A stretch of 64,000 nucleotides of DNA from Pseudomonadota bacterium (GTDB lineage: Bacteria; Pseudomonadota; Gammaproteobacteria; Steroidobacterales; JBCBZW01): contig JBCBZW010000001.1 of the NCBI GenBank assembly GCA_039815145.1, forward strand, positions 124,001 to 188,000. Direction: 5' to 3'. The notes beneath the pieces were generated by a model. The model was not told the origin of the DNA. It did not search any database and saw only the letters and a list, made by a program, of their open reading frames with translations. Each line of letters begins with the position of its first letter. The stretch's first letter is position 1. This document shows, piece by piece, positions 1 through 64,000 of this stretch. Made by a program: the position numbers and the translations under genes.

Positions 1-1666
1 CGAAGCCGAGGAACGAGGCGAACTGATGTGGGAAGACGTCGTTCTCCGCCACGTAGAACCAATCGGAGGGCCGCATCTCGTCTTCCTCGTAGGCGGCCTG
101 CACCGGATCGCGGAAATTGCAGTCCGTAACGAGGCACAGCTCATCGTAGTCGAAGAACACGACCCGGCGCTGGCGACTCACGCCGAAGTTCTTCAATAGC
201 AGATCGCCGGGGAAGATGTTGGCGTGGGCCAGGTCTCGAATAGCTTGTCCGTAGTCGATCACCACCTGCATGCGATCCTCACCGCTGGCCTCGCGCAAAT
301 ATTTGTTGAGCGGGATCAGACGCCGCTCGACGTAGACGTGATCCAGCACCAGCGTGTTCTCGCCCTCGAGATGGGTGCTGGCGGTGGCTTCATTCAGCAA
401 CTCATCGCGAAGGGTGGGTTCGAAGCGATCCGCTGCGAACTTCATGCCGGCGAACTCCTGCGCCTCGACCAGGCGACCGACCCGATCGTGGGTCGCCACC
501 AGGCGGTACTTGTCCTTCACGTCCTGCCGGGTGGTGGTTTTCGGGTAGGCGAAGTTGTCGCGGATCACCTTGAACACACCGCCGTAGGACGGCAGGGCGA
601 ATACGATCATCACCATGCCCTTGTCGAGGGCCGCGTCGCGGAAGCGTTCGCTGGACAGGGCGAGGTGCTCGCGAATCTCGTGGTAGCGCTGGGTCTTCCC
701 CTGCTTGGCCCGCCCCAACATCGTGAACAGGTCCACCACGGACTTATGCGGCATGATCGAATGCAGGAAGATCACCGCGCTGGTCACGCTCTCTAGATCT
801 ACGTGGAAGTACGAGCGAGCGAAGCCGAAGACGAAGCTAACCTCATCGTCGTCGAGGAGCACCGCATCCACCTCGATACCCGTTTGCGCGTTGCGCAAGG
901 CGATCAGCAACGGGTGTTGGCGGCTGGCGGAGGTCAGGCGGCCCACGAGGTAGGCGCGCGTATCGCGAAAAAAGACGGGACCGATCATCTCCACCAGCTG
1001 CGGCTCGCCTGCCCCAGCGCTCTCGAGGAACTCGCGCACCTCGCTCGCCACATGGTCACCGCTGCTCACGATGTCGCGATAGGTCACGGCGAAGGGGTAG
1101 TCGGCGAGCAACACGGTAAACAATTGTGTCAGGGACCCGCCCTGCAAGGCGTAGCGTCGCACGCCCAGCGGATGGGCAGACTGGGCGAGGGGCTGGCTGT
1201 CCTCCGACTGGAAGACGATGCGCTGCACGGCGTCGGCCACCCCGAACACCCGGCGCGCCACCGAATTGAAGTAGGTGCGCGTGAACTCGATGTCTCGGTA
1301 GGTGGCGATGTTCTCGGCGAAGCGCCGGCGCATGGCGTGCCAAACGCGCTCCTCGAGAATCGGGCAAGTCGGTGTTTGCTCAAACAATTCGCGCACGCGC
1401 GCGACGGTGGCGTTCACACAGTTGTCGTAGAGCTGAATCCGCTCCACCGCGTCCGCGCGACTTGCCGCCCACTTGCGTTGTTCGAAACGTTGCTTCGCGC
1501 GCTGTGTGATGGAGCGAAACTCGGAGTTGTAGCGCACAAAATCGATGAACACCTGGTGCGCGCAGGCATGCACGAGGCGCTCTTGCGCCTGGGGGTCGTT
1601 CGCCGACGCTCCGGGCCCTTCGCCGCTTGACGATGACTCAGGCGATCGCCTCACGCGCGGGTCCAT
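1..1666 (-). CDS. aceK: Isocitrate dehydrogenase kinase/phosphatase, 3' end cut by window
   Basis: AceK phosphorylates and dephosphorylates isocitrate dehydrogenase in the cytoplasm, controlling the branch between the TCA cycle and the glyoxylate bypass. The reverse-strand frame is open from an ATG at 1666 to the window edge, giving 555 residues of a family usually about 570-600 long, so only a short C-terminal piece is missing. The kinase-domain metal region is clear near residue 504 (FFDYDE), followed by NFRDP. The start follows a poor ribosome site; another ATG 22 bases upstream is out of frame and soon stops. It is divergent from a receiver-domain gene with about 49 bases between the starts. 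No aceA or aceB is visible here. Confidence 0.93.
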   Translation of the reverse strand, partial: MDPRVRRSPESSSSGEGPGASANDPQAQERLVHACAHQVFIDFVRYNSEFRSITQRAKQRFEQRKWAASRADAVERIQLYDNCVNATVARVRELFEQTPTCPILEERVWHAMRRRFAENIATYRDIEFTRTYFNSVARRVFGVADAVQRIVFQSEDSQPLAQSAHPLGVRRYALQGGSLTQLFTVLLADYPFAVTYRDIVSSGDHVASEVREFLESAGAGEPQLVEMIGPVFFRDTRAYLVGRLTSASRQHPLLIALRNAQTGIEVDAVLLDDDEVSFVFGFARSYFHVDLESVTSAVIFLHSIMPHKSVVDLFTMLGRAKQGKTQRYHEIREHLALSSERFRDAALDKGMVMIVFALPSYGGVFKVIRDNFAYPKTTTRQDVKDKYRLVATHDRVGRLVEAQEFAGMKFAADRFEPTLRDELLNEATASTHLEGENTLVLDHVYVERRLIPLNKYLREASGEDRMQVVIDYGQAIRDLAHANIFPGDLLLKNFGVSRQRRVVFFDYDELCLVTDCNFRDPVQAAYEEDEMRPSDWFYVAENDVFPHQFASFLGF

Positions 1667-1715
1667 GCTTTGTGTCACAGTGGGTCATCGCCTTGTCTCC
1701 TGGAGTGAGGGTCCC

Positions 1716-2108
1716 ATGGTAACGGGTCGTCGTTATTCCGTGCTGCTGGTCGAGGATCAGGCCCTGGTGCGCGAGATGATCACCTCAGTGCTAGAGGCGA
1801 ACGATTTCCGCGTCACCCCCGTGGCCTGCATGAACGAGGCAATCGACGCGTTCAGCGCCGCGTCGCTGGAGATCGACACGGTCTTGTCGGACGTGCGCCT
1901 GGGGGACGGCCGCAACGGCATCGAACTGGCCGATTGGGTGCGCGAGCGCCACGCGGACATGCCAGTGATACTGATGTCAGCGCTCACCGACGCGTCGTAC
2001 GCGACCTATCACTTCTTGCAAAAACCCTTCACCGAAAGGGAATTACTAACCGTCATCGCGGACGCCACGGCCCAGGCATCCAAACCGAACCCCACCGTTA
2101 CCTTGTAA
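1716..2108 (+). CDS. Stand-alone response regulator receiver protein
   Basis: A 130-residue single-domain CheY-like receiver. It has the acidic pair E13-D14, the phosphoacceptor D59 (LSDVRL), S88 and K103 (LQKPF), the canonical set for phosphorylation. There is no output domain, so it probably acts by protein contact or in a phosphorelay. The ATG at 1716 is chosen because GGAGTGAGG sits just upstream; the frame is open further upstream, but that part overlaps aceK and looks non-coding. It is divergent from aceK. No histidine kinase is nearby, so its partner is unknown. Confidence 0.85.
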   Translation: MVTGRRYSVLLVEDQALVREMITSVLEANDFRVTPVACMNEAIDAFSAASLEIDTVLSDVRLGDGRNGIELADWVRERHADMPVILMSALTDASYATYHFLQKPFTERELLTVIADATAQASKPNPTVTL

Positions 2109-2335
2109 CGCACAAATCCTGCCCTAGCGAAACCGTTCAGCAGGCCCAACGGGCTTGGATAGACCCCAATGCCCTGTTTTTGTTAGGAACAGCTACCGTT
2201 ATTCGTGCAGTGCCGCTACACTGCGCCTGACGAGCGGTCTGAGCAGCAGCGAACACTGGATGTACACCTGCGCCAAAGTCGCTCGTTTACGTTGATTTGT
2301 ACAACAACGTGGTTATTTCTTGACCGGGAGTCTCC

Positions 2336-2614
2336 ATGAAGAAAGCGAAACTGCTTAAGACCATCGACGCCGTGAAGGCGTACAAGTGGCCATCACCACA
2401 AAAACGCGCCGTAATCACCGCGCTAGCCCTGGGTGAAGAAGGCACCAGCGGGCATCTGTCTGACCTGTTGGGTATTCCCCTGCGCACCCTCCACGTGCTG
2501 TGGTCCTCGCTGCGCGCGGACGGCTGGGTGGAATGGGACGGCGAGCAGTACACCGTGAGCGACGACGTGCGCACCATCGTGGGTGTGTGGCAGCAACTCG
2601 CGAACGCCAACTAG
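2336..2614 (+). CDS. Small winged-helix-like protein
   Basis: A 92-residue basic protein. Residues about 22-85 read like a winged helix: a helix-turn-helix-like stretch around LSDLLGIPLRTLHVLW, then DGWVEWDGEQYTV as a likely wing. The N-terminus is lysine-rich (MKKAKLLKTI). It could be a small DNA-binding regulator, but no family is recognised with certainty. A GGGAG ribosome site lies just before the start. It is followed by tRNA-Thr on the other strand. The function is an inference from secondary structure only. Confidence 0.6.
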   Translation: MKKAKLLKTIDAVKAYKWPSPQKRAVITALALGEEGTSGHLSDLLGIPLRTLHVLWSSLRADGWVEWDGEQYTVSDDVRTIVGVWQQLANAN

Positions 2615-2671
2615 CGCGCTGACCTACTACTGAGGGGGAACGGCGGGGCCGATTCGGCTCCCGCCAGAAAG

Positions 2672-2747
2672 TGGTGCCGGAAGAGGGACTTGAACCCCCA
2701 ACCTACCGCTTACAAGGCGGTTGCTCTACCAATTGAGCCATTCCGGC
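2672..2747 (-). tRNA. tRNA-Thr (anticodon UGU)
   Basis: A 76-base cloverleaf on the reverse strand with an encoded CCA end. The acceptor stem GCCGGAA pairs with TTCCGGC. The D-arm has GGCTCAATTGGTAGAGC, the anticodon stem ACCGC/GCGGT encloses loop CTTGTAA, and the T-arm contains GGGTTCAAGTCCC. The anticodon TGT reads ACA threonine codons. It lies between two convergent protein genes and appears singly transcribed. Confidence 0.95.
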
Positions 2748-2806
2748 AGTAAGGCCCGAAGAGGCCTCTGAGAACTCGAAGTGTAACGCGCCCGTCGCGT
2801 CATCCG

Positions 2807-3469
2807 CTATCGGCTGGCGCCGGGCGTTGTGCTGGTGGGTGAGGACCGGCGCACGACGAAAGGCTCGTCGGGCGCTGCCTTCGATCCGCCTTCAATCAGG
2901 CTCTGCCACAGACGCGATGGATCCCGCTCGAACACCTGCGCCGCGCTGGCAGGATGCACCTGCCATCCACCCGCGGCGATTTCCGCTTCCAGCTGACCGG
3001 GAGCCCAACCCGCGTAGCCGATGAAGATACGCAGGGCGCGCTCACCCACGGCGCCTCGCACCTGTAAGAGCCCTTCCAAGGTGGTCGGATCGTTACTGAG
3101 GTAGACGCCGTCCAGCACCGCCGTGCCGCCGGCGCCCTCGATCGCGAGCACGCTCACATGGCTCAGCTCCACCGGACCACCCAGGAACAGCATCCCCTGG
3201 TACCGACCGAGTCCACGAACCCCGGGAAACAGCTGGGCCGGCGCGATGTCCGAATGCTGATTGATGATGAGGCCGATGCTGCCGTCACCGTCATGGTGCA
3301 GCACCAACACGACCGTCTTCGCAAAGTTCGGGTCGTCGATAGCCTCGCTGGCCACGAGGAATCGCCCCGCGCCGGGCTCCATGGCGAAGGTAAAGGGCGC
3401 CAAGGCGCTGAGCAACAGCAGCAAAAGGCCTGCGCTTGCGATCAGGGTGGAGGATGAGCGACGTTTCAT
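2807..3469 (-). CDS. YqgE/AlgH family protein with signal peptide
   Basis: A 220-residue YqgE/AlgH (UPF0301) protein. After an N-terminal hydrophobic stretch (residues about 8-28) come family motifs such as GRFLVAS, DPNFAKTVVLVLHH and FLGGPVE. Family members are usually cytoplasmic and about 185 residues with no leader, so the hydrophobic N-terminus here is unusual and suggests export or anchoring. The start at 3469 (MKRRSS) follows the stop of the zinc protein gene by 13 bases; the frame is open further upstream but would overlap that gene. It is last in a minus-strand operon. The biochemical function of the family is poorly defined. Confidence 0.85.
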   Translation of the reverse strand: MKRRSSSTLIASAGLLLLLLSALAPFTFAMEPGAGRFLVASEAIDDPNFAKTVVLVLHHDGDGSIGLIINQHSDIAPAQLFPGVRGLGRYQGMLFLGGPVELSHVSVLAIEGAGGTAVLDGVYLSNDPTTLEGLLQVRGAVGERALRIFIGYAGWAPGQLEAEIAAGGWQVHPASAAQVFERDPSRLWQSLIEGGSKAAPDEPFVVRRSSPTSTTPGASR

Positions 3470-3482
3470 GCCGCTCAGCGTA

Positions 3483-3950
3483 TCAGTCCTTATCCTGATC
3501 AGTCGCCTTCGGGGCGGCAAACAACGCCTCCAGCGCCTGGCGCGCGTCGTCGACCGCATCCGCGTGCGCCTCATTGGGTGAGGCGCCCTGCGCTTCCTGC
3601 TCACCTTCCGGCGCTCCGAACAGTGCGGCCAAGGCCTGCTCCGATTGGCGTGCTGCCGCGTCGTGGTCGACCTCGAACGCATGCAATCGCGGACGGAAGT
3701 AAGTGCAGTAGTTAGCCTGGGTACGATCGTTCGGCGGATCCGCTCGCTCGTGTCGACACTCATTCAGGCGCGTTCGATCGTGGTGACGGCACAAGCGACA
3801 TGCGTGCAGATCAGCACGACAGTGCGGGCACCGCGCCAGGTGCGTGAGGGGAAGCAGCGCGAAGGGCAGCTGCTCGCCACAGCGCCAGCACACGTAGGGC
3901 TCCGCCGGCGGCTTGGGACGTTGGTTGCTTGGATCGTCCTCGAGGGGCAT
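3483..3950 (-). CDS. Cysteine-rich zinc-ribbon-like protein of unknown function
   Basis: A 155-residue protein with eight cysteines arranged mostly as CxxC pairs (C21/C24, C41/C44, C51/C54, then C65 and C82) in its first half, which suggests two zinc ribbons. The second half is alanine- and acid-rich with helical character. There is no signal peptide. It lies 6 bases after the SPOR gene and 13 bases before yqgE, so it is almost certainly cotranscribed with both. No function can be assigned. Confidence 0.7.
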   Translation of the reverse strand: MPLEDDPSNQRPKPPAEPYVCWRCGEQLPFALLPLTHLARCPHCRADLHACRLCRHHDRTRLNECRHERADPPNDRTQANYCTYFRPRLHAFEVDHDAAARQSEQALAALFGAPEGEQEAQGASPNEAHADAVDDARQALEALFAAPKATDQDKD

Positions 3951-3956
3951 GCGGTG

Positions 3957-4724
3957 CTACGCCGCGGCGACTGCGCAAACGCCATTGCTGAGGCGACGAC
4001 CCTGGCGCTCGAACCGGGATAGATCGACCCGCTTGCCAGGCGGCACTTCGAAATCCACGAAGTACACATCTGCCGTGCGTGTGCGATCGCGAATCTCGGG
4101 CTCGAACCCAAGCTCGCGAATAGCCTTCGCGTGACGATCCGCCCCGTCGCGCTGGCTGAACAAGCCCAGAGAGATGGCGTTGCGCAGGTCACCGCCGGGC
4201 TCGATGTACAGATCCTCCACGCCCGCCTCGCGCAGGGCGGCAGCCGTCGCCCGCGCATCCTCCCGCGAGGGCAGCGGCGGCAGCATCACCGAGTAGCCCA
4301 CCCAAACATCCGAGGCGAGGCGACGCTGGCCAGGCTCCAAGCCCCGGGCCCGCACTGCCGCCGCAAACTCCGCCGCACCGGCGAGATCGAGAAAGGGGCC
4401 GACGGACGCACACTGCGCCTGCGCGCCCGGAGCGATCACCACCAGCTGGCTGCCGGCGAGTTCCACCGCCGGGCTGGTCGCCGCCACCGCCGCGGGGGGC
4501 GCGGGTTCGCCAGCTTCCTGTGGCTCAGACTCCGCACTGGCATCGGCCAGTACCTCACCGCTCACCTCGTCCTGCACGACCTGGCTGACGGGAGCCACCA
4601 ACGCCAAACGCTCCACAGAAGCCGGCAGCGGGCGCGCCGAAGGGGCCGGCGCCGGGGCCACCCAACGACTCCACCCGAGCAACCCCAGGTTCACCAGTAC
4701 CAGCAACAAGGCGATGGCTCTCAT
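3957..4724 (-). CDS. SPOR-domain inner-membrane protein
   Basis: A 255-residue protein with an N-terminal membrane anchor (residues about 2-19), a proline/alanine-rich linker and a C-terminal SPOR-like domain (about residues 105-235, ending near GKRVDLSRFERQGRRL). SPOR domains bind denuded septal peptidoglycan in the periplasm. The start overlaps the coaX stop as ATGA, so translation is coupled. A SPOR gene right after birA-coaX is a familiar arrangement in Gammaproteobacteria. Confidence 0.8.
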   Translation of the reverse strand: MRAIALLLVLVNLGLLGWSRWVAPAPAPSARPLPASVERLALVAPVSQVVQDEVSGEVLADASAESEPQEAGEPAPPAAVAATSPAVELAGSQLVVIAPGAQAQCASVGPFLDLAGAAEFAAAVRARGLEPGQRRLASDVWVGYSVMLPPLPSREDARATAAALREAGVEDLYIEPGGDLRNAISLGLFSQRDGADRHAKAIRELGFEPEIRDRTRTADVYFVDFEVPPGKRVDLSRFERQGRRLSNGVCAVAAA

Positions 4725-5524
4725 CGAATCTCCTCGACCCCCTCCAGCAGTGAGCGGGCCCCTTCGAGAACTAGATCATCCACGTGTTGGGCGTGTGCGG
4801 GCAACAGGGGCAGCAAATCGGGCGCATCGCCACCGGTGATGAGCAGCGGCGGCCATCCGGGTTCTGCCTGCGGGTCGGCCCCGGGGTCGAGCCTGCGCGC
4901 GGCGCTCGCATGGGCGAGCCGTACCAGCGCCGCGAGACCGTGATCGACCCCCGCGGCGACGGCCTCTCCCGTGTCACTGGCGAACAAGGAGGGGGGCACG
5001 GGTTCACGCCCGCCGGCACGGATCCGAGCTGTCGACTGGCGCAACGAGCGTCGTTGCAAGGTACGCCCAGGGGCGATGGCGCCGCCCAGGTGCTGTCCAT
5101 CGCCATCCACCACGTCCACGGTGACCGCGGTGCCGAAATCGACCACCGTGCAGGGATATCCCACCAACCGCGCAGCCCCCAACATCGCCACCCAACGATC
5201 CACCCCCAGGTTGGCGGGCTGCTCGTAGCCGATGGTCAATCCGCGGAACTCCCGCTGCACCTTCCCCACTATCACCTGGCCCGAGGCGAGGCGCTGCAGG
5301 CGCGCACCTAATTCCTGGGCCATGTCCGGATGGCCAACGCTGACCACCACCGCTGCAGCTATCGCGGGCGGCAAGGCGTCCATCAGCGCGGCCACGGGCG
5401 CATGCTCGCCGAGCACCTCGTAGGGGCGAGAGCCGTGCGCCTCCAGGGCGTGTTCCTTCGCCGACGCCTGCGCCCACTTCACCCGTGAGTTGCCCATATC
5501 GATGAACAGCGCGGGATGAGTCAT
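4721..5524 (-). CDS. coaX: Type III pantothenate kinase
   Basis: CoaX phosphorylates pantothenate, the first step of coenzyme A synthesis. The 267-residue protein has the ASKHA-fold phosphate-1 motif DMGNSRVKWA near the N-terminus and the second motif DFGTAVTVDVVD with GGAIAPG following. The type III enzyme replaces CoaA. It is coupled on both sides by ATGA overlaps: its start overlaps the birA stop and its stop overlaps the SPOR gene start. Confidence 0.95.
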   Translation of the reverse strand: MTHPALFIDMGNSRVKWAQASAKEHALEAHGSRPYEVLGEHAPVAALMDALPPAIAAAVVVSVGHPDMAQELGARLQRLASGQVIVGKVQREFRGLTIGYEQPANLGVDRWVAMLGAARLVGYPCTVVDFGTAVTVDVVDGDGQHLGGAIAPGRTLQRRSLRQSTARIRAGGREPVPPSLFASDTGEAVAAGVDHGLAALVRLAHASAARRLDPGADPQAEPGWPPLLITGGDAPDLLPLLPAHAQHVDDLVLEGARSLLEGVEEIR

Positions 5525-6402
5525 GGCAGGGGTCGCACCGAGACTTCGCCCGCGTGCACACGCAGGGGTGCCGGCATGTCGTCGAGGTGAACGCAGAGGG
5601 CCCCGTCGATATCGATGCCGCCGGCCACGCCGCGCTGCAGGCGTCCGTCGGTTCCCGACACCACCACTTCGCGCCCCCGGAGCATGTCCACCGGCGGCCA
5701 GCGATCGCGAAAGGCGGCAAACCCCAGCGCTTCGAACTGCACGAGGGCGGCACTAAGGGCCACGATGAGCCTGACGATAAGTGCGTTGCGAGCACGCGGA
5801 TCGAGCCCCAGGGCGCAGAGGTCCGCCACCGCGTACTCCGTTTCCGTCTCGAGCGCGGCACGCAAGGCGCTCGGCAGGTGGAGATTGAGGCCGAGACCCA
5901 CGACCACCTCGTGCACGCCATCGCCCTGCGCCCCCGCTCGCTGGCTGGCTTCGAGCAACAGCCCGCCAATTTTCCCGTAGGGGCGATCGCCCGCGCTCGT
6001 GCAAACGATATCATTAGGCCACTTGATCGCCAGGTGCTCCGCTCCTTGAGCGGCCAACACCTCGTACACGGCGATCGCGCAAGCAAGGCCCAACGGGGCA
6101 AGGCCGTGCGTCGTCCGCACCGGCCTGGCCAGGGAGAGGTGAATGGCGCTCCCCGGTGCGGTTCGCCACGATCGACCGCGCCGGCCGCGCCCGGTGTTCT
6201 GCTGATCTGCCACCACCGCGACCGCCCGGCCGTCGTCCGCCGCCAACGCACCGCGCCAGCGCGCCGCCTCACTGCTGGTCGAGTCCACCTCATCCAACAC
6301 GCGAAGATCCGGCGCCAGAGCGCCCAGTTCAGCCCGACAGCCTCGCGAGATGCTCTCACCCTGCAAGGGCTCGAGGCGATGGCCGGAGCGCGACGCAGTC
6401 AT
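5521..6402 (-). CDS. birA: Biotin-[acetyl-CoA-carboxylase] ligase, catalytic-only
   Basis: Biotin protein ligase makes biotinyl-AMP and transfers biotin to the carboxyl carrier protein. The 293-residue product has the biotin-AMP loop GRGRRGRSW and KWPND. Only about 35 residues precede the VDSTSSEA substrate region, so the N-terminal DNA-binding domain of E. coli BirA is absent; upstream is plsY in another frame. It is therefore probably a ligase without repressor function. The ATG at 6402 overlaps the plsY stop (ATGA). Confidence 0.93.
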   Translation of the reverse strand: MTASRSGHRLEPLQGESISRGCRAELGALAPDLRVLDEVDSTSSEAARWRGALAADDGRAVAVVADQQNTGRGRRGRSWRTAPGSAIHLSLARPVRTTHGLAPLGLACAIAVYEVLAAQGAEHLAIKWPNDIVCTSAGDRPYGKIGGLLLEASQRAGAQGDGVHEVVVGLGLNLHLPSALRAALETETEYAVADLCALGLDPRARNALIVRLIVALSAALVQFEALGFAAFRDRWPPVDMLRGREVVVSGTDGRLQRGVAGGIDIDGALCVHLDDMPAPLRVHAGEVSVRPLP

Positions 6403-7052
6403 CCGTTGCGTTCGCTGTTGCGTGCGAACAGCATGATCGCGTGCTTGCGGTCTTCCACACCGCGCAGCATGCGCGCGAGATTGCTGCGGTGGGTGTAGAC
6501 CAAGAGCAGGGCCATGGCGAGGGCGAACACGACGAGCGCATCGGGCGCGGGCCCTGGCTGCAGCACCCAGACGGCGAGCGCGGCCGAGGCCGCCGCCACC
6601 ATCGTGGAGAGTCCCACAAAGCCGCTCAACACGAGACAGAGTAACCACACCAAGAGGACGGGAATCACGACCACCGCGGCCAGCCCCAGGTAGGCGCCGA
6701 CCAGAGTGGCGGCCCCTTTGCCACCGCGAAAGTTGAACCACACGGGGAACACGTGACCGACGACGGCGGCGGCCCCGCAGAGCATGGCGACGATGGGCGT
6801 CCCAAGGCTTGCGCTGGTGCCGAGCGGCACGTTCGCCACCCACGTCGCCGCCAGACTGCCCTTACCGATATCGATCGCGATCACCCCGAGAGCGAACGCC
6901 AAGCCGCGCGTGCGCAGGGCATTGGTGCCTCCCGCGTTGCCGCTGCCCTCCTCGCGGATATCACCGGCGCCGCTGAGTCGACCGACGATGAGTGCCCCCA
7001 TCAACGACCCCAGCATGTACGCGAGCAGCAGGCGCAGCCCCAAGTCCACCAT
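6399..7052 (-). CDS. plsY: Acyl-phosphate:glycerol-3-phosphate acyltransferase
   Basis: PlsY is a polytopic inner-membrane enzyme that moves an acyl group from acyl-phosphate to glycerol-3-phosphate in phospholipid synthesis. The 217-residue protein has several membrane segments and the active-site loop GSGNAGGTNALR (canonical GSGNxGxTN). It is slightly longer than many PlsY proteins (about 200). It heads the minus-strand operon plsY-birA-coaX-SPOR-zinc protein-yqgE, all with overlaps or very short gaps. Confidence 0.95.
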   Translation of the reverse strand: MVDLGLRLLLAYMLGSLMGALIVGRLSGAGDIREEGSGNAGGTNALRTRGLAFALGVIAIDIGKGSLAATWVANVPLGTSASLGTPIVAMLCGAAAVVGHVFPVWFNFRGGKGAATLVGAYLGLAAVVVIPVLLVWLLCLVLSGFVGLSTMVAAASAALAVWVLQPGPAPDALVVFALAMALLLVYTHRSNLARMLRGVEDRKHAIMLFARNSERNG

Positions 7053-7165
7053 CGACGTCCCGTCCTACTTGTGCGGCACCGACGAGCACCGCTCACGGCG
7101 CCATTCTTTCCGGCCGCCGGGGATGTGACAAGGGTCGGCCTGGCACTCGCGCCGGCTCAGGGCCG

Positions 7166-8056
7166 TCAGCGGCGGGTGGCCGCGTAGATCGCCGCGATCG
7201 CAAGCCCTGCGCCCAACCCCTGAGAGGCGCTCATGGGCAGACCGAACAAGGCGATGTCCCAGAGGAAGGCCAGGGTGGGCTGGAGCAAGAGAATCAGCCC
7301 GATCAGCCCCGCCGGCACTCGCTCCAGACCGCTCGAGATGAGCAGCCAGCCCAGCACCTGCCCGACGACACCGTACGCGATCAGGGTGCCGAGGTTGGGT
7401 AGATCCGGAATACGCAAGCTCTCCCCGGACGCCAGCGCCAGCAGCGCCAGGAGGATCGCGGAGGCGGCGGACACGATGGCCAGATCGTTGGCGGCGCTGA
7501 TCCCCGGGGAAAGCTGCCGCGCCCGGCGCAGGGACAGGATATAGCCACTGTAGAAGAACGCCGTCGCGAGCCCCCACAGCACGCCCTCGCGTTGCAAGGC
7601 CGGCAGTTCGCTCCACTGGATACCGATCAGCAGGGCCAATCCGGCCATGGCCAGGGGGATAGCCAACCAGAGGCTCAGGCGCGCGGGTTCCGCGAACACC
7701 ACCACCCCCACCACGGCCAGCACGAACACTTGGAAATTGGCCAGCAGCGTAGCCAGCCCCGGTCCGACGAAGACGATACTGCGGTGCCAGGCGGCCAGGT
7801 CGGCGGCGAAGAACGCGGCCGCCACGAGCAGGGTGATCCACGGCCGGGGCCGAATCCACACCTGCTGGCGGGAGATCGCCAGCCAGGCGAAGAGCACCGC
7901 GCCGCCGAAGGCGCAGCGGTACACGGCGGAGACCGTGGGCGCCACGCTAGTGAGCTTGACGAACACGGCGGAGAAGCTGATCAGCACCGCGCCCAGGAGC
8001 AAGCGTGCCGTCGCGCCTCGACCGCCCTCCATCGACGACGCCGGCGCGCTAGCCAC
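7166..8056 (-). CDS. EamA/DMT-family transporter
   Basis: A 296-residue inner-membrane protein with about ten hydrophobic segments in two EamA repeats (VLISFSAVFVKL near the N-terminus and GLATAFFYSGY in the second half). The family exports metabolites; the substrate is unknown. The start taken is a GTG at 8056 that overlaps the M61 peptidase stop by 8 bases; an in-frame ATG at 8032 is an alternative. It is followed by a 113-base gap before plsY. Confidence 0.85.
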   Translation of the reverse strand: MASAPASSMEGGRGATARLLLGAVLISFSAVFVKLTSVAPTVSAVYRCAFGGAVLFAWLAISRQQVWIRPRPWITLLVAAAFFAADLAAWHRSIVFVGPGLATLLANFQVFVLAVVGVVVFAEPARLSLWLAIPLAMAGLALLIGIQWSELPALQREGVLWGLATAFFYSGYILSLRRARQLSPGISAANDLAIVSAASAILLALLALASGESLRIPDLPNLGTLIAYGVVGQVLGWLLISSGLERVPAGLIGLILLLQPTLAFLWDIALFGLPMSASQGLGAGLAIAAIYAATRR

Positions 8057-9890
8057 CTAGTGGGCCGATCCCCCGCCACCATTGCTCGCGCAGCGCGTCG
8101 GCCGCCGGGGAGGCATCCTCGATCAGGCTCAGATGTGCCGTGTCCACCGGCGGTTCGGCGAAGGTCACGTGGAACTGCATGAGCTCATCGCGCCTGAAGG
8201 CATGCAGGCTGGCCGTGGCCCCGGGGGCACTGTCGCGCAGCCGGGTACGCACGTTGTGCGCGTCCAGCCGGGTGCCGTCGAGCGCCAGCAAGCGATCGCC
8301 CGCCGACAATCCCGCGGCGTGGGCAGCGCCACCTCGGGTCACGTAGTCCAGCACCACCCCACCCCCCGCGATCCGACACCCGGCCCCGAGTTGCCCCGCG
8401 TGCCAGGCCCGCGGCGCGCCATCCTGCTCGGCGATCCGCCACGCGAGGCGAACGCCGACCTTCGCCAGCAACGCCTCCAGGGGCGGGTCTTCCGTGCCGT
8501 GCACCGTGGCCGCGAAGAACCCCGCCAGCGACACGCCGCTCACCTCTTCGGCAAGGGCCTCGAAACCGTCCTCGGCGATGCCCTCGCCGGTGGCGCCATG
8601 GCGCTCCCACAGGGCCTGCATCACCCGGTCGAGGGAACACTCGCCTGCGCTCTCGATGCGCAGATGCAGGTCCAGGGCGAGGGCGATGAGGCTTCCCTTC
8701 GAGTAGTAGGAGATCAGCGAGTTGTGGGCGTTCTCATCACGCTTGTAGAGCTTGATCCACGCGTCGAAGCTCGAGTCCGCCACGGACATCTGCTCCCGCC
8801 CCGGGGTGCGCATCACCCCGGTGATCACCTCTCCAAGGAGCTTGAGGTAGCGCGCGGTGGAGATCACCCCCGCGCGTAGCAAGGCGAGCTTGTCGTAGTA
8901 GGAGGTGATGCCTTCGAACACCCACAGGGTGCGCGTGTACTGCTCAGCGCGCAGATCGAAGGGTTGGAACGCCGCCGGCTGCGTGCGCTTGACGTTCCAC
9001 AGGTGGAAGTACTCGTGACTGAGCAGCGCCAATAGGCGCACGTAGCGCGTGTCGTCGCTCGACATCCCCCGGCGGGGCAGCATGTCGCGGGCCACGATGC
9101 AGCTGTTGGAAAAGCGATGCTCCAAGCCGCCTCCCATCACGTCCGCCGCGTGGAGGAGGAACTCGTAGCGATCGAGCTCTTCAGGCCACCCTAGCATCGC
9201 ATGGTGCTGGTGACAGATGGCGGAGAGGTCCTGCACCAGGCGATCGATGTCGCACCGTTGGCGTCCACTCAGGACCAGGCCGTGCGGCACGCCCTGCACC
9301 TCGAAGACCTCGCGTTCGATGTCGCTCATCTCCACCGGATGATCGATCAGATCCGCGTAGTCCTGCGCCTCGTACTCACCGTAGCCGCCGCTGTCGACGT
9401 CCACCGAGCGCAGGGAGGTGGCGACGCGATGCCCCCGATCATGGACACCCTGCGGGCGTTCGAGGCGAACTCGGAGGGATTCGTGCTCACGCCCCTCTGC
9501 CGCCAGGAACACGCACACACCGTTCACGTAAGCGCGCGTTTGGTCCAACCACGCCCCACGCACGCTGAGGTCGTAGGCGTAGACCCAGTAGCGAGCGACT
9601 AGTGTCACCTCTTCATCGGTCGTGGGGATCGGCGCGCATTGCCAGGTGGACTTGTCCACCTTGTGCACGGCCAGCTCGCGCCGTTTGCCCGACGACAGCA
9701 CCTCACACTCCAGCCGCACCACGTGGCGGGCGAAGTCGCGCACCATATAGCTGCCCGGAATCCACGCGGGAAGCTGCAGGCGTTGCCCGTCGGCGGCCGG
9801 CGCGGGTAACGCCAAGGTCACCTCGAACAGATGCGCGTGGGGATCCGTCGCCCGCAGGGTGTAGGTGGGGTGGGAAGGCGTGTCGGTCAT
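8049..9890 (-). CDS. M61-family metallopeptidase with PDZ domain
   Basis: A 613-residue M61 glycyl-aminopeptidase-like protein. The N-terminal beta domain contains PAWIPGSYMVRDFARHV, the thermolysin-like domain has the zinc motif HEYFHLWNVKR (HExxH), and a PDZ domain lies near the C-terminus (AHAAGLSAGDRLLALDG). No signal peptide is evident. It is upstream of, and coupled to, the EamA transporter. The native substrate is unknown. Confidence 0.92.
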   Translation of the reverse strand: MTDTPSHPTYTLRATDPHAHLFEVTLALPAPAADGQRLQLPAWIPGSYMVRDFARHVVRLECEVLSSGKRRELAVHKVDKSTWQCAPIPTTDEEVTLVARYWVYAYDLSVRGAWLDQTRAYVNGVCVFLAAEGREHESLRVRLERPQGVHDRGHRVATSLRSVDVDSGGYGEYEAQDYADLIDHPVEMSDIEREVFEVQGVPHGLVLSGRQRCDIDRLVQDLSAICHQHHAMLGWPEELDRYEFLLHAADVMGGGLEHRFSNSCIVARDMLPRRGMSSDDTRYVRLLALLSHEYFHLWNVKRTQPAAFQPFDLRAEQYTRTLWVFEGITSYYDKLALLRAGVISTARYLKLLGEVITGVMRTPGREQMSVADSSFDAWIKLYKRDENAHNSLISYYSKGSLIALALDLHLRIESAGECSLDRVMQALWERHGATGEGIAEDGFEALAEEVSGVSLAGFFAATVHGTEDPPLEALLAKVGVRLAWRIAEQDGAPRAWHAGQLGAGCRIAGGGVVLDYVTRGGAAHAAGLSAGDRLLALDGTRLDAHNVRTRLRDSAPGATASLHAFRRDELMQFHVTFAEPPVDTAHLSLIEDASPAADALREQWWRGIGPLGG

Positions 9891-9905
9891 GGGATGTCCT
9901 TCAGG

Positions 9906-10814
9906 TCAGCGCGGATTGGCGCCCGCGGCCACCGGATCGCCAAGGTGCATCAGCGGCAGGGGCATCGAGCTGCTGCCGTCGAGGAAGTAGAGCTTGGTGG
10001 CCGGATCCTTGGCGATCTCTTTCAGCGCCTCCATCGCCTGCAGCTGCACGTAGGCAGGATTCTGGGCGATCGCCCGGTTGATCTGCTCGATCTCGTAGGC
10101 CTGCGCATCGGCCAGGATCCGCTTGCGGTTGGCCTCCTCCTCCGCCGCCTGGCGCTCTGCCTGCGCCGCCGCTACCTTTTGTTCCTGTTCGGTACGGAAG
10201 CGCTCGAGTTCGGCCTTCTGCTTCTCCACCTCCTGCTCGCGCTCCTTCTTGGCCTCGATCGCCTTGGTGATGAAGGGCGGCAGGGTGATGTCGCGGATCA
10301 GTACAGCTTCGACGTCGATCCCCTTGGGTTCCAGATAATCCTTCATGCCCAGGAGCAGGTTGCCCTGGAGGCGCTCCTGAGTTTGCTCCTGGAAGAAATC
10401 CTCGGCGCGCACGATGCTCTTGCCTTGCTCGCGCAGGAGCGAGCGCAGCTTCGGCGTGAGGTGCACCTCCACGGCGTCGGCGGCGGTGCCCGTGTCGCGC
10501 AGGATCGTGGGCGCCATCGCGGCGTTGATCCGGTACTGCACGCTAACCTCCAGCGAGGTCTGCAGCTGATCCTGCGAGGGCACGTTGGCCCGCTCCTTGT
10601 GGGTTTTCTCGCGGGCGTCGTAGTCGTGCCACTCGTAAAGCGGGTTGACGGGCACGTGCAGGCCTTCGCCGTAGCGCGTGTCCTGCACCTTGCCGAATAA
10701 GGTCGCCACGGCCACATGACCTGGCTCCACGGTTTTCACCAGACGCGAACCGAAGCTCAGCACGAGGATGAGGACGAGGGCGATGACGATCGCTGGAACG
10801 GCCAACTTAGGCAT
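9906..10814 (-). CDS. SPFH/prohibitin-family membrane protein (HflC-like)
   Basis: A 302-residue protein with one N-terminal membrane helix, then an SPFH/band-7 domain (VEPGHVAVATLFGKV) and a long coiled coil (about residues 180-250, rich in EKQKAELERFRTEQEQK). Such proteins scaffold membrane proteases or microdomains. The ATG at 10814 has AAGG seven bases upstream; a GTG six bases further up is also in frame. There is no hflK partner next to it, so it is called a prohibitin homolog rather than HflC. Confidence 0.85.
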   Translation of the reverse strand: MPKLAVPAIVIALVLILVLSFGSRLVKTVEPGHVAVATLFGKVQDTRYGEGLHVPVNPLYEWHDYDAREKTHKERANVPSQDQLQTSLEVSVQYRINAAMAPTILRDTGTAADAVEVHLTPKLRSLLREQGKSIVRAEDFFQEQTQERLQGNLLLGMKDYLEPKGIDVEAVLIRDITLPPFITKAIEAKKEREQEVEKQKAELERFRTEQEQKVAAAQAERQAAEEEANRKRILADAQAYEIEQINRAIAQNPAYVQLQAMEALKEIAKDPATKLYFLDGSSSMPLPLMHLGDPVAAGANPR

Positions 10815-10849
10815 GTGCACACCTTAAGAGCGAAGTGAAAAGACGCACG

Positions 10850-11353
10850 CTACCACGCGTGGTGCGCAGGATGATCCTCGCCGACGGAGAAAAACACGCC
10901 GCGGCAGGTGGCGCAGACATTCCCCTCACAATGCAGCTCGGCGCTCACCAGCACGCGATCGTCCGCGGGTTGCTCCTCGACCCACGCGCGAACCTGCACC
11001 GGGGGGCCCAGTGGGGTCGGGCGGCGCAAGCGCACGGAAAACTCGCCCGTGACACAACAGCGCGGCACCTCGCCACCGTCCTCGTGGAGGAAGTGCCAGA
11101 TCGCTGCCCAGTTCGAATGGCAGTCGAGCAAGGTGCCGATCACACCGCCGTTGAGCACGCCGGGAAACGCCTGGTGCTGCTGCGCCGGTTGCCATTGCGC
11201 CACGATCTCGCGCGAGGGTGCCGCCAGCGGGTAGCTGACCAGTTGCAGGCCGCTCGCATTCGAAGGCCCACAGCCGTAGCAGGTGTTGCGCGGGGCGAGG
11301 GTCGGTTGAATGCCGTGCTCGGCAGCCCGTGCGCGCACGTGGTCCGCGATCAC
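10850..11353 (-). CDS. Hotdog-fold thioesterase (PaaI-like)
   Basis: A 167-residue protein with a hotdog-fold pattern: FPGVLNGGVIGTLLDCHSNWAA, the helix region with likely catalytic residues, then strands CVTGEFSVRLRRPTPLG. It begins with a CYGCGPSN segment often seen in PaaI-type acyl-CoA thioesterases. The start is a GTG that overlaps the stop of the upstream CtlX-type gene (GTGA), so the two are translationally coupled. The substrate is unknown. Confidence 0.82.
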   Translation of the reverse strand: MIADHVRARAAEHGIQPTLAPRNTCYGCGPSNASGLQLVSYPLAAPSREIVAQWQPAQQHQAFPGVLNGGVIGTLLDCHSNWAAIWHFLHEDGGEVPRCCVTGEFSVRLRRPTPLGPPVQVRAWVEEQPADDRVLVSAELHCEGNVCATCRGVFFSVGEDHPAHHAW

Positions 11354-12300
11354 GCCTCACCACGCTGCGGCAGGTGAATCTCCGCCAACATGCAGCGCAC
11401 GCTGCCGCCGGAGCACAGTTCTATGGTGCTGATGTCGACGGCCAGCGGCTGCGCCAACCGGGCCAAGCGAGCCATCTGCGACGCGCTGAACGCATCGTGG
11501 GCCGATTGGCTCATGGCGAGCACGTTCTTGCGCCCCGCCACAGACAGCTCCAGAACGTTGCCGGCGAAGGACGCCAGCTGCAGCTGGGAGATCTCGATGA
11601 TGTCGCGCCCGGTAGCCTCCAGGCGTGCCAGCACGGCGTTTCGATCCGCCTCGACGATGGCATCGCTGCAGATCACCACGAACTGCTCGCCCATCGCCAT
11701 CATCACGTTCGTGTGATAGATCTCCGCGCCCTCGGGGTCGTGGGCATCGAACAGTACCACCTCGTAGCCGAGCACACGGGAGAACTCCTCGGCCGCACGA
11801 TCGTGCGTGCGTGCCGAACGACATCCGTAGGCCACGCGATGGACGCGATCGAGCACCAGGCTGCCCGTACCCTCCAGGAAGACGTCTTGCGCCTCGTGGG
11901 CGCTGAGATCGATCACCTGCTCCACCGCAAAGCCCGCCGCGGGCAACGCCCGCTCGTACACATCGGCCCGGCGCTCCGCGCGACGATTCGGCGCGAGCAT
12001 CGGGTAGAGCACGAAGCGACCATCGGCATGGGTGCTGAACCAGTTGTTCGGGAACACGGCGTCCGGCGTCCACACGGACGGATCGTCGTCGACCACAACC
12101 ACCGTCACGCCCGCATCACGCAGGGCCGCCACCAAGGCCTCGAATTGGGTCAGGGCCTCACGCTGGGCCTGGTCTGCCGGCGGCGCCTCGTCGAAGCGCT
12201 GGATCGCGTTGGAGGCCTTCGTTTGAGGGTTAGAGGCGAACTCGCGCGGACGCACCATAAGCACGGCGTTAGCGCATTGAGGTTCTGGGAGAGGGGACAT
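11350..12300 (-). CDS. ctlX: CtlX-type amidinotransferase/arginine deiminase-related hydrolase
   Basis: A 316-residue member of the guanidino-group-modifying superfamily (citrulline-utilisation hydrolase type). Superfamily motifs are NNWFSTH, EGTGS, YHTNVMM and a C-terminal CSGGSVRCML holding the likely catalytic cysteine. The ATG at 12300 is taken as the start because the protein then begins with the conserved CANAVLMVRP block; the frame is open 41 codons further upstream without support. The gene is coupled to a thioesterase downstream. Confidence 0.82.
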   Translation of the reverse strand: MSPLPEPQCANAVLMVRPREFASNPQTKASNAIQRFDEAPPADQAQREALTQFEALVAALRDAGVTVVVVDDDPSVWTPDAVFPNNWFSTHADGRFVLYPMLAPNRRAERRADVYERALPAAGFAVEQVIDLSAHEAQDVFLEGTGSLVLDRVHRVAYGCRSARTHDRAAEEFSRVLGYEVVLFDAHDPEGAEIYHTNVMMAMGEQFVVICSDAIVEADRNAVLARLEATGRDIIEISQLQLASFAGNVLELSVAGRKNVLAMSQSAHDAFSASQMARLARLAQPLAVDISTIELCSGGSVRCMLAEIHLPQRGEA

Positions 12301-12523
12301 CGCGTTCAAGAGCGCTCCTGACAGCGGGACATAACATACGTCTCTACAAGCGAAATACCGGCACTCGTGACACAGGTTTGGGGAATCGCCCCCCTGCGTA
12401 GGTATTGCGCGCAAATTCCCCAAGAATACGCCGTGATTCGGCGACAGCCGGCACCTATTGCGGTGCGCAAGACGTACCCTTGGGCCCCGAAATTCTACTT
12501 GCTCAACGGATCAGGAGCTCATC

Positions 12524-13051
12524 ATGAAGGTCATCATCACGGGCGCCTTGGGCGCCGCCCTCGCTTTGTCTGCGCTGCCGGCCCTCGCCGACCACGGCGG
12601 CACCCTTGAAAAGTGCTTGCACGCCGCATCCGCCGTGCGCCCGGGGCAGTTCGCCAAAGTGGAGTACCTCAACGTGACCGACGAAGGCGGCGCAGCGTAC
12701 GAGATCGAAGTCGCTGCCAGCAACGGTACGGACTGGGAATTCGAGTGCGATGACGACGGCCGCATTATCGAGATGGAGCAGGAAGTGGACAGCGTCAAGC
12801 ATCCGCTCTTCGCCGCCAAGATGAAGGTCGACGAGGCCACCGCTCGCGCCACCGCCCTGCGCCTGTACCCCGGCACCATCGACGAGGTCGAGTACGAGAT
12901 CGAGATGAACGGCGACGCCAGCTACGAGTTCGACGTGGTCGACGAGTTCGGCGTGGAGTTCAAGATCGAGATCGACGCCACCACCGGCGACGTGGTCGAG
13001 GTGCAGGTCGAGAGCTGGGAAATCGGCATCGAAGACGACGAGAAGAAGTAA
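12524..13051 (+). CDS. Secreted PepSY-domain protein
   Basis: A 175-residue protein with a signal peptide (residues 1-22, cleavage near ALA-DHGG), then two PepSY-like units. Each has an alternating beta pattern such as YEIEVAASNGTDWEFE and YEFDVVDEFGVEFKIEIDATTGDVVEV. The mature protein is very acidic. PepSY proteins are thought to bind or inhibit proteases, or to modulate sensor proteins, in the periplasm; the role here is unknown. AGGAGC lies six bases before the ATG. A GC-rich inverted repeat follows at 13069-13099. Confidence 0.8.
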   Translation: MKVIITGALGAALALSALPALADHGGTLEKCLHAASAVRPGQFAKVEYLNVTDEGGAAYEIEVAASNGTDWEFECDDDGRIIEMEQEVDSVKHPLFAAKMKVDEATARATALRLYPGTIDEVEYEIEMNGDASYEFDVVDEFGVEFKIEIDATTGDVVEVQVESWEIGIEDDEKK

Positions 13052-13416
13052 GGGCGAAGTACCTTTCGCGACCCCCGACGCGGCCCGTGGCGGGGGTCGT
13101 CGCCGCTGCCTGCCGTTCGCGCAGAGCACGGCGTCTCGGCGAGGATGGAATTCTCACAAAAGTGTAACTCCTCGCCCTCCGCCTACAACTCTCCTGCGTA
13201 CGGAACGCTAGCCCTGCCGTGAGGAACGCTCACGAAGCGGTCTGGCGCCTAGTTTCGACCTCTGTCGAATTCGGGAGACCATCGTTGCAACCCTCGTTTG
13301 CCCTGCGCAGACTGACCGCCCGGTACGGTCATCGGCGCCCATTGGCGCCGACTCGTGCGGGGCGTTGGAACCGCCCGCCGAGCCGCCGTGCCCCACGGTT
13401 GCAACAGGGCAGAGAG
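13052..13416 (+). other. Intergenic region with a GC hairpin and a GGAACGCT direct repeat
   Basis: No gene is seen. An inverted repeat CGACCCCCG/CGGGGGTCG at 13069-13099 follows the PepSY gene but has no T-run, so it is only a weak terminator candidate. GGAACGCT occurs at 13202-13209 and again at 13223-13230, 21 bases apart on the same helix face. It resembles the GGAAC -35 core of ECF promoters, but no well-spaced -10 is visible. Confidence 0.35.
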
Positions 13417-14043
13417 ATGGTATCCAAGAGCAATCCTGCGCTCGCGGCGGGTCATCCAGAGGTAGATGAGAAGGCGCTGCTGGAGGGGCTGCTGCGGCAG
13501 GACCCACGCGCCTACGAGACGCTGGTGCGCGCCTATGGTTCGCGCGTGATGGCAGCGGCGCGGCGCTACCTGCGCAGCGGTGACGATGCCGCCGATGTCT
13601 TCCAAGAGACCTTCATCCAGGTGATGAAGAGCATCGATAAATTCGAAGGTCGCTCCACCCTGTGGTATTGGGTGCGGGGGATTACGATCAAGCTGTCGCT
13701 GCTCAAGTTGCGCCAGCAGCGGCGCCGGAACGAGACCAGCATCGACGACCTGCTGCCGTCTTACGACGAGACTGAACACAGGATTCTGCCGGACAACCCG
13801 CGCTCAGCGGCGGACGAAGTGGAGACGGGCGACGTCGGCCAGTACGTCCGCGACGCGATCGCCGAGCTCCCGGAGCAGTACCGCACGATCCTGGTATTGC
13901 GGGATTTCGAGGGTCACTCCACGCAGGAGACCGCCGACATCCTGGGAATCCAGGCGAACACGGCCAAGGTGCGCTTGCATCGGGCCCGGGGCGCCCTGCG
14001 AACCCTGTTGGAAAGACTATTGGATCGCCGTGACCTGCTTTAA
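13417..14043 (+). CDS. ECF-family RNA polymerase sigma factor
   Basis: A 208-residue ECF sigma factor. Region 2 includes DAADVFQETFIQVMKSIDKFEGRSTLWYW-type residues, and region 4 has ELPEQYRTILVLRDFEGHSTQETADILGI with a helix-turn-helix for -35 recognition. The frame is open upstream to 13219, but homology begins near the ATG at 13417, which has a purine-rich GGGCAGAGAG before it. It is followed after 20 bases by a ZAS-type anti-sigma gene. Confidence 0.9.
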   Translation: MVSKSNPALAAGHPEVDEKALLEGLLRQDPRAYETLVRAYGSRVMAAARRYLRSGDDAADVFQETFIQVMKSIDKFEGRSTLWYWVRGITIKLSLLKLRQQRRRNETSIDDLLPSYDETEHRILPDNPRSAADEVETGDVGQYVRDAIAELPEQYRTILVLRDFEGHSTQETADILGIQANTAKVRLHRARGALRTLLERLLDRRDLL

Positions 14044-14063
14044 GAAAAACCTGAGTACCTGAC

Positions 14064-14318
14064 ATGCTAACTTGCAAGGAATTGGACGAATTCCTAGTCG
14101 ACTTTCTCGACGGCAACCTGCCGTTGCGCACCAAGCTCGCCATGCACCTGCACTTGGGGCTTTGTAAGGACTGCCGCGAATACGTGCGCGACTACGAGCG
14201 CGCCATCACCCTCGGCCGCAAAGCCTGCTCGACGGCCGAGGACGAGGAAGTAGCGGACGTCCCCGAGGCGCTCGTGCAGACGGTACTGGCGAACCTCCAG
14301 AGCAACTCCAGGTCCTGA
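14064..14318 (+). CDS. Small zinc-binding anti-sigma factor (ZAS type)
   Basis: An 84-residue protein with the HxxxCxxC zinc motif (HLGLCKDC) and an N-terminal cysteine (LTCKEL), as in zinc anti-sigma domains. It has no membrane segment, so it is probably a soluble cytoplasmic anti-sigma factor of the redox- or zinc-responsive kind. It lies 20 bases after the ECF sigma gene in the same direction, the usual pairing. The signal sensed is not known. Confidence 0.82.
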   Translation: MLTCKELDEFLVDFLDGNLPLRTKLAMHLHLGLCKDCREYVRDYERAITLGRKACSTAEDEEVADVPEALVQTVLANLQSNSRS

Positions 14319-14470
14319 TCACACCCGAACGGGGTGCCCGCCGCCCCGTTTGAAAAAATCGCGAGCGTTCGCTCGGTTTTCGTTCTACAATCGGCCCACG
14401 TCCGGTGTCGGAATCCCTCCGCGCCCCACGCCTGTCGAGCGAAAACCACCTCCCGAAAAGGAGAACGCGA

Positions 14471-16870
14471 GTGACCACCTCGTCTACCGCCCCGGCATCG
14501 GCTGATGCCCCCTACGTCCGCCAGGTCGCCGTGCTCGGCGCCGGCGTCATGGGCGCCCAGATCGCTGCCCACCTCACCAACGCCGGTATCCCCACGCTGC
14601 TCTACGAGTTGCCGGCCGAGGGCGCTGACCCGAACGCCAACGCCGCCAAGGCGATCAAGATGCTCGCCAAGCTCAAGCCGGCGCCGCTCGCGACCAAGGC
14701 GCAAGCCAAGCTCCTGCGCCCGGCCAACTACCAGAGCAGCCTCGAGCTGCTGACCGACTGCGATCTGGTGATCGAGGCGGTCGCCGAACGGATGGACATC
14801 AAGCGCTCGCTCTACGAGCAGGTGGCGCCGCACCTGAACGACAGGGCGATCTTCGCCAGCAACACCTCGGGCCTGAGCATCACGGAGCTGGCGAATGCCG
14901 TGCCCGAAGCGCTGCGGGCTCGCTTCGCCGGTGTGCACTTCTTCAACCCACCGCGCTACATGCACCTGGTAGAGCTGATCCCCCATGCGGGCACGGACGA
15001 GCGGGTGCTAACGAACCTCGAGTCGTTTCTCACCCACCAGGTCGGCAAGGGGGTGGTTCGGGCGAAGGACACGCCGAACTTCATCGGTAACCGCATCGGC
15101 GTCTTCTCGATCCTGAGCACGCTGGCCCATACGGCCGCCTACGACTTAGGGTTCGACACGGTGGACGCCCTCACCGGTCCCGCCCTCGGCCGTCCGAAGA
15201 GCGCCACCTACCGCACCTCCGACGTGGTGGGCCTCGACACGATGGCGCACGTGGTCGCCACCATGACCCACCAGCTGCCCGACGATCCCTGGGCGGCCCA
15301 CTTCAAGCTGCCGGACTGGTACCAGGGCCTGCTCGATCAGGGCGCCCTCGGTCAGAAGACCCGCGCCGGCATCTACCGCAAGACCAAGGCCGGCATCGAA
15401 GTACTCGATCCGAAGGCCGGCGCTTACCGCCCCTCCGAGCAAAGCGCAGCCCCCGAAGTGGCCGCACTCCTCAAGGAACGCGATCCCGCCAAGCGCCTCG
15501 CCGCCCTGCGCGCCAGCGATCATCCTCAGGCCCAGTTCCTGTGGGCCCTGCACCGGGACCTCTTCCACTACTGCGCCTACCACCTGGCGGACATCGCCGA
15601 CAGCGCTCGCGAGGTGGACTTCGCGATCCGCTGGGGCTACGGCTGGAAGCTGGGTCCCTTCGAGCTGTGGCAGGCCTGCGGTTGGCGCCAGGTCGCCCAA
15701 TGGATCCGTGAGGACATCGACGCCGGTCGCACGCTCTCGAGCGCGCCCCTGCCCGAGTGGGTGGAAGCGGGTGATCGTCAGAGCGTGCACAGCGCCTCGG
15801 GATCCTTCTCCGCGTCGCGCGGGACCGATGTGCCACGCAACGATAAGATCACCCGCCGCCAGGCGCGCCCACAGCTGCTCCTCGGCGAGCCGGCGCCGCA
15901 GGACACGGTGATCGAGGAGACGGACGACATCCGTCTGTGGACCCTGGATCACAAGGTGCTGATCGCCAGCTTCAAGACCAAGCGCAACACCTTCAGCCCA
16001 GGCGTGCTCGCCGGCCTACGCCGTGCCGCTGACCTGGCCGAAGGCCCGGACTGGCACGGCCTGGTGGTGTGGCAGACCCAGGAGCCTTTCTCCTTCGGCG
16101 CGGACCTCTCAGGCGCCACGGGCCTGGTCGCCAGCGGCAACGTCGACGGCCTGCGCGACCTCGTCGCCACCTTCCAGAACACGATGATGCGCCTGAAGTA
16201 CTGTGGCGCGCCGGTGGTGGCCGCGATCCGCGGCATGGCCCTCGGCGGCGGCTGCGAGCTGGCCCTGCAGAGTGACCGCATCGTGGCTGCCCACGAGACC
16301 TATATCGGGCTGGTGGAAGCGGGGGTCGGCCTGCTCCCCGGCGGCGGTGGCTGTAAGGAGCTCGCGATCCGCGCCGCCGATGCCACCCAGGCCGGCGACC
16401 GCTTCGCCCAGCTGGCCAAGTACTTCGAGAACGTCGCCATGGCCAAGGTGGCCGCGAGCGCCCACGAAGCCCGCGAGTGGGGCTTCCTGCGCGAAGGCGA
16501 TCAGATCGTCATGCACCCGGACGAGATCCTGCACGCGGCCCTCGCTCAGGCCAAGGCGATGCACGCGGCCGGCTACCGCCCGCCCCATCCGTGGCAGACC
16601 TGGCCGGTGCAGGGGCGCTTCGCCAGCGCCAGCCTAAAGGCCAACATGGTCAACATGCTCGAGGGGCACTTCATCAGCGAACACGACTACGAGATCGGCT
16701 CGCGTATCGCCGACGCCCTGTGCGGCGGCGACCTCGACCCCGGCACCGTGGTGGACGAGGAGTGGCTGCTGCGCGTGGAGCGCGAGCACTTCGTCGCTCT
16801 GACGCTGAACAAGAAGACTCAAGCCCGCATCATGCACACGCTCGAGACGGGCAAGCCCCTGCGCAACTGA
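14471..16870 (+). CDS. FadN-type 3-hydroxyacyl-CoA dehydrogenase/enoyl-CoA hydratase
   Basis: A 799-residue bifunctional beta-oxidation protein. The N-terminal half is a 3-hydroxyacyl-CoA dehydrogenase (AVLGAGVMGAQIAAHLTNAG NAD-binding loop, then HFFNPPRYMHLVELI and GKGVVRAKDTPNFIGNR). The C-terminal quarter is a crotonase fold (GMALGGGCELALQ, then VEAGVGLLPGGGG). The order dehydrogenase-then-hydratase is the reverse of FadB/FadJ and matches Bacillus FadN. The GTG start at 14471 has AAGGAG at the right distance; an in-frame ATG at 14405 lacks one. The thiolase gene follows after 14 bases. Confidence 0.92.
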   Translation: MTTSSTAPASADAPYVRQVAVLGAGVMGAQIAAHLTNAGIPTLLYELPAEGADPNANAAKAIKMLAKLKPAPLATKAQAKLLRPANYQSSLELLTDCDLVIEAVAERMDIKRSLYEQVAPHLNDRAIFASNTSGLSITELANAVPEALRARFAGVHFFNPPRYMHLVELIPHAGTDERVLTNLESFLTHQVGKGVVRAKDTPNFIGNRIGVFSILSTLAHTAAYDLGFDTVDALTGPALGRPKSATYRTSDVVGLDTMAHVVATMTHQLPDDPWAAHFKLPDWYQGLLDQGALGQKTRAGIYRKTKAGIEVLDPKAGAYRPSEQSAAPEVAALLKERDPAKRLAALRASDHPQAQFLWALHRDLFHYCAYHLADIADSAREVDFAIRWGYGWKLGPFELWQACGWRQVAQWIREDIDAGRTLSSAPLPEWVEAGDRQSVHSASGSFSASRGTDVPRNDKITRRQARPQLLLGEPAPQDTVIEETDDIRLWTLDHKVLIASFKTKRNTFSPGVLAGLRRAADLAEGPDWHGLVVWQTQEPFSFGADLSGATGLVASGNVDGLRDLVATFQNTMMRLKYCGAPVVAAIRGMALGGGCELALQSDRIVAAHETYIGLVEAGVGLLPGGGGCKELAIRAADATQAGDRFAQLAKYFENVAMAKVAASAHEAREWGFLREGDQIVMHPDEILHAALAQAKAMHAAGYRPPHPWQTWPVQGRFASASLKANMVNMLEGHFISEHDYEIGSRIADALCGGDLDPGTVVDEEWLLRVEREHFVALTLNKKTQARIMHTLETGKPLRN

Positions 16871-16884
16871 TCAGGAGAGAATCG

Positions 16885-18084
16885 ATGACCGAGAAAGCCT
16901 ATATCGTTGCCGCGGCTCGGACCCCCGTGGGTCGCGCCTTCAAGGGCGGCTTCGCCACCACCCGACCCGATGATCTGCTCGCCCACGTCCTGCGCGGCGT
17001 GGTCGGTCAGGTGCCCTCGATGGACCCTGGCGCCGTCGAAGACGTCGTCATCGGCTGCGCCATGCCCGAGGGCGAACAGGGCATGAACGTGGCTCGCATC
17101 GGCACCCTGCTCGCGGGGCTGCCCGAGTCCGTGCCCGCCGTCACCGTCAACCGCTTCTGCTCCTCCGGCCTGCAGACCGTGGCCATGGCGGCCGAGCGCA
17201 TCCAGGCCGGCGCGGCCGACGTGATGATCGCCGGTGGCACCGAGTCCATGTCGATGGTGCCTATGATGGGCAACAAGATCTCCTTCAACCCCGCCGTGCT
17301 GGCGAAGGATGAGAACGTGGCCATCGCCTACGGCATGGGCATCACCGCCGAGAAGGTGGCGCAGAAGTGGAACGTGAGCCGCGAGGCCCAGGATGCCTTC
17401 GCCCTGCGCAGCCACCAGCGCGCCATCGCTGGCATCAAGAGCGGCGCTCAGCAGCTCGGCGTCCTACCTTACGAAACCGTTCGCCACGTGCCGGGCAGCG
17501 ATGGCACCGTGAGCGAAGTGCGCCACACGGTGGAAGTGGACGAAGGTCCGCGCCCGGACACGAGCCTCGAGGCCCTCGGCAAGCTGCGCCCGGTGTTCGC
17601 CGCCAAGGGCTCGGTGACCGCCGGCAACAGCTCCCAGATGAGCGACGGTGCCGCGGCCCTGGTGCTGATGAGCGAGCGCGGCCTGAAGGCGCACAACGTG
17701 GAGCCCTTGGGCGTGTTCCATGGCTTCTCCGTGGCCGGCGTGCCGCCGGAGGTGATGGGGATCGGTCCGATCGCCGCGATCCCCAAGGTGCTCGACCGCA
17801 CAGGCATCAAGCTCGATGACCTTTCGTGGGTGGAGCTGAACGAGGCCTTCGCCGCCCAGGCCCTGGCCGTGATCGGCGAGGTGGGCCTCGATGAGGAGAA
17901 GACCAACCCCCTCGGCGGCGCCATCGCCCTGGGCCATCCCCTGGGGGCCACCGGCGCCATCCTGACCACCAAGCTCGTGCACAACCTGCGGGCCAGCAAG
18001 GCCGCCGGCCAGTCGGCCTACGGCCTGGTCACCATGTGCATCGGCACGGGCATGGGGGCCGCGGGCATCATCGAAGTGCTGTAA
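16885..18084 (+). CDS. fadA: Acetyl-CoA C-acyltransferase (beta-oxidation thiolase)
   Basis: A 399-residue thiolase that performs the last beta-oxidation step. It has the catalytic cysteine in NRFCSSGLQT, the NEAFAAQ motif and the C-terminal GGAIALGHPLGATGA histidine and MCIGTGMGA cysteine blocks. AGGAGA precedes the ATG. It sits 14 bases after the FadN-type gene and is followed by a strong intrinsic terminator, so the two form an operon. Confidence 0.95.
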   Translation: MTEKAYIVAAARTPVGRAFKGGFATTRPDDLLAHVLRGVVGQVPSMDPGAVEDVVIGCAMPEGEQGMNVARIGTLLAGLPESVPAVTVNRFCSSGLQTVAMAAERIQAGAADVMIAGGTESMSMVPMMGNKISFNPAVLAKDENVAIAYGMGITAEKVAQKWNVSREAQDAFALRSHQRAIAGIKSGAQQLGVLPYETVRHVPGSDGTVSEVRHTVEVDEGPRPDTSLEALGKLRPVFAAKGSVTAGNSSQMSDGAAALVLMSERGLKAHNVEPLGVFHGFSVAGVPPEVMGIGPIAAIPKVLDRTGIKLDDLSWVELNEAFAAQALAVIGEVGLDEEKTNPLGGAIALGHPLGATGAILTTKLVHNLRASKAAGQSAYGLVTMCIGTGMGAAGIIEVL

Positions 18085-18108
18085 GGCGCCCCGCTTTCGT
18101 CGCCTGGA

Positions 18109-18141
18109 GGGCGGTGCCGAGCGATCGGCACCGCCCTTTTT
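18109..18141 (+). terminator. Intrinsic terminator of the fadN-like/fadA operon
   Basis: A perfect 12-base-pair stem (GGGCGGTGCCGA paired with TCGGCACCGCCC), loop GCGA, then a run of five T. It begins 24 bases after the thiolase stop. Confidence 0.93.
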
Positions 18142-18313
18142 CGTGACGGCAGCTGGAGTCCCAGGTTCGTCGGCCAGCACTCGGGGATGTGACGAAACGC
18201 ACATCTCACGGGTCGACCAACCCCTACTTTGGGTTGCCGGACGCCGCGCCCAGCGACGGTGGCGCCGGCCGAATGAATCCCCCACACTGCGCCGCCACCC
18301 ACAGGAGTGCGAC

Positions 18314-19522
18314 ATGGCGAACGACCCGCGCGGCGACAAGGCCAAGGATGCGCCCCCACCCTTCGACGTTCCCCAACTCCTGCGCTGGGCGGCGCGAGAC
18401 ACGGGGGAGGAGGACGTCAGCTTCCTCGAGAACGACGCCCTGCACGCTCTGTGCACGAGCCTCGCCGAGACCACGCAGCTGCACTTCATCGGCCGCAGCC
18501 GCGCCCAGAAACTGCTCCTCGCCAACCTGATCAAGCGCGTGCGCCTGCGCCAATACCGCGCGCGCCACCCCGAGATCGGAGAGATCGAGCTCAAGCGCCC
18601 CGTCTTCCTCATCGGCCCGCCGCGCACGGGCACCACGTTCCTCCATCGCCTGCTCGCCGAGGATCCCGCGGTGCGCGCGCCACGCCTGTGGGAGACGCTG
18701 CAGCCGCCACCGGCGCAGCCCGAGTGGCGCGAGGATCCGCAGTACTTCGAGCAGGACTATCGGGTAGAGATGTCGCGCAAGGCGATTGGCGCGCGCAAGC
18801 GCTTCACCCCGGGCCTCTCGAGCATTCACTCCTCCGCCGTCGACGTGCCGGAGGAGTGCTACGGACTGCTGGAGACGTCGCTGCTCTCCCACAGCTTCAT
18901 GTTCTACGGACCTGTCACCGGTTACCTGGACTGGCTGGACGGTCGCAGCCACGCGGAATGGGTAGATGCCTACCGCCTCTACGCCGATCAGCTACGCCTG
19001 TTGCAATGGTGGTACCCAGGGGACTTCTGGGTGGTGAAGACACCCTTCCACCTGTGGGCCATGGAAGCCATCTTCGAGGTGTTCCCCGATGCGCTGGTGG
19101 TCCAACAGGGTCGCGACCCGGTGAGCTGCGTGGCGTCGTACTGCAGCCTGTCGGCCGAGGCCTACAAACCCACGATGCTGAAGGTGGACAAGGAGCAGGT
19201 GGGACGCCAGGCCCTGCGCTACCTCGGGGACGCGGTGAATCGCAACGTGGTCGCACGACGCCAGTTGCCCGCCGAGCGCTTCATCGACATCGACTACCCG
19301 GACCTGATCGCCGACCCGATGGACACGGCGCAGCGCATCTACGCCGCGATGGACCGCGAGCTTACGCCGGCGGCCCGCGAGGCGATGGAGGCTTACCTCG
19401 CCAAGCAGCGCGAGAGCCATAAGAAGGGCGGCCACCGCTACAGCCTGAGCGACTACGGATTGGAGGAATCGGTGGTGAGGGACGCGTTCGCCGACTACAA
19501 CGCGATGGTGCGCGGCGCCTGA
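18314..19522 (+). CDS. Sulfotransferase-family protein
   Basis: A 402-residue sulfotransferase-like protein. The PAPS 5'-phosphosulfate-binding loop is IGPPRTGTTFLHRLL (about residues 98-112) and the 3'-phosphate site is GRDPVSCVASYCSL. Bacterial relatives act on unknown small molecules or lipids. AGGAG lies before the ATG. It stands alone between the fad operon terminator and the convergent lipocalin gene. Confidence 0.88.
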   Translation: MANDPRGDKAKDAPPPFDVPQLLRWAARDTGEEDVSFLENDALHALCTSLAETTQLHFIGRSRAQKLLLANLIKRVRLRQYRARHPEIGEIELKRPVFLIGPPRTGTTFLHRLLAEDPAVRAPRLWETLQPPPAQPEWREDPQYFEQDYRVEMSRKAIGARKRFTPGLSSIHSSAVDVPEECYGLLETSLLSHSFMFYGPVTGYLDWLDGRSHAEWVDAYRLYADQLRLLQWWYPGDFWVVKTPFHLWAMEAIFEVFPDALVVQQGRDPVSCVASYCSLSAEAYKPTMLKVDKEQVGRQALRYLGDAVNRNVVARRQLPAERFIDIDYPDLIADPMDTAQRIYAAMDRELTPAAREAMEAYLAKQRESHKKGGHRYSLSDYGLEESVVRDAFADYNAMVRGA

Positions 19523-19552
19523 TCACGCCGCGGTGCGTGGCCGGGGTCGACG

Positions 19553-20113
19553 TCAGCCCTGGCCGCTGGTGGCCTCGTGGGGCATCTGGCGGATCTTCGA
19601 CGTGTCGTAGCCCACCTCATCCAGCATGGAGACGATCTGCGCGTACTCCGCCTCGTCGATCGACGGCGTACGCGCCATGATCCACACCAGGTCGCGCTTC
19701 TGGCGCCCGATGACGGTGGTCTCGTACTCGTCGTTCAAGTAGATGATGCGGTAGTCCAGCTTGACGAGCGGGAAGAACTGCATGCCCCACTCGGCATTCG
19801 TGTCCGAATTGCGAATGAAACCCTTCGGCTTGAAGGTCTTCTGCTTACCGTCGAAGGCGCCCTTGTTGAAGGTGAAGGTGGTGTTGATCCTACCGGGACC
19901 TGCGACCTCGTAGGTCTCCACCGGGTTGTAGGCCTTCTCCTCCATCGAGGTGACGATGCCGGCGACCACGTACCAATCGCCCGAGAAGCGCTCGAGATCT
20001 ACGTAGCTGACGGTCTCCATAGGCTCCCCCTCATCGGAACACGCGGCAAGCCCCAGGGCGATGAGCGCGAGCCCTGCGAGGCGCAGGGCGAGCGACGTCT
20101 TCTGTGCACCCAT
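19553..20113 (-). CDS. Lipocalin-family lipoprotein (Blc-like)
   Basis: A 186-residue protein with a lipoprotein signal peptide (lipobox LAAC near residue 25) and the lipocalin first-strand signature FSGDWYVVAG (GxW). It has the RDLVWIMARTPSID block typical of bacterial lipocalins such as Blc, which bind lipids at the outer membrane. Its start overlaps the stop of the upstream DUF6134 gene (TGATG-type), so the pair is coupled. Confidence 0.87.
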   Translation of the reverse strand: MGAQKTSLALRLAGLALIALGLAACSDEGEPMETVSYVDLERFSGDWYVVAGIVTSMEEKAYNPVETYEVAGPGRINTTFTFNKGAFDGKQKTFKPKGFIRNSDTNAEWGMQFFPLVKLDYRIIYLNDEYETTVIGRQKRDLVWIMARTPSIDEAEYAQIVSMLDEVGYDTSKIRQMPHEATSGQG

Positions 20114-20880
20114 CAGCGGGTACCTTCGCCCATGACCTCATCGGCGAGGGGATCGACCGTGGCGGCCGATAGCATGCGCGGCAGCTCACCGCCCTCGCGC
20201 TCGTAGCGCAGCATGCGGTTTTCGATAGGTGATTCCAGGCGCACCCACTCCCAGCGGTTGTCCACCTTGGTGTAGCAGACCTGCACTTCGCCGTCCGGCG
20301 TCTCGATGCGATAGCGGATGACCGGCGTGCGCACGCCGCTGACTTCCAGCTCTTCCTGCCCCATGCGGGAAATTTGCACGGGCACCACTTCACCGGTCTG
20401 GGGGTTGAGCAGGCGATCTCGATCGACGAAGGCCTGATCCCAGTAGGCGAAGGTGCTGAGGCAGCCTGTATCGACCGTACGCTCGTCGTCGGCGCCGAAC
20501 TCCAGGTCAGCTTTCTTCTTAGCCGTCACAGAGCGCAGGGTGAAGCTGTCACCGCTCGCCTGGCCCTCGACCCGGTTGCGCTCGCTGTTGGCGCGGGTGC
20601 TGGAGGCGATGTCCTTGAGGCAACCGTCCACCCAGTGCTCCTCGCTGTGGTGGCGGTACTTGAAGGCGTTGATGAAGAGGAACTTCACGTCGAAGCGGGC
20701 CTCGCTATCCACCGCCTGGCCGTCGTCGGACTCGCGCAAGACGAAGTTGTGGTAGCCGATCTCGCGATCGTCGAGGAACACCTTGAACTCCCAACGCCGC
20801 TCGTCGACGCTGGCGAAGGCTTGCGCGCTCAGGGTCGCGCAGGCGATGGTCGTAGCAAGTAGAGGCAGGATTCGCATCAC
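20113..20880 (-). CDS. DUF6134-like exported protein
   Basis: A 255-residue protein with an N-terminal signal peptide (about residues 1-23, ending ALA-like QAFA). The mature part reads as a beta-rich domain starting WEFKVFLDDREIGYHNFVLRE, a pattern typical of DUF6134 proteins. The function is unknown. It is coupled to a lipocalin lipoprotein downstream, so a periplasmic lipid-related role is possible but is only inferred from context. Confidence 0.72.
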   Translation of the reverse strand: MMRILPLLATTIACATLSAQAFASVDERRWEFKVFLDDREIGYHNFVLRESDDGQAVDSEARFDVKFLFINAFKYRHHSEEHWVDGCLKDIASSTRANSERNRVEGQASGDSFTLRSVTAKKKADLEFGADDERTVDTGCLSTFAYWDQAFVDRDRLLNPQTGEVVPVQISRMGQEELEVSGVRTPVIRYRIETPDGEVQVCYTKVDNRWEWVRLESPIENRMLRYEREGGELPRMLSAATVDPLADEVMGEGTR

Positions 20881-21262
20881 AGTTCCTTAACTCGAACCTT
20901 AAGTCCGGTGCGCTGCTACGCAGCTGCCCGGCGGCAGGGCAATTCACCATTATGCTGGGCGTGAGGGCCGGCGCCACGCGCTGCGACACTTCGCCACATT
21001 CGGCCGCTGCACACGTTGCGCTCGTTCTCGGCTTGCGTTCCCCGCTCCCGCCCGTTTGGCGGCAAGGGAAAGCCGAGCGGCTGTCAGCACAAGATTTCGG
21101 GTATGGCTCGCCATCGGTTTCGATAAGCCGCATTGACACCCACGACCGTCAATTCCCCAATACGCGGAACGACGCCTGCCCGGATGCACCCGCCGGCGTG
21201 GATAATAGACTGAAACTGCATGACTTTCGAACATTCGACAGGATCTGAGGGAAGGAAATCGT
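20881..21262 (+). other. Divergent intergenic region, no gene seen
   Basis: This 382-base stretch separates the divergent DUF6134 and LOG genes, so it must hold promoters in both directions. A TTGACA occurs at 21133-21138 and a GATAAT at 21201-21206, but they are not correctly spaced with each other. No convincing ORF or structured RNA was seen. Confidence 0.4.
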
Positions 21263-21838
21263 ATGCGAATCTGCGTGTTCTGCGGCTCGAGCGACGGGCG
21301 CCACGAGCGCTACCGGGAAGCGGGCCGTGCCCTGGGCAGCATGCTGGCGAAGGCGGGGATCGGTGTGGTCTACGGTGGCGCCACCATCGGGGTGATGGGC
21401 GCGGTGGCCGACGGTGCCCTGGCCGAGGGCGGCGAGGTGATCGGAGTCATCCCCGAGGCCATGATGACGGTGGAGATCGCCCACCACCGGACCGACCTTC
21501 GGGTCGTGGGTACGATGCACGAGCGCAAGGCGCTGATGGCCGAGCTCTCGGACGCCTTCATCGCCCTACCCGGCGGCATCGGCACCATGGAGGAGGTGTT
21601 CGAGGTGTGGACCTGGGCGCAGCTCGGCTATCACGGCAAGCCGGTCAGCCTACTGGACATCGACGGCTACTGGGACGCCCTTCACCGCTTCGTCGACCAC
21701 ATGGTGCACGAAGGATTCCTGCGCGCCGCGCACCGCGAGATGTTGATCATCGAGGATGACGCGTCGACGCTGCTAGAACGCCTGAAGCAGTACCAACCGC
21801 CGAAGGTGGACAAACTCCTTCGCAGCGAGGAGCGCTAG
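21263..21838 (+). CDS. LOG-family (YvdD-like) nucleotide phosphoribohydrolase
   Basis: A 191-residue LOG protein, homologous to cytokinin riboside 5'-monophosphate phosphoribohydrolase. It has GGATIGVMGAVADGAL and the catalytic signature PGGIGTMEEVFEVW. Bacterial members cleave AMP or related nucleotides to base and ribose-5-phosphate. GGAAGGAAA precedes the ATG. It lies 69 bases before a purine nucleoside phosphorylase gene, consistent with purine metabolism. Confidence 0.93.
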   Translation: MRICVFCGSSDGRHERYREAGRALGSMLAKAGIGVVYGGATIGVMGAVADGALAEGGEVIGVIPEAMMTVEIAHHRTDLRVVGTMHERKALMAELSDAFIALPGGIGTMEEVFEVWTWAQLGYHGKPVSLLDIDGYWDALHRFVDHMVHEGFLRAAHREMLIIEDDASTLLERLKQYQPPKVDKLLRSEER

Positions 21839-21907
21839 TAAGGCCTGCCCGCAACGCGCCCGACTCGCCTACACTGCACGCCGCCGCCCACTCAGGATCC
21901 TCATGCG

Positions 21908-22756
21908 ATGACGACCGATCAGCTCAAGGCCGCCGACGCCATCAGGCGCTTAGCGGGGACAGACGCCCTCGGCGAAGACGCCGTCGTTCTCGGCAGTGGC
22001 CTCGGTCGCTTCGGTGAGACGCTCACCCTGCGCGCAGAAATCGCCTACGAGGATATTCCGCAGTTCCCTCGCTCGACCGTGAGCGGCCATCGCGGCCGTC
22101 TGCTCGTAGGCGATCTGCCCAACGGGCGACCGATCCTGTGCATGCAGGGCCGCATGCACTACTACGAGGGCTACAGCGCGGCGCAGATCGCACTCCCGGT
22201 GCGCACCCTGCACGCCCTCGGCGTTGAGCGCATGCTCATGACCAACGCCGCCGGCGGCATCCACCCGGACTTCAAGCCGGGCGATCTCATGCGCATCGAT
22301 GATCACATCAACCTCACCGGCTGCAATCCGCTCATCGGCCCGAACGATGACACCCTCGGCCCGCGCTTCCCCGACATGAGCCGGGCCTGGGACCCGGCCC
22401 TCGGCGAGCACCTGCAACGCGCCGGCGAGCGCAGCGGCGTGCCCCTGCAGCGCGGCGTGTACGTGCAGGTGACCGGGCCGAGCTTCGAGACGCCGGCGGA
22501 GATCCGCATGCTCGGGCGCCTCGGCGCCGACGCAGTGGGCATGTCGACCGTGCCGGAAGCGATTACGGCGCGGCACCTTGGCGTACGCATCGCGGGGATC
22601 AGCCTCATCACCAACTACGCGGCCGGCCTGCAGCCGAACCAGACCCTCACCCTGGAGGAGGCGATGGAGGAAGCGGCAGCGGCCTACGAACGCCTGCGCG
22701 ATCTACTCCTCGCCTACTACGATCAGGATCCGCCGAGCGAGGACATCACCCCGTAG
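21908..22756 (+). CDS. Purine-nucleoside phosphorylase, trimeric class
   Basis: A 282-residue class I PNP that splits purine nucleosides with phosphate. Family motifs are GSGLGRFGE, GRMHYYEGY, TNAAGGI, TGPSFETPAEIRML, VGMSTVPEAI and LITNYAAG, where the asparagine is typical of guanosine/inosine specificity. It follows the LOG gene in the same direction. Its 3' end overlaps the 3' end of the convergent Nramp-like gene by 34 bases. Confidence 0.94.
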   Translation: MTTDQLKAADAIRRLAGTDALGEDAVVLGSGLGRFGETLTLRAEIAYEDIPQFPRSTVSGHRGRLLVGDLPNGRPILCMQGRMHYYEGYSAAQIALPVRTLHALGVERMLMTNAAGGIHPDFKPGDLMRIDDHINLTGCNPLIGPNDDTLGPRFPDMSRAWDPALGEHLQRAGERSGVPLQRGVYVQVTGPSFETPAEIRMLGRLGADAVGMSTVPEAITARHLGVRIAGISLITNYAAGLQPNQTLTLEEAMEEAAAAYERLRDLLLAYYDQDPPSEDITP

Positions 22757-24015
22757 GCGATCGCCACGGCGAACAACACCACCACGCCGAAGAGGCTCCA
22801 GCGCCGCAACCAGGGTCCCGGGCGCAGCGCTTGCGGCACGTCAGGGCCCGTCACCGCCAGATGGTTGAGTAACGCAATGATCGGGCTGGTGATGAAGCCG
22901 ACGGTGGTGACGAGGTCGATGAAGGCGCGGAAGCTGCTGAGGGCGAAGTGCAGCATCAGCACGGCCACGGCGGCCATGCTCAGCATGGCGCCGACGTACA
23001 CGGGGTCGCGACGCCCGACCGCCGTCGGTTCAGCCTTCGACGAGCGCACCTGCGCCACCACGGCGGCGACCACTCGCGGGAACCCATCGGTGATCGCCAG
23101 CAGGGTGGTGAGCAACACGGCGAAGGCGCTGGCGCCCACCAGGGCACCACTCCAGGCGCCGAGGGTCTGCTCGTAGAGGCTCACCACCTGGGCCGCGAAG
23201 GCCGCGGCGCCGGCCTCAGGTGCCACGCCTTGCTCGTGCATCACCCCCGTGCCCATGAGCACGAAGCACAGGGCCAGCACGATCGAGGCCAGGTACCCGA
23301 TGTTGAAATCGACCATGGCCTCGGCCAGCGGCGCGCGAAGCCCCGTCTGGCGCGCCCGGGCCACGCTCCACAAGCTGTGCATCACCGACAGGTCCAGCCC
23401 CGCCGGCATGAAGCCCGCCAAGGCGATCAGGAAGGCGAGCGTGGGCCCGTCGAGCGCGGGCGGCACCAACAGCGCCAGCTGCCAGTCGATTCGCGGCAGC
23501 ACCAACAACGTGGCCGCGAGCGTGGCCAGGGTCAGAAAGGCCACGAACACCTTGGTCAGGCGATCGAGCAACGCGAAGCCCCCACCCAGGGTGAGCAGCA
23601 CCGCCACCCCCACCAGCAGGCTCGCCAGCACCGGAGGCGCCATGGTGATCCCAAAGGTGGCCCCCGCCAGGCCCGCCAGGGTGATGCACAGGGCCGCCAT
23701 CACCGTGCACAAGGTGGGCAGGAAGGTGAGGAAGTAGAGCACCAGCACCGCCCGCCCGCGGCGGCGATAGCCGTGCAACAGGGACTCGCCGGTGGCCGCC
23801 ACGAAGTGCGGCGCAAACCGGAAGGCCGGGTACTTCAGGGCGTGCACGAGCAGGATGATGAGCACGAAGCCCAGGCCGTAGACGGCCCCCGCGCGGGTCG
23901 ATTGCACCAGGTGCGAAACGCCGATGGCAGTGCCGGCGAACAACACGCCAGGGCCGATGGCGGCTGCGAGGCGGCGACGAGCGTCGTGGGTCAAGGTCGA
24001 ACGGCTCCGGATCAT
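22723..24015 (-). CDS. Nramp-family-like membrane transporter, divergent
   Basis: A 430-residue protein with about eleven hydrophobic segments and the Nramp-like opening GPGVLFAGTAIGVSHLVQST. In canonical Nramp metal transporters helix 1 carries DPGN and helix 6 MPHN; here the aligned positions read GVSH (residues 32-35) and MPAGLD (residues 203-208). It therefore belongs to an Nramp-related branch that may not carry the usual Mn/Fe substrate. It overlaps the punA-type gene end convergently. The substrate is unknown. Confidence 0.8.
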   Translation of the reverse strand: MIRSRSTLTHDARRRLAAAIGPGVLFAGTAIGVSHLVQSTRAGAVYGLGFVLIILLVHALKYPAFRFAPHFVAATGESLLHGYRRRGRAVLVLYFLTFLPTLCTVMAALCITLAGLAGATFGITMAPPVLASLLVGVAVLLTLGGGFALLDRLTKVFVAFLTLATLAATLLVLPRIDWQLALLVPPALDGPTLAFLIALAGFMPAGLDLSVMHSLWSVARARQTGLRAPLAEAMVDFNIGYLASIVLALCFVLMGTGVMHEQGVAPEAGAAAFAAQVVSLYEQTLGAWSGALVGASAFAVLLTTLLAITDGFPRVVAAVVAQVRSSKAEPTAVGRRDPVYVGAMLSMAAVAVLMLHFALSSFRAFIDLVTTVGFITSPIIALLNHLAVTGPDVPQALRPGPWLRRWSLFGVVVLFAVAIAYGVMSSLGGS

Positions 24016-24142
24016 TCGGGCGTCGCGAGGGGCGACTCCCCGTTATGCTACCGCCCGAGGCCACGTGGCCACGATCCGAACTGATATCATGCACTGCAGC
24101 GGCGGTTCCGTCGCTTCTCCACACGGCCACTTGAACGACGAC

Positions 24143-24652
24143 ATGACCCTCGATGTTTCCAGCGACACCGCGCGTCGGCGCTTGCGCGATGTGCTCGGCA
24201 CCTTCGCCACCGGAGTCACGGTGGTCACGGCCCTCGACGAGGCGGGCGATCCGGTGGGTATCACCGTGAACAGCTTCACCAGCGTCTCGCTCTCCCCGCC
24301 GCTGATCCTGTGGTGTCTGAGTCGGGAGTCCGCCTCTCTGAACGCCTACTGCACGGCTCGCCACTTCGCCATCAACGTGCTGCACGAGAGTCAGCAAGAC
24401 CTGGCCACCCGCTTCGCCAGCAATGAGCGGCACAAGTTTGCCGGTCTGGAAGGAGTGACCGAAGGTATCAGCGGTGTCCCCCTGCTGGCGAACTGCGTCG
24501 GTCAGCTCCAGTGCACCAGCCGCCAGTCCCACGACGGTGGCGATCACGTGATCCTGATCGGCGAGGTGCTCGCCGTGCAGGAGGCGGCGGGGGCACCCCT
24601 GCTCTTTCATCGCGGACGCTTCGCGGGGTTGGCGCAGGCTGAGGACGCCTGA
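24143..24652 (+). CDS. Flavin reductase-like FMN-binding protein
   Basis: A 169-residue split-barrel protein with the flavin-reductase signatures TFATGVTVVT, GITVNSFTSVSLSPPLILWCL and CRQSHDGGDHVILIGEV-type C-terminal part. Relatives supply reduced flavin to two-component monooxygenases. The ATG at 24143 matches the usual family length; an in-frame ATG at 24089 would add 18 residues. No partner oxygenase is nearby. Confidence 0.87.
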   Translation: MTLDVSSDTARRRLRDVLGTFATGVTVVTALDEAGDPVGITVNSFTSVSLSPPLILWCLSRESASLNAYCTARHFAINVLHESQQDLATRFASNERHKFAGLEGVTEGISGVPLLANCVGQLQCTSRQSHDGGDHVILIGEVLAVQEAAGAPLLFHRGRFAGLAQAEDA

Positions 24653-24779
24653 CCCGCTCCGTTCGATCGAAACATGCGCCGCCTAGACCGCTCTCATCGG
24701 CCGCCCATTCGCTGGTAACAGACCCCGCCTGCTGGCACGATTGACCGCCATTACGTGTGCCACGCCGCGGAGCTTGTTC

Positions 24780-26246
24780 ATGTCCCAACTGCAACTCTCC
24801 AGTCTGGAAGAGCGCCTGCACCGTCTCGAAACGCATTTGCAGCGGGAAAACCCCGTACTTCTTGAGGTCGTTAAGGCCTTCCGCCAGCTCGATCAGGTCA
24901 CCCATCGCCTCGGCCTGACGGAACCGAACGAGTCCCTCGCCTCGCAGGTGTCCTGGTTCCCCGTGGTCGCCCTGCTCGGCACCTTCTCGGCCGGTAAGTC
25001 AACATTCGTAAACTCCTACCTCGGCCAGCGCCTGCAACTCACGGGCAATCAGGCCGTCGACGACAAGTTCACGGTGGTCTGCTACGGCCCCAACGAGCAG
25101 CCCCAGGTGCTGCCCGGCCTGGCCCTCGACAGCGATCCCCGCTTCCCCTTCTACAAGATCAGTCATCAGATCGAAGAGGTGTCCGACGGCGACGCCGAGC
25201 GCATGGACGCCTTCCTGCAGCTCAAGGCCTGCAACTCCGAGGCGATCCGAGGCAAGATCCTGATCGACTCGCCGGGCTTCGACTCGGACGAGCAGCGGGC
25301 CGCCACCCTCGCCATCATCGAACACATCATCGACCTGGCTGACCTGGTGCTGGTGTTCTTCGATGCCCGCCACCCCGAGCCGGGCGCCATGCAGCAGACG
25401 CTCAAGCACCTGGTGGGCGACGTGAAGGATCGGCCGGACTTCAACAAGTTCATGTACATCCTGAACCAGGTCGACGCGACCGCCCGGGAGGACAACCCGG
25501 AGGAAGTGTTCGCGGCCTGGCAACGCGCACTCGCCAGCCAGGGCCTCACGGCGGGTCGCTTCTACCGCATCTACGACGTGGCCTCGGCGCTACCGATCGA
25601 AGACGAGGCGCTGGCGGCCCGCTTCGAAGCCAAGCGTAAGGTCGACGCCGACGAGATCAGCATGCGCCTCGACCGGGTGGAGGTCGAACGCGCCTACCGC
25701 GTGACTGGCGCGCTCGAACGCACGGCCCGGGCCGTGCGCGACGACATGATGCCGACGGTGCGCGAGGCGCGCCGCTGGTGGAAGCGCCGTTCCCTGATCC
25801 TGGATGCCTCGGTGATGGGCGCCCTGGCACTGGTGGCGCTCGCGGGCAGCTACATGTTCAACATGTGGGAGGGCCTGCACTTCAATCCGCCCTGGGCCTC
25901 CCTGAGTGAGCAATTCCCGTTCGTGGATTGGGTGCTGCTCGGCCTGCTCATCGCCGTGGTGGCCTACCTGCACCTCGTCCTACGGCGGGCGGCGAGTAGG
26001 CAGACCGTGAAGCACTTCGGTGAGAAGCTCGAGGGCAACACGCACAAGGACTGGATCCTGAACGCCATCCGCAAGAACACCTCCGGCTGGATGCTGGCGG
26101 TGGCGGATCAGCCGACCGGCTGGGGGCCCCTGACGCGACGTAAGCTGGACACGGTGCTGGCCAACGCCGGCCGCTTCATCGAGACCCTGAACGACCGCTT
26201 CGCCGTGCCCAGCGGCGAGGGCGACGGCGGCAAGAAAAAGGGCTAA
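24780..26246 (+). CDS. Dynamin-like large GTPase with membrane segments
   Basis: A 488-residue GTPase. The P-loop is GTFSAGKST (residues 67-75), the G3 motif is IDSPGFDSDE and the G4-like region is ILNQVD. A helical part follows, with two hydrophobic segments (about residues 345-365 and 385-405) that would form a hairpin anchor. This organisation resembles bacterial dynamin/EHD-like proteins that remodel membranes. It appears monocistronic and its role is unknown. Confidence 0.8.
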   Translation: MSQLQLSSLEERLHRLETHLQRENPVLLEVVKAFRQLDQVTHRLGLTEPNESLASQVSWFPVVALLGTFSAGKSTFVNSYLGQRLQLTGNQAVDDKFTVVCYGPNEQPQVLPGLALDSDPRFPFYKISHQIEEVSDGDAERMDAFLQLKACNSEAIRGKILIDSPGFDSDEQRAATLAIIEHIIDLADLVLVFFDARHPEPGAMQQTLKHLVGDVKDRPDFNKFMYILNQVDATAREDNPEEVFAAWQRALASQGLTAGRFYRIYDVASALPIEDEALAARFEAKRKVDADEISMRLDRVEVERAYRVTGALERTARAVRDDMMPTVREARRWWKRRSLILDASVMGALALVALAGSYMFNMWEGLHFNPPWASLSEQFPFVDWVLLGLLIAVVAYLHLVLRRAASRQTVKHFGEKLEGNTHKDWILNAIRKNTSGWMLAVADQPTGWGPLTRRKLDTVLANAGRFIETLNDRFAVPSGEGDGGKKKG

Positions 26247-26378
26247 ACAGGGCACTAGCCCGCGCCAAAAAATCCGGGCAAACCAACCGGGCCCAAGGCG
26301 CATCCAACGAGAAAACACACCCTCGCTCCGGCAATCGGCCGGGGCGGGGGATCATCGCCTCGTTGGAAGGAGACTCCC

Positions 26379-27008
26379 ATGGCCCGTACCCGACCCACCG
26401 CCGCGGCGCTGCTGCTCGGCTTTTCCATCTTCGCCATTGCGAGCGCGCCCATCAGCGCCGGCGCCGGCCATGCGCGCCACGGTGCCTACGACGTCGCGCT
26501 CTACAGCGATGACGACCGCGACGAGCAGATCGTGGTCATCCGCCTCGACGGCGACGCGGCCACGGGTGTCGAAGGTACGGATGCCGACGCCCGCCTCCTG
26601 CGCGGCCGCGATGCCGAACGCGCCTCCCGCCGCATCCACCGCCTGGCCGAGGACGGCGACGTCAACTTGGTGGATGTCGATTCGGAGGGCTCCGACAACG
26701 TGACGATCGTCGCCGAAGACGGCGACGGCACCGCCTACATCTCGATCGGCGAACACGGCATCGAGATCCACGCGGACGGCGACGACAGCGAAGACAGCGT
26801 CCACATCAGCTTCGGCAACCCCAGCCGCAACGCGCGCAACGCCGAGAAGGGCGCTGTGCGCATTCACGCCCGGGGCGATGACGATAGCGACCGCTCGGTG
26901 GTGTTGCTGAGCAATCTCGACGCCGAGGCCACCCGGGACTTCATCGATGATCTCGATGACGTGCCCCGCGCCCTGAAGCGCGAGATGCTGCGCGAGCTCG
27001 ACCTCTAG
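26379..27008 (+). CDS. Exported acidic protein of unknown function
   Basis: A 209-residue protein with a signal peptide (residues 1-32, ending near SAGAGHA). The rest is rich in aspartate, arginine and glycine, with repeated DGD- and DDSE-like clusters and short beta-like segments (VVIRLDGDAATG, VTIVAEDGDGTAYI). GGAAGGAGA precedes the start. It is convergent with rlmKL and overlaps it by 4 bases. No family is recognised. Confidence 0.65.
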   Translation: MARTRPTAAALLLGFSIFAIASAPISAGAGHARHGAYDVALYSDDDRDEQIVVIRLDGDAATGVEGTDADARLLRGRDAERASRRIHRLAEDGDVNLVDVDSEGSDNVTIVAEDGDGTAYISIGEHGIEIHADGDDSEDSVHISFGNPSRNARNAEKGAVRIHARGDDDSDRSVVLLSNLDAEATRDFIDDLDDVPRALKREMLRELDL

Positions 27009-29242
27009 GCGCGACGCAGGCGCCAGCAGTGGTGGATGCGCGGGTTGCGGGCGAAGTCCGTTGGAATGCTCTCGCGGGTGAGGTCGTCGATGACGACCTC
27101 GTGCTGAGGCCCAAGCGCCGCTGCCACCGCTGCCTGATCGAACTTGAAGCCACGCAGGTTGTTCGAGAACAGCAAGGTGCCGCCCTGGCGCAGTAGCGCC
27201 AAGGCCCGGCGCAGCAGTTCGACGTGGTCGCGCTGCACGTCGAAGGTCCCCTCCACGCGCTTGGAGGTGGAGAAGCTCGGTGGGTCGACGAAAATCAGAT
27301 CGTAGCGGTCCTGCGGACCCTCGACCCCCGGCGCCAGCCAACCCATCACGTCCGCTCGGATGAAGCGATGAGCCGCCTTTGACCAGGGCCCCTCGGGCAC
27401 GTTGAGGCCTAAGTTGCGCTCCGCCCAGTCGAGGTAGGTGTTGGAGAGATCGACGCTGGTGGTGGAGCGCGCCCCGCCCATCGCAGCCGCCACGGTCACC
27501 GCGCCCGTGTAGGCGAACAGATTCAGAAAGTCGGCTTGATCCGCCTGCTCCTTGACCCAGCGACGCAGGGGCCGGTGGTCCAGGAACAGGCCCGTATCGA
27601 GGTAATCATCCAAGTTCACCTCGAGGCGATAGCCGTGCTCAACCACCTCCAACCGCTCGTCTCGCTCTGCCTGACGGCGGTATTGGGTGGCGCCGCGCTG
27701 GCGCTGGCGTCGTTTCAGGTGGACCTGAGGCGGCGCGAGGGAGAGCACCTCGCCTACCGCGCCCAGGGCATCGTTCACCCGTTCGCGGGCGCGCGCCTGA
27801 TCGATCTTCGCCGGCGCCGCGTATTCCTGCACGTGCGCGTGCACCTGGCCCTGCACCGTCTCGTAGAGGTCGATGGCGAAGCGGTACTCGGGCAGATCCC
27901 CATCGTAGAGGCGATAGCAGGTCACCTCCTCGCGTCGCCGCCAGCGCGCGAGGTTGCGCAGGTTCTTGCGCAGGCGGTTGGCGAGCTCTTGCCCACCCGC
28001 GGACAATTCGCGGGGACCCTCCTCCCGCGCCGGGCCTGCATCGCCCACCTGCCCTAGATCGAACTGCAACAAGCGACAGTCGATCGGACCGTTCATGAAG
28101 CGGTGCGTGCGGGTGGCGCGCAGGCCGAGTTCCCGACCCAGGGGCGGATTCCCCGTGAACACGGCACCGACCCAGCCCTCACCGTAGTGGCGGCGCAGGT
28201 GCTGCCCGAGGCTCGCGTAGAGCCCTGCAAGCTCGCGCTGCTCGCCGAGGCGCTCGCCGTAGGGCGGGTTGGCCAGCACCAACCCCTTGCTCGGCAGGTC
28301 CGACAGCGCCTGCTCGTCAGCTATCTCCCGGCGGCTGAGGGGCACGTGGTCGCCAAGCCCCGCCCGCACCAGATTGCCTTGGGCGATGCGCAGGACCTTG
28401 CCGTCCGCATCGAAGCCTCGGATGCGTCCGGGCACCAGGCGATCCGCCGCGGCGCTGGCGCGCGCGCGGGCTTCGCCGAGCAGACGCTCCCAACACTCAC
28501 GGTCGTGGCCCAACCAACCATCGAAGCCCCAATAGCGACGGGCCGGCAGCCCGGGGGCCACATCGCCGGCGATCCACGCCGCCTCGATGAGCAGGGTGCC
28601 CGCGCCACACATCGGGTCGATGAACGCACCCCCATCGGCGGCGATCTGTGGCCAGCCGGACCGCAGCAGCAACGCTGCGGCCAAGGTCTCGCGCAGCGGC
28701 GCCACGCCTTGCTCCATCCGGTAGCCCCGCCGATGGAGCGGTTCGCCGGACAGGTCGAGGGAGATCACCGCCTGTTCACCGCGCACCAACACGTGCACGG
28801 GCACGTCTGGACGGGTCGGCTGCACCGAGGGTCGCTCGCCGCTGCGCTCACGCCATTGGTCGACGATGGCGTCTTTGACCCGTTGGGCCGCGAAGTGGCT
28901 GTGGCGAATGCGCGCCCGCTGCAGGGTGGCCACCACGGAGAGGGTCTGCTCAGGGCGAAGGTGCGCGCTCCAGTCGATCTCCCGAGCCGTGGCGTAGAGC
29001 GCGTCGCCGTCGCCGGCGGCGCCGCTCGCGATCTCCATCAGCACCCGTCCCGCCGTACGCGACCACAGGCACGCACGGTAGGCAGCCTCGAGACTGCCGG
29101 TGGCGATCACCGCGCCCGCCCGCTCCTGCACCTCCTCGAAGCCGAAGGCCTCGACCTCCTGCAGCAGAAGAGATGGCAGGTGCCTGGCGCAGGTGAGCGT
29201 GAAGCGCTGCGCGCCCGGCGAAGGGTCTGCGGGCGTGCTCAG
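27005..29242 (-). CDS. rlmL: 23S rRNA (guanine-N2/N7) methyltransferase RlmKL, apparent CTG start
   Basis: A 745-residue fused methyltransferase that makes m2G2445 and m7G2069 in 23S rRNA. It has an N-terminal THUMP domain, an RlmL domain with the NPPYGERLG motif and a C-terminal RlmK domain with FVDPPSFSTSKR. The first in-frame GTG (29131) would cut off the conserved start of THUMP (FTLTCARHLPSLLLQEVEAF). Upstream, no ATG/GTG/TTG exists before the stop; the only suitable codon is CTG at 29242, with GGAG five bases before it and overlapping the srkA stop as CTGA. The CTG start is inferred. Confidence 0.88.
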   Translation of the reverse strand: MSTPADPSPGAQRFTLTCARHLPSLLLQEVEAFGFEEVQERAGAVIATGSLEAAYRACLWSRTAGRVLMEIASGAAGDGDALYATAREIDWSAHLRPEQTLSVVATLQRARIRHSHFAAQRVKDAIVDQWRERSGERPSVQPTRPDVPVHVLVRGEQAVISLDLSGEPLHRRGYRMEQGVAPLRETLAAALLLRSGWPQIAADGGAFIDPMCGAGTLLIEAAWIAGDVAPGLPARRYWGFDGWLGHDRECWERLLGEARARASAAADRLVPGRIRGFDADGKVLRIAQGNLVRAGLGDHVPLSRREIADEQALSDLPSKGLVLANPPYGERLGEQRELAGLYASLGQHLRRHYGEGWVGAVFTGNPPLGRELGLRATRTHRFMNGPIDCRLLQFDLGQVGDAGPAREEGPRELSAGGQELANRLRKNLRNLARWRRREEVTCYRLYDGDLPEYRFAIDLYETVQGQVHAHVQEYAAPAKIDQARARERVNDALGAVGEVLSLAPPQVHLKRRQRQRGATQYRRQAERDERLEVVEHGYRLEVNLDDYLDTGLFLDHRPLRRWVKEQADQADFLNLFAYTGAVTVAAAMGGARSTTSVDLSNTYLDWAERNLGLNVPEGPWSKAAHRFIRADVMGWLAPGVEGPQDRYDLIFVDPPSFSTSKRVEGTFDVQRDHVELLRRALALLRQGGTLLFSNNLRGFKFDQAAVAAALGPQHEVVIDDLTRESIPTDFARNPRIHHCWRLRRA

Positions 29243-30261
29243 ATCAGCTCCAGTGGCGGCTCACGCATGGCTGCCAGCTGCTCTTTCAGCTCGAGAATCT
29301 GCTGCTCCCAGTAGCGCTGGGTACCGAACCAGGGGAACGCGCGCGGAAACGCCGGATCGTCCCAGCGGCGTGCCAGCCAGGCGCTGTGATGGAGCATGCG
29401 CAGGGAGCGCAAGGACTCGATCAGGTTGAGCTCCGCGCTGTCGAAGTCGCAGAACTCACGGTATCCACCGATCAATTTCGCTAGCTGCGCTTGCTGGCGA
29501 TCCCGATCGCCCGAGAGCAGCATCCACAAATCCTGGATCCGCGGGGCTGTGCGCGCATCGTCGAAGTCCACGAACCAGGGCGTGTGCTCGCGCCACAGCA
29601 CGTTGCCGGCATGGCAGTCCCCATGGCAACGGATCCAGCGACTGCGCGGCACGAAGCCCATGTGAGCATCCACCTCCACCAGCACCTGGCGCGCCACGAT
29701 CTCCCAGGCCTCGAGCAGCTCCGCGGGCACCATCTCGCTGGCGAGGAGAAACTCGACGCTATCGTGGCCGAAGGCCTGGGCGTCGAGCACGGGACGATAC
29801 TCGAATTCTTGAGCCGCGCCTGCCTGGTGCATACGCCCGAGGGTGCGGCCGAAGACTTCGAGATTGCTCAGGTCGTCGAGCTCCGGCGCCCGCCCGCCAC
29901 GGCGAGGCGCGATGGTGTAGAAGAACCCCTCGTGTTCGAAGAGCGCCTCGTCGTCGCCGTCGTAGAGCGGCGCCACCACCGGGCACTCGAGCTCGTCGAG
30001 TTCGCAGGTGAAGTCGATCTCCTCCAGGATCTGCTCGGCACTCCAGCGCCCGGGACGGTAGAACTTCACGATCACCGGCGCCTGCTCATCGAGGCCCGCT
30101 TGGTACACGCGGTTCTCGTAGCTGTTGAGGGCGAGGAGACGACCGTCGCAGTCAAGGCCCTGTGCCTCGAGCGCATCGAGGATGAAGCTCGGCGTCAGTC
30201 TGTCGAAGGGATGCTCCGCGACATTCGAGTCCTTCACCACCTCCTCATCACTCCCTGCCAT
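29239..30261 (-). CDS. srkA: Stress response kinase A (RdoA/YihE family)
   Basis: SrkA is a cytoplasmic Ser/Thr kinase that protects against stress-induced death. The 340-residue protein has the nucleotide lysine in VIVKFYRPG, the catalytic loop HGDCHAGNVLW and the metal-binding FVDFDDA. E. coli SrkA is 328 residues. It begins 3 bases after the stop of the BNR-repeat gene and its stop overlaps the rlmKL start, so the three are probably cotranscribed. Confidence 0.93.
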   Translation of the reverse strand: MAGSDEEVVKDSNVAEHPFDRLTPSFILDALEAQGLDCDGRLLALNSYENRVYQAGLDEQAPVIVKFYRPGRWSAEQILEEIDFTCELDELECPVVAPLYDGDDEALFEHEGFFYTIAPRRGGRAPELDDLSNLEVFGRTLGRMHQAGAAQEFEYRPVLDAQAFGHDSVEFLLASEMVPAELLEAWEIVARQVLVEVDAHMGFVPRSRWIRCHGDCHAGNVLWREHTPWFVDFDDARTAPRIQDLWMLLSGDRDRQQAQLAKLIGGYREFCDFDSAELNLIESLRSLRMLHHSAWLARRWDDPAFPRAFPWFGTQRYWEQQILELKEQLAAMREPPLELI

Positions 30262-30264
30262 CGC

Positions 30265-33200
30265 TCAGCGAGGCTGCAGCACCGCTTCCACGTGGGGTTC
30301 CCCACGCTCGAGCATGCCCGCGTTGAACGGGGCCAGGTACTCATCGTGGATGGCCGCCAGGGCGTCCACGCGTCCCGCCCACTCCTGCTCCAGATCGCCC
30401 AAGCGACGACGGGCCCCGTCGGTCACCGGGGTGCCCGCCGCGTCGATCGCATCGATCAGGTGGCGCACCTGCACGTCGAGCATATTGGGCCAGTTGATGT
30501 CGTCCTCGAAGGTCTTGTGCAGGGGCTGGGTCACCGTCTGCTCCCACGCGTCGAGGCGCACGATGGCCTCGTCCGCCAGGCGCGTGAGCTGCGCCCCGCG
30601 CTCACCGAGGCCGTCCAGGCGCCCGCGCGCGCCCGACAGGGCCTCCCGCACCTCGCGGGCCCGTTCGAGGGTGCCCAACAGGCTGTTCATCAGCGTGACC
30701 GATTGGCGAAGGGCCGCGGACCGAGCCGCGTGACCTTCGGTATCGAAGGGCAGGCGCGGATCAGGCAGCACCTGGATCGGCACGCTCACCTGTTCGCCCG
30801 CATAGGTGAGCACGGCCCGGTAGTCGCCTGGCGCGACGCGTGGCCCGGACCAGCCCGCGAACAGGCGCACATCGTCGACGCAACGCAGGCGGTCTTCGCC
30901 GAAGTCCCATACCAAACGGTTGAGCCCTGGCGCAGCACCGGGGTTGTCGATGCTCACCGGGCTGCGCGGATCCTCGTTGCCCTTCACGCAGGCATCGTCC
31001 GCCAATCCCGCCGAGGAGTAGTGGCGCACGACACGACCGCTGCCCGCCTCCTCGATCTCGATCGTGATCGGCAGTTCCTCAGCAGCACCTTCGGGCGGTG
31101 TGAGGTGGTAGTAGAGCACCGCCCCGTCCGCGGGGTTCTTGCCTTCGTAGGCGCTGCGTCGCCCGCCGCCGCGCTCGAGCATGATCGCGGGCGCGGGCGT
31201 GTAGGCGTGCAAGGGTGTACGCAGGGGCTCGACGGTGGCACGCACGGTACTGAGGTCATCCAGCACCCAGAAGCCACGCCCTTGGGTGGCGGCGACAAGG
31301 CGGTCCTGGCGCACCTTCAAGTCCGTGATCGGCACGGGCGGGAGGTTCAAGCGCAGGGACTGCCAGTGCCCGCCACTGTCCGTACTGAAGAACATCCCTA
31401 CCTCGGTGCCGACGTAGAGCAGACCAGCGCGCTGCGGGTCCTCGCGCACGACTCGCGCGAAGGTGTCCGACGGCAAACCGCGATCGATGCGGCGCCAGCT
31501 CTCACCACCGTTACGGCTCTCGTACACATAGGGGGAGAAGTCGTTCAGCTTGTAGGCGGTGAGCGCCAAATAGATTCGATCGGCGTCGTGGGGCGAGATC
31601 TCGATGGCGTTGACGTGGGCTTCCGGCGCCTCGGGCGGCGTGAGGTTGCGCCAGGTCTTACCGCCGTCGCGCGATCGGTGCACGAGGCCGTCGTCGGATC
31701 CCACCCACAGCTCGCCCTGACGATGGGGCGACTCCAGCACGTAGAAGATCGTGTTGTAGAACTCCGCCCCGGCCTGCTCGTTGGTGATCGGACCACCGCC
31801 ACGGCCCTGCTTGGACTCATCGTCGCGGGTGAGATCGGGACTGATCTCCTCCCAACTCACGCCACGGTCCGCGCTGCGCAGCAGCTTGTGGGTGCCGTAG
31901 TAGAGTACCTTCGGATCGTGCGGGGAGACGGCCACCGGCGCGTTCCAGTTGGTGCGGTAGCGGTGCTCGCGCACGTCGCGGCCGAAGACGTACTCGGGAT
32001 AGGGCTTGATCGGTCGCACGCTGCGCGTTTTCAGGTCGTACTCGGTGAGCGTGGCGTTGATCGTGGTCGCGTAGACATAGCGGGGGTTGGCCGCGTCGAA
32101 GGCCACGTGGGCGCTCTCGCCGCCGCCGACGGGGTGGAAATCCTCCATGCCGATACCGCCGTCCAAGGTTTGGCTGGCGATTGCCACGGTGGTGTTGTCC
32201 TGCTGGCCGCCGTAGATCCAGAAGGGGAAACGATCGTCCGTGGACACGCGGTAGAACTGGGCGGTGGGTTGATTGTCGAGGGTCGACCAGGTGCTGCCGC
32301 CGTCGAAGGTGACCGTGGCGCCGCCGTCGTTGGCGTTCACCATGTTGCGCGGGTCATCGGGGTTGATCCACAGATCGTGGTGGTCCCCGTGAGGTCCGCT
32401 CAGCCCTGAGAAGGTGCGGCCACCGTCGATGGACTTGAACATGCGCACGTTGAGCACGTACACGGTGTTCTCATCCTGCGGGTCTGCGGCGATGTGGTTG
32501 TAGTACCAGGCGCGGGCCTGGATCAGGCGCTCGCCGTTCAGGCGCGTCCATTGATCGCCGCCGTCATCCGAGCGATAGAGACCGCCCTCCTCGGCTTCGA
32601 CGATGGCGTACACGCGCCGCGGGTTGGCCGGCGAGACGGCTACGCCCACCTTGCCGATGAGGTCGGGCAGCCCGCCCTCAAGGCGCTCCCAGGTATCGCC
32701 GCCGTCCGTGCTGCGATAGATGCCACCCCCTTCGCCTCCGGAGCGCACGAACCAGGGATTACGGCGGTGATGCCAGAGGGAGGCGAAGAGCACGCGCGGG
32801 TTCTCCGGGTCCATAGAGAGGTCCGTCGCCCCCGTGTCCGGATTGACCGCGAGCACCTGTTCCCAGGTGTCACCGCCGTCGCGACTGCGGTAGACGCCAC
32901 GCTCCTCGCTGGGGCCCCAGGGATTGCCCTGGGCCGCCACGTAGAGCAGGTCGGGATCGCGCGGATGGACCACGATATCCGCGATCTGGCGGGTGGCCTC
33001 CAGGCCAAGGTGGGTCCAACTACGGCCGCCATCGGTGGAGCGGTAGAGGCCGTCGCCGTGGGAGGTGGTCACGCCCCGAATCGGCGCTTCGCCCGTCCCC
33101 ACGTACACGACGTTGCGATCGGAAGGGGCCACGGCGATGGCACCGATGCTCCCCACACCGAAGTCCTCATCGGAGACGTTGCGCCAGGTGATACCGGCGC

Positions 33201-33474
33201 TGTCGGTATGCCAGACGCCACCGCCGGCTGCGCCCATGAAGTATTCCCGGGTGCGACCCGGCACGCCGGCAACGGCGGTAACGCGCCCGCCGCGCCAGGG
33301 ACCGACGGACCGCCACTCGATGCCCTCCAGGCGTGCCGGATCCACCGCGGGCGCCGCCGGCTGCGCGTGCGCCGCCAGCGTGCCGCCAAGGACCGCTGCG
33401 ACCAGCAACGCCGCGCGCCATCCCGAACGGATCTCATCGGAGTTTCCCGTCTGCCATTGCCACCGATCGAGCAC
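30265..33474 (-). CDS. Secreted BNR/VPS10-like beta-propeller protein
   Basis: A 1069-residue protein with a signal peptide (hydrophobic run ALLVAAVLGGTLAAHA about residues 20-36) followed by many Asp-box/BNR repeats (SxDxGxTW pattern, for example STDGGRSW, SRDGGDTW, SADRGVSW). This predicts one or two large beta-propellers similar to sortilin/VPS10 or glycoside-hydrolase-like secreted proteins. The C-terminal part is a beta domain then a helical tail. The GTG at 33474 has GAGGAG upstream; a longer frame to 33834 overlaps the IMPACT gene antisense. The substrate is unknown. Confidence 0.85.
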   Translation of the reverse strand: MLDRWQWQTGNSDEIRSGWRAALLVAAVLGGTLAAHAQPAAPAVDPARLEGIEWRSVGPWRGGRVTAVAGVPGRTREYFMGAAGGGVWHTDSAGITWRNVSDEDFGVGSIGAIAVAPSDRNVVYVGTGEAPIRGVTTSHGDGLYRSTDGGRSWTHLGLEATRQIADIVVHPRDPDLLYVAAQGNPWGPSEERGVYRSRDGGDTWEQVLAVNPDTGATDLSMDPENPRVLFASLWHHRRNPWFVRSGGEGGGIYRSTDGGDTWERLEGGLPDLIGKVGVAVSPANPRRVYAIVEAEEGGLYRSDDGGDQWTRLNGERLIQARAWYYNHIAADPQDENTVYVLNVRMFKSIDGGRTFSGLSGPHGDHHDLWINPDDPRNMVNANDGGATVTFDGGSTWSTLDNQPTAQFYRVSTDDRFPFWIYGGQQDNTTVAIASQTLDGGIGMEDFHPVGGGESAHVAFDAANPRYVYATTINATLTEYDLKTRSVRPIKPYPEYVFGRDVREHRYRTNWNAPVAVSPHDPKVLYYGTHKLLRSADRGVSWEEISPDLTRDDESKQGRGGGPITNEQAGAEFYNTIFYVLESPHRQGELWVGSDDGLVHRSRDGGKTWRNLTPPEAPEAHVNAIEISPHDADRIYLALTAYKLNDFSPYVYESRNGGESWRRIDRGLPSDTFARVVREDPQRAGLLYVGTEVGMFFSTDSGGHWQSLRLNLPPVPITDLKVRQDRLVAATQGRGFWVLDDLSTVRATVEPLRTPLHAYTPAPAIMLERGGGRRSAYEGKNPADGAVLYYHLTPPEGAAEELPITIEIEEAGSGRVVRHYSSAGLADDACVKGNEDPRSPVSIDNPGAAPGLNRLVWDFGEDRLRCVDDVRLFAGWSGPRVAPGDYRAVLTYAGEQVSVPIQVLPDPRLPFDTEGHAARSAALRQSVTLMNSLLGTLERAREVREALSGARGRLDGLGERGAQLTRLADEAIVRLDAWEQTVTQPLHKTFEDDINWPNMLDVQVRHLIDAIDAAGTPVTDGARRRLGDLEQEWAGRVDALAAIHDEYLAPFNAGMLERGEPHVEAVLQPR

Positions 33475-33609
33475 GTTGGTCTCCTCGCCTCTAGTACTTC
33501 GCTGCCATGCGCGTGGTCGACAATGCGTGCAAAGCAGCATCGAGTTCAAGTCTGCCCACGCGCCCGGTCTCGGCTGGCAAGTGCGCGGTGGCTGAACCAA
33601 GATGCGGCC

Positions 33610-34170
33610 ATGATCACCCTTCGTGAGCCCTGCGAGGGCCTGCTCGAGGCCAAAGGCTCCCGCTTTCTCGCCAGCGTAGTGCCCATCACGCAGTTCGACG
33701 CGCACCTGGCGGCGTCGCGGGCCGCACACCCGAAGGCGAACCATCACGTGATCGCCTGGCGTCGCCTGAACGAGCACGGGCAGGTGCAGGAGGTGGCCAA
33801 GGACGACGGTGAGCCCTCGGGTACGGCCGGCCAACCGATGCTGCGGGTCCTGCGCGGTCAGGGGTGGATCGAGGTGGGTGCGCTCGTGGTGCGCTACTTC
33901 GGCGGCATCAAGCTGGGCACCGGCGGGTTAGCGCGCGCCTACGCGGGCGCCATGAGCGAGGCCCTGAAGCACGCGACGCCTATCCCGTGGGTCGAGCAGG
34001 CCGAAGCCCTGTTGCGGGCGCCCTTCGACACCTCGGCCATCCTCGAGCGCGAGGTGAACGGTGCGGACGGCGTGCGCATCCTCGAGCGCCACTTCGACAG
34101 CGCCGGCGTTCGCCTTCGCGTCAGCGGTCCTTCCGCGCACATCGAGGCCCTGCGCGAGCGCTACGGCTGA
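33610..34170 (+). CDS. IMPACT/YigZ family protein
   Basis: A 186-residue UPF0029/IMPACT protein. The N-terminal domain carries the family signature VVRYFGGIKLGTGGLARAY and the AWRRLNEHG region; a DUF1949-like C-terminal domain follows. E. coli YigZ is about 205 residues. The ATG at 33610 begins the homologous part although the frame is open far upstream. Biochemical function is poorly defined; eukaryotic IMPACT modulates Gcn2. Confidence 0.9.
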   Translation: MITLREPCEGLLEAKGSRFLASVVPITQFDAHLAASRAAHPKANHHVIAWRRLNEHGQVQEVAKDDGEPSGTAGQPMLRVLRGQGWIEVGALVVRYFGGIKLGTGGLARAYAGAMSEALKHATPIPWVEQAEALLRAPFDTSAILEREVNGADGVRILERHFDSAGVRLRVSGPSAHIEALRERYG

Positions 34171-34262
34171 TCGGCGCATGTCCTCCGGCGCTGGCCCCGA
34201 TTACACTGCGCCGTGCGCTCCCGACCGCGGGAGCGGATTCGATCGGAGCTGAAGGAGCTGCC

Positions 34263-35567
34263 ATGTCCGTCCAGGTCGCCCTCTACTGGGCCATTCTCGT
34301 CGCCGCGTTCGCCGGTCTGTACTGGCTCGCCCGGGGTGGCAAGACCCTGCTCTGGCAGCGGGTGATGATCGCCCTCGTGGGCGGCGTGGTGGTCGGCTTC
34401 GTGTTCGGCGACCTGGCGATCTCGAGCAAGTGGATCGGCGACATCTTCGTCAGGCTGATCCGGATGATCGTGGTGCCCTTGATCTTCACCACCATCGTGG
34501 CGGGCGTGATCTCCATGGGAGATCCGAAGCGTCTCGGGGGTATCGGCGCGAAGGCGATCGGGCTCTACATGCTCACCACCCTCGGCGCCATCATCGTCGG
34601 CCTCACCTTCGGGGTGTTGTTCGAACCGGGCGCAGGCGTGGACATCTCGGGCGCGGTGCCCAAGACCCTGGCCGAAGCGCCCCCCATCGGCGAGCGCTTG
34701 CTCAACATCGTGCCGGAGAACCCCTTCGCCGCGCTCGCCAACGGCGACGTCCTGTCCATCATTTTCTTCTCGCTGTTTCTGGGGGTTGCGATCGTGCTGG
34801 CGGGGGAGAAGACGAGACCGCTGAGCGATGCGATCGAAGCGGCAGCGGAGACCGTGCTGAAGCTCGCGACAATCGTCATGGAGTTCGCGCCCTACGGCGT
34901 CTTCGCCCTGGTGGCCTGGGTGGCCGGCACGCTCGGCATCGATGCCCTGCGTCAGCTGTTCGTGCTGACCCTGGTGGTCTACGGCGCGTGTGTGGTGCAC
35001 ATGATTCTGGTCTACGGGGGGCTGATCCGCGGCGTCCTGGGCTTGCCGCTGGTGCGCTTCTTTCGCGGCATCCTCGATGCGCAGGCCGTGGCCTACTCCA
35101 CGTCATCGAGCTCCGCCACACTGCCCGTGACCATCAACTGCGTCGAGCGCAACTTGGGGGTGAAGAACACGGTGGCCTCGTCCGTGCTGCCGCTCGGCTC
35201 TACGATCAACATGGACGGCACGGCCCTATACCAGGGCATCATCGCCACCTTCGCCGCCCAGGTGTTCGGCATCGACCTCGTGTTTACGGATTACCTATTG
35301 ATCGCGCTGACCGTGACCCTGGTCTCCATCGGCACGGCTGGCGTACCTTCGGCCTCCCTGTTCCTGGCGGCCACGGTGCTCTCCACCTTCGGCGTGACGG
35401 ACGCGCAGACGGCGCTGATCGTCGGCTTCATCCTGCCCTTCGACCGGATTCTCGATATGGCGCGCACGGTGGTGAACATCACCGGCGACGCCGCAGTGGC
35501 GGTGACCGTGGCGAAGTCGGAGGGAGAACTGGACGAGGAGAGCTTCCGCTCGGTCGCCGTGATCTGA
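34263..35567 (+). CDS. Dicarboxylate/amino acid:cation symporter (DAACS family)
   Basis: A 434-residue inner-membrane symporter. It contains FVRLIRMIVVPLIFTTI, the serine-rich hairpin YSTSSSSATLPVT, the NMDGTALYQGI substrate/cation motif and the late segment GTAGVPSAS. The family imports glutamate, aspartate or C4-dicarboxylates with H+ or Na+. AAGGAG lies five bases before the ATG. Its stop is 2 bases from the convergent gene at 35570. Confidence 0.93.
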   Translation: MSVQVALYWAILVAAFAGLYWLARGGKTLLWQRVMIALVGGVVVGFVFGDLAISSKWIGDIFVRLIRMIVVPLIFTTIVAGVISMGDPKRLGGIGAKAIGLYMLTTLGAIIVGLTFGVLFEPGAGVDISGAVPKTLAEAPPIGERLLNIVPENPFAALANGDVLSIIFFSLFLGVAIVLAGEKTRPLSDAIEAAAETVLKLATIVMEFAPYGVFALVAWVAGTLGIDALRQLFVLTLVVYGACVVHMILVYGGLIRGVLGLPLVRFFRGILDAQAVAYSTSSSSATLPVTINCVERNLGVKNTVASSVLPLGSTINMDGTALYQGIIATFAAQVFGIDLVFTDYLLIALTVTLVSIGTAGVPSASLFLAATVLSTFGVTDAQTALIVGFILPFDRILDMARTVVNITGDAAVAVTVAKSEGELDEESFRSVAVI

Positions 35568-35569
35568 GC

Positions 35570-36814
35570 TCAGCCGAGGCGACGCGGCAGCGATCGTAGC
35601 TTAGCGAGGCCGGCCCAGCGGGCCTCGTCGACGCGGGTCTGGAAGCTGCACACGGGGCTGGGACGAAACCCGAGACGCCCGGCTTCGGCCATCAGCAGGC
35701 AGCTGGCGTGCCACGGCTCGTGCACGGCGGCCGCGCGGTATCCCGGCGGCAGGGACGCACCGAGCGAGGCCACCAGGGTCTCCACCAGGGAGGCTGGCAG
35801 CCCACGGGTGCCGAACAGTCCCTTCGGGCCCTCGGCACCATCGAGATCGAAGCTAACGGGATCAATCACCAGTAGGTCCGGACGATCCCAGGCCAGGCGA
35901 CGACTGATCGCCCGCGGGCGCCGCAGATCGCAGATCAAGCCTGCGTGGGGAAGGCACTCACCGTTCAAGCTGCGCACGCCGCCGCTGATCACAGCCACGT
36001 CCGCCAGGCGCAGGTGACGACGATCCGCCGTGACCACCAGTAGCCCCTCGCGGATCGCACACTCCGCGAGCTCGCGGCTGTTGTCGAGGAGCGTCTGGCG
36101 CGTCGCCAACTCCTGCAGGCGTCGCGCGAGGGGCCCTTCACCGGCGCCCAAGGCCAGGTGACGGCAGACGCGCGCCGCGGCGCTGAGCAGGGACTGGCGC
36201 CCGATGACTTCACCGTAGTGCGCATCGCCGATCAGAACTAAGCGCTCGACGCGCTCACCGAGCAGGGCAGCCACGGTGCGCCCGACCGTGGTGGTGGCGC
36301 CGAGGACGGCGAGCGTGGAGCGCCCGTAGTGACGACCGAGGCGGGCCATCGCCTGGTCCAGCGCGTAGTGGGTGGCACCGGAGGTAAGCGCGCCGCCGGT
36401 GCAGGTGCGTTGATCCGCATCGTGCAGGTCCTGCCCGTCCCGCGAGGCGTCCGCGGCCACGGCGGACAGGCCGATGTACTCCGCCCCGCGCTCGCGGCCA
36501 AGGGCGCTGGCACCACGCAACTCTTCCAGATCGACCGGGTCAGGCAGCGCCGCATCGGCACGGCCAGCCAGAATGATGTCGCCCACCGTGTTAGCACCAC
36601 CGGCGGTGGTCACCCGGACATCGCGCAGCAGCAGCTCCACGCCCTCGGTGCTCTCGCCAGCGACAGCCACCCGCTGCGGATGGCTGGCGAGGGCGGGATT
36701 CATGAGCATCGCGTCCGCGCGATGGAGCACGTACGCGAAGCGGCGCGACGGCACGTCGATCCGGGCTGGCCTCGCCTGCGCAGCACTCTCGGCCGATCGA
36801 AGATGACTGGACAT
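35570..36814 (-). CDS. Rossmann-fold protein resembling long-chain acyl-ACP reductase
   Basis: A 414-residue protein. The middle has [16 protein letters not shown], then a nucleotide-binding loop [18 protein letters not shown] (residues 170-185). The order and wording recall the acyl-ACP reductase (AAR) family, which has a catalytic cysteine before a GATGDIG-type loop; the likeness is distant and made by eye. If true it would make fatty aldehydes. The ATG at 36814 is preferred because GAGGG precedes it. It is divergent from the peroxiredoxin-glutaredoxin gene across about 198 bases. Confidence 0.5.
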
Positions 36815-36938
36815 GGAATGCCCTCGGTGGTGTCTTTGGTAGGGTCGGGAAATAGTTCGCCAGTCATAGCGGACACGATTCAAAAAAAACGTCTCCCAAC
36901 GCACAGATCCACTGATACCACTGGCCTATCGATCGTTT

Positions 36939-36956
36939 CGGAAATAGGTATTTCCG
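36939..36956. promoter_or_regulatory. Perfect 18-bp palindrome, candidate operator
   Basis: CGGAAATA, spacer GG, TATTTCCG: an exact 8+2+8 inverted repeat between the divergent acyl-reductase-like and peroxiredoxin-glutaredoxin genes, 56 bases before the latter's ATG. It has the form of a dimeric repressor or activator site; the regulator is not known. Confidence 0.55.
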
Positions 36957-37012
36957 CCTGTGGAACCCCTCCCCTAGACTGCCGGCCTCCCAACCCCCCA
37001 GAGGTCTGCAAC

Positions 37013-37756
37013 ATGCTCGAATCCCGAGAAGGACAACGCGTCCCCAACGTGACGTTCCGCACCCGCCAGGGCGATCAGTGGGTCGATGTGACCAGCGACG
37101 ACATCTTCGCCGGCAAGACCGTCGTGCTCTTCGCGCTCCCCGGCGCGTTCACCCCCACCTGCTCCTCCACCCATCTGCCGCGCTACAACGAGCTGGCGGC
37201 CACATTCAGCGCCCACGGCGTGGACACGATCGCGTGCCTGTCCGTAAACGACACCTTCGTGATGAACGCGTGGGCTGGCGACCAGGACGCCGAGAACGTG
37301 ACCTTCATCCCCGATGGCAACGGCGAGTTCTCCGCTGGCATGGGCATGCTCGTGGACAAGGCTGACCTGGGCTTTGGCAAGCGCACCTGGCGCTACTCGA
37401 TGCTGGTCCGCGACGGCGTGATCGAGAAGATGTTTATCGAGCCGAACGAGCCCGGCGATCCTTTCAAGGTGTCCGACGCGGACACGATGCTGACCTATCT
37501 GGCACCGAGCGCGGAGCCGGCCAAGCGGGTCACCGTCTTCACCAAGCCGGGCTGCCCCCATTGCGCCCGCGCCAAGGCCCTGCTGAAGGATCGCAACATG
37601 CCGTTCGAGGAGATCGTGCTCGGCGAACGCGGGCTTTCCTACAGTTCACTCGCCGCCGTCACCGGCCAGGGCACGGCGCCGCAGATCTTCATCGAAGGCG
37701 AGCGCATCGGCGGTGCCGATGACTTCGAGAACTGGCTAGGTCAACAGGGCCGCTAG
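37013..37756 (+). CDS. Peroxiredoxin-glutaredoxin fusion
   Basis: A 247-residue hybrid. Residues 1-165 form a Prx5-type peroxiredoxin with peroxidatic C50 in [16 protein letters not shown]. Residues about 172-245 form a glutaredoxin with CPHC at 181-184 and [15 protein letters not shown]. Such fusions reduce peroxides using glutathione. The ATG is chosen because homology begins there; the open frame continues upstream without support. A palindrome lies upstream. No oxyR is nearby. Confidence 0.95.
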
Positions 37757-37860
37757 GTTCACCCAGGCGCGGAGGTTCGCCGCGAGCCTCTCGCGCCGGC
37801 ACCTCGAGGCTGGTCGCCCAGGCATCTCCCCCGTCGCCTGGGCGTCCATCCACACGCCGC

Positions 37861-40194
37861 TCAACGGCTTGCGTGTATCGCCTGCCAAAGGCGATGGGGC
37901 GTCAGGGGCATGTCGAGGTCTTCAACGCCTAGCGGTCGCAGGGCATCGAGTACCGCATTGACCAGGGCGGCCGGCGCACCGATCGTGCCCGCCTCTCCCG
38001 CGCCCTTCACCCCTAAGGGATTGCTCGGGCTCGGTACGCAGTCGAACTGCACGTCCAGACGCGGCGACTGGGCTGCGCGCAGCACCCCGTAGTCCATGAA
38101 CGTGCCGGTGAGCAACTGGGCCGTATCGTCGTCGTAGACCACGTCCTCCACCAGCGCCTGGCTGAGCCCCTGGATCGCGCCGCCCACGATCTGCCCCTCC
38201 AGGAGCAGGGCGTTGCCCACGTGCCCCATATCGTCCTGCACCACGTAGCGCACGATCTCGATCACCCCCGTCTGGGGGTCCACCTCCACCTCGCACACGT
38301 GAGCGCCGTTCGGGAAGGTGCCGCCCGCGGGCCCGAAGGCCTCGCTGCTGGCAAGGCCCGCAGCCACGTCCTCGGGTCGGCGCTCAGGGTCATGGCTGGC
38401 CGCCGCCACCTCGGCCAGGGTCACGGCGTGGTCCGTACCCGCCACCGCGAAGCGCCCCCGCTCGAAGACGATGTCCGCCGTGCTCGCCTCGAGCATCTGC
38501 GCGGCGACCCGCACGCCCGCCTGCTCCATCGCCTCCAGCGTGGCCACCAGCGCGGATCCGCCGATCGCCAGGCTGCGACTTCCGCCGGTGCCGTTGCCCC
38601 TCGCGATCTGCGCCGTGTCGCCCTGGATCACGCGCACCTGCGAGACGGGCACGCCGAAACGCTCGCTGATGAGCTGCGCGAAGACGGTCTCGTGGCCCTG
38701 CCCGGTCGACTGGGTTCCCACGCGCGCCTCGATCACACCGTCTTCGCGAAAGGCCACCTCGGGACGATCCTTGCCGTACGCGGCACAGACCTCTACGTAG
38801 TAGGCAATACCTAAGCCGCGTCGTAGGCCAGCGCTGGAGGACGCCTCGCGTCGCTGCTCGAAGTGCTCGCCCTGCGCGCGCTGCCAGGCGCCATCGAGCA
38901 GTCGCTGGTACTCGCCGCTGTCGTAGGTCTGTCCCAGGGCCGAGGCGTAGGGAAACTGCTCCGGGCGAATGAAGTTGCGACGACGCAGCTCGCCGGGCGC
39001 GATCCCGAGTTGAGCGGCCGCCTTGTCGACCAGGCGCTCGATGAGATAGCTGGCCTCCGGCCGGCCGGCACCACGGTAGGCATCCAGGGGCGCGGAGTTG
39101 GTGACCATCACGTGGGTCTCGGCCCACGCATTGGGGATGTCGTAGGCGCCGGTGAGCATCGAGCTGCCGAAGAAGGCCACGCCGGCGCCGAGCTGCGAGG
39201 TGTAGGCACCGACGTTGCTGTAGGTGCGGGCCTCGAGGGCCACGAAGCGCAGATCCTCATCCAATCCGAGCACCGCGTGGCTGAGGTGATCGCGGCCGTT
39301 CAGGTCGCCGAGGAACCCCTCGCTGCGGGTGGCCTGCCAGCGCACCGCCTCGCCCAGCGCCATCGCGGCAAAGGCCACTACCACCGGTTCGCTCTGCAGG
39401 AACAGACGCATGCCGAATCCGCCACCCACATCTTCGGTGATGACGCGCAGGCGGGAGGCCTCCAAGCCCAGGGTGGCGCCGAGTTCGTGCTGGACGGCGT
39501 GCACTCCCTGGCTGCCCATACGCATGGTGAGCGAGCGGGAGGCCCCATCGCCCTGCGGTATCGCGAGACACCCGCGAGGCTCCAAGGTGACGGGGGCGAC
39601 GCGGTTGTTCACCACATCGATCTCCACCCGGTGCGCGGCCTTGGCGAGGGCCTCGGCGGTGGCCTCGCGATCGCCCCGGGCCCGGATCCCGAGGAGGTTG
39701 CCCGGTGCCTGCTCAGGCCAGAGCTGCGCGGCATCGTCCGCCAGGGCTGCCCGCAGGTGCCCGACGGCGGGCGCCTCTTCCACGTCGAACTCGATGAGCT
39801 CGATCGCGTCGAGCGCCGCGGCCACACTGTCTGCCACCACCGCTGCTACGGCCTCACCCACGAAACGCACCCAGCCTCGAGCCAAGGCGGGTTGTGGCAA
39901 CGATACCTCGGCACCCTCGCCCCCCTCGGGGTTGAAGGCATTGGGCCGCGGGTCAGCCACCCCTGCCTGATCGAGGTCGTTGATGGTGAAAACGCCCAGC
40001 ACTCCCGGCGCCTCGCGCGCTGGCCCCACATCGAGTTCGAGAATCCGCCCGTACGCCACGGGAGAGCGGAGGAATACCAAGTGCCGCTCGCCCTTCTCCG
40101 CTCGCACATCCTCCGTGTAGCGACCGGCGCCGGTGATCAGGCGCTGGTCCTCCGTGCGCCGCTGCGCAGACGGGTGTGGCACGGAAATAGGCAT
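37861..40194 (-). CDS. Molybdopterin hydroxylase large subunit (xanthine/CO dehydrogenase family)
   Basis: A 777-residue MoCo-binding subunit. It has RRTEDQRLITGAGRY at the N-terminus, the DVGGGFGMR and AYRGAGRPEASY motifs and the C-terminal GVKGAGEAGTIGAP, whose glutamate is catalytic in the family. AYRGAGR is the form II-type version rather than the AYRCSFR of true CO dehydrogenase. The FAD and 2Fe-2S subunits normally encoded beside it are absent from both sides. It is divergent from bchI. Confidence 0.87.
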   Translation of the reverse strand: MPISVPHPSAQRRTEDQRLITGAGRYTEDVRAEKGERHLVFLRSPVAYGRILELDVGPAREAPGVLGVFTINDLDQAGVADPRPNAFNPEGGEGAEVSLPQPALARGWVRFVGEAVAAVVADSVAAALDAIELIEFDVEEAPAVGHLRAALADDAAQLWPEQAPGNLLGIRARGDREATAEALAKAAHRVEIDVVNNRVAPVTLEPRGCLAIPQGDGASRSLTMRMGSQGVHAVQHELGATLGLEASRLRVITEDVGGGFGMRLFLQSEPVVVAFAAMALGEAVRWQATRSEGFLGDLNGRDHLSHAVLGLDEDLRFVALEARTYSNVGAYTSQLGAGVAFFGSSMLTGAYDIPNAWAETHVMVTNSAPLDAYRGAGRPEASYLIERLVDKAAAQLGIAPGELRRRNFIRPEQFPYASALGQTYDSGEYQRLLDGAWQRAQGEHFEQRREASSSAGLRRGLGIAYYVEVCAAYGKDRPEVAFREDGVIEARVGTQSTGQGHETVFAQLISERFGVPVSQVRVIQGDTAQIARGNGTGGSRSLAIGGSALVATLEAMEQAGVRVAAQMLEASTADIVFERGRFAVAGTDHAVTLAEVAAASHDPERRPEDVAAGLASSEAFGPAGGTFPNGAHVCEVEVDPQTGVIEIVRYVVQDDMGHVGNALLLEGQIVGGAIQGLSQALVEDVVYDDDTAQLLTGTFMDYGVLRAAQSPRLDVQFDCVPSPSNPLGVKGAGEAGTIGAPAALVNAVLDALRPLGVEDLDMPLTPHRLWQAIHASR

Positions 40195-40506
40195 CGCTCT
40201 CTCTCCCTTGGCGCTAGCCGGGTACGTGGCTGTAGACGATCGCCTCGCAGTGTAGCGTGGACGTCGATCTGTGCAGCGCTGGAGCCGACCTGCGAGTCGC
40301 GCACCGATAGCCCGTCGTTGCGCCTTCGATGCTAAACTTGCACCTCACGGAACGTGACCGTCATGCAAAGGACCCGCCAGCCCGTGCGCGCGAATCTCGC
40401 GGCCAGCTCCGCTCCCGCCTGCCCCGCCCCGCAGCATATTCCCCGCACGCCGGCCCTCGGCCTCGCCGAAACCGCGCCTGGCCTCGACCCGCACTTGAGT
40501 TACTGA
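40195..40506 (+). other. Intergenic region upstream of bchI
   Basis: 312 bases between the divergent molybdenum hydroxylase gene and bchI. It should hold promoters for both. No exact TGT-N12-ACA box and no convincing -35/-10 pair was found, and no ORF is supported. bchI has only a weak ribosome site. Confidence 0.4.
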
Positions 40507-41547
40507 ATGCCCTCGTTCACACAGGTTTATCCCTTCTCGGCCATCGTCGGTCAGGACGAGCTCAAGCTCGCCCTGCAGATCGCGGCTGTGGATCCTTCGG
40601 TCGGCGGCGTGCTCGCCTTCGGCGACCGCGGCACCGGCAAGTCGACCGCGATCCGCGCCCTCGCGGACCTGCTACCGAAGATGCGGGTGGTCAAGGGCTG
40701 CCCCTACGGCTGCGCACCCATGCGCCCGGGCGGCTTGTGCGCCAGCTGCCAATTCGATCGCAACACGCCGGCCGAGGAGATGAAGTCGGGCCAAGCCCCG
40801 GTGCCCGTCGTCGACCTGCCCCTGGGCGCCACGGAGGATCGGGTGGTCGGCGCCCTGGATCTCGAACGCGCCCTCGCCCAAGGTGAGAAGGCCTTCGAGC
40901 CTGGCCTCCTGGCCCGGGCCCACCGGGGCTTTCTCTACATCGATGAGGTCAACCTACTCGAGGATCACCTGGTGGACCTGCTGCTCGACGTGGCAGCCTC
41001 CGGCGAGAACGTGGTCGAACGCGAGGGACTCAGCGTTCGCCACCCGGCCCGCCTGGTGCTGGTCGGCTCCGGCAATCCGGAAGAAGGTGAATTGCGCCCG
41101 CAGCTATTGGATCGCTTCGGCCTTTCCGTCGAGGTGCGCACGCCCACTGACGTCAAGGCCCGGGTGGAGGTGATTCGTCGCCGCGACGCCTTTGAGGACG
41201 ACCCGAGTGCCTTCCGCGACAAGTGGAAGCGCCAGGACAGTAAGATCCGCCGAGCGATCAAGAACGCCCGCGAGCGCCTCGACGATACGGTGGTCAGCGA
41301 CGAGACCCTCGAGCGTATCTCCGAACTCTGCGTGCGCCTGGGCACGGACGGCCTGCGCGGTGAGCTCACTATGATGCGCGCCTCGCGAGCCCTCGCCGCC
41401 CTGCGCGGCGACGGCGAGGTGCAGGACGAGCACCTGGTGGCGATCGCCCCGTCGGCCCTGCGCCACCGCCTGCGGCGCGATCCGCTCGACGAGGCGGGCT
41501 CAAGCGTGCGCGTACAGCGTGCGCTCGAGGACGCATTCCCGGCGTGA
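40507..41547 (+). CDS. bchI: Magnesium chelatase subunit BchI
   Basis: BchI is the AAA+ ATPase subunit of Mg-chelatase, which inserts Mg into protoporphyrin IX, the first committed step of bacteriochlorophyll synthesis. The 346-residue protein has Walker A GDRGTGKST (residues 39-47), Walker B FLYIDEVNLL and the CPYGCAPMRPGGLCASC cysteine region. Its stop overlaps the bchD start (GTGA). It heads the bchI-bchD-bchO operon at the left end of the photosynthesis cluster. Confidence 0.97.
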   Translation: MPSFTQVYPFSAIVGQDELKLALQIAAVDPSVGGVLAFGDRGTGKSTAIRALADLLPKMRVVKGCPYGCAPMRPGGLCASCQFDRNTPAEEMKSGQAPVPVVDLPLGATEDRVVGALDLERALAQGEKAFEPGLLARAHRGFLYIDEVNLLEDHLVDLLLDVAASGENVVEREGLSVRHPARLVLVGSGNPEEGELRPQLLDRFGLSVEVRTPTDVKARVEVIRRRDAFEDDPSAFRDKWKRQDSKIRRAIKNARERLDDTVVSDETLERISELCVRLGTDGLRGELTMMRASRALAALRGDGEVQDEHLVAIAPSALRHRLRRDPLDEAGSSVRVQRALEDAFPA

Positions 41548-43367
41548 ACCCCGAGGGTAAGAGGGATGCCGGCGGCAGCAGCGGCTGGGCCAATGCCGCG
41601 AGCGTCGCGGCCCTCTTCGCCGTCGACCCCTTCGGCACCGGTGGCGTGCGCCTGCGCGCCTGCCCAGGCCCGGTCCGCGACAGCTGGCTGAAGACGCTCC
41701 GCGAGCTACTGCCGCCGAGCATGCCGTGGCGCCGTGTCCCAGCGCATATTCGTGACGATCGCCTCCTCGGCGGACTCGACCTCGCCGCCACCCTGCAGGC
41801 GGGCCAGGCCATTGCACAGCGGGGTGTTCTCGCCGAAGCGCACGACGGGCTGATCGAGATCGCCATGGCCGAGCGCCTGGACCCCGCCATCGCAGCGCGC
41901 ATCTGCGCCGCCATCGACACGGGTCAAGTGAGCATGCAGCGCGAAGGCTTGCGCGGCAGCAGTGCGGCCCGCTTCGCCGTGCTCGCCCTGGACGAGGGCG
42001 ACCGAGAGGCGGGCGAGGAGCCGCCCGCATCGCTGCGCGATCGCCTCGCCTTCACTATCGACCTGCACGCCATCTCCTGGCGCGAGACCGGTGATGACTG
42101 GTTCGAGGCGGAGCGGATCGCGGCAGCCCGCGAGCGCCTGGGGAAGATCACCGTCGACGAGAAGCTACATGAAGCCTTAGGTGCCGCCGGGATCGCCCTA
42201 GGGGTCTGGTCCCTGCGGCCGACCCTGTTCGCCCTACGCGTCGCCCGCGCGGCCGCTGCCCTCGACGACTGCGACGCGGTGACCGACGAGCACATCGGCC
42301 TCGCCGCGCAGCTGGTGTTGGCGCCCAGGGCGACCCGCGTGCCAGCGCCCCCACCGCCACCGCCTCCCCCTGACGAAGAGCAGCCCGACGAACCGCCGCC
42401 CTCGATGCAGGACGAGGACAAGCCCGACGACGCCGATGAGTCGACGCCACCGCCACCGCCCGAGGAGTTGGGGGAACTCGACGAGCAGGTTCTCGAAGCG
42501 GCCACCGCAGCGATCCCCGAGGACATCCTGCGCGCGATCGCGGCCCAGGCCGGCGCCCTCGACGCCCGCAGCAGCGGCGGCAAGTCGGGTGCGGTGATGA
42601 AATCGACCCGGCGCGGCCGCCCCGTAGGCAGCAGCCCGGGCATGCCTGCCGACGGCGCTCGCCTCGCCGTCCTGGACACGCTTAGGGCCGCCGCACCCTG
42701 GCAGAAGCTCCGACGCAAGACGGACCGGCGAGCCACCGCGGGCGGTCCGCGCCTCGCGGTGCGCAGCGAAGACTTCCGCGTACTGCGCTTCCGCCAACAC
42801 ACCCAGACCACCACCATCTTCGCCGTCGACGCATCGGGCTCCGCGGCCCTGCATCGCCTCGCCGAGGCGAAGGGCGCGGTGGAACTGCTCCTCGCCGACT
42901 GCTACGTGCGGCGCGATGAGGTCGCCCTCATCGCGTTTCGGGGTCGTGACGCGGACTTGCTGTTGCCACCGACCCGCTCCCTGGTGAGGGCCAAGCGAGA
43001 GTTGGCAGGCCTACCCGGCGGTGGCGGCACGCCCGTGGCCGCTGGCCTCGATGCTGCTCGGCTCCTGGTCGATCAGGTCAAGCGGGCCGGGCAAACGCCG
43101 TTCCTCGTGATCTTGACCGACGGGCGCGCAAACGTCGCCCGCGACGGCAGCGGTGGACGCGACCGTGCGATGGAGGAGGCCCTCTCCGCGGCCCGTCTTC
43201 TGGCCAACGAACAGGTGCATACGGTACTCATCGACGTTTCACGCAAGCCTCAACCCCAGGCGGCGACACTGGCCCAAGCCCTCAACGCGCGCTACCTGCC
43301 ACTTCCGTCTGCGGATGCCGCGCGCCTTAGCGATGCGATACGCGACGCCGGCCCGAGCGCGGGTTAG
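41544..43367 (+). CDS. bchD: Magnesium chelatase subunit BchD
   Basis: BchD forms a double-ring complex with BchI in Mg-chelatase. The 607-residue protein has a degenerate AAA+ domain (about 1-260), an acidic proline-rich linker (runs of PPPPPPPPDEE), then a von Willebrand A domain with the MIDAS motif DASGSAA. The start is a GTG overlapping the bchI stop. bchO follows after 21 bases. Confidence 0.96.
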   Translation: MNPEGKRDAGGSSGWANAASVAALFAVDPFGTGGVRLRACPGPVRDSWLKTLRELLPPSMPWRRVPAHIRDDRLLGGLDLAATLQAGQAIAQRGVLAEAHDGLIEIAMAERLDPAIAARICAAIDTGQVSMQREGLRGSSAARFAVLALDEGDREAGEEPPASLRDRLAFTIDLHAISWRETGDDWFEAERIAAARERLGKITVDEKLHEALGAAGIALGVWSLRPTLFALRVARAAAALDDCDAVTDEHIGLAAQLVLAPRATRVPAPPPPPPPPDEEQPDEPPPSMQDEDKPDDADESTPPPPPEELGELDEQVLEAATAAIPEDILRAIAAQAGALDARSSGGKSGAVMKSTRRGRPVGSSPGMPADGARLAVLDTLRAAAPWQKLRRKTDRRATAGGPRLAVRSEDFRVLRFRQHTQTTTIFAVDASGSAALHRLAEAKGAVELLLADCYVRRDEVALIAFRGRDADLLLPPTRSLVRAKRELAGLPGGGGTPVAAGLDAARLLVDQVKRAGQTPFLVILTDGRANVARDGSGGRDRAMEEALSAARLLANEQVHTVLIDVSRKPQPQAATLAQALNARYLPLPSADAARLSDAIRDAGPSAG

Positions 43368-43388
43368 GCAGACCCTCGGCCGACGAGG

Positions 43389-44291
43389 ATGAGTCGTCGC
43401 CTGCGCTTCGATGTGGACGGACGCGATTGGCCCAACGGCGAATACAGCCGCTTCGTGGAAGCGGGCGGCGTTCGTTGGCACGTGCAGGTGGCCGGCGACG
43501 GTCCCACGCTCTTGCTCCTCATTCATGGCACCGGCGCGAGCGGTCACTCCTGGCGCGACTTCATCGCGCCCTTTCGCGAGCGCTGCACCGTCGTCGTGCC
43601 CGATCTGCCGGGGCACGGGTTCAGTGCCCCCGCACCCTCCCTAGGGGCGATGTCCTTACCCGGCATCGCCTCGGCGCTGGGGTCCCTATGCCGCACCTTG
43701 GCGCTGCCCACTAGCGGACCGCAGATACTGGTCGGTCACTCGGCGGGCGCCGCGATCCTGATGCGCGCGGCACTGGACCGTGCCTTCGGTGAACCTGGCG
43801 ACACGCTGATCAGTCTGAGCGGCGCTCTGCTGCCTTTCCCGGGTGTGGCGGGGCACCTATTGACGCCGGTAGCTCGCGGCATGGCCCGCTTACCCTTCGT
43901 CGCGGAGACCTTCGCCTGGCATGTGCGCAGCGATTCACGCGTGATCGCCCAGCTCCTGCGCCAGACGGGCTCGTCACTCGATGCGCGAGGCACCGACCTC
44001 TATCGACGGCTGGCGGGGAACACGGGCCATGTGCAAGCGGCGCTCGACATGATGGCGCAATGGGATCTGCACGCCTTGGCGAGGGATCTACCGCGCCTGC
44101 GCACGAGCACCTTGCTGGTGGGGGCCGACCGAGACGGCACGGTACCTGCGCGGCAAGCGCTGCAGGCGGCGGAACGCATCGAGGGTGCCCGCACGCTTAC
44201 GCTCAAACACCTGGGTCATTTAGCGCACGAGGAGGCGCCCGATCGCGTCGCGCGCCTGATCGACGAGGTGATCGTCGCCGCCGCCTCGTAG
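43389..44291 (+). CDS. bchO: Alpha/beta hydrolase BchO
   Basis: BchO is an alpha/beta-hydrolase of 300 residues almost always found after bchID and thought to help Mg-chelatase or its substrate supply; its reaction is unproven. It has the oxyanion region LLIHGTGASGHSW, the nucleophile elbow VGHSAGAA and a late HLGHLAHEE histidine. It ends the plus-strand operon and is convergent with pufC, separated by an inverted repeat. Confidence 0.93.
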   Translation: MSRRLRFDVDGRDWPNGEYSRFVEAGGVRWHVQVAGDGPTLLLLIHGTGASGHSWRDFIAPFRERCTVVVPDLPGHGFSAPAPSLGAMSLPGIASALGSLCRTLALPTSGPQILVGHSAGAAILMRAALDRAFGEPGDTLISLSGALLPFPGVAGHLLTPVARGMARLPFVAETFAWHVRSDSRVIAQLLRQTGSSLDARGTDLYRRLAGNTGHVQAALDMMAQWDLHALARDLPRLRTSTLLVGADRDGTVPARQALQAAERIEGARTLTLKHLGHLAHEEAPDRVARLIDEVIVAAAS

Positions 44292-44310
44292 ATATTCAGG
44301 GCCCGGAAGG

Positions 44311-44339
44311 CGATCAGCCGGCACAAGGCCGGCTGATCG
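44311..44339. terminator. Hairpin between convergent bchO and pufC
   Basis: A perfect 12-base-pair stem CGATCAGCCGGC / GCCGGCTGATCG with loop ACAAG. It lies between the two stop codons, so it could end or protect both messages. There is no T-run on either side, so termination may need Rho or may instead be 3'-end stabilisation. Confidence 0.6.
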
Positions 44340-44368
44340 TCAGGGTCGTCGATAGGCGCTCGCGGAGG

Positions 44369-45409
44369 TCAAGGCGATGCGACAGTCAACTCTGGGTAGT
44401 CCGTGATCATGTCCACGCCGTAGAGCGGCTTGTACACGCCCTGGTGGCAGGTGTTGCAGTTCACCTTCGGCGCATCACCACTCGGTCCGAGGCGGTGCTC
44501 CGGATAGACACCTTGCAGGGGCACCAGGTACTCGTTGTTCAACGAGCGGGCCATGCGGATGCCGTACCAGGCCTTGGCGCGGGTCGGGTGGCTCTGCTCC
44601 CAGGAGTAGAAGGCACGACTGTTGTGGCAGTAGGTGCAGTTGACCCCCAGGGAGTTCGACATGTGGATCATCAGCCCGTAGGTGGCCTCCGTCTCCTTGA
44701 TCGAGGAGGTGTTCCCTTCGGGCAGTGCCGTCCCGGCCGCCACGCGAATGTCATCCGCGCCGAGCAAGTAAGGCGTGAAGGGATCGTAGGGCACGGAGGC
44801 GTAGCCAACGGAGGCCGCCCCCAGGTTCTGGCCGGCACGGTAGCCGCTCGGCCCCCGCACCTGGCGCGGACCCGGGTCTTCGAACCACAGATACTCGGGC
44901 ACGTTCTTGCCCCGGTGACAGGTGTAGCAATTCACCCCGGCGCCGCCGACGTGATCCGACCACTCGTTGTTGATGTGGGCGGTCATCTGCAACATGCGGC
45001 GCGCCACCACCTTGGTGTAGAGGCCATCGCTCGCGAAGTTGGCGCCCTCGTGGCAGTAGGCACAGCCCTGATCCGGCGATACCCACTGGGCGATATACGC
45101 CATCAGGCGGGTGAACTGGCCGACGCTGAGGTCTCCCAGCACCTGCACGTTCTGGTAGATGTCACCGGCCTTAGGCCCCGCAGCGGCCGCCGCAGCGGGC
45201 ACGGCGGGCGCCTGGTTGGTGTCGAGCTCGCGCTTCTCCTCCGCTTTGCGCGGATTGTCCACGGTCTGCATCTGCACGCCGCGGAAGCCTATCTGCTCCG
45301 ACTCCACGGGCGGACGCTCCCAACACCCGCTGAGGAGGACCGCGGTGGCCACCCCCAGCACGGCGATGGGCGCCGACATGCGATGAATTGTCTTCGGTGT
45401 ATGACTCAT
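44369..45409 (-). CDS. pufC: Tetraheme reaction-centre cytochrome c subunit
   Basis: PufC is the periplasmic lipoprotein that re-reduces the photo-oxidised special pair. The 346-residue protein has a lipobox ending at C29 (LLSGC) and four CxxCH heme motifs at C116, C161, C258 and C318, so it is the complete tetraheme form. The ATG at 45409 has AAGGGG upstream. It is the last gene of the crt-bch-puf superoperon and is 11 bases after pufM. Confidence 0.96.
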   Translation of the reverse strand: MSHTPKTIHRMSAPIAVLGVATAVLLSGCWERPPVESEQIGFRGVQMQTVDNPRKAEEKRELDTNQAPAVPAAAAAAGPKAGDIYQNVQVLGDLSVGQFTRLMAYIAQWVSPDQGCAYCHEGANFASDGLYTKVVARRMLQMTAHINNEWSDHVGGAGVNCYTCHRGKNVPEYLWFEDPGPRQVRGPSGYRAGQNLGAASVGYASVPYDPFTPYLLGADDIRVAAGTALPEGNTSSIKETEATYGLMIHMSNSLGVNCTYCHNSRAFYSWEQSHPTRAKAWYGIRMARSLNNEYLVPLQGVYPEHRLGPSGDAPKVNCNTCHQGVYKPLYGVDMITDYPELTVASP

Positions 45410-45420
45410 GCAATCGCCCC

Positions 45421-46386
45421 TTACATCATCAACGCCGGATCCACGGGCGGCGGTACGGACACGGGATACGCAGGTGCGATGCCGTGTTTGACGCCCCAGA
45501 GGAACCAGTTGTCGACCACCGTTCCGGTGAGCAAGATGCCGATCCCGCCGGTCAGGGTGGTCAGCACTGCGAACCACCAGGCCCAACGGTGCACGGACTC
45601 CATCGTGCCGTTCCAGCCCATGGTCCAACGCCAGAACAAGGCAGCTCGCTCAGACGCGGTACCGCGGTCGGTGATCTGTTCGATCTCACGGTCGCCGCCG
45701 TAGCGGCTCACTGCCAGAATCGTAGCGCCATGCATGGCAAACAAAAGAGTCGAGCCATACAGGAAAGCGATCGACAGCATGTGGAACGGGTTGTAGAAGA
45801 GATTCCCGTAGCGCATGGAAAACGCTGCCGTCCAATCGAGGTGCGGGAAGATGCCGAAGGGCACCGCTTCGCTCCAACTGCCCACCAGCAGCGGGCGGAT
45901 GAACCCCAGCACCAGGTAGAGCCAGATCGCCGAGGCGAAGGCCCAGGGCACGTGGGTACCGAGGCCGAGGTCGATCGCCCGGCGATACATTCTCACCCAC
46001 CACAACAGAATGGCGGCGGTGAGGAACATGCCGGCCAGGAGCCACCAACCGCCTTCGTTCAGTGGCGGCAGCGAGAGTCCGTACTCAGGCGCCGGGGGCT
46101 CGAGCGCGAGCCACGGTAGTTGGCGCACGAATTCCACCGGATCCCAGTTCACCGAGGCCCACATATTGAGGCCGATGATCTCGAAGGCGATCAGCCCGCA
46201 CACGAGCGAGGTGACGCCGAACCAGCCGAGGTAGATCGGCCCGATCTGCGCATTACCGATGAAGCCGGCCAGCCACAGGTAGAAGGGTTTCCCCTGACGT
46301 TCCTCGGAGCTGCTCTCCGTGGGGATGCCATCGGTGGTGATGGCCCGCACCTGAATGCGGGTGAAGATGTTCTGATACTCAGACAT
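45421..46386 (-). CDS. pufM: Photosynthetic reaction-centre M subunit
   Basis: The M subunit of the type II reaction centre: five membrane helices, 321 residues. Key ligands fall at the textbook positions: H202 for the special-pair bacteriochlorophyll, H219, E234 and H266 for the non-heme iron. The diagnostic stretch [20 protein letters not shown] surrounds H202. It is between pufL and pufC. Confidence 0.98.
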
Positions 46387-46401
46387 GACGAACGCTCCGC
46401 G

Positions 46402-47226
46402 TCAGCTCCACCAGGGGAGGTTGAGCCACCAGTTCCACCATTCCGGCCAGCCTTTGGTCCAGAAGGGGCCACTGATGACGATGCAAACGGCACTCCAGAA
46501 GCCCGCATTGAGCGCCAGGATCAAACCGAGGCGGTGAATGCCGAGGGTGCCGATGGAGTAGCCGATGGAGTCGCGGAAGTACGTGTCTTCGTGCTCCGGC
46601 GTTTTGACTTCCTTGCCCTTGCCTGGGTTGGTCGCCGAGAGGATCAGCGAGCCGTGCAGCGCGAGGGCGAAAGTGGTGGTGAAGAAACACGTGATGGCGA
46701 GCATGTGCGCCGGGTTGTAGTGGAAGTGCAGGTACTGGTAGCCGACGTTCGACACCCAGTCGAGGTGCGCCAGGATGCCGTAGGGGAAGCCATGCCCCCA
46801 GGCGCCCATCAGCAGGGGTCTGAAGACCACCAGCGTGACGTAGGCGAAGATCGCGAAGCTGAAGGCGATGGGCACGTGTAACCCCATGCCGAGCTTGCGC
46901 GATATCTCAACCTCCCGCAGGGCCCAGGAGCCAAAGGCCCCGATGGCGCAGACGGTGACCACTTGCCACAAGCCCCCCTCCATGAGCGGAGCTAAGCCCA
47001 AGCCGTAGCTCAGGTCCGGGGGCGCGATGTTGATCTGCCAGAGGTTCCACACCCCATCCTGGCCGGTGCCGTAAATGATGAGCAATGTGCCGAGGGCTGC
47101 GAAGAAGACCGCCGACACCCCGAACAGACCCACGTAGAACGGTCCCACCCAGAAGTCGAACAGATCCCCACCGAGTAGCGTGCCCCCTCGGACGCGATAT
47201 TTTTTCTCAAAGTTGAGCATTGCCAT
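46402..47226 (-). CDS. pufL: Photosynthetic reaction-centre L subunit
   Basis: The L subunit, 274 residues with five membrane helices. H174 (special pair), H191 and H231 (iron) correspond to Rhodobacter H173, H190 and H230. The motif [18 protein letters not shown] is typical. The start has a second methionine two codons in (MAM). It follows a 120-base gap after pufA that holds a hairpin. Confidence 0.98.
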
Positions 47227-47346
47227 TGCTCTTACCTCTGGTCGGAACAGAAAACGCTCTCGCGATCATCTCGATCGCATTGGATTCCGGCTCGGCGGAC
47301 GGCTTCGGACGAGCCTAGGCTCGTCCGCCGACCGGTTTCCTACTCA
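47227..47346 (-). other. pufA-pufL intercistronic region with stable hairpin
   Basis: A perfect 10-bp inverted repeat CGGACGAGCC-TA-GGCTCGTCCG occupies 47306-47327, with flanking CGGCGGACG/CGTCCGCCG that can form a competing stem. A hairpin here in Rhodobacter stabilises the pufBA message over pufLM, giving excess antenna; the same role is inferred. Confidence 0.7.
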
Positions 47347-47547
47347 CTAACTTAGGAGCGACGTGCGCTCCTCGATCAGCGAGATTGCGGCAGGCGACGA
47401 TGCATCCGCCGCGGACGGGCCATCCAGCCAGTTGAAGCGATCGGTGCTGAGCACGATGAAGTGGATCAGTACCGCCAGTACGAACAGGAAGGTAGCGGTT
47501 GCCACCAGCACCCTGCGCGGATCGAAAAGAAGCCATATACGCCACAT
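47347..47547 (-). CDS. pufA: LH1 antenna alpha subunit
   Basis: A 66-residue antenna polypeptide with one membrane helix. It opens with [12 protein letters not shown], has the bacteriochlorophyll ligand H29 and the downstream FNWL typical of LH1 alpha. The start is 13 bases after the pufB stop with GGGGG between. It packs with PufB around the reaction centre. Confidence 0.97.
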
Positions 47548-47560
47548 GTTTCAGGCCCCC

Positions 47561-47794
47561 TTATGCGAGCAAGTCGCGGTTGGTGGTTTCGACGATCGCG
47601 TGGATCTCCGAAACGTTGTTCGCCGCCGAGTCCTGGTACCCATCAACCGCGGGGAACCAAGGACGCCAGACCCAGACGAGGAAGTGCGCGGCCACCGCCA
47701 CAGCGGTGAACGCCAAGAAGCTCGCCTGAAATAGGCGATGGAACTCTTGCGCTTCCTCGGCCGTAAGCCCAGTGAGCGTGTTCCTGTCACTCAT
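47561..47794 (-). CDS. pufB: LH1 antenna beta subunit with long C-terminal tail
   Basis: A 77-residue LH1 beta polypeptide. [14 protein letters not shown] with H19, the ligand H37 and the terminal WRPWF are classic. Usual beta chains end within a few residues of RPWF; this one continues about 29 residues with a polar, acidic tail. The ribosome site GGAGG precedes the ATG at 47794. The tail is open to a stop just before the pufA ribosome site, so it is not an artefact of frame choice. Confidence 0.94.
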
Positions 47795-47897
47795 ATTTAG
47801 ACCTCCACAATGACCTTTCGGTCTGATTTGCCCCACACGAGATGGGGCGACCCAGCGCAACACCGACGCCGTAGCGTCAGCATCGCCCCCGAGGGGT

Positions 47898-47937
47898 GGT
47901 CACCCATCCCTCGAAGTCAGTAGCACTCCGGGTGACC
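47898..47937. repeat. Inverted repeat between bchZ and pufB
   Basis: GGTCACCC and GGGTGACC, exact 8-bp arms separated by 24 bases, in the 171-base gap between bchZ and pufB. It may be an mRNA processing or stability stem, or a protein-binding site for a local puf promoter; nothing decides between them. Confidence 0.45.
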
Positions 47938-47965
47938 GAAGCGCGAAGAACCGTCACGTGATCGC

Positions 47966-49408
47966 TCAAGCGTGGTCGCGTGCCGCCTCCAAATGCTTCG
48001 TATCCACCTGGTCCGCGCCATCAGTGCGGGCGCGTCGCTCGGCTGCATCACGCAAGCGCTTGGCTGCGGATATACGGGTGAGCACCGGTTCGCCGGCGAG
48101 CGCCGCTTCCAGCGCTTGCTGCGCATCGCTGGCCCAGGGCAGCTCGCTCTGCAATCGCGACGGGGTGGCGTCCACGTTGTCCAGGCTCTTGCCCAGCGGC
48201 AGGATGTTGAACAGGGCATCGAACAGCGCGTTGCACACCTCCTGCATCAGGTAGGTGGCGCCGGAGTAGCCCATAAAGGGCGTGCCCGTGTGACGGCGCA
48301 CCGCCGTCCCCGGATAGGAGGCTTGTATGAACTGCGCACCGCCGCCCGCCTCGGCGAGGTACATGCGCTCGTTGAAGCTGCCAAACAGGATCAGCGGCTT
48401 CGAGTCGGCGATCGCGGCACGCACCGCGGCGTTGTCGGGCTTGATACCGGCGCTGCGCGAGAAGGCGAAGTTGCACGGCATGCCCAGGTCGTTCTCGAGG
48501 AAGTTGCGCAAGCCACGCGCATAGGTCTCGTTAGCCACCACGCCGAAGTTGGCGGTGGCAAAGAAGTCCTGGGTGACCGAGCGCCAGAGATCCCACAGCG
48601 GTTTGATCGTCGTGTGCTTCTCACGCTCGATGAACGGCTCCGGATCGAGATCCAGCTCCTTGCCGAGCGCACGCAAGAACGCGGTGGTGCTGTGCAAACC
48701 GATCGGCGCTTGGAAGTAAGGCCGATCCAGCGCTTCGCACAGCAAGCGACCGTACTCGCGATACATGCAGATGTTGACGTCGCCATCCACCAGCTTCGGA
48801 ATGTCGGCAAGGTGGGTCGACAGGGGGAATACGAGGTTGATCTCGGCGCCGATGCCCTCGACCAGGCGGCGAATCTCGGCGAGGTCCGACCACGTGTTGA
48901 AGTAACCGTAGGCCGGGCCGATGATGTTGACCCGCGGCTTCGCGTCAGGCTCGCGCTTGGCGCGTTTGGGCATCACGCCGCCGCGACGCAGGCCGTATTC
49001 CTTCCACAGCCAGTTCATGGCGCGGTTTGCACTCTGCCACTGATCCTCATCGATCGTGCGCGGCAGGAAGCGCTTGATGTTGGTGCCTTCCGGCGTCACC
49101 CCGCCGCCGATCATCTCGGCGATCGAGCCCGTCACCACCACGCTCGGCAGCTCCGGATCCAGCGTCTCGTTGGCCCGGCGCATAGCGTTTTCCGTGCCGT
49201 GCTGACCGAGTTCCTCCTCCGCCAAGCCGGTCACCACCACGGGCAACTCGTGAGGCGGCAGGGCATCGGTGTAGTGGAGCACGGAGGTCACGGGCAGGTT
49301 CTCGCAGCCCACGGGACCGTCGATGACCACCTGCAAACCCTTCACCGCAGTGAAGACGTAGACCGCTCCCCAGTAGCCTCCGGCGCGATCGTGATCGAGT
49401 ACCAGCAT
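47966..49408 (-). CDS. bchZ: Chlorophyllide a reductase subunit BchZ
   Basis: BchZ, with BchY, forms the catalytic component of chlorophyllide a reductase (COR), a nitrogenase-like enzyme that reduces ring B. The 480-residue protein has the cofactor-ligand cysteine region GPVGCENLP near the N-terminus and the nitrogenase-like [15 protein letters not shown] part. It follows bchY by 3 bases and precedes pufB by 171. Confidence 0.96.
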
Positions 49409-49411
49409 CGT

Positions 49412-51025
49412 CTACAGCGCCTCGCCTGCCACGTTGGTCCGCGCGGCCGCCGCTTGCTTGCGTGGCTTCTTGCGGAAGTTCGGTCGATCGACCGGGATGT
49501 CCTCCCAGACGCCCGTTGCGTGGCCGGTGCCGACGCCCTCGAAGAAGGTGCGCATCTGCTCGAAGCGGCCGCGGCGCTTGATCGCCGCGTTCACCACCTC
49601 GGCGAGTGACCCAGCACCCGCGGGCCCCATGAGCGGCCGTGCGGAAATGAGATTGGTGAAGTACAAGGACGGGATCGCCCGTTCCTTAGCCTTCTGCACC
49701 ACCGGCGTCGTGCCGACCGCGAGGTCCGGCTCGAACTCCTCCATGGCGGCGACGTCCTGCTCCAACGACGCACGGTAGTTCACCAGCACGCCGCGGGCTT
49801 CAAGCCATTCGCGGTCGGCTTGCGACCAAGGCGTGCGCGGGCAAGCCGTACCGACGTAGCGCACGTCCGCGCCACTCTCCACCAGCAAGCGAGCCACCAG
49901 CAGCTCAGAGCCTTCGTAGCCCGACAGGGTGATACGCCCGTCGATCCGCGCCCCGCTGAGCGCGCCGCGGATGGCGGGCACCGCCGCGTTGATCGCCTGA
50001 TCACGACGGGTCGGCGATACTTCACAGGCTTCGGCGATGGCATTGAGCCAGGCGACGGTGCCGTCCACCCCGACCGGCGCCGACCCGACCACGGGACGAC
50101 CCGCAGCCTCGAACTCACGCACGGACGCAGTGTAGAACGGATGCAGCGCGGCGACCGCCACCCCGGCGAGAGCCTCGTACAGCTCACGCCATTCGCGGGT
50201 GGGCACGACCGGACCCGCCGCCAAGCCCATGGGCGCCAGCAGCGCCCCGATGCCGATCGGATCGGCCGGGAAGAGTTCGCCCAACAACGTCACCGTAGGA
50301 CGCTGGCTCGCCCCGCCACGGGGCGCTGCCACCGGGCCCTGGCTCGCCTCGTTGCGCGCGTACTTGAGCATGGCGCCGGCGAGCACGTCCTTCGCCTCGG
50401 CGTGGGTGGGAATGCCGAACCCCGGCACGTCGATGCCGATGATGCGCACGCCGTTGATCTGATCCGGCAACAGCTGCAGGGGCACGCCGGAGGCGGTGGG
50501 CACGCAGAGGTTGGTGACCACGATCGCGTCGTAGTCGTCCGGGTTTGCCAGCTCATGGACGGCATCGCGGATGTCCTCGAACAGGCGACCGGTGACCAAG
50601 GTCTCGCTGTTGAACGGCACGTAGCCGACCGTGCGCTTGGCACCGTAAAAATGGGAGGTGAAGGAGAGGCCGTACACGCAGCAGGCCGACCCGGACAGGA
50701 TCGTCGCGGTGCGGCGCATGCGCAGGCCCACGCGCAGGGACCCGAAGGCGGGGCACATGCTTTGCGGCTGATCGTGCGGGCCCTTCGGGTAGTCCTTGGC
50801 GTAGCGTTCGAGCAGATCACTCTTGCCCGCCATCTCGGCGGCCTTCTGCATCTGCGCGGCGCCACCGTGGCACCCGCCACCCGTGGCCAGTTCTGCGACC
50901 TCGGCACTAGGCGCATGCGCCGTGGCCTCGCTTGCGGATGCGGTCGGCGCGGCGGGCGCTTCCGTCACGGGCACATCGCCCGTGCGGTCGTACACCACCT
51001 CACCCTCGCGGCTGTCATCAGACAT
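49412..51025 (-). CDS. bchY: Chlorophyllide a reductase subunit BchY
   Basis: BchY is the second catalytic subunit of COR; it and BchZ bind a 4Fe-4S cluster. The 537-residue protein has QSMCPAFGSLRVGLRMRRTATILSG-like N-terminal cysteine motifs (CPAFG, GSACCVYG) and TNLCVPTASGVPL. The first ~70 residues are a low-complexity alanine-rich lead. The start overlaps the bchX stop by 8 bases. Confidence 0.96.
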   Translation of the reverse strand: MSDDSREGEVVYDRTGDVPVTEAPAAPTASASEATAHAPSAEVAELATGGGCHGGAAQMQKAAEMAGKSDLLERYAKDYPKGPHDQPQSMCPAFGSLRVGLRMRRTATILSGSACCVYGLSFTSHFYGAKRTVGYVPFNSETLVTGRLFEDIRDAVHELANPDDYDAIVVTNLCVPTASGVPLQLLPDQINGVRIIGIDVPGFGIPTHAEAKDVLAGAMLKYARNEASQGPVAAPRGGASQRPTVTLLGELFPADPIGIGALLAPMGLAAGPVVPTREWRELYEALAGVAVAALHPFYTASVREFEAAGRPVVGSAPVGVDGTVAWLNAIAEACEVSPTRRDQAINAAVPAIRGALSGARIDGRITLSGYEGSELLVARLLVESGADVRYVGTACPRTPWSQADREWLEARGVLVNYRASLEQDVAAMEEFEPDLAVGTTPVVQKAKERAIPSLYFTNLISARPLMGPAGAGSLAEVVNAAIKRRGRFEQMRTFFEGVGTGHATGVWEDIPVDRPNFRKKPRKQAAAARTNVAGEAL

Positions 51026-52013
51026 CGTCGTACACCACCTCGAGAGACGGCTTCTCGACGACGTTCTTGCCGCACATGTCCATCGCCGTCGCCGGCTCCA
51101 GGACGACGTCTCGACCCGTCGTCTCGCTGGAGAACAGGTCTAGCAAGCCCTCCTGGCTGAGTGGCGTGGGATGCACCGGCGGCGCCTCTGCGACGTTGCG
51201 CGCCAACTCCTCGAACAGCGGTCCCCACTCACCACCGGGCACCCCGATGATCTGGTAGTTAGCGCTCTTGCGACGAATATCCTCGTTAGCCGGTATCGCG
51301 GCCAGCACGGGGATGTCGACGGAGTTCGCGAAGGCCTGGGCCTCGCCCGTGCCGTCGTCCTTGTTGATGACCATGCCGGCGACGCCGACGTTGCCGCCGA
51401 GCTTGCGGAAGTACTCCACCGCCGAGCAGACGTTGTTGGCCACGTACAGGGACTGCAGATCGTTGGAGCCGACGACGATGACCTTCTGGCACATGTCGCG
51501 CGCGATGGGCAGGCCGAAGCCGCCGCAGACCACATCGCCCAGGAAGTCGAGGAGCACGTAGTCGAAGTCCCACTCGTGGAAGCCGAGTTTCTCCAGGGTC
51601 TCGAAGCCGTGGATGATGCCGCGGCCACCACAGCCTCGGCCCACCTCTGGCCCGCCGAGCTCCATCGCGTACACGCCGTCGCGCTTGAAGCAGACATCGC
51701 CGATGCTGACTTGTTCGCCCGCGAGCTTGATCCGCGAGGAGGTCTCGATGATGGCGGGACAGGCGCGGCCGCCGAACAGTAGCGACGTGGTGTCACTCTT
51801 TGGGTCGCAGCCGATCAGGAGCACCTTCTTGCCCTGCTGCGCCATCATGTAGGAGAGGTTGGCCAGGGTGAACGACTTGCCGATGCCTCCCTTGCCGTAG
51901 ATCGCAATGATCTGTGTCTCCTTGGTCACCTCACCTGTAGCCACAGGATCGGGCCCCTGAGCAGCCTCAGCGCGGAGCTTGGCGGTCATGTCCGCCCGTA
52001 CATCATCAGCCAT
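51018..52013 (-). CDS. bchX: Chlorophyllide a reductase iron protein BchX
   Basis: BchX is the NifH-like ATPase that gives electrons to BchYZ. The 331-residue protein has the P-loop GKGGIGKS (residues 40-47), GCDPKSDTTSLLFGG and the cluster cysteines in GRGCGGRGI and DVVCGGFG. It overlaps bchC upstream and bchY downstream by 8 bases each. Confidence 0.97.
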   Translation of the reverse strand: MADDVRADMTAKLRAEAAQGPDPVATGEVTKETQIIAIYGKGGIGKSFTLANLSYMMAQQGKKVLLIGCDPKSDTTSLLFGGRACPAIIETSSRIKLAGEQVSIGDVCFKRDGVYAMELGGPEVGRGCGGRGIIHGFETLEKLGFHEWDFDYVLLDFLGDVVCGGFGLPIARDMCQKVIVVGSNDLQSLYVANNVCSAVEYFRKLGGNVGVAGMVINKDDGTGEAQAFANSVDIPVLAAIPANEDIRRKSANYQIIGVPGGEWGPLFEELARNVAEAPPVHPTPLSQEGLLDLFSSETTGRDVVLEPATAMDMCGKNVVEKPSLEVVYDDV

Positions 52014-52962
52014 TGAGACCGTCCCTCCAGTCCAAAATCATCTTCAGGCAATGGGGATCGCCGAAGGCGGTGTGATAGGCACGATCGGCCTGGTCAGCGG
52101 GCAACCGATGAGTGATCAGGCCGTCCAGTGACAGGGCATCGCGGGTGAGCAGTTCGAGCACGGCAGCGAGGTCAGCGGGCTGCCATTGGGCGGCCACACT
52201 GATACGCGCCTCGCGCATGAAGGCGGGCGGGAAAGTGAAGCTGAGGGGCTCGCTGTAGAAACCAGCCAGCACGACTTCCCCGCCGGGGCCGAGACGGCCG
52301 ATCAACGTGTCGAGCAAGCCGCTTTGCCCACTCGCGTCGCAAACCCGTCGGTAGTCCCGACGAGGATCGGTATCCGCACAGGCCACGGCGTAGTCGTAGG
52401 GGCCCGTTTGCTTACGGTCTTCATTCGGTTCCCACACCGTCGGTGCGGGGTGGCCGAGGGCGATTGCGATACGGGTGATCAGGCGCCCGAGCACGCCGTG
52501 ACCGACCACCAGATCGACGGCGGCGGCCTTCCCTTCGCGATCGCATAGGGCGTGGTGCGCGGTGGCCGCCAGCGCGAGCAGCACGCCTTGCTCACCGAGA
52601 CCCGAGGGGAGGACGACCACACGAGACCCGGGCACGACCAGGGAGGACGCGGCCCCACCGAACAGCCCGTGCACATCTTGGAAACAGCGGGCGCCAGGGA
52701 CGAACACCTGCTCCCCGGCCCGGCGACCCGACGCGGGCCCGGCGGCACGGATGGTGCCTACCGACTCGTAGCCCGGCACCAAGGGGTAGCCCATCCCTGG
52801 GAATGGCGGCATCTCCCCCGTCCAGAGGAGGCGCTCGGTGCCGGTGCTGATGCCGCTGTAGGCGATATCGACGACAACGTCTTCGTCGCTCGGCGGATTG
52901 AGCGCTACTTCCCGTAAGCGCAGGTGCTGCGGCTCTTCGAGTACTACAGCGGTGGCATCCAT
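52006..52962 (-). CDS. bchC: Bacteriochlorophyllide a dehydrogenase BchC
   Basis: BchC oxidises the 3-hydroxyethyl group of 3-hydroxyethyl bacteriochlorophyllide a to acetyl. The 318-residue protein is of the medium-chain dehydrogenase type (MDATAVVLEEPQHLRL start, GISTGTERLLW, VPGYESVGTI). The ATG at 52962 matches the family start; a TTG eight codons upstream is also in frame. A TGT-N12-ACA box and a sigma-70 promoter lie upstream. Confidence 0.96.
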   Translation of the reverse strand: MDATAVVLEEPQHLRLREVALNPPSDEDVVVDIAYSGISTGTERLLWTGEMPPFPGMGYPLVPGYESVGTIRAAGPASGRRAGEQVFVPGARCFQDVHGLFGGAASSLVVPGSRVVVLPSGLGEQGVLLALAATAHHALCDREGKAAAVDLVVGHGVLGRLITRIAIALGHPAPTVWEPNEDRKQTGPYDYAVACADTDPRRDYRRVCDASGQSGLLDTLIGRLGPGGEVVLAGFYSEPLSFTFPPAFMREARISVAAQWQPADLAAVLELLTRDALSLDGLITHRLPADQADRAYHTAFGDPHCLKMILDWRDGLNG

Positions 52963-53041
52963 TATATGAAGCAGCCCCCCGGCCAAATCCCTATGCGGAG
53001 CTCGGCAAATTCAACAGGAAACCGCGGCTTTGCAGAGCAAC

Positions 53042-53085
53042 TGTCAGTCTATGCTTACATCAAATGTTGTCAAGTTTGCCTGACG
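53042..53085 (-). promoter_or_regulatory. bchC promoter with two PpsR/CrtJ-type boxes
   Basis: Reverse strand: -35 TTGACA (53073-53068), 16-base spacer, -10 TAGACT (53051-53046). An exact TGT-N12-ACA box spans 53042-53059 over the -10, and a near-match TGT-N12-ACG spans 53068-53085 over the -35. The gap between them is 8 bases (26-base repeat), as known for CrtJ/PpsR-repressed bchC promoters. Confidence 0.75.
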
Positions 53086-53094
53086 CACCACGCG

Positions 53095-54270
53095 TCACGC
53101 CTTTGCAACAAGTACTCGAGTAAGTAATGGGATGGCGGTCGACGCGGGTCGCACCTGCCGAAAACCGGCGTCATGCAGCATCTGGGTGAGCTCGCCGGCG
53201 GAGCGCGGCCGCCCCTGGCCCATGGCCAGCAGGTAGAAGCCGAAGTAGGCCCCACCCATCGGCTCGGCACCCGCCGTCTCCGCCATCGGTTCCGCCACCA
53301 CCAGGGTGCCCCCGGGCGGCAGGGCCGCGTGCACGGCGGCGAGCAGTTGCCGCACGACAGCATCATCGTGATCGTGGACGATGCGCACGAGAGTGATGAG
53401 GTCTGCCCCGGTCGGTAGGGGATCGGTGATGAAGCTGCCTGGGACCACACGAATTCGATCGGCCATGCCCGCCTGACGGTTAGCGGACTGCGCCTCGCTG
53501 GCCACGGCCGGCAGGTCGAACAGGCTCAACGCCAGGTCCGGATGGCGGGCACCGACGGCGCGCAGGAAGGCGCCCGTGCCGCCACCGATATCGAGCACGT
53601 GCTGATGGGCGCCGAAGCGGTAGGCATCGAGCACCTCATCGGCGATGAGCTGCTGTGAGGCAGCCATCAAAGCGGAGTAGTCAGCGGCTGGGCGCGCCGA
53701 CGGATCGCTCGCCGCGGCACCGTAGTCCCAATAGCGCTGTAAGGCCGTGGTGTCCTGCTCGCCTCGCAGGAGGGCCACGGGGTCGGAAAGATCGTCGTAG
53801 AGCACCGCGTGATGGTGAATCATCGCCACCACGCCGGGATTGGCCAAGAGGGACGCGCCAAGCTCCCCGAGCACGACGCGCTCCTGGCGAGCATCGAGGA
53901 AGCTCACCAAGCGCAGGGAGGCGGCAGCCACCATGAGGCGCTGCGTCGCGTCGAGGGAAAGGCCCAACTGGGGCGACAAGCTGTTCAGGGAGCGCGGCCC
54001 CTGGCTCAGGAGCCGCGGCAGCTCCAGCTCCACGAAGGCGCGTAACACCTGCGTGTACACGAAGCCCGCGCAGAGATCGAACAGCGAGCGTGCCTGCTGG
54101 CGTGCAACGGGGCGCGCGAACGGCAAGCGCGTGGCGAAGCGGTGAAAGCGAGGGTCCGCCAGCAGCTGCGCGCGCTTGCGCAGGAACCAGCTACGCAGGG
54201 CCGTGAACATGCCAGAGCCCGCCGCTGGCGGCTCTGTCGCCGGCAGTGGCTGCTGATTGGAGGAGAGCAT
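53095..54270 (-). CDS. crtF: Carotenoid O-methyltransferase CrtF
   Basis: CrtF methylates the tertiary hydroxyl of demethylspheroidene/rhodopin-type carotenoids with SAM. The 391-residue protein has an N-terminal dimerisation helix region and a C-terminal methyltransferase with VLDIGGGTGAFLRAV, then LITLVRIVHDHDD. It lies 18 bases after crtE and 132 bases before bchC in the same direction. Confidence 0.95.
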   Translation of the reverse strand: MLSSNQQPLPATEPPAAGSGMFTALRSWFLRKRAQLLADPRFHRFATRLPFARPVARQQARSLFDLCAGFVYTQVLRAFVELELPRLLSQGPRSLNSLSPQLGLSLDATQRLMVAAASLRLVSFLDARQERVVLGELGASLLANPGVVAMIHHHAVLYDDLSDPVALLRGEQDTTALQRYWDYGAAASDPSARPAADYSALMAASQQLIADEVLDAYRFGAHQHVLDIGGGTGAFLRAVGARHPDLALSLFDLPAVASEAQSANRQAGMADRIRVVPGSFITDPLPTGADLITLVRIVHDHDDAVVRQLLAAVHAALPPGGTLVVAEPMAETAGAEPMGGAYFGFYLLAMGQGRPRSAGELTQMLHDAGFRQVRPASTAIPLLTRVLVAKA

Positions 54271-54288
54271 CGGAGGACTGCGCTTCGA

Positions 54289-55155
54289 TCAGGCAGCCTT
54301 GCGCCCCAGCTTCGATAGCAGCCGTTGCGACTCCATCACGATGAGCGTGCGCAGGGTGGCCGCGCCCGGACAAGGCGGTACCGCATCCGCCGCGCCCTGC
54401 ACCAAGGCCTGGAGGTGAGCGATAGCCCCCTGCAAACCCATCTCCTGCACGGCGCTTGGTCGACCGTTGATCTCGTCTTGATTGGTGGGCTTGCCCAGCT
54501 CTTCCTTGCGCCCGACCACGTCGCGGATGTCATCCACCACCTGGTAGGACTCGCCCAACTTTTCTCCTAGCTCGCGCCAGGGCTCCGACTCCATTCCCGC
54601 GGCAGCGGCGCCAGCGACGGTCGCCGCGGCGAAGAGGGCACCCGTCTTGGCGCGCTGATAGTCGGCCAGGGACACCTGCGGCTCACACTCCCACGCTTGG
54701 CCGGCGACGATGCCGCCCGGCGCTCCCACCAGGCGCGCCACCTCGGACACCACCGGTGCCAGGTGGGCGGGTTGCTCGACGAAACCGCTCGCGAGCGTGT
54801 CGAAGGACAGGACGATCAGCGCATCGCCGGTGAGCACCGCCAGGCTCTCGCTGAAGGCCCGATGCACGGAGGCCTTACCGCGCCGAGTGTCCGCGTTGTC
54901 GAAGCACGGAAGATCATCATGGACGAGCGACGCACAGTGCAGCAGCTCCACGGCCGCCGCCGCCGCATTGGCCGCCGGCGGACAGCCATCGCCACACGCC
55001 GATGCCACCGCCAGACAGAGGCGAGGCCGCAAGCGAGAGCCCCCGGGAAACACGGCGTAACGCAGCGCTTCGGCAAGCCGGGGTGGGCAGCCCGATGCAT
55101 CGGCGCTGACGATAGCAGCCGTCAGTGACTGCTCGATCCGTGACATAGCGTGCAT
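54289..55155 (-). CDS. crtE: Geranylgeranyl diphosphate synthase CrtE
   Basis: CrtE makes the C20 precursor for carotenoids and the bacteriochlorophyll tail. The 288-residue prenyltransferase has the first aspartate-rich motif HDDLPCFDNAD (D80-D86) and the second DDIRD (208-212). AGGAGG is seven bases before the ATG at 55155, supporting that start over the ATG three codons later. It heads the crtEF-bchCXYZ-puf transcription unit. Confidence 0.96.
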   Translation of the reverse strand: MHAMSRIEQSLTAAIVSADASGCPPRLAEALRYAVFPGGSRLRPRLCLAVASACGDGCPPAANAAAAAVELLHCASLVHDDLPCFDNADTRRGKASVHRAFSESLAVLTGDALIVLSFDTLASGFVEQPAHLAPVVSEVARLVGAPGGIVAGQAWECEPQVSLADYQRAKTGALFAAATVAGAAAAGMESEPWRELGEKLGESYQVVDDIRDVVGRKEELGKPTNQDEINGRPSAVQEMGLQGAIAHLQALVQGAADAVPPCPGAATLRTLIVMESQRLLSKLGRKAA

Positions 55156-55191
55156 GAGGGGGCCTCCTGGCGGCCGCTCGCGGGGCGCGAG

Positions 55192-55235
55192 TGTAATCTT
55201 TTCGTGTCACCACAGAATGTCACGTAAGATAGACA
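55192..55235. promoter_or_regulatory. Tandem PpsR/CrtJ-like boxes between crtE and crtC
   Basis: Three TGT half-sites begin at 55192, 55205 and 55218, exactly 13 bases apart. The third forms a perfect TGT-N12-ACA (55218-55235) ending one base before the crtC ATG; the first two are TGT-N12-TCA near-matches. The cluster sits in the divergent crtE/crtC control region. Confidence 0.6.
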
Positions 55236-55236
55236 C

Positions 55237-56289
55237 ATGGCTAAACTCACGTCAACGGCCCCTTTGCCCCTCTCGCCGGCAGCGGCCGCTCCCGCAGACC
55301 GTTCGGCCGCCACCGACACCTTCCGCTGGCACGACGCGCGCGCCCACCAACAGGCCGACTGGCATTGTTTTGATGCACCGCTGCAAAACGATGGCTATCG
55401 CTGGTGGTATGTGGACGCGCTCAGCGAGGACGGGCGCTCGGGGCTAACGTTGATCGCAATGCTCGGCAGCGTGTTCTCCCCCTACTACGCTGGCGCGCGA
55501 CGCCGCGGACCCACCGATCCGCTCAACCACACGGCGCTCAACGTAGCCCTCTACGGCCCGCCGGCGCCCCGCTGGGCGCTTACCGAACGCGGCCGAGAGG
55601 CCGTCGAGCGCACACCCTCGCGCCTCGCCTTCGCCAACAGCGGCCTCGAGTGGGACGGTGACTGCCTGCGCGTGCGTATCGACGAACGCACGGCGCCCCT
55701 CGGCCGTCGGGTACGCGGTGAGGTCCGCATCACGCCGCGCGTGATCACGGACACGCTGATTGAACTCAGCCCGGCCGGGAACCACTGCTGGTGGCCCATC
55801 GCGCCCTATTGCGATGTCGAGCTACGCATCGACGAGCCGCAGGTGCGTTGGACCGGCACCGGATACCTCGATTCGAATTTTGGCGACGCGCCGCTGGAGC
55901 AGCACTTTCGGCGCTGGGATTGGTGCCGCGCCGCGACCGGCGTCGACGAGGCGTGCGTGCAGTACAACGTGGAACGTCGCGACGGCAGCCGCCCGGTGCT
56001 CGCCGCTCAGGTGCGAGCGGATGGCGACGTCCGCCCTCTCCCCGTGCTACCCACCGCCGAGGCCAGACGCGGCATCTGGGGCGTCCAGCGCAGCACGCGC
56101 GCGGACGCGGGCACGCGCCCGCTAGTGCGCGACGTTCTCGAGGACACCCCCTTCTACACCCGTTCGGTGCTCGATACGCACCTCTACGGGCAACGGCTCG
56201 AGGCAGTTCACGAGAGTCTCGACCTGGATCGGTTCAGCGCGCGCTGGGTGCAGACGCTGATTCCCTTCCGCAATCCTCGACGCGCCTGA
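55237..56289 (+). CDS. crtC: Carotenoid 1,2-hydratase CrtC
   Basis: CrtC adds water to the end double bond of neurosporene or lycopene. The 350-residue protein has SVFSPYYAGARRRGPTDPLNH, WALTERGREAVER, HCWWPIAPYCDVEL and GYLDSNFGDAPLEQHF blocks typical of the family. It stands alone on the plus strand, divergent from crtE, which differs from clusters where crtC sits with crtD or crtI. Confidence 0.94.
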   Translation: MAKLTSTAPLPLSPAAAAPADRSAATDTFRWHDARAHQQADWHCFDAPLQNDGYRWWYVDALSEDGRSGLTLIAMLGSVFSPYYAGARRRGPTDPLNHTALNVALYGPPAPRWALTERGREAVERTPSRLAFANSGLEWDGDCLRVRIDERTAPLGRRVRGEVRITPRVITDTLIELSPAGNHCWWPIAPYCDVELRIDEPQVRWTGTGYLDSNFGDAPLEQHFRRWDWCRAATGVDEACVQYNVERRDGSRPVLAAQVRADGDVRPLPVLPTAEARRGIWGVQRSTRADAGTRPLVRDVLEDTPFYTRSVLDTHLYGQRLEAVHESLDLDRFSARWVQTLIPFRNPRRA

Positions 56290-56294
56290 CGGCC

Positions 56295-56447
56295 TCAGTT
56301 CCCCTCGCGTTCTCGCTCCCTGCGCCTGCGCTCGGCGAGTGTGCGGCGATCGCGCTCGAGCGATCGCAGGTCCCAGAGAATGAAGCCGATCACGAACCCA
56401 CCCACCATCAGGAGTTCGATCAGGATGATGGGAACGTTGTTATCGAT
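56295..56447 (-). CDS. Probable small membrane protein after crtB, unusual start
   Basis: Directly after and in frame with the crtB stop there is an open frame. From an ATC at 56447 it would give 50 residues: one membrane helix (VPIILIELLMVGGFVIGFILW) then a strongly charged tail rich in R and E. The only ATG, at 56408, would cut the helix in half (37 residues). No ATG or GTG precedes the helix, so the start may be ATC or CTG, or it is read through from crtB. It ends 5 bases from crtC. Presence as a real gene is uncertain. Confidence 0.4.
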   Translation of the reverse strand: MDNNVPIILIELLMVGGFVIGFILWDLRSLERDRRTLAERRRREREREGN

Positions 56448-56468
56448 GGGCGCGACCTGGCTTAGGGG

Positions 56469-57611
56469 TCAGGTAGGCGGCTGCGGCTGCGCCGAGAACC
56501 CCGGTTCGCTCGCGGCTGGCGCTGGCCCCAGGCCACGCTCTCGCCGCTCCAGGCGCGAGAATAGATCGATCATCCAGGCGAAGCCCCGCGTGTCGGCGTC
56601 GATATCCGCCAGGAGCTGACCGTAGGTCGTGCGCGCCGCCACCTCGGGCTGACTCGGATGCACGGCGGCCACGAGGAAGTGGGTCTCGTTCAAGGCGGGC
56701 GCATTGAGACGGGTCGGTGCAGGGTGAACGGTCGCCGCCATCGCTCGCTCCACGAGGGCCAGCTTGCGGCGCCAGGAGACCACCGCCCGATGCCCCACCG
56801 AGTCCAGCCCGTCGCGCTCGAGTTGACGACCGATCTCGGCGTAGATCAACCGCGCCGCGTGAATGCCCGGACGACACAGTAGCGGCAATTTGCCGATCCC
56901 CGTACTCGCCCGTCGGTAGAGGCGCTCCGCCGCCCTGAGCAGGCGTGTCACGACTTCGCCCAGGGCGGGCGTGTATACCGGGTCCTTAAGAAACTCCTCG
57001 GGATCGATACCGGCCTCGACCATCCAGGTGCGAGGTAGGTAGAGACGGCCGTTGCGCGCATCCTCTCCGACGTCACGGCAGATGTTCGTGAGTTGCATCG
57101 CCGCCCCCAGATCACAGGCGCGCGCTAGTACGGCCGCTTCGCGTCGGCCCATGACGAGCGTCATCATCGCGCCCACGGCACCGGCCACGCGGGCGGCGTA
57201 GCCCATCAGATCCGACAGATCGTCGTACTCACGACCTTCCACGTCCCAGGCGAAGCCCTCGAGCAACGCCTCGGGCAGCGCCATCGGAATCTGCCTCGTG
57301 CGCGCGACATCCGTGAACGCACGGTCCGCCGGGTGGTCCGCGGGGTCGCCTGCATAGATGCGCTGCAGGCGATCGGTAATCTCTGCCAAACCTGCCGCAG
57401 AATCGCCGATGTCCACGGCGTCATCGGCGACGCGGCAGAACGCGTAGAGGGAGCAGGCAGGTTGGGCTATCGAAGACGGTAGGAGGAAGCTTGCGGCGTA
57501 GAAGGATCGCGATCCGCCACGCAACAGCTCGCGGCATGCGCGCAGATCGTCCGCGCTCGCATTGGCGACATCCGAGGCTGGCGGCAACGTCACAAGGTCG
57601 GACACGGTCAC
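56469..57611 (-). CDS. crtB: Phytoene synthase CrtB
   Basis: CrtB condenses two GGPP molecules to phytoene. The 380-residue protein has the first aspartate motif DDAVD (63-67) and the second NICRDVGEDARNGRLYLP (D180/D184). The start is a GTG overlapping the puhE stop as GTGA, so crtB is coupled to the puh operon rather than placed beside crtI as in many clusters. Confidence 0.95.
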   Translation of the reverse strand: MTVSDLVTLPPASDVANASADDLRACRELLRGGSRSFYAASFLLPSSIAQPACSLYAFCRVADDAVDIGDSAAGLAEITDRLQRIYAGDPADHPADRAFTDVARTRQIPMALPEALLEGFAWDVEGREYDDLSDLMGYAARVAGAVGAMMTLVMGRREAAVLARACDLGAAMQLTNICRDVGEDARNGRLYLPRTWMVEAGIDPEEFLKDPVYTPALGEVVTRLLRAAERLYRRASTGIGKLPLLCRPGIHAARLIYAEIGRQLERDGLDSVGHRAVVSWRRKLALVERAMAATVHPAPTRLNAPALNETHFLVAAVHPSQPEVAARTTYGQLLADIDADTRGFAWMIDLFSRLERRERGLGPAPAASEPGFSAQPQPPT

Positions 57612-58438
57612 GGCTTACTCCCACTACTGATCACTAGCGGCGCCCCGGCAGCGAGACGTGCGCGACGCTCTGCCTCGGTCTCGGTGAACCACTTCCAAAG
57701 CACAGCGCTGCGCAGGGGCAGCATGAGCATCCAGTGCTCGACGATGGCCAGCAGCAGCATGGCGAACACCAAGGCCGAGGCGCTGCGAACGAACACGTCA
57801 TCCGCGCCGATCGCGCGGACCAGAATCACCCCGGCCACCACCGACGAGACGGTCACAGACCAAGGGAACAGCCAGTTGAAACGCCGCCGGTTGAGGTAGC
57901 TGACCAGGAACTGGAGGTGTTCTGGAAACCAGTCTTCGTTGAAGTTGCGCACGCCCAGGAACATGTTCAGTTTTGCGCTCCAACGCATCGCCCACAGCAC
58001 CAGGTACACCCAGAGCGCCACGCGATTGGGCTGGCCCCAGGTCAGCAACACCAAGGTCAGCCCGCAGGCGATCACCGCCAACTCGTGGTAGAGGCTCGTG
58101 CCTATCGCCAATCGGAACCGCTTCAGCGGTGCCGCGCCCAATGGGCACGCTCTCTTCTGGGGGCCGGTGAGGAATCCGGTCAGGTAGCTCAACTCATGCC
58201 AAGCCCAGACCGCCACTCCGAAGACGAAGGACAGGTAGGCATCGCCAGGACTGCGTGCGTAGGGGCTGATCCACTGTGCCCCGTAGAGCGCGGCTACCAG
58301 CAGCACGCCCATCGCCCCCATGCTCCAGACGTAGGTGCGCTGTGGCGATCGCACGAGCACCAGCAGCACACCGGTGCTCGTCCACCAGAGCATCAAGGCG
58401 AAGAGCGGCGGCAGCAGAACCTCAGCCATCCCGGGCAC
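57608..58438 (-). CDS. puhE: Photosynthetic complex assembly protein PuhE
   Basis: PuhE (orf292 type) is a polytopic membrane protein of 276 residues with about seven hydrophobic segments. It has HELSYLTGFLTGPQK and LNMFLGVRNFNEDWFPEHL typical of the family. Mutants elsewhere have altered assembly of the photosystem. It lies 12 bases after acsF and is coupled to crtB. Confidence 0.93.
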   Translation of the reverse strand: MPGMAEVLLPPLFALMLWWTSTGVLLVLVRSPQRTYVWSMGAMGVLLVAALYGAQWISPYARSPGDAYLSFVFGVAVWAWHELSYLTGFLTGPQKRACPLGAAPLKRFRLAIGTSLYHELAVIACGLTLVLLTWGQPNRVALWVYLVLWAMRWSAKLNMFLGVRNFNEDWFPEHLQFLVSYLNRRRFNWLFPWSVTVSSVVAGVILVRAIGADDVFVRSASALVFAMLLLAIVEHWMLMLPLRSAVLWKWFTETEAERRARLAAGAPLVISSGSKP

Positions 58439-58450
58439 CCGAGTCGATCG

Positions 58451-59515
58451 CTACCAGCTCGGCGCCATGCGCACGTTCTCAGGCAATTCGTTGCTCTGGG
58501 GCGGCAGCAGATAGAGGCTCAGGAACTGACGACCGATGGCGAGATTCACGCTGAGGCGCTGGAAGGCGACACCGATGCCCTTCTTGCCCGCCAAGGCTTC
58601 GCGCTTGCGCGAGAGATTGCAGAGACGATCGAGGCCGGGGTAGAACTTCGGATGCTCCAGATCGAGGGTAATCGGGAACACCTGCTTGGAGATCTCGGTG
58701 GTGATGTGCAGGACCTGCTTATCGTAGTCCGTCACATCGAAGCCCATCGCCTGGTGCAACACCGGACGCGCGTGGTCGCGCACGTACATGGTGGCGAACA
58801 CGGCCAGGAGGAAGAAGCGAATCCAGAGCTTGTTGCCGCCCTCCATGAGCTTGGGCTCGTTGCGCATCAACAGCGCGAAGGCCTCGCCATGGCGGAACTC
58901 GTCATTACACCACCGCTGAAACCAGCGGAAGATCGGGTGGAAGCGCAACTCAGGATGGCGCTCGAACTGGCGGTAGATACTGATGTAGCGCGCGTAGCCG
59001 ATCTTCTCCGAGAGATAAGTGGCGTAGTAGATAAACTTCGGCCGGAAGAAGGTGTACTTCTTCTCGCGGCGCAAGAACCCGAGGTCCACGGCGATGCCGA
59101 AGTCCTTTAAGGACTGGTTGATGAAGCCTGCGTGGCGCGATTCATCGCGCGCCATGTAGCCCATCAGCTTCTGGATGTCCTCGTTCTTCACCGCTTTCTT
59201 GATGTCGGAGTACAACACGCACCCCGAGAACTCGGAGGTAACCGAGCTGATCAGGAAATCCACAAACTCCTTGCGCAGGTCTTCGGGCAGTTCCTGGATC
59301 TCGCTGGCGAACTGCTCATCGCGCTGGAAGTGATCCTTGTTGTTGTCCGACTCGAACTCGGCCATCAGCCGATCCCACTCCGCGCGCACGCCGCTCACAT
59401 CGATCTTGTCCATGGCGTCGAAGTCGGTGGTGTAGAACCTCGGCGATAGCAAGGTCTCTTCGTGCGCTCGCTGGGTAGATTCATTCGGCTGACGGGCAGC
59501 CATCGTGCTAGCCAT
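58451..59515 (-). CDS. acsF: Mg-protoporphyrin IX monomethyl ester oxidative cyclase
   Basis: AcsF is the oxygen-dependent di-iron cyclase that forms ring E. The 354-residue protein has two iron motifs, DESRH (124-128) and DEFRH (205-209). No anaerobic bchE is in view, which fits aerobic pigment synthesis. It lies between puhC and puhE in the puh operon. Confidence 0.97.
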
Positions 59516-59567
59516 GAGGATTCTCCTGAGGTCTCATGTCGTATGCCGTCATCGCCTGCGCCATGCG

Positions 59568-60107
59568 CTAGTGCGAATCGGCGATAGTTACCGCGTAAGG
59601 GGTGTCGGAATCAGTCACTCCGCCAGCGCCTGGTCCGTTGGACGCAAGCAAGCTGGCGAAAGCTTCGAGATTGGTTTGGCCGAAGGCGCGCAGGTCGTAG
59701 TCCACGCCGCTCGCCGTGTCGCGAAGCACGACGGCGCCATCCTCCCGCGCCTGCAGCAGCACGGGGGCATCGCCGTCCACGCCGCGCACCTGACGTTCGC
59801 GTGTGATCACCCGCAGCGTGCCGCGGATGAACGAGGCCTTACCCGGCGCGGCGCGGCGCAGCAGTTCATCGCTGCTGGCGTCGTAGATGAGCAGGGTGTC
59901 GTCTAAGGTGCGCTCGAAACGCAACGCTCGCGACTCGGTGACCACCAGGTTGGGGTCGAGCACAGCGGGTTGCCCGGAGCGGGTGCTCCAGCTGACGGCG
60001 AACACGAGCGCGCCCATGCCCAGCAAGAGGGTCATTAGCACGGCGCGCGCGCGCTTAGCTCGACGGCGATAGTCGGGTGAGGTGCGATCCATGGACTCGT
60101 CGTTCAT
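59568..60107 (-). CDS. puhC: Photosynthetic complex assembly protein PuhC
   Basis: A 179-residue PuhC protein with one N-terminal membrane helix (about residues 20-42) and a periplasmic domain. It has the family pattern SRALRFERTLDDTLLIYDA. It starts 5 bases after the puhB stop and aids LH1/reaction-centre assembly. The frame is open further upstream but overlaps puhB. Confidence 0.92.
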   Translation of the reverse strand: MNDESMDRTSPDYRRRAKRARAVLMTLLLGMGALVFAVSWSTRSGQPAVLDPNLVVTESRALRFERTLDDTLLIYDASSDELLRRAAPGKASFIRGTLRVITRERQVRGVDGDAPVLLQAREDGAVVLRDTASGVDYDLRAFGQTNLEAFASLLASNGPGAGGVTDSDTPYAVTIADSH

Positions 60108-60112
60108 AGGAG

Positions 60113-60784
60113 CTACACCGCCGCCGGCGATGCCCCCGTGCCGGCCGGGACGAAGGTGGGCGCGACGGGTGTCTCCGCACGCGCTGCCCTCGAAAGACTC
60201 GCCTGCAGGGCATCGGACAGGACGGTCGCCGCCTGTTTCGCATCGGGCAGTGCTCGCAACATGGGCTGCGGCTGAAGCAGCTTGCCGGGCCGAGCGAAGG
60301 GCCAGAGCATCAGATAGCCGATGCGATCCTCCTCCGGCAGCTCGAGACACACATCCCCCGCTCGCCCTCGGCCGCGGCAACGCAGGGATGCCGAACGAAT
60401 CAGCCCGAAGGGCAGGTTCCAGGTTTTGGGAAGGGTGAGACCGTAACGCACCACCACGCGCCGATTGGTGATGGAGAAGACCGTCGAGTTGGCCATCAAG
60501 GCGGCGTAGGCGACCAGTGCGCCGATCAACAGCGCGCCCATGAGCACCACGATCCCTGCGCCCATCACCACGGCCATCGGCGCGAGACCATCGCTGATGC
60601 CCACCAGGACGCGCCACACCGCAAAGGCCAGGAAGTAGCCTATCAGCACCCGTAGGTGGAAGACGTCACGCGCCAGCAACCATGCATCGGGGCTGCCCTG
60701 CCATAGCAAGGCTTCCCCTGGCGGCAGAGGACCCGGGAGCCCGCGAACGGGCTCGTGGTCGTGCTCGCCAAGGAACTCACTCAC
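60113..60784 (-). CDS. puhB: Photosynthetic complex assembly protein PuhB
   Basis: A 223-residue PuhB protein with two or three membrane helices (about residues 40-100) and a PH-like domain (NSTVFSITNRRVVVRYGLTLPKTWNLPF). It opens with EPVRGLPGPLPPGEALLWQG, conserved in the family. It starts with a GTG overlapping the puhA stop and is needed for reaction-centre assembly. Confidence 0.94.
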   Translation of the reverse strand: MSEFLGEHDHEPVRGLPGPLPPGEALLWQGSPDAWLLARDVFHLRVLIGYFLAFAVWRVLVGISDGLAPMAVVMGAGIVVLMGALLIGALVAYAALMANSTVFSITNRRVVVRYGLTLPKTWNLPFGLIRSASLRCRGRGRAGDVCLELPEEDRIGYLMLWPFARPGKLLQPQPMLRALPDAKQAATVLSDALQASLSRAARAETPVAPTFVPAGTGASPAAV

Positions 60785-61557
60785 AGCAGCGGCTCCATCC
60801 GAGCTGCCTTGGCGTAGAGCTTGCCACCGCCGAAGTAGCCGACAATCTTGTCTTCCTCCAGACGCGTCACGATGTCCGGATTCTTGCTCACCGGCACCTG
60901 AGCGAACTGATCGGCAGTGATCGAGCTCACGAGAATCCGACCGCGGCCGAAGTCAACGCGCGAGAAGTTCATCGGCAGCAACACATTGCGCTCCCACCCG
61001 GGAATGTCCACCTCGAGGTAGCGGATGAGCTGCTCTTCCGTATCGACCCAGAGCTCACTGACCGTGCCAGCGACCTTGTCGTCGGCGCCGATCACCTGCA
61101 TCCCGCGCGGATCAGGATCGCTCTCGGCCACCACGAACTCCGGAGCCGTGCGAATCGGCATCACCTTGGGTCGATGCTCGTGGGTCATGTCCGGCTCATC
61201 GTCGCGCTCCGCCCAGGAGGCAGGCCCGACGCCATCGACCATCGGATTGCCAGTAGGATCGAATGGCGCTCCCGGCCATGCGTGCGCGGGGGTCAGCGCC
61301 AACTCGCGCTGGTCGCCGTTGTCACCGGGATAGGACACGGTGCGCCCGTCGTGCAGCAGGTAGTCCTTCGCAGGCGGCATCAGCGGCCAACCCTCTGCGG
61401 TGCGGTCTAGGGAGTTGGGCAAGGGGCCATCCTCCTCCAGAGGAAAGCCTTCGCGCTTGCTTTCCGCCTGCAGATAGATGACCAGGGCAGCGAAGAAGCC
61501 CCAGAACAGATATAGCACCATTTGCGCAACGTCGATGTAGCCGGTGATAGCACCCAT
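60781..61557 (-). CDS. puhA: Photosynthetic reaction-centre H subunit
   Basis: The H subunit, 258 residues with one membrane helix (ITGYIDVAQMVLYLFWGFFAALVIY) and a cytoplasmic PRC-barrel domain. It caps the LM core on the cytoplasmic side. Its stop overlaps puhB. It follows lhaA by about 30 bases. Confidence 0.97.
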   Translation of the reverse strand: MGAITGYIDVAQMVLYLFWGFFAALVIYLQAESKREGFPLEEDGPLPNSLDRTAEGWPLMPPAKDYLLHDGRTVSYPGDNGDQRELALTPAHAWPGAPFDPTGNPMVDGVGPASWAERDDEPDMTHEHRPKVMPIRTAPEFVVAESDPDPRGMQVIGADDKVAGTVSELWVDTEEQLIRYLEVDIPGWERNVLLPMNFSRVDFGRGRILVSSITADQFAQVPVSKNPDIVTRLEEDKIVGYFGGGKLYAKAARMEPLL

Positions 61558-61587
61558 TGACTTTGTCCTCTCCTACTAAAGCATTAC

Positions 61588-63030
61588 CTAGCTGGGAAAC
61601 TCGGCCAGCCCAAACTCCCCACGCTCTTCTTTGAGGTCCCTATCCGATGCACTCGCACTGCGCACGAGCGGTCCGATGGCAGCCATCGTCATGAAGAGCA
61701 ACGCGATCTCGATGTGGTACACCACGCTGTAGCCGGTCGCCTGCATGGCCAGCGCGGGTCCGAGCGCGCCATCCACGGCCAGGCTGCCGATGACGTCGCG
61801 CAGGCCGCCGCCGAGGGCGACGCCGAGGCCCGCCGCCGTAGCTTGGACGGCGCCCCAGGCCCCCAGCGCGAGGCCGCTCGCCCCATCGCGGGCGAGGCCC
61901 ATCGCGGCCACCAGCGTGCCGACGCCAAACAGCCCACCGCCGAACCCGATCAGCGCCGTGCCCGAGCGGAAGAGGATCGGCAACTGGAAGGGCTCTGCGA
62001 AGATGACGGCAGAAAACCCGATCACGCCGACGAGCGTGCCGGTGGCGGCGAGGCGACAGGGATCGGTACCGCGACCCATCTCGCGCGCGGCCCACCCCAG
62101 GGCGACCAGCGTGCCGCAGGCCAAGATCGCCGTTAGGCTGGTAGTTTGCGCGACGCTCAAGCCCAGGATCTGAGCGCCGTACGGCTCGAGCAGGATGTCC
62201 TGCATGCTGAACCCGACGGTGCCCAGACCGACCACCACCAGGAGCCGCGTGGAGCGACCGCTGGCCACAAAGCTACGCCAGGCGGAAGCGAAACCCGGGC
62301 GCGGCGCGCTGCGGGCGCGGGCGCGGACCGGGTCGCGCGCCTCCTGCTTCCCCAGGGCCACCGTGTTGAGCACTAGCGAGAGCACCGCAGCGCCCTGGAT
62401 CACCCGAATGAGTTTGACCTGACTGAAGTCCGTGAGCAGCGCACCGAAGGCGAGGGAGCTCCCCACCATACCTACCAGCAGCATCACGTAGAGCAGCGCG
62501 ACCACTCGGGGCCGGGATTCCTCCGGCGCCAGGTCGTTGGCCAGCGCGAGACCAGCCGTTTGCGATGTGTGCAGACCCGCGCCGACGAGCAGGAAGGCCA
62601 GGGCGGCGCCCAGTTGCCCCACCACCGCAGGCCCCGTGCTGTCGCCCGAGAGCAGGATCAGTGCGAAGGGCATGATGGCCAAACCACCGAACTGCAGCAG
62701 GGTGCCCATCCAGATGTACGGCACACGCCGCCAGCCGAGGACCGATCGGTGATGGTCGGAACGGAAGCCGATCAACGCACGCAGGGGCGCGAACACCAGG
62801 GGAATCGAGATCATCAAGGACACGAGCCAGGTCGGTACGCCCAACTCGACGATCATCACTCGGTTCAGCGTGCCGTTGAGCAAGACGAAGGCGAGGCCGG
62901 CCGTCACCTGGAACAGGGACAGGCGCAGCAAGCGCCCCAGGGGAAGTTCGTCCGACGCCGCGTCAGCGAACGGCAGGAGGCCGGGGCCTATCTGGAAGCC
63001 GCGACCGAATCTCGCCTCGTGGTGCCTCAT
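61588..63030 (-). CDS. lhaA: LH1 assembly protein LhaA (PucC family)
   Basis: A 480-residue MFS-like protein with about twelve membrane segments, family PucC/LhaA, needed for LH1 assembly. It has LRLSLFQVTAGLAFVLLNGTLNR and PLRALIGFRSDHHRS. The ATG at 63030 overlaps the bchM stop (ATGA). Confidence 0.95.
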   Translation of the reverse strand: MRHHEARFGRGFQIGPGLLPFADAASDELPLGRLLRLSLFQVTAGLAFVLLNGTLNRVMIVELGVPTWLVSLMISIPLVFAPLRALIGFRSDHHRSVLGWRRVPYIWMGTLLQFGGLAIMPFALILLSGDSTGPAVVGQLGAALAFLLVGAGLHTSQTAGLALANDLAPEESRPRVVALLYVMLLVGMVGSSLAFGALLTDFSQVKLIRVIQGAAVLSLVLNTVALGKQEARDPVRARARSAPRPGFASAWRSFVASGRSTRLLVVVGLGTVGFSMQDILLEPYGAQILGLSVAQTTSLTAILACGTLVALGWAAREMGRGTDPCRLAATGTLVGVIGFSAVIFAEPFQLPILFRSGTALIGFGGGLFGVGTLVAAMGLARDGASGLALGAWGAVQATAAGLGVALGGGLRDVIGSLAVDGALGPALAMQATGYSVVYHIEIALLFMTMAAIGPLVRSASASDRDLKEERGEFGLAEFPS

Positions 63031-63728
63031 GACCGACGCAACTCCATCGCTTGAGAAGTGTAGAACCCGCTGCTGATCCGCCGCGTGTTGGCCACCTGCC
63101 AATCGCCGAGGATGCCGCTGCGCTCGATGAGCCGACGCAGATTTGCCTCGCTTACCGGCTCGATCGCCGGCGCCCGGTCGCCGCGAGGGAACAGTCGCCC
63201 GACCGTGTGCATCGCCGCCAGAGCGGCCGTTTTGGGGGCGAAGGTAATCACCATGGAGCGACGCACCCGCGGCGCCAGGCGCTCGAGGGCGTTGACGATA
63301 TCCGGCGCTCGGTAGTGGATCAGCGAGTCCATGCACACCACGTGATCGAACTCGCCCAGGCCCTCGTCGAGCATGTCACCGGTGCGGAACTCGATGCTGC
63401 CGGGCAGATCCCGTGGTCGCCGCTCGTCAGCCAGTTGCACCAAGGTCGGCGACAGGTCGATCGCCGTAACCTCGGCACCGCGGGCGGCGGCGGCGACCGA
63501 GAGGGCGCCCGTGCCACACCCGGCATCCAGAATCCGCGCACTGCCCAGTTGCAGCGGCAACCACGCGAGCAATTGCTCACGCATGGCGTCACGGCCTGCA
63601 CGCACGGTCGCGCGCACCCCCGACACGGGTGCATCGGACGTGAGCTTGGCCCACGCATCGGCTGCAGTCCGATCGAAGTACTCTTCGAGTTCCCCGCGCC
63701 GTTGCTGATAAGTGGTAGAGCCAGCCAT
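63027..63728 (-). CDS. bchM: Mg-protoporphyrin IX methyltransferase BchM
   Basis: BchM methylates the ring C propionate of Mg-protoporphyrin IX with SAM, just before the AcsF step. The 233-residue protein has the SAM loop ILDAGCGTGALSVAAA, TAIDLSPTLVQLA and VVCMDSLIHY. It lies between bchL and lhaA and is coupled to lhaA. Confidence 0.95.
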   Translation of the reverse strand: MAGSTTYQQRRGELEEYFDRTAADAWAKLTSDAPVSGVRATVRAGRDAMREQLLAWLPLQLGSARILDAGCGTGALSVAAAARGAEVTAIDLSPTLVQLADERRPRDLPGSIEFRTGDMLDEGLGEFDHVVCMDSLIHYRAPDIVNALERLAPRVRRSMVITFAPKTAALAAMHTVGRLFPRGDRAPAIEPVSEANLRRLIERSGILGDWQVANTRRISSGFYTSQAMELRRS

Positions 63729-63772
63729 CGTCTACATCCTCTCCTAAGCCAGGGCCTCGAGGACCCCTAGCT

Positions 63773-64000
63773 TCAATCGAAACCCAGGAAGTCAAACAGC
63801 TCGCGATCCTTCATCGGCACCGCCGACACCGGATCCAAGCCGTCCCACAGGTTCTGCGCCAAACGCAGGTATTCGGTCTGCACCGCTTCGAGTTCAGCCG
63901 TTGGCTCCAGCTCGAACAAGGTCGATTTCTTCAGGCGACTGCGGCGAATCACATCGAGGTCGGGAAAGTGGGCCACGCGTTGCAGACCCACCGCCTCGTT
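63773..64000 (-). CDS. bchL: Light-independent protochlorophyllide reductase iron protein BchL (C-terminus)
   Basis: Only the last 75 residues are in the window; the gene runs off the right edge. The end, [10 protein letters not shown] then [13 protein letters not shown], is the conserved C-terminus of BchL, the ATPase of the dark-operative reductase. bchM follows 44 bases after the stop. The rest of bchFNBH is probably to the right. Confidence 0.9.

Follow-up and report, generated by a model that had tools for sequence, protein, structure and literature searches.

A small gene encoding a one-helix membrane protein was found directly behind crtB in the window, a 64,000-nt stretch (positions 124,001 to 188,000 of contig JBCBZW010000001.1) from a Pseudomonadota bacterium. 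The gene is real, conserved and unnamed; its start is anomalous in this one genome, and its function is putative. Few bacterial gene sets have been studied as thoroughly as photosynthesis gene clusters (PGCs). Even so, this conserved gene, carried by about half of the sampled phototrophs of the Pseudomonadota, seems to lack a name, a family model and a tested function; its length is below what routine annotation picks up. The window copy may in addition be a rare natural case of an ATC start.

The frame and its product were located as follows:
56298–56468, minus strand: entire open frame behind the crtB stop, in frame with crtB and 57 codons long (translation)
56295–56447, minus strand: one-helix protein, most likely coding sequence, 50 aa if the putative ATC start at 56447–56445 is used; aligned from its first residue with the starts of relatives
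56373–56435, minus strand: membrane helix VPIILIELLMVGGFVIGFILW, in which Glu, Gly, Phe and Trp positions are conserved (hydropathy, column conservation and AlphaFold2 helix)

As read from the sequence, crtB ran on the minus strand from 57611 to 56469 and ended with a TGA at 56471–56469. The frame behind it (56468–56298, translated as PLSQVAPIDNNVPIILIELLMVGGFVIGFILWDLRSLERDRRTLAERRRREREREGN) comprised 57 sense codons and a TGA stop at 56297–56295, leaving 5 nt before the convergent crtC, whose stop ended at 56289. It contained a single hydrophobic segment (best 19-residue hydropathy 2.53), and AlphaFold2, with an alignment of 14 members, predicted one continuous helix over residues 5–49, with a mean pLDDT of 89, for the 50-residue form that starts at the ATC. 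G+C at third codon positions was 0.81, similar to that of crtB (0.78). An earlier note on this DNA, which named no strand, had described an in-frame open run past the crtB TGA with one membrane helix and a charged tail, ending 5 bases from crtC. Translation, hydropathy, AlphaFold2 and the coordinates bore all of this out; its figure of 58 codons holds if the stop is counted.

The neighbouring genes were identified by profile searches:
56469–57611, minus strand: crtB, phytoene synthase, upstream neighbour (SQS_PSY, E = 8.6e-72; NF045921, E = 1.9e-118, short of its curated cut-off)
55237–56289, plus strand: crtC, carotenoid 1,2-hydratase, convergent with the small gene (NF045922, E = 4.1e-78, short of its curated cut-off)
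57608–58438, minus strand: puhE, putative photosynthetic complex assembly protein, upstream and overlapping crtB (TIGR03055, above cut-off)
58451–59515, minus strand: acsF, oxidative cyclase, farther upstream (TIGR02029, E = 7.6e-150)

Together with a crtE-like gene, bchC and bchX, these neighbours (crtB, puhE, acsF and crtC) indicated that the site was a PGC. No sigma-70-type promoter was found within 55900–59600.

Homologues were sought behind crtB of other phototrophs. When the DNA behind crtB was translated in 15 phototrophs of the order, 8 had an equivalent one-helix frame directly behind crtB, and in each the helix was preceded by an ATG, GTG or TTG start; the earlier note had suggested gammaproteobacterial phototrophs as the place to seek a conserved helix with an ATG. 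A family of crtB-slot one-helix proteins was then defined in this analysis by a profile (alignment A3). The window copy, situated in a PGC behind crtB and facing crtC, matched this profile with E = 4e-16 when its own genome was searched, although the profile includes it as a row; the relatives were also matched independently by single-sequence search. With 80 further loci picked from genome_contigs by CrtB alone, independently of the small gene, the gene was detected by the family profile in 43 of 96 crtB loci, behind crtB or crtB-tspO, in every case on the same strand as crtB and usually facing crtC. Where crtC was convergent, its distance from crtB had a median of 160 nt with the gene (24 loci) versus 13 nt without it (15 loci). 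The 43 carriers spanned Alpha-, Beta- and Gammaproteobacteria, a far wider range than the gammaproteobacterial phototrophs named in the earlier note; cultured strains that carry the gene include Rhodoblastus acidophilus DSM 137 (L100) and Bradyrhizobium sp. STM 3809 (L134). A scan of viral_contigs with CrtB found no relative. In a sister species of the same genus (G001; CrtB 89% identical) the gene was absent and the crtB-crtC gap was 43 nt, indicating that the gene is dispensable in the genus.

The place of the gene was not fixed. In sphingomonad-type clusters it followed bchO, and crtB was not matched anywhere within 1.5 kb; in four such loci (L172, L179, L181 and L182) it lay between bchO and a convergent crtC, and a crtB match was absent from the whole 3.1-kb locus. 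The gene that we take to be bchO in these loci was identified from its sequence and then served as a search query. The family is thus not tied to crtB alone. In three loci (L063, L079 and L088) the one-helix gene came after crtB and then tspO, and in L180 it came after tspO. TspO (CrtK) is likewise a membrane protein and fills the same slot behind crtB in Rhodobacteraceae plasmid clusters, where crtB-tspO was seen with no one-helix gene annotated. However, it is larger, has several helices and belongs to a named family, and in L063, L079 and L088 it co-occurred with the one-helix gene.

Other contents of this slot were recorded. An unnamed protein of about 110–180 aa with about three helices lay behind crtB in 12 other loci (L056, L058, L060, L062, L066, L069, L073, L074, L075, L086, L102 and L105); two examples tested gave no accepted Pfam match. 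It never co-occurred with the one-helix gene (p = 5e-4, uncorrected for shared ancestry), and the two may be alternative solutions to one need, or the exclusivity may merely follow lineage. In ten loci of betaproteobacterial type (L077, L083, L091, L116, L120, L122, L126, L127, L133 and L135) a DUF2269 membrane protein was encoded directly behind the one-helix gene. One of them, L120, is titled Singulisphaera (a planctomycete), but its crtB and neighbours were very like Limnohabitans loci, and it is probably a mis-binned contig.

The family is under purifying selection among the relatives. The dN/dS values were 0.09–0.34 in 11 of the 12 relative pairs with finite estimates and 0.86 in the remaining one, with dS near saturation in some pairs; all were drawn from relatives, the sole close relative of the window copy (G001) being without the gene. 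Third codon positions dominated the changes in nearly all relative pairs. Across 28 members the first half of the helix held a charged or polar residue (E in 21, D in 3, K in 3 and Q in 1), followed by small residues, F, W (22/28), Q/E/D, L, S/D, L/V, R (23/28) and a variable charged tail. The family signature was Glu/Asp in the first helix half and Gly, with W-[Q/E/D]-L-x-[S/D]-L-R-R closing the helix ahead of a charged tail. The form used for assigning members (Glu/Asp/Lys in the helix and W-[QED]-L-x-[SD]-L-R) was found in the window copy, which retained E11, G17, G21, F22, W25, L27, S29, L30 and R32, with D replacing Q/E after W. By the positive-inside rule, the N-terminus would be periplasmic and the basic tail cytoplasmic.

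Distribution of the family was compared with that of puhE. Among 296 genomes of the order (39 puhE+ and 257 puhE−), a family match at E ≤ 1e-3 was obtained in 17 genomes, all of them puhE+. Two of these matches (in G083, L151, and in G286, L152) were false: one overlapped crtB, and one was a different membrane protein without PGC neighbours. After their removal, matches stood at 15/39 puhE+ versus 0/257 puhE− genomes (Fisher p = 4e-15). In a phylum sample of 398 genomes they were found in 16/31 puhE+ versus 3/367 puhE− genomes (Fisher p = 2e-17), these matches not being individually corrected; both p values were computed without correction for shared ancestry. Eleven puhE+ genomes without a match belonged to one family (f71). 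Presence of crtC could not discriminate, since 67 of 69 puhE+ genomes carried it. In two puhE+ genomes the family match (L177 in G644, L183 in G314) had no crtB, crtC, bchO or tspO adjoining. The gene is thus a PGC gene with a preferred but unfixed place. About half of the sampled phototrophs carry it; as about half are without it, it is not a core part of the photosystem. Its role is very probably specific to phototrophy.

The window gene is alone in the family in lacking an ordinary start codon. Every relative examined started at ATG, GTG or TTG, in most cases 8 residues ahead of the acidic residue. The GTG of L044 overlapped the crtB stop as GTGA and the TTG of L046, L049, L050 and L053 as TTGA, while the remaining relatives of the order started at ATG or GTG within about 24 nt of the crtB stop. 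Near the equivalent place in the window only an ATC was present, with no ATG, GTG or TTG upstream of the helix; the sole ATG of the frame splits the helix, as had been stated earlier. The relevant positions were:
56445–56447, minus strand: ATC, candidate non-canonical start, 10 residues before the conserved Glu (mostly 8 in the start table of relatives)
56455–56458, minus strand: AGGT, Shine-Dalgarno-like, 7 nt upstream of the ATC (direct reading of the sequence)
56406–56408, minus strand: sole ATG of the frame, mid-helix, implausible as a start (sequence and starts of relatives)

The earlier note had offered ATC or CTG as the start. The ATC appears to be the best local candidate, having the AGGT stretch ahead of it and aligning with the starts of relatives; the CTG at 56423–56421 would come second, being without a Shine-Dalgarno-like site of the AGGT type. 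Streptomyces infC is a documented case of an ATC start, and such starts are kept low by IF3 (PMC5472188). The rare starts of infC (ATT; ATC in Streptomyces) and Streptomyces sigR (GTC) provide precedent for ATC/GTC initiation (PMC5472188), but those were experimentally shown and are conserved, whereas the ATC in the window is a candidate in a single genome. Judged from these sequence features, there is an even chance that the ATC start is active in this organism.

A quite plausible alternative, though we put it below even odds, is that the start was recently lost in the window genome, either by a true change of the ATG-to-ATC type, leaving a fresh relic, or by a base error in the assembly of an ordinary ATG gene. 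Both forms agree with the canonical start in every relative, and an ATG, one base from ATC, would give MDNN..., resembling the MD starts of several relatives. A true loss would be tolerated, judging by the absence of the dispensable gene from G001, and a base error would be compatible with the genome being a 295-contig draft. On the other hand, the frame was uninterrupted and the signature residues intact, so that any loss must be recent, and the AGGT stretch was still properly spaced ahead of the ATC.

The best reading of the context is that the one-helix protein would be an uncharacterised accessory membrane protein of the carotenoid branch or photosystem of purple bacteria. Its translation would proceed by termination-reinitiation from the upstream crtB message (elsewhere tspO or bchO); in the window genome, initiation would occur at the ATC behind a weak AGGT site. 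The protein might then be a small accessory subunit working at the place in the membrane where carotenoid synthesis is completed and the products are loaded into reaction-centre and antenna complexes. This explanation as a whole, a genuine PGC family gene with coupled translation and an accessory subunit as product, is on balance probable. Taken by itself, an accessory part in finishing carotenoids or assembling the photosystem is proposed tentatively, with a chance just under even. It is doubtful that the fullest version holds, in which a widespread unnamed subunit or assembly factor of the carotenoid/photosystem branch is throttled here by an IF3-sensitive ATC coupled to crtB translation. 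Small helical proteins of phototrophs have repeatedly turned out to be structural or assembly parts. The suggestion of an unrecognised photosystem factor, made earlier, was a fair one, since a conserved PGC helix gene with an ordinary start in relatives matched no known factor; the role itself is deduced from context.

Comparison with known families pointed to no named relative. Profile searches for the family in Pfam, NCBIfam and PDB yielded no match that could be accepted. Like the family, CcmD and LapA-type one-helix proteins carry a basic tail behind a membrane helix. However, the window protein was unmatched by CcmD (PF04995), which reached a best E of 0.014 in 2 of 28 members, far below the cut-off, and it scored 12.7 bits with the LapA domain (PF06305, LapA_dom; E = 0.12) against a cut-off of 28. 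Another likeness was THSYN_RS34580 (WP_157818073.1) on plasmid pTs485 of Candidatus Thiodictyon syntrophicum, a small gene that comes immediately after crtI-crtB within a photosynthesis region and whose helix LIELLFVVGLLFWFW has the conserved Glu, like the family. It differs in having a canonical ATG and no adjoining convergent crtC, and it is annotated merely as a ‘hypothetical protein’. No description or test of the gene was found in the text of open-access papers; papers on cluster structure depict unnamed ‘hypothetical’ or ‘uncharacterized’ genes in their figures, so the gene may have been noticed before.

The protein could instead be a dedicated membrane anchor or activator of the phytoene synthase CrtB, which we consider unlikely. 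Its gene stood directly behind crtB in most loci, and the frequent overlap of start and stop implied co-translation. However, about half of the crtB loci were without the gene, and in the sphingomonad-type clusters it followed bchO away from any crtB match. Its position beside crtC in these clusters favours a role in the carotenoid branch or photosystem assembly over that of a partner of CrtB only.

Still less likely is a structural subunit of the RC-LH1 core. PufX, protein-W, protein-Y and the gamma subunit are tiny membrane proteins limited to some purple bacteria, and the patchy distribution of the one-helix gene resembles theirs (PMC10214105). The single helix and the co-occurrence with puhE would also suit such a subunit, like PufX, protein-W or the gamma subunit. 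Against it, no solved chain fitted the family profile: the best (E = 0.065) was a regulatory peptide, and no PufX, W, Y or gamma chain appeared up to E = 10. The one-helix gene did not adjoin puf genes in the loci read. Protein-Y has two helices. The genes for PufX, protein-W, protein-Y and the gamma subunit sit in other neighbourhoods.

The other option raised in the earlier note, that the TGA is read through and the helix forms a C-terminal extension on CrtB, is very improbable. The window frame is continuous with crtB, the stop context is TGA C, and leakiness of UGA depends on context. However, the frame relation to crtB varied among relatives: most, including the closest, carried the gene in a different frame with its own start atop the crtB stop, so a fusion is not conserved, and the family also occurred without crtB. 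An apparent crtB fusion in L111 proved to be a separate ATG-started frame, and no fused gene was found among the loci examined.

Open stretches of 57 codons are common at the local composition (32% of simulated sequences), but a chance run in G+C-rich DNA has practically no probability left, being contradicted by homology, selection and the association with phototrophy. None of 20000 simulated sequences was both open and endowed with a 19-residue stretch of hydropathy ≥2.2. Conservation, far stronger evidence than these simulations, makes it virtually certain that the frame behind crtB is a real conserved gene.

The window genome also encoded two weaker one-helix relatives with a W-D-[IM]-x-x-L tail (L002:1435–1614 on G000:C85 and L003:1465–1629 on G000:C28). 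Both lay outside the photosynthesis cluster, and one of them adjoined a formate dehydrogenase-like operon.
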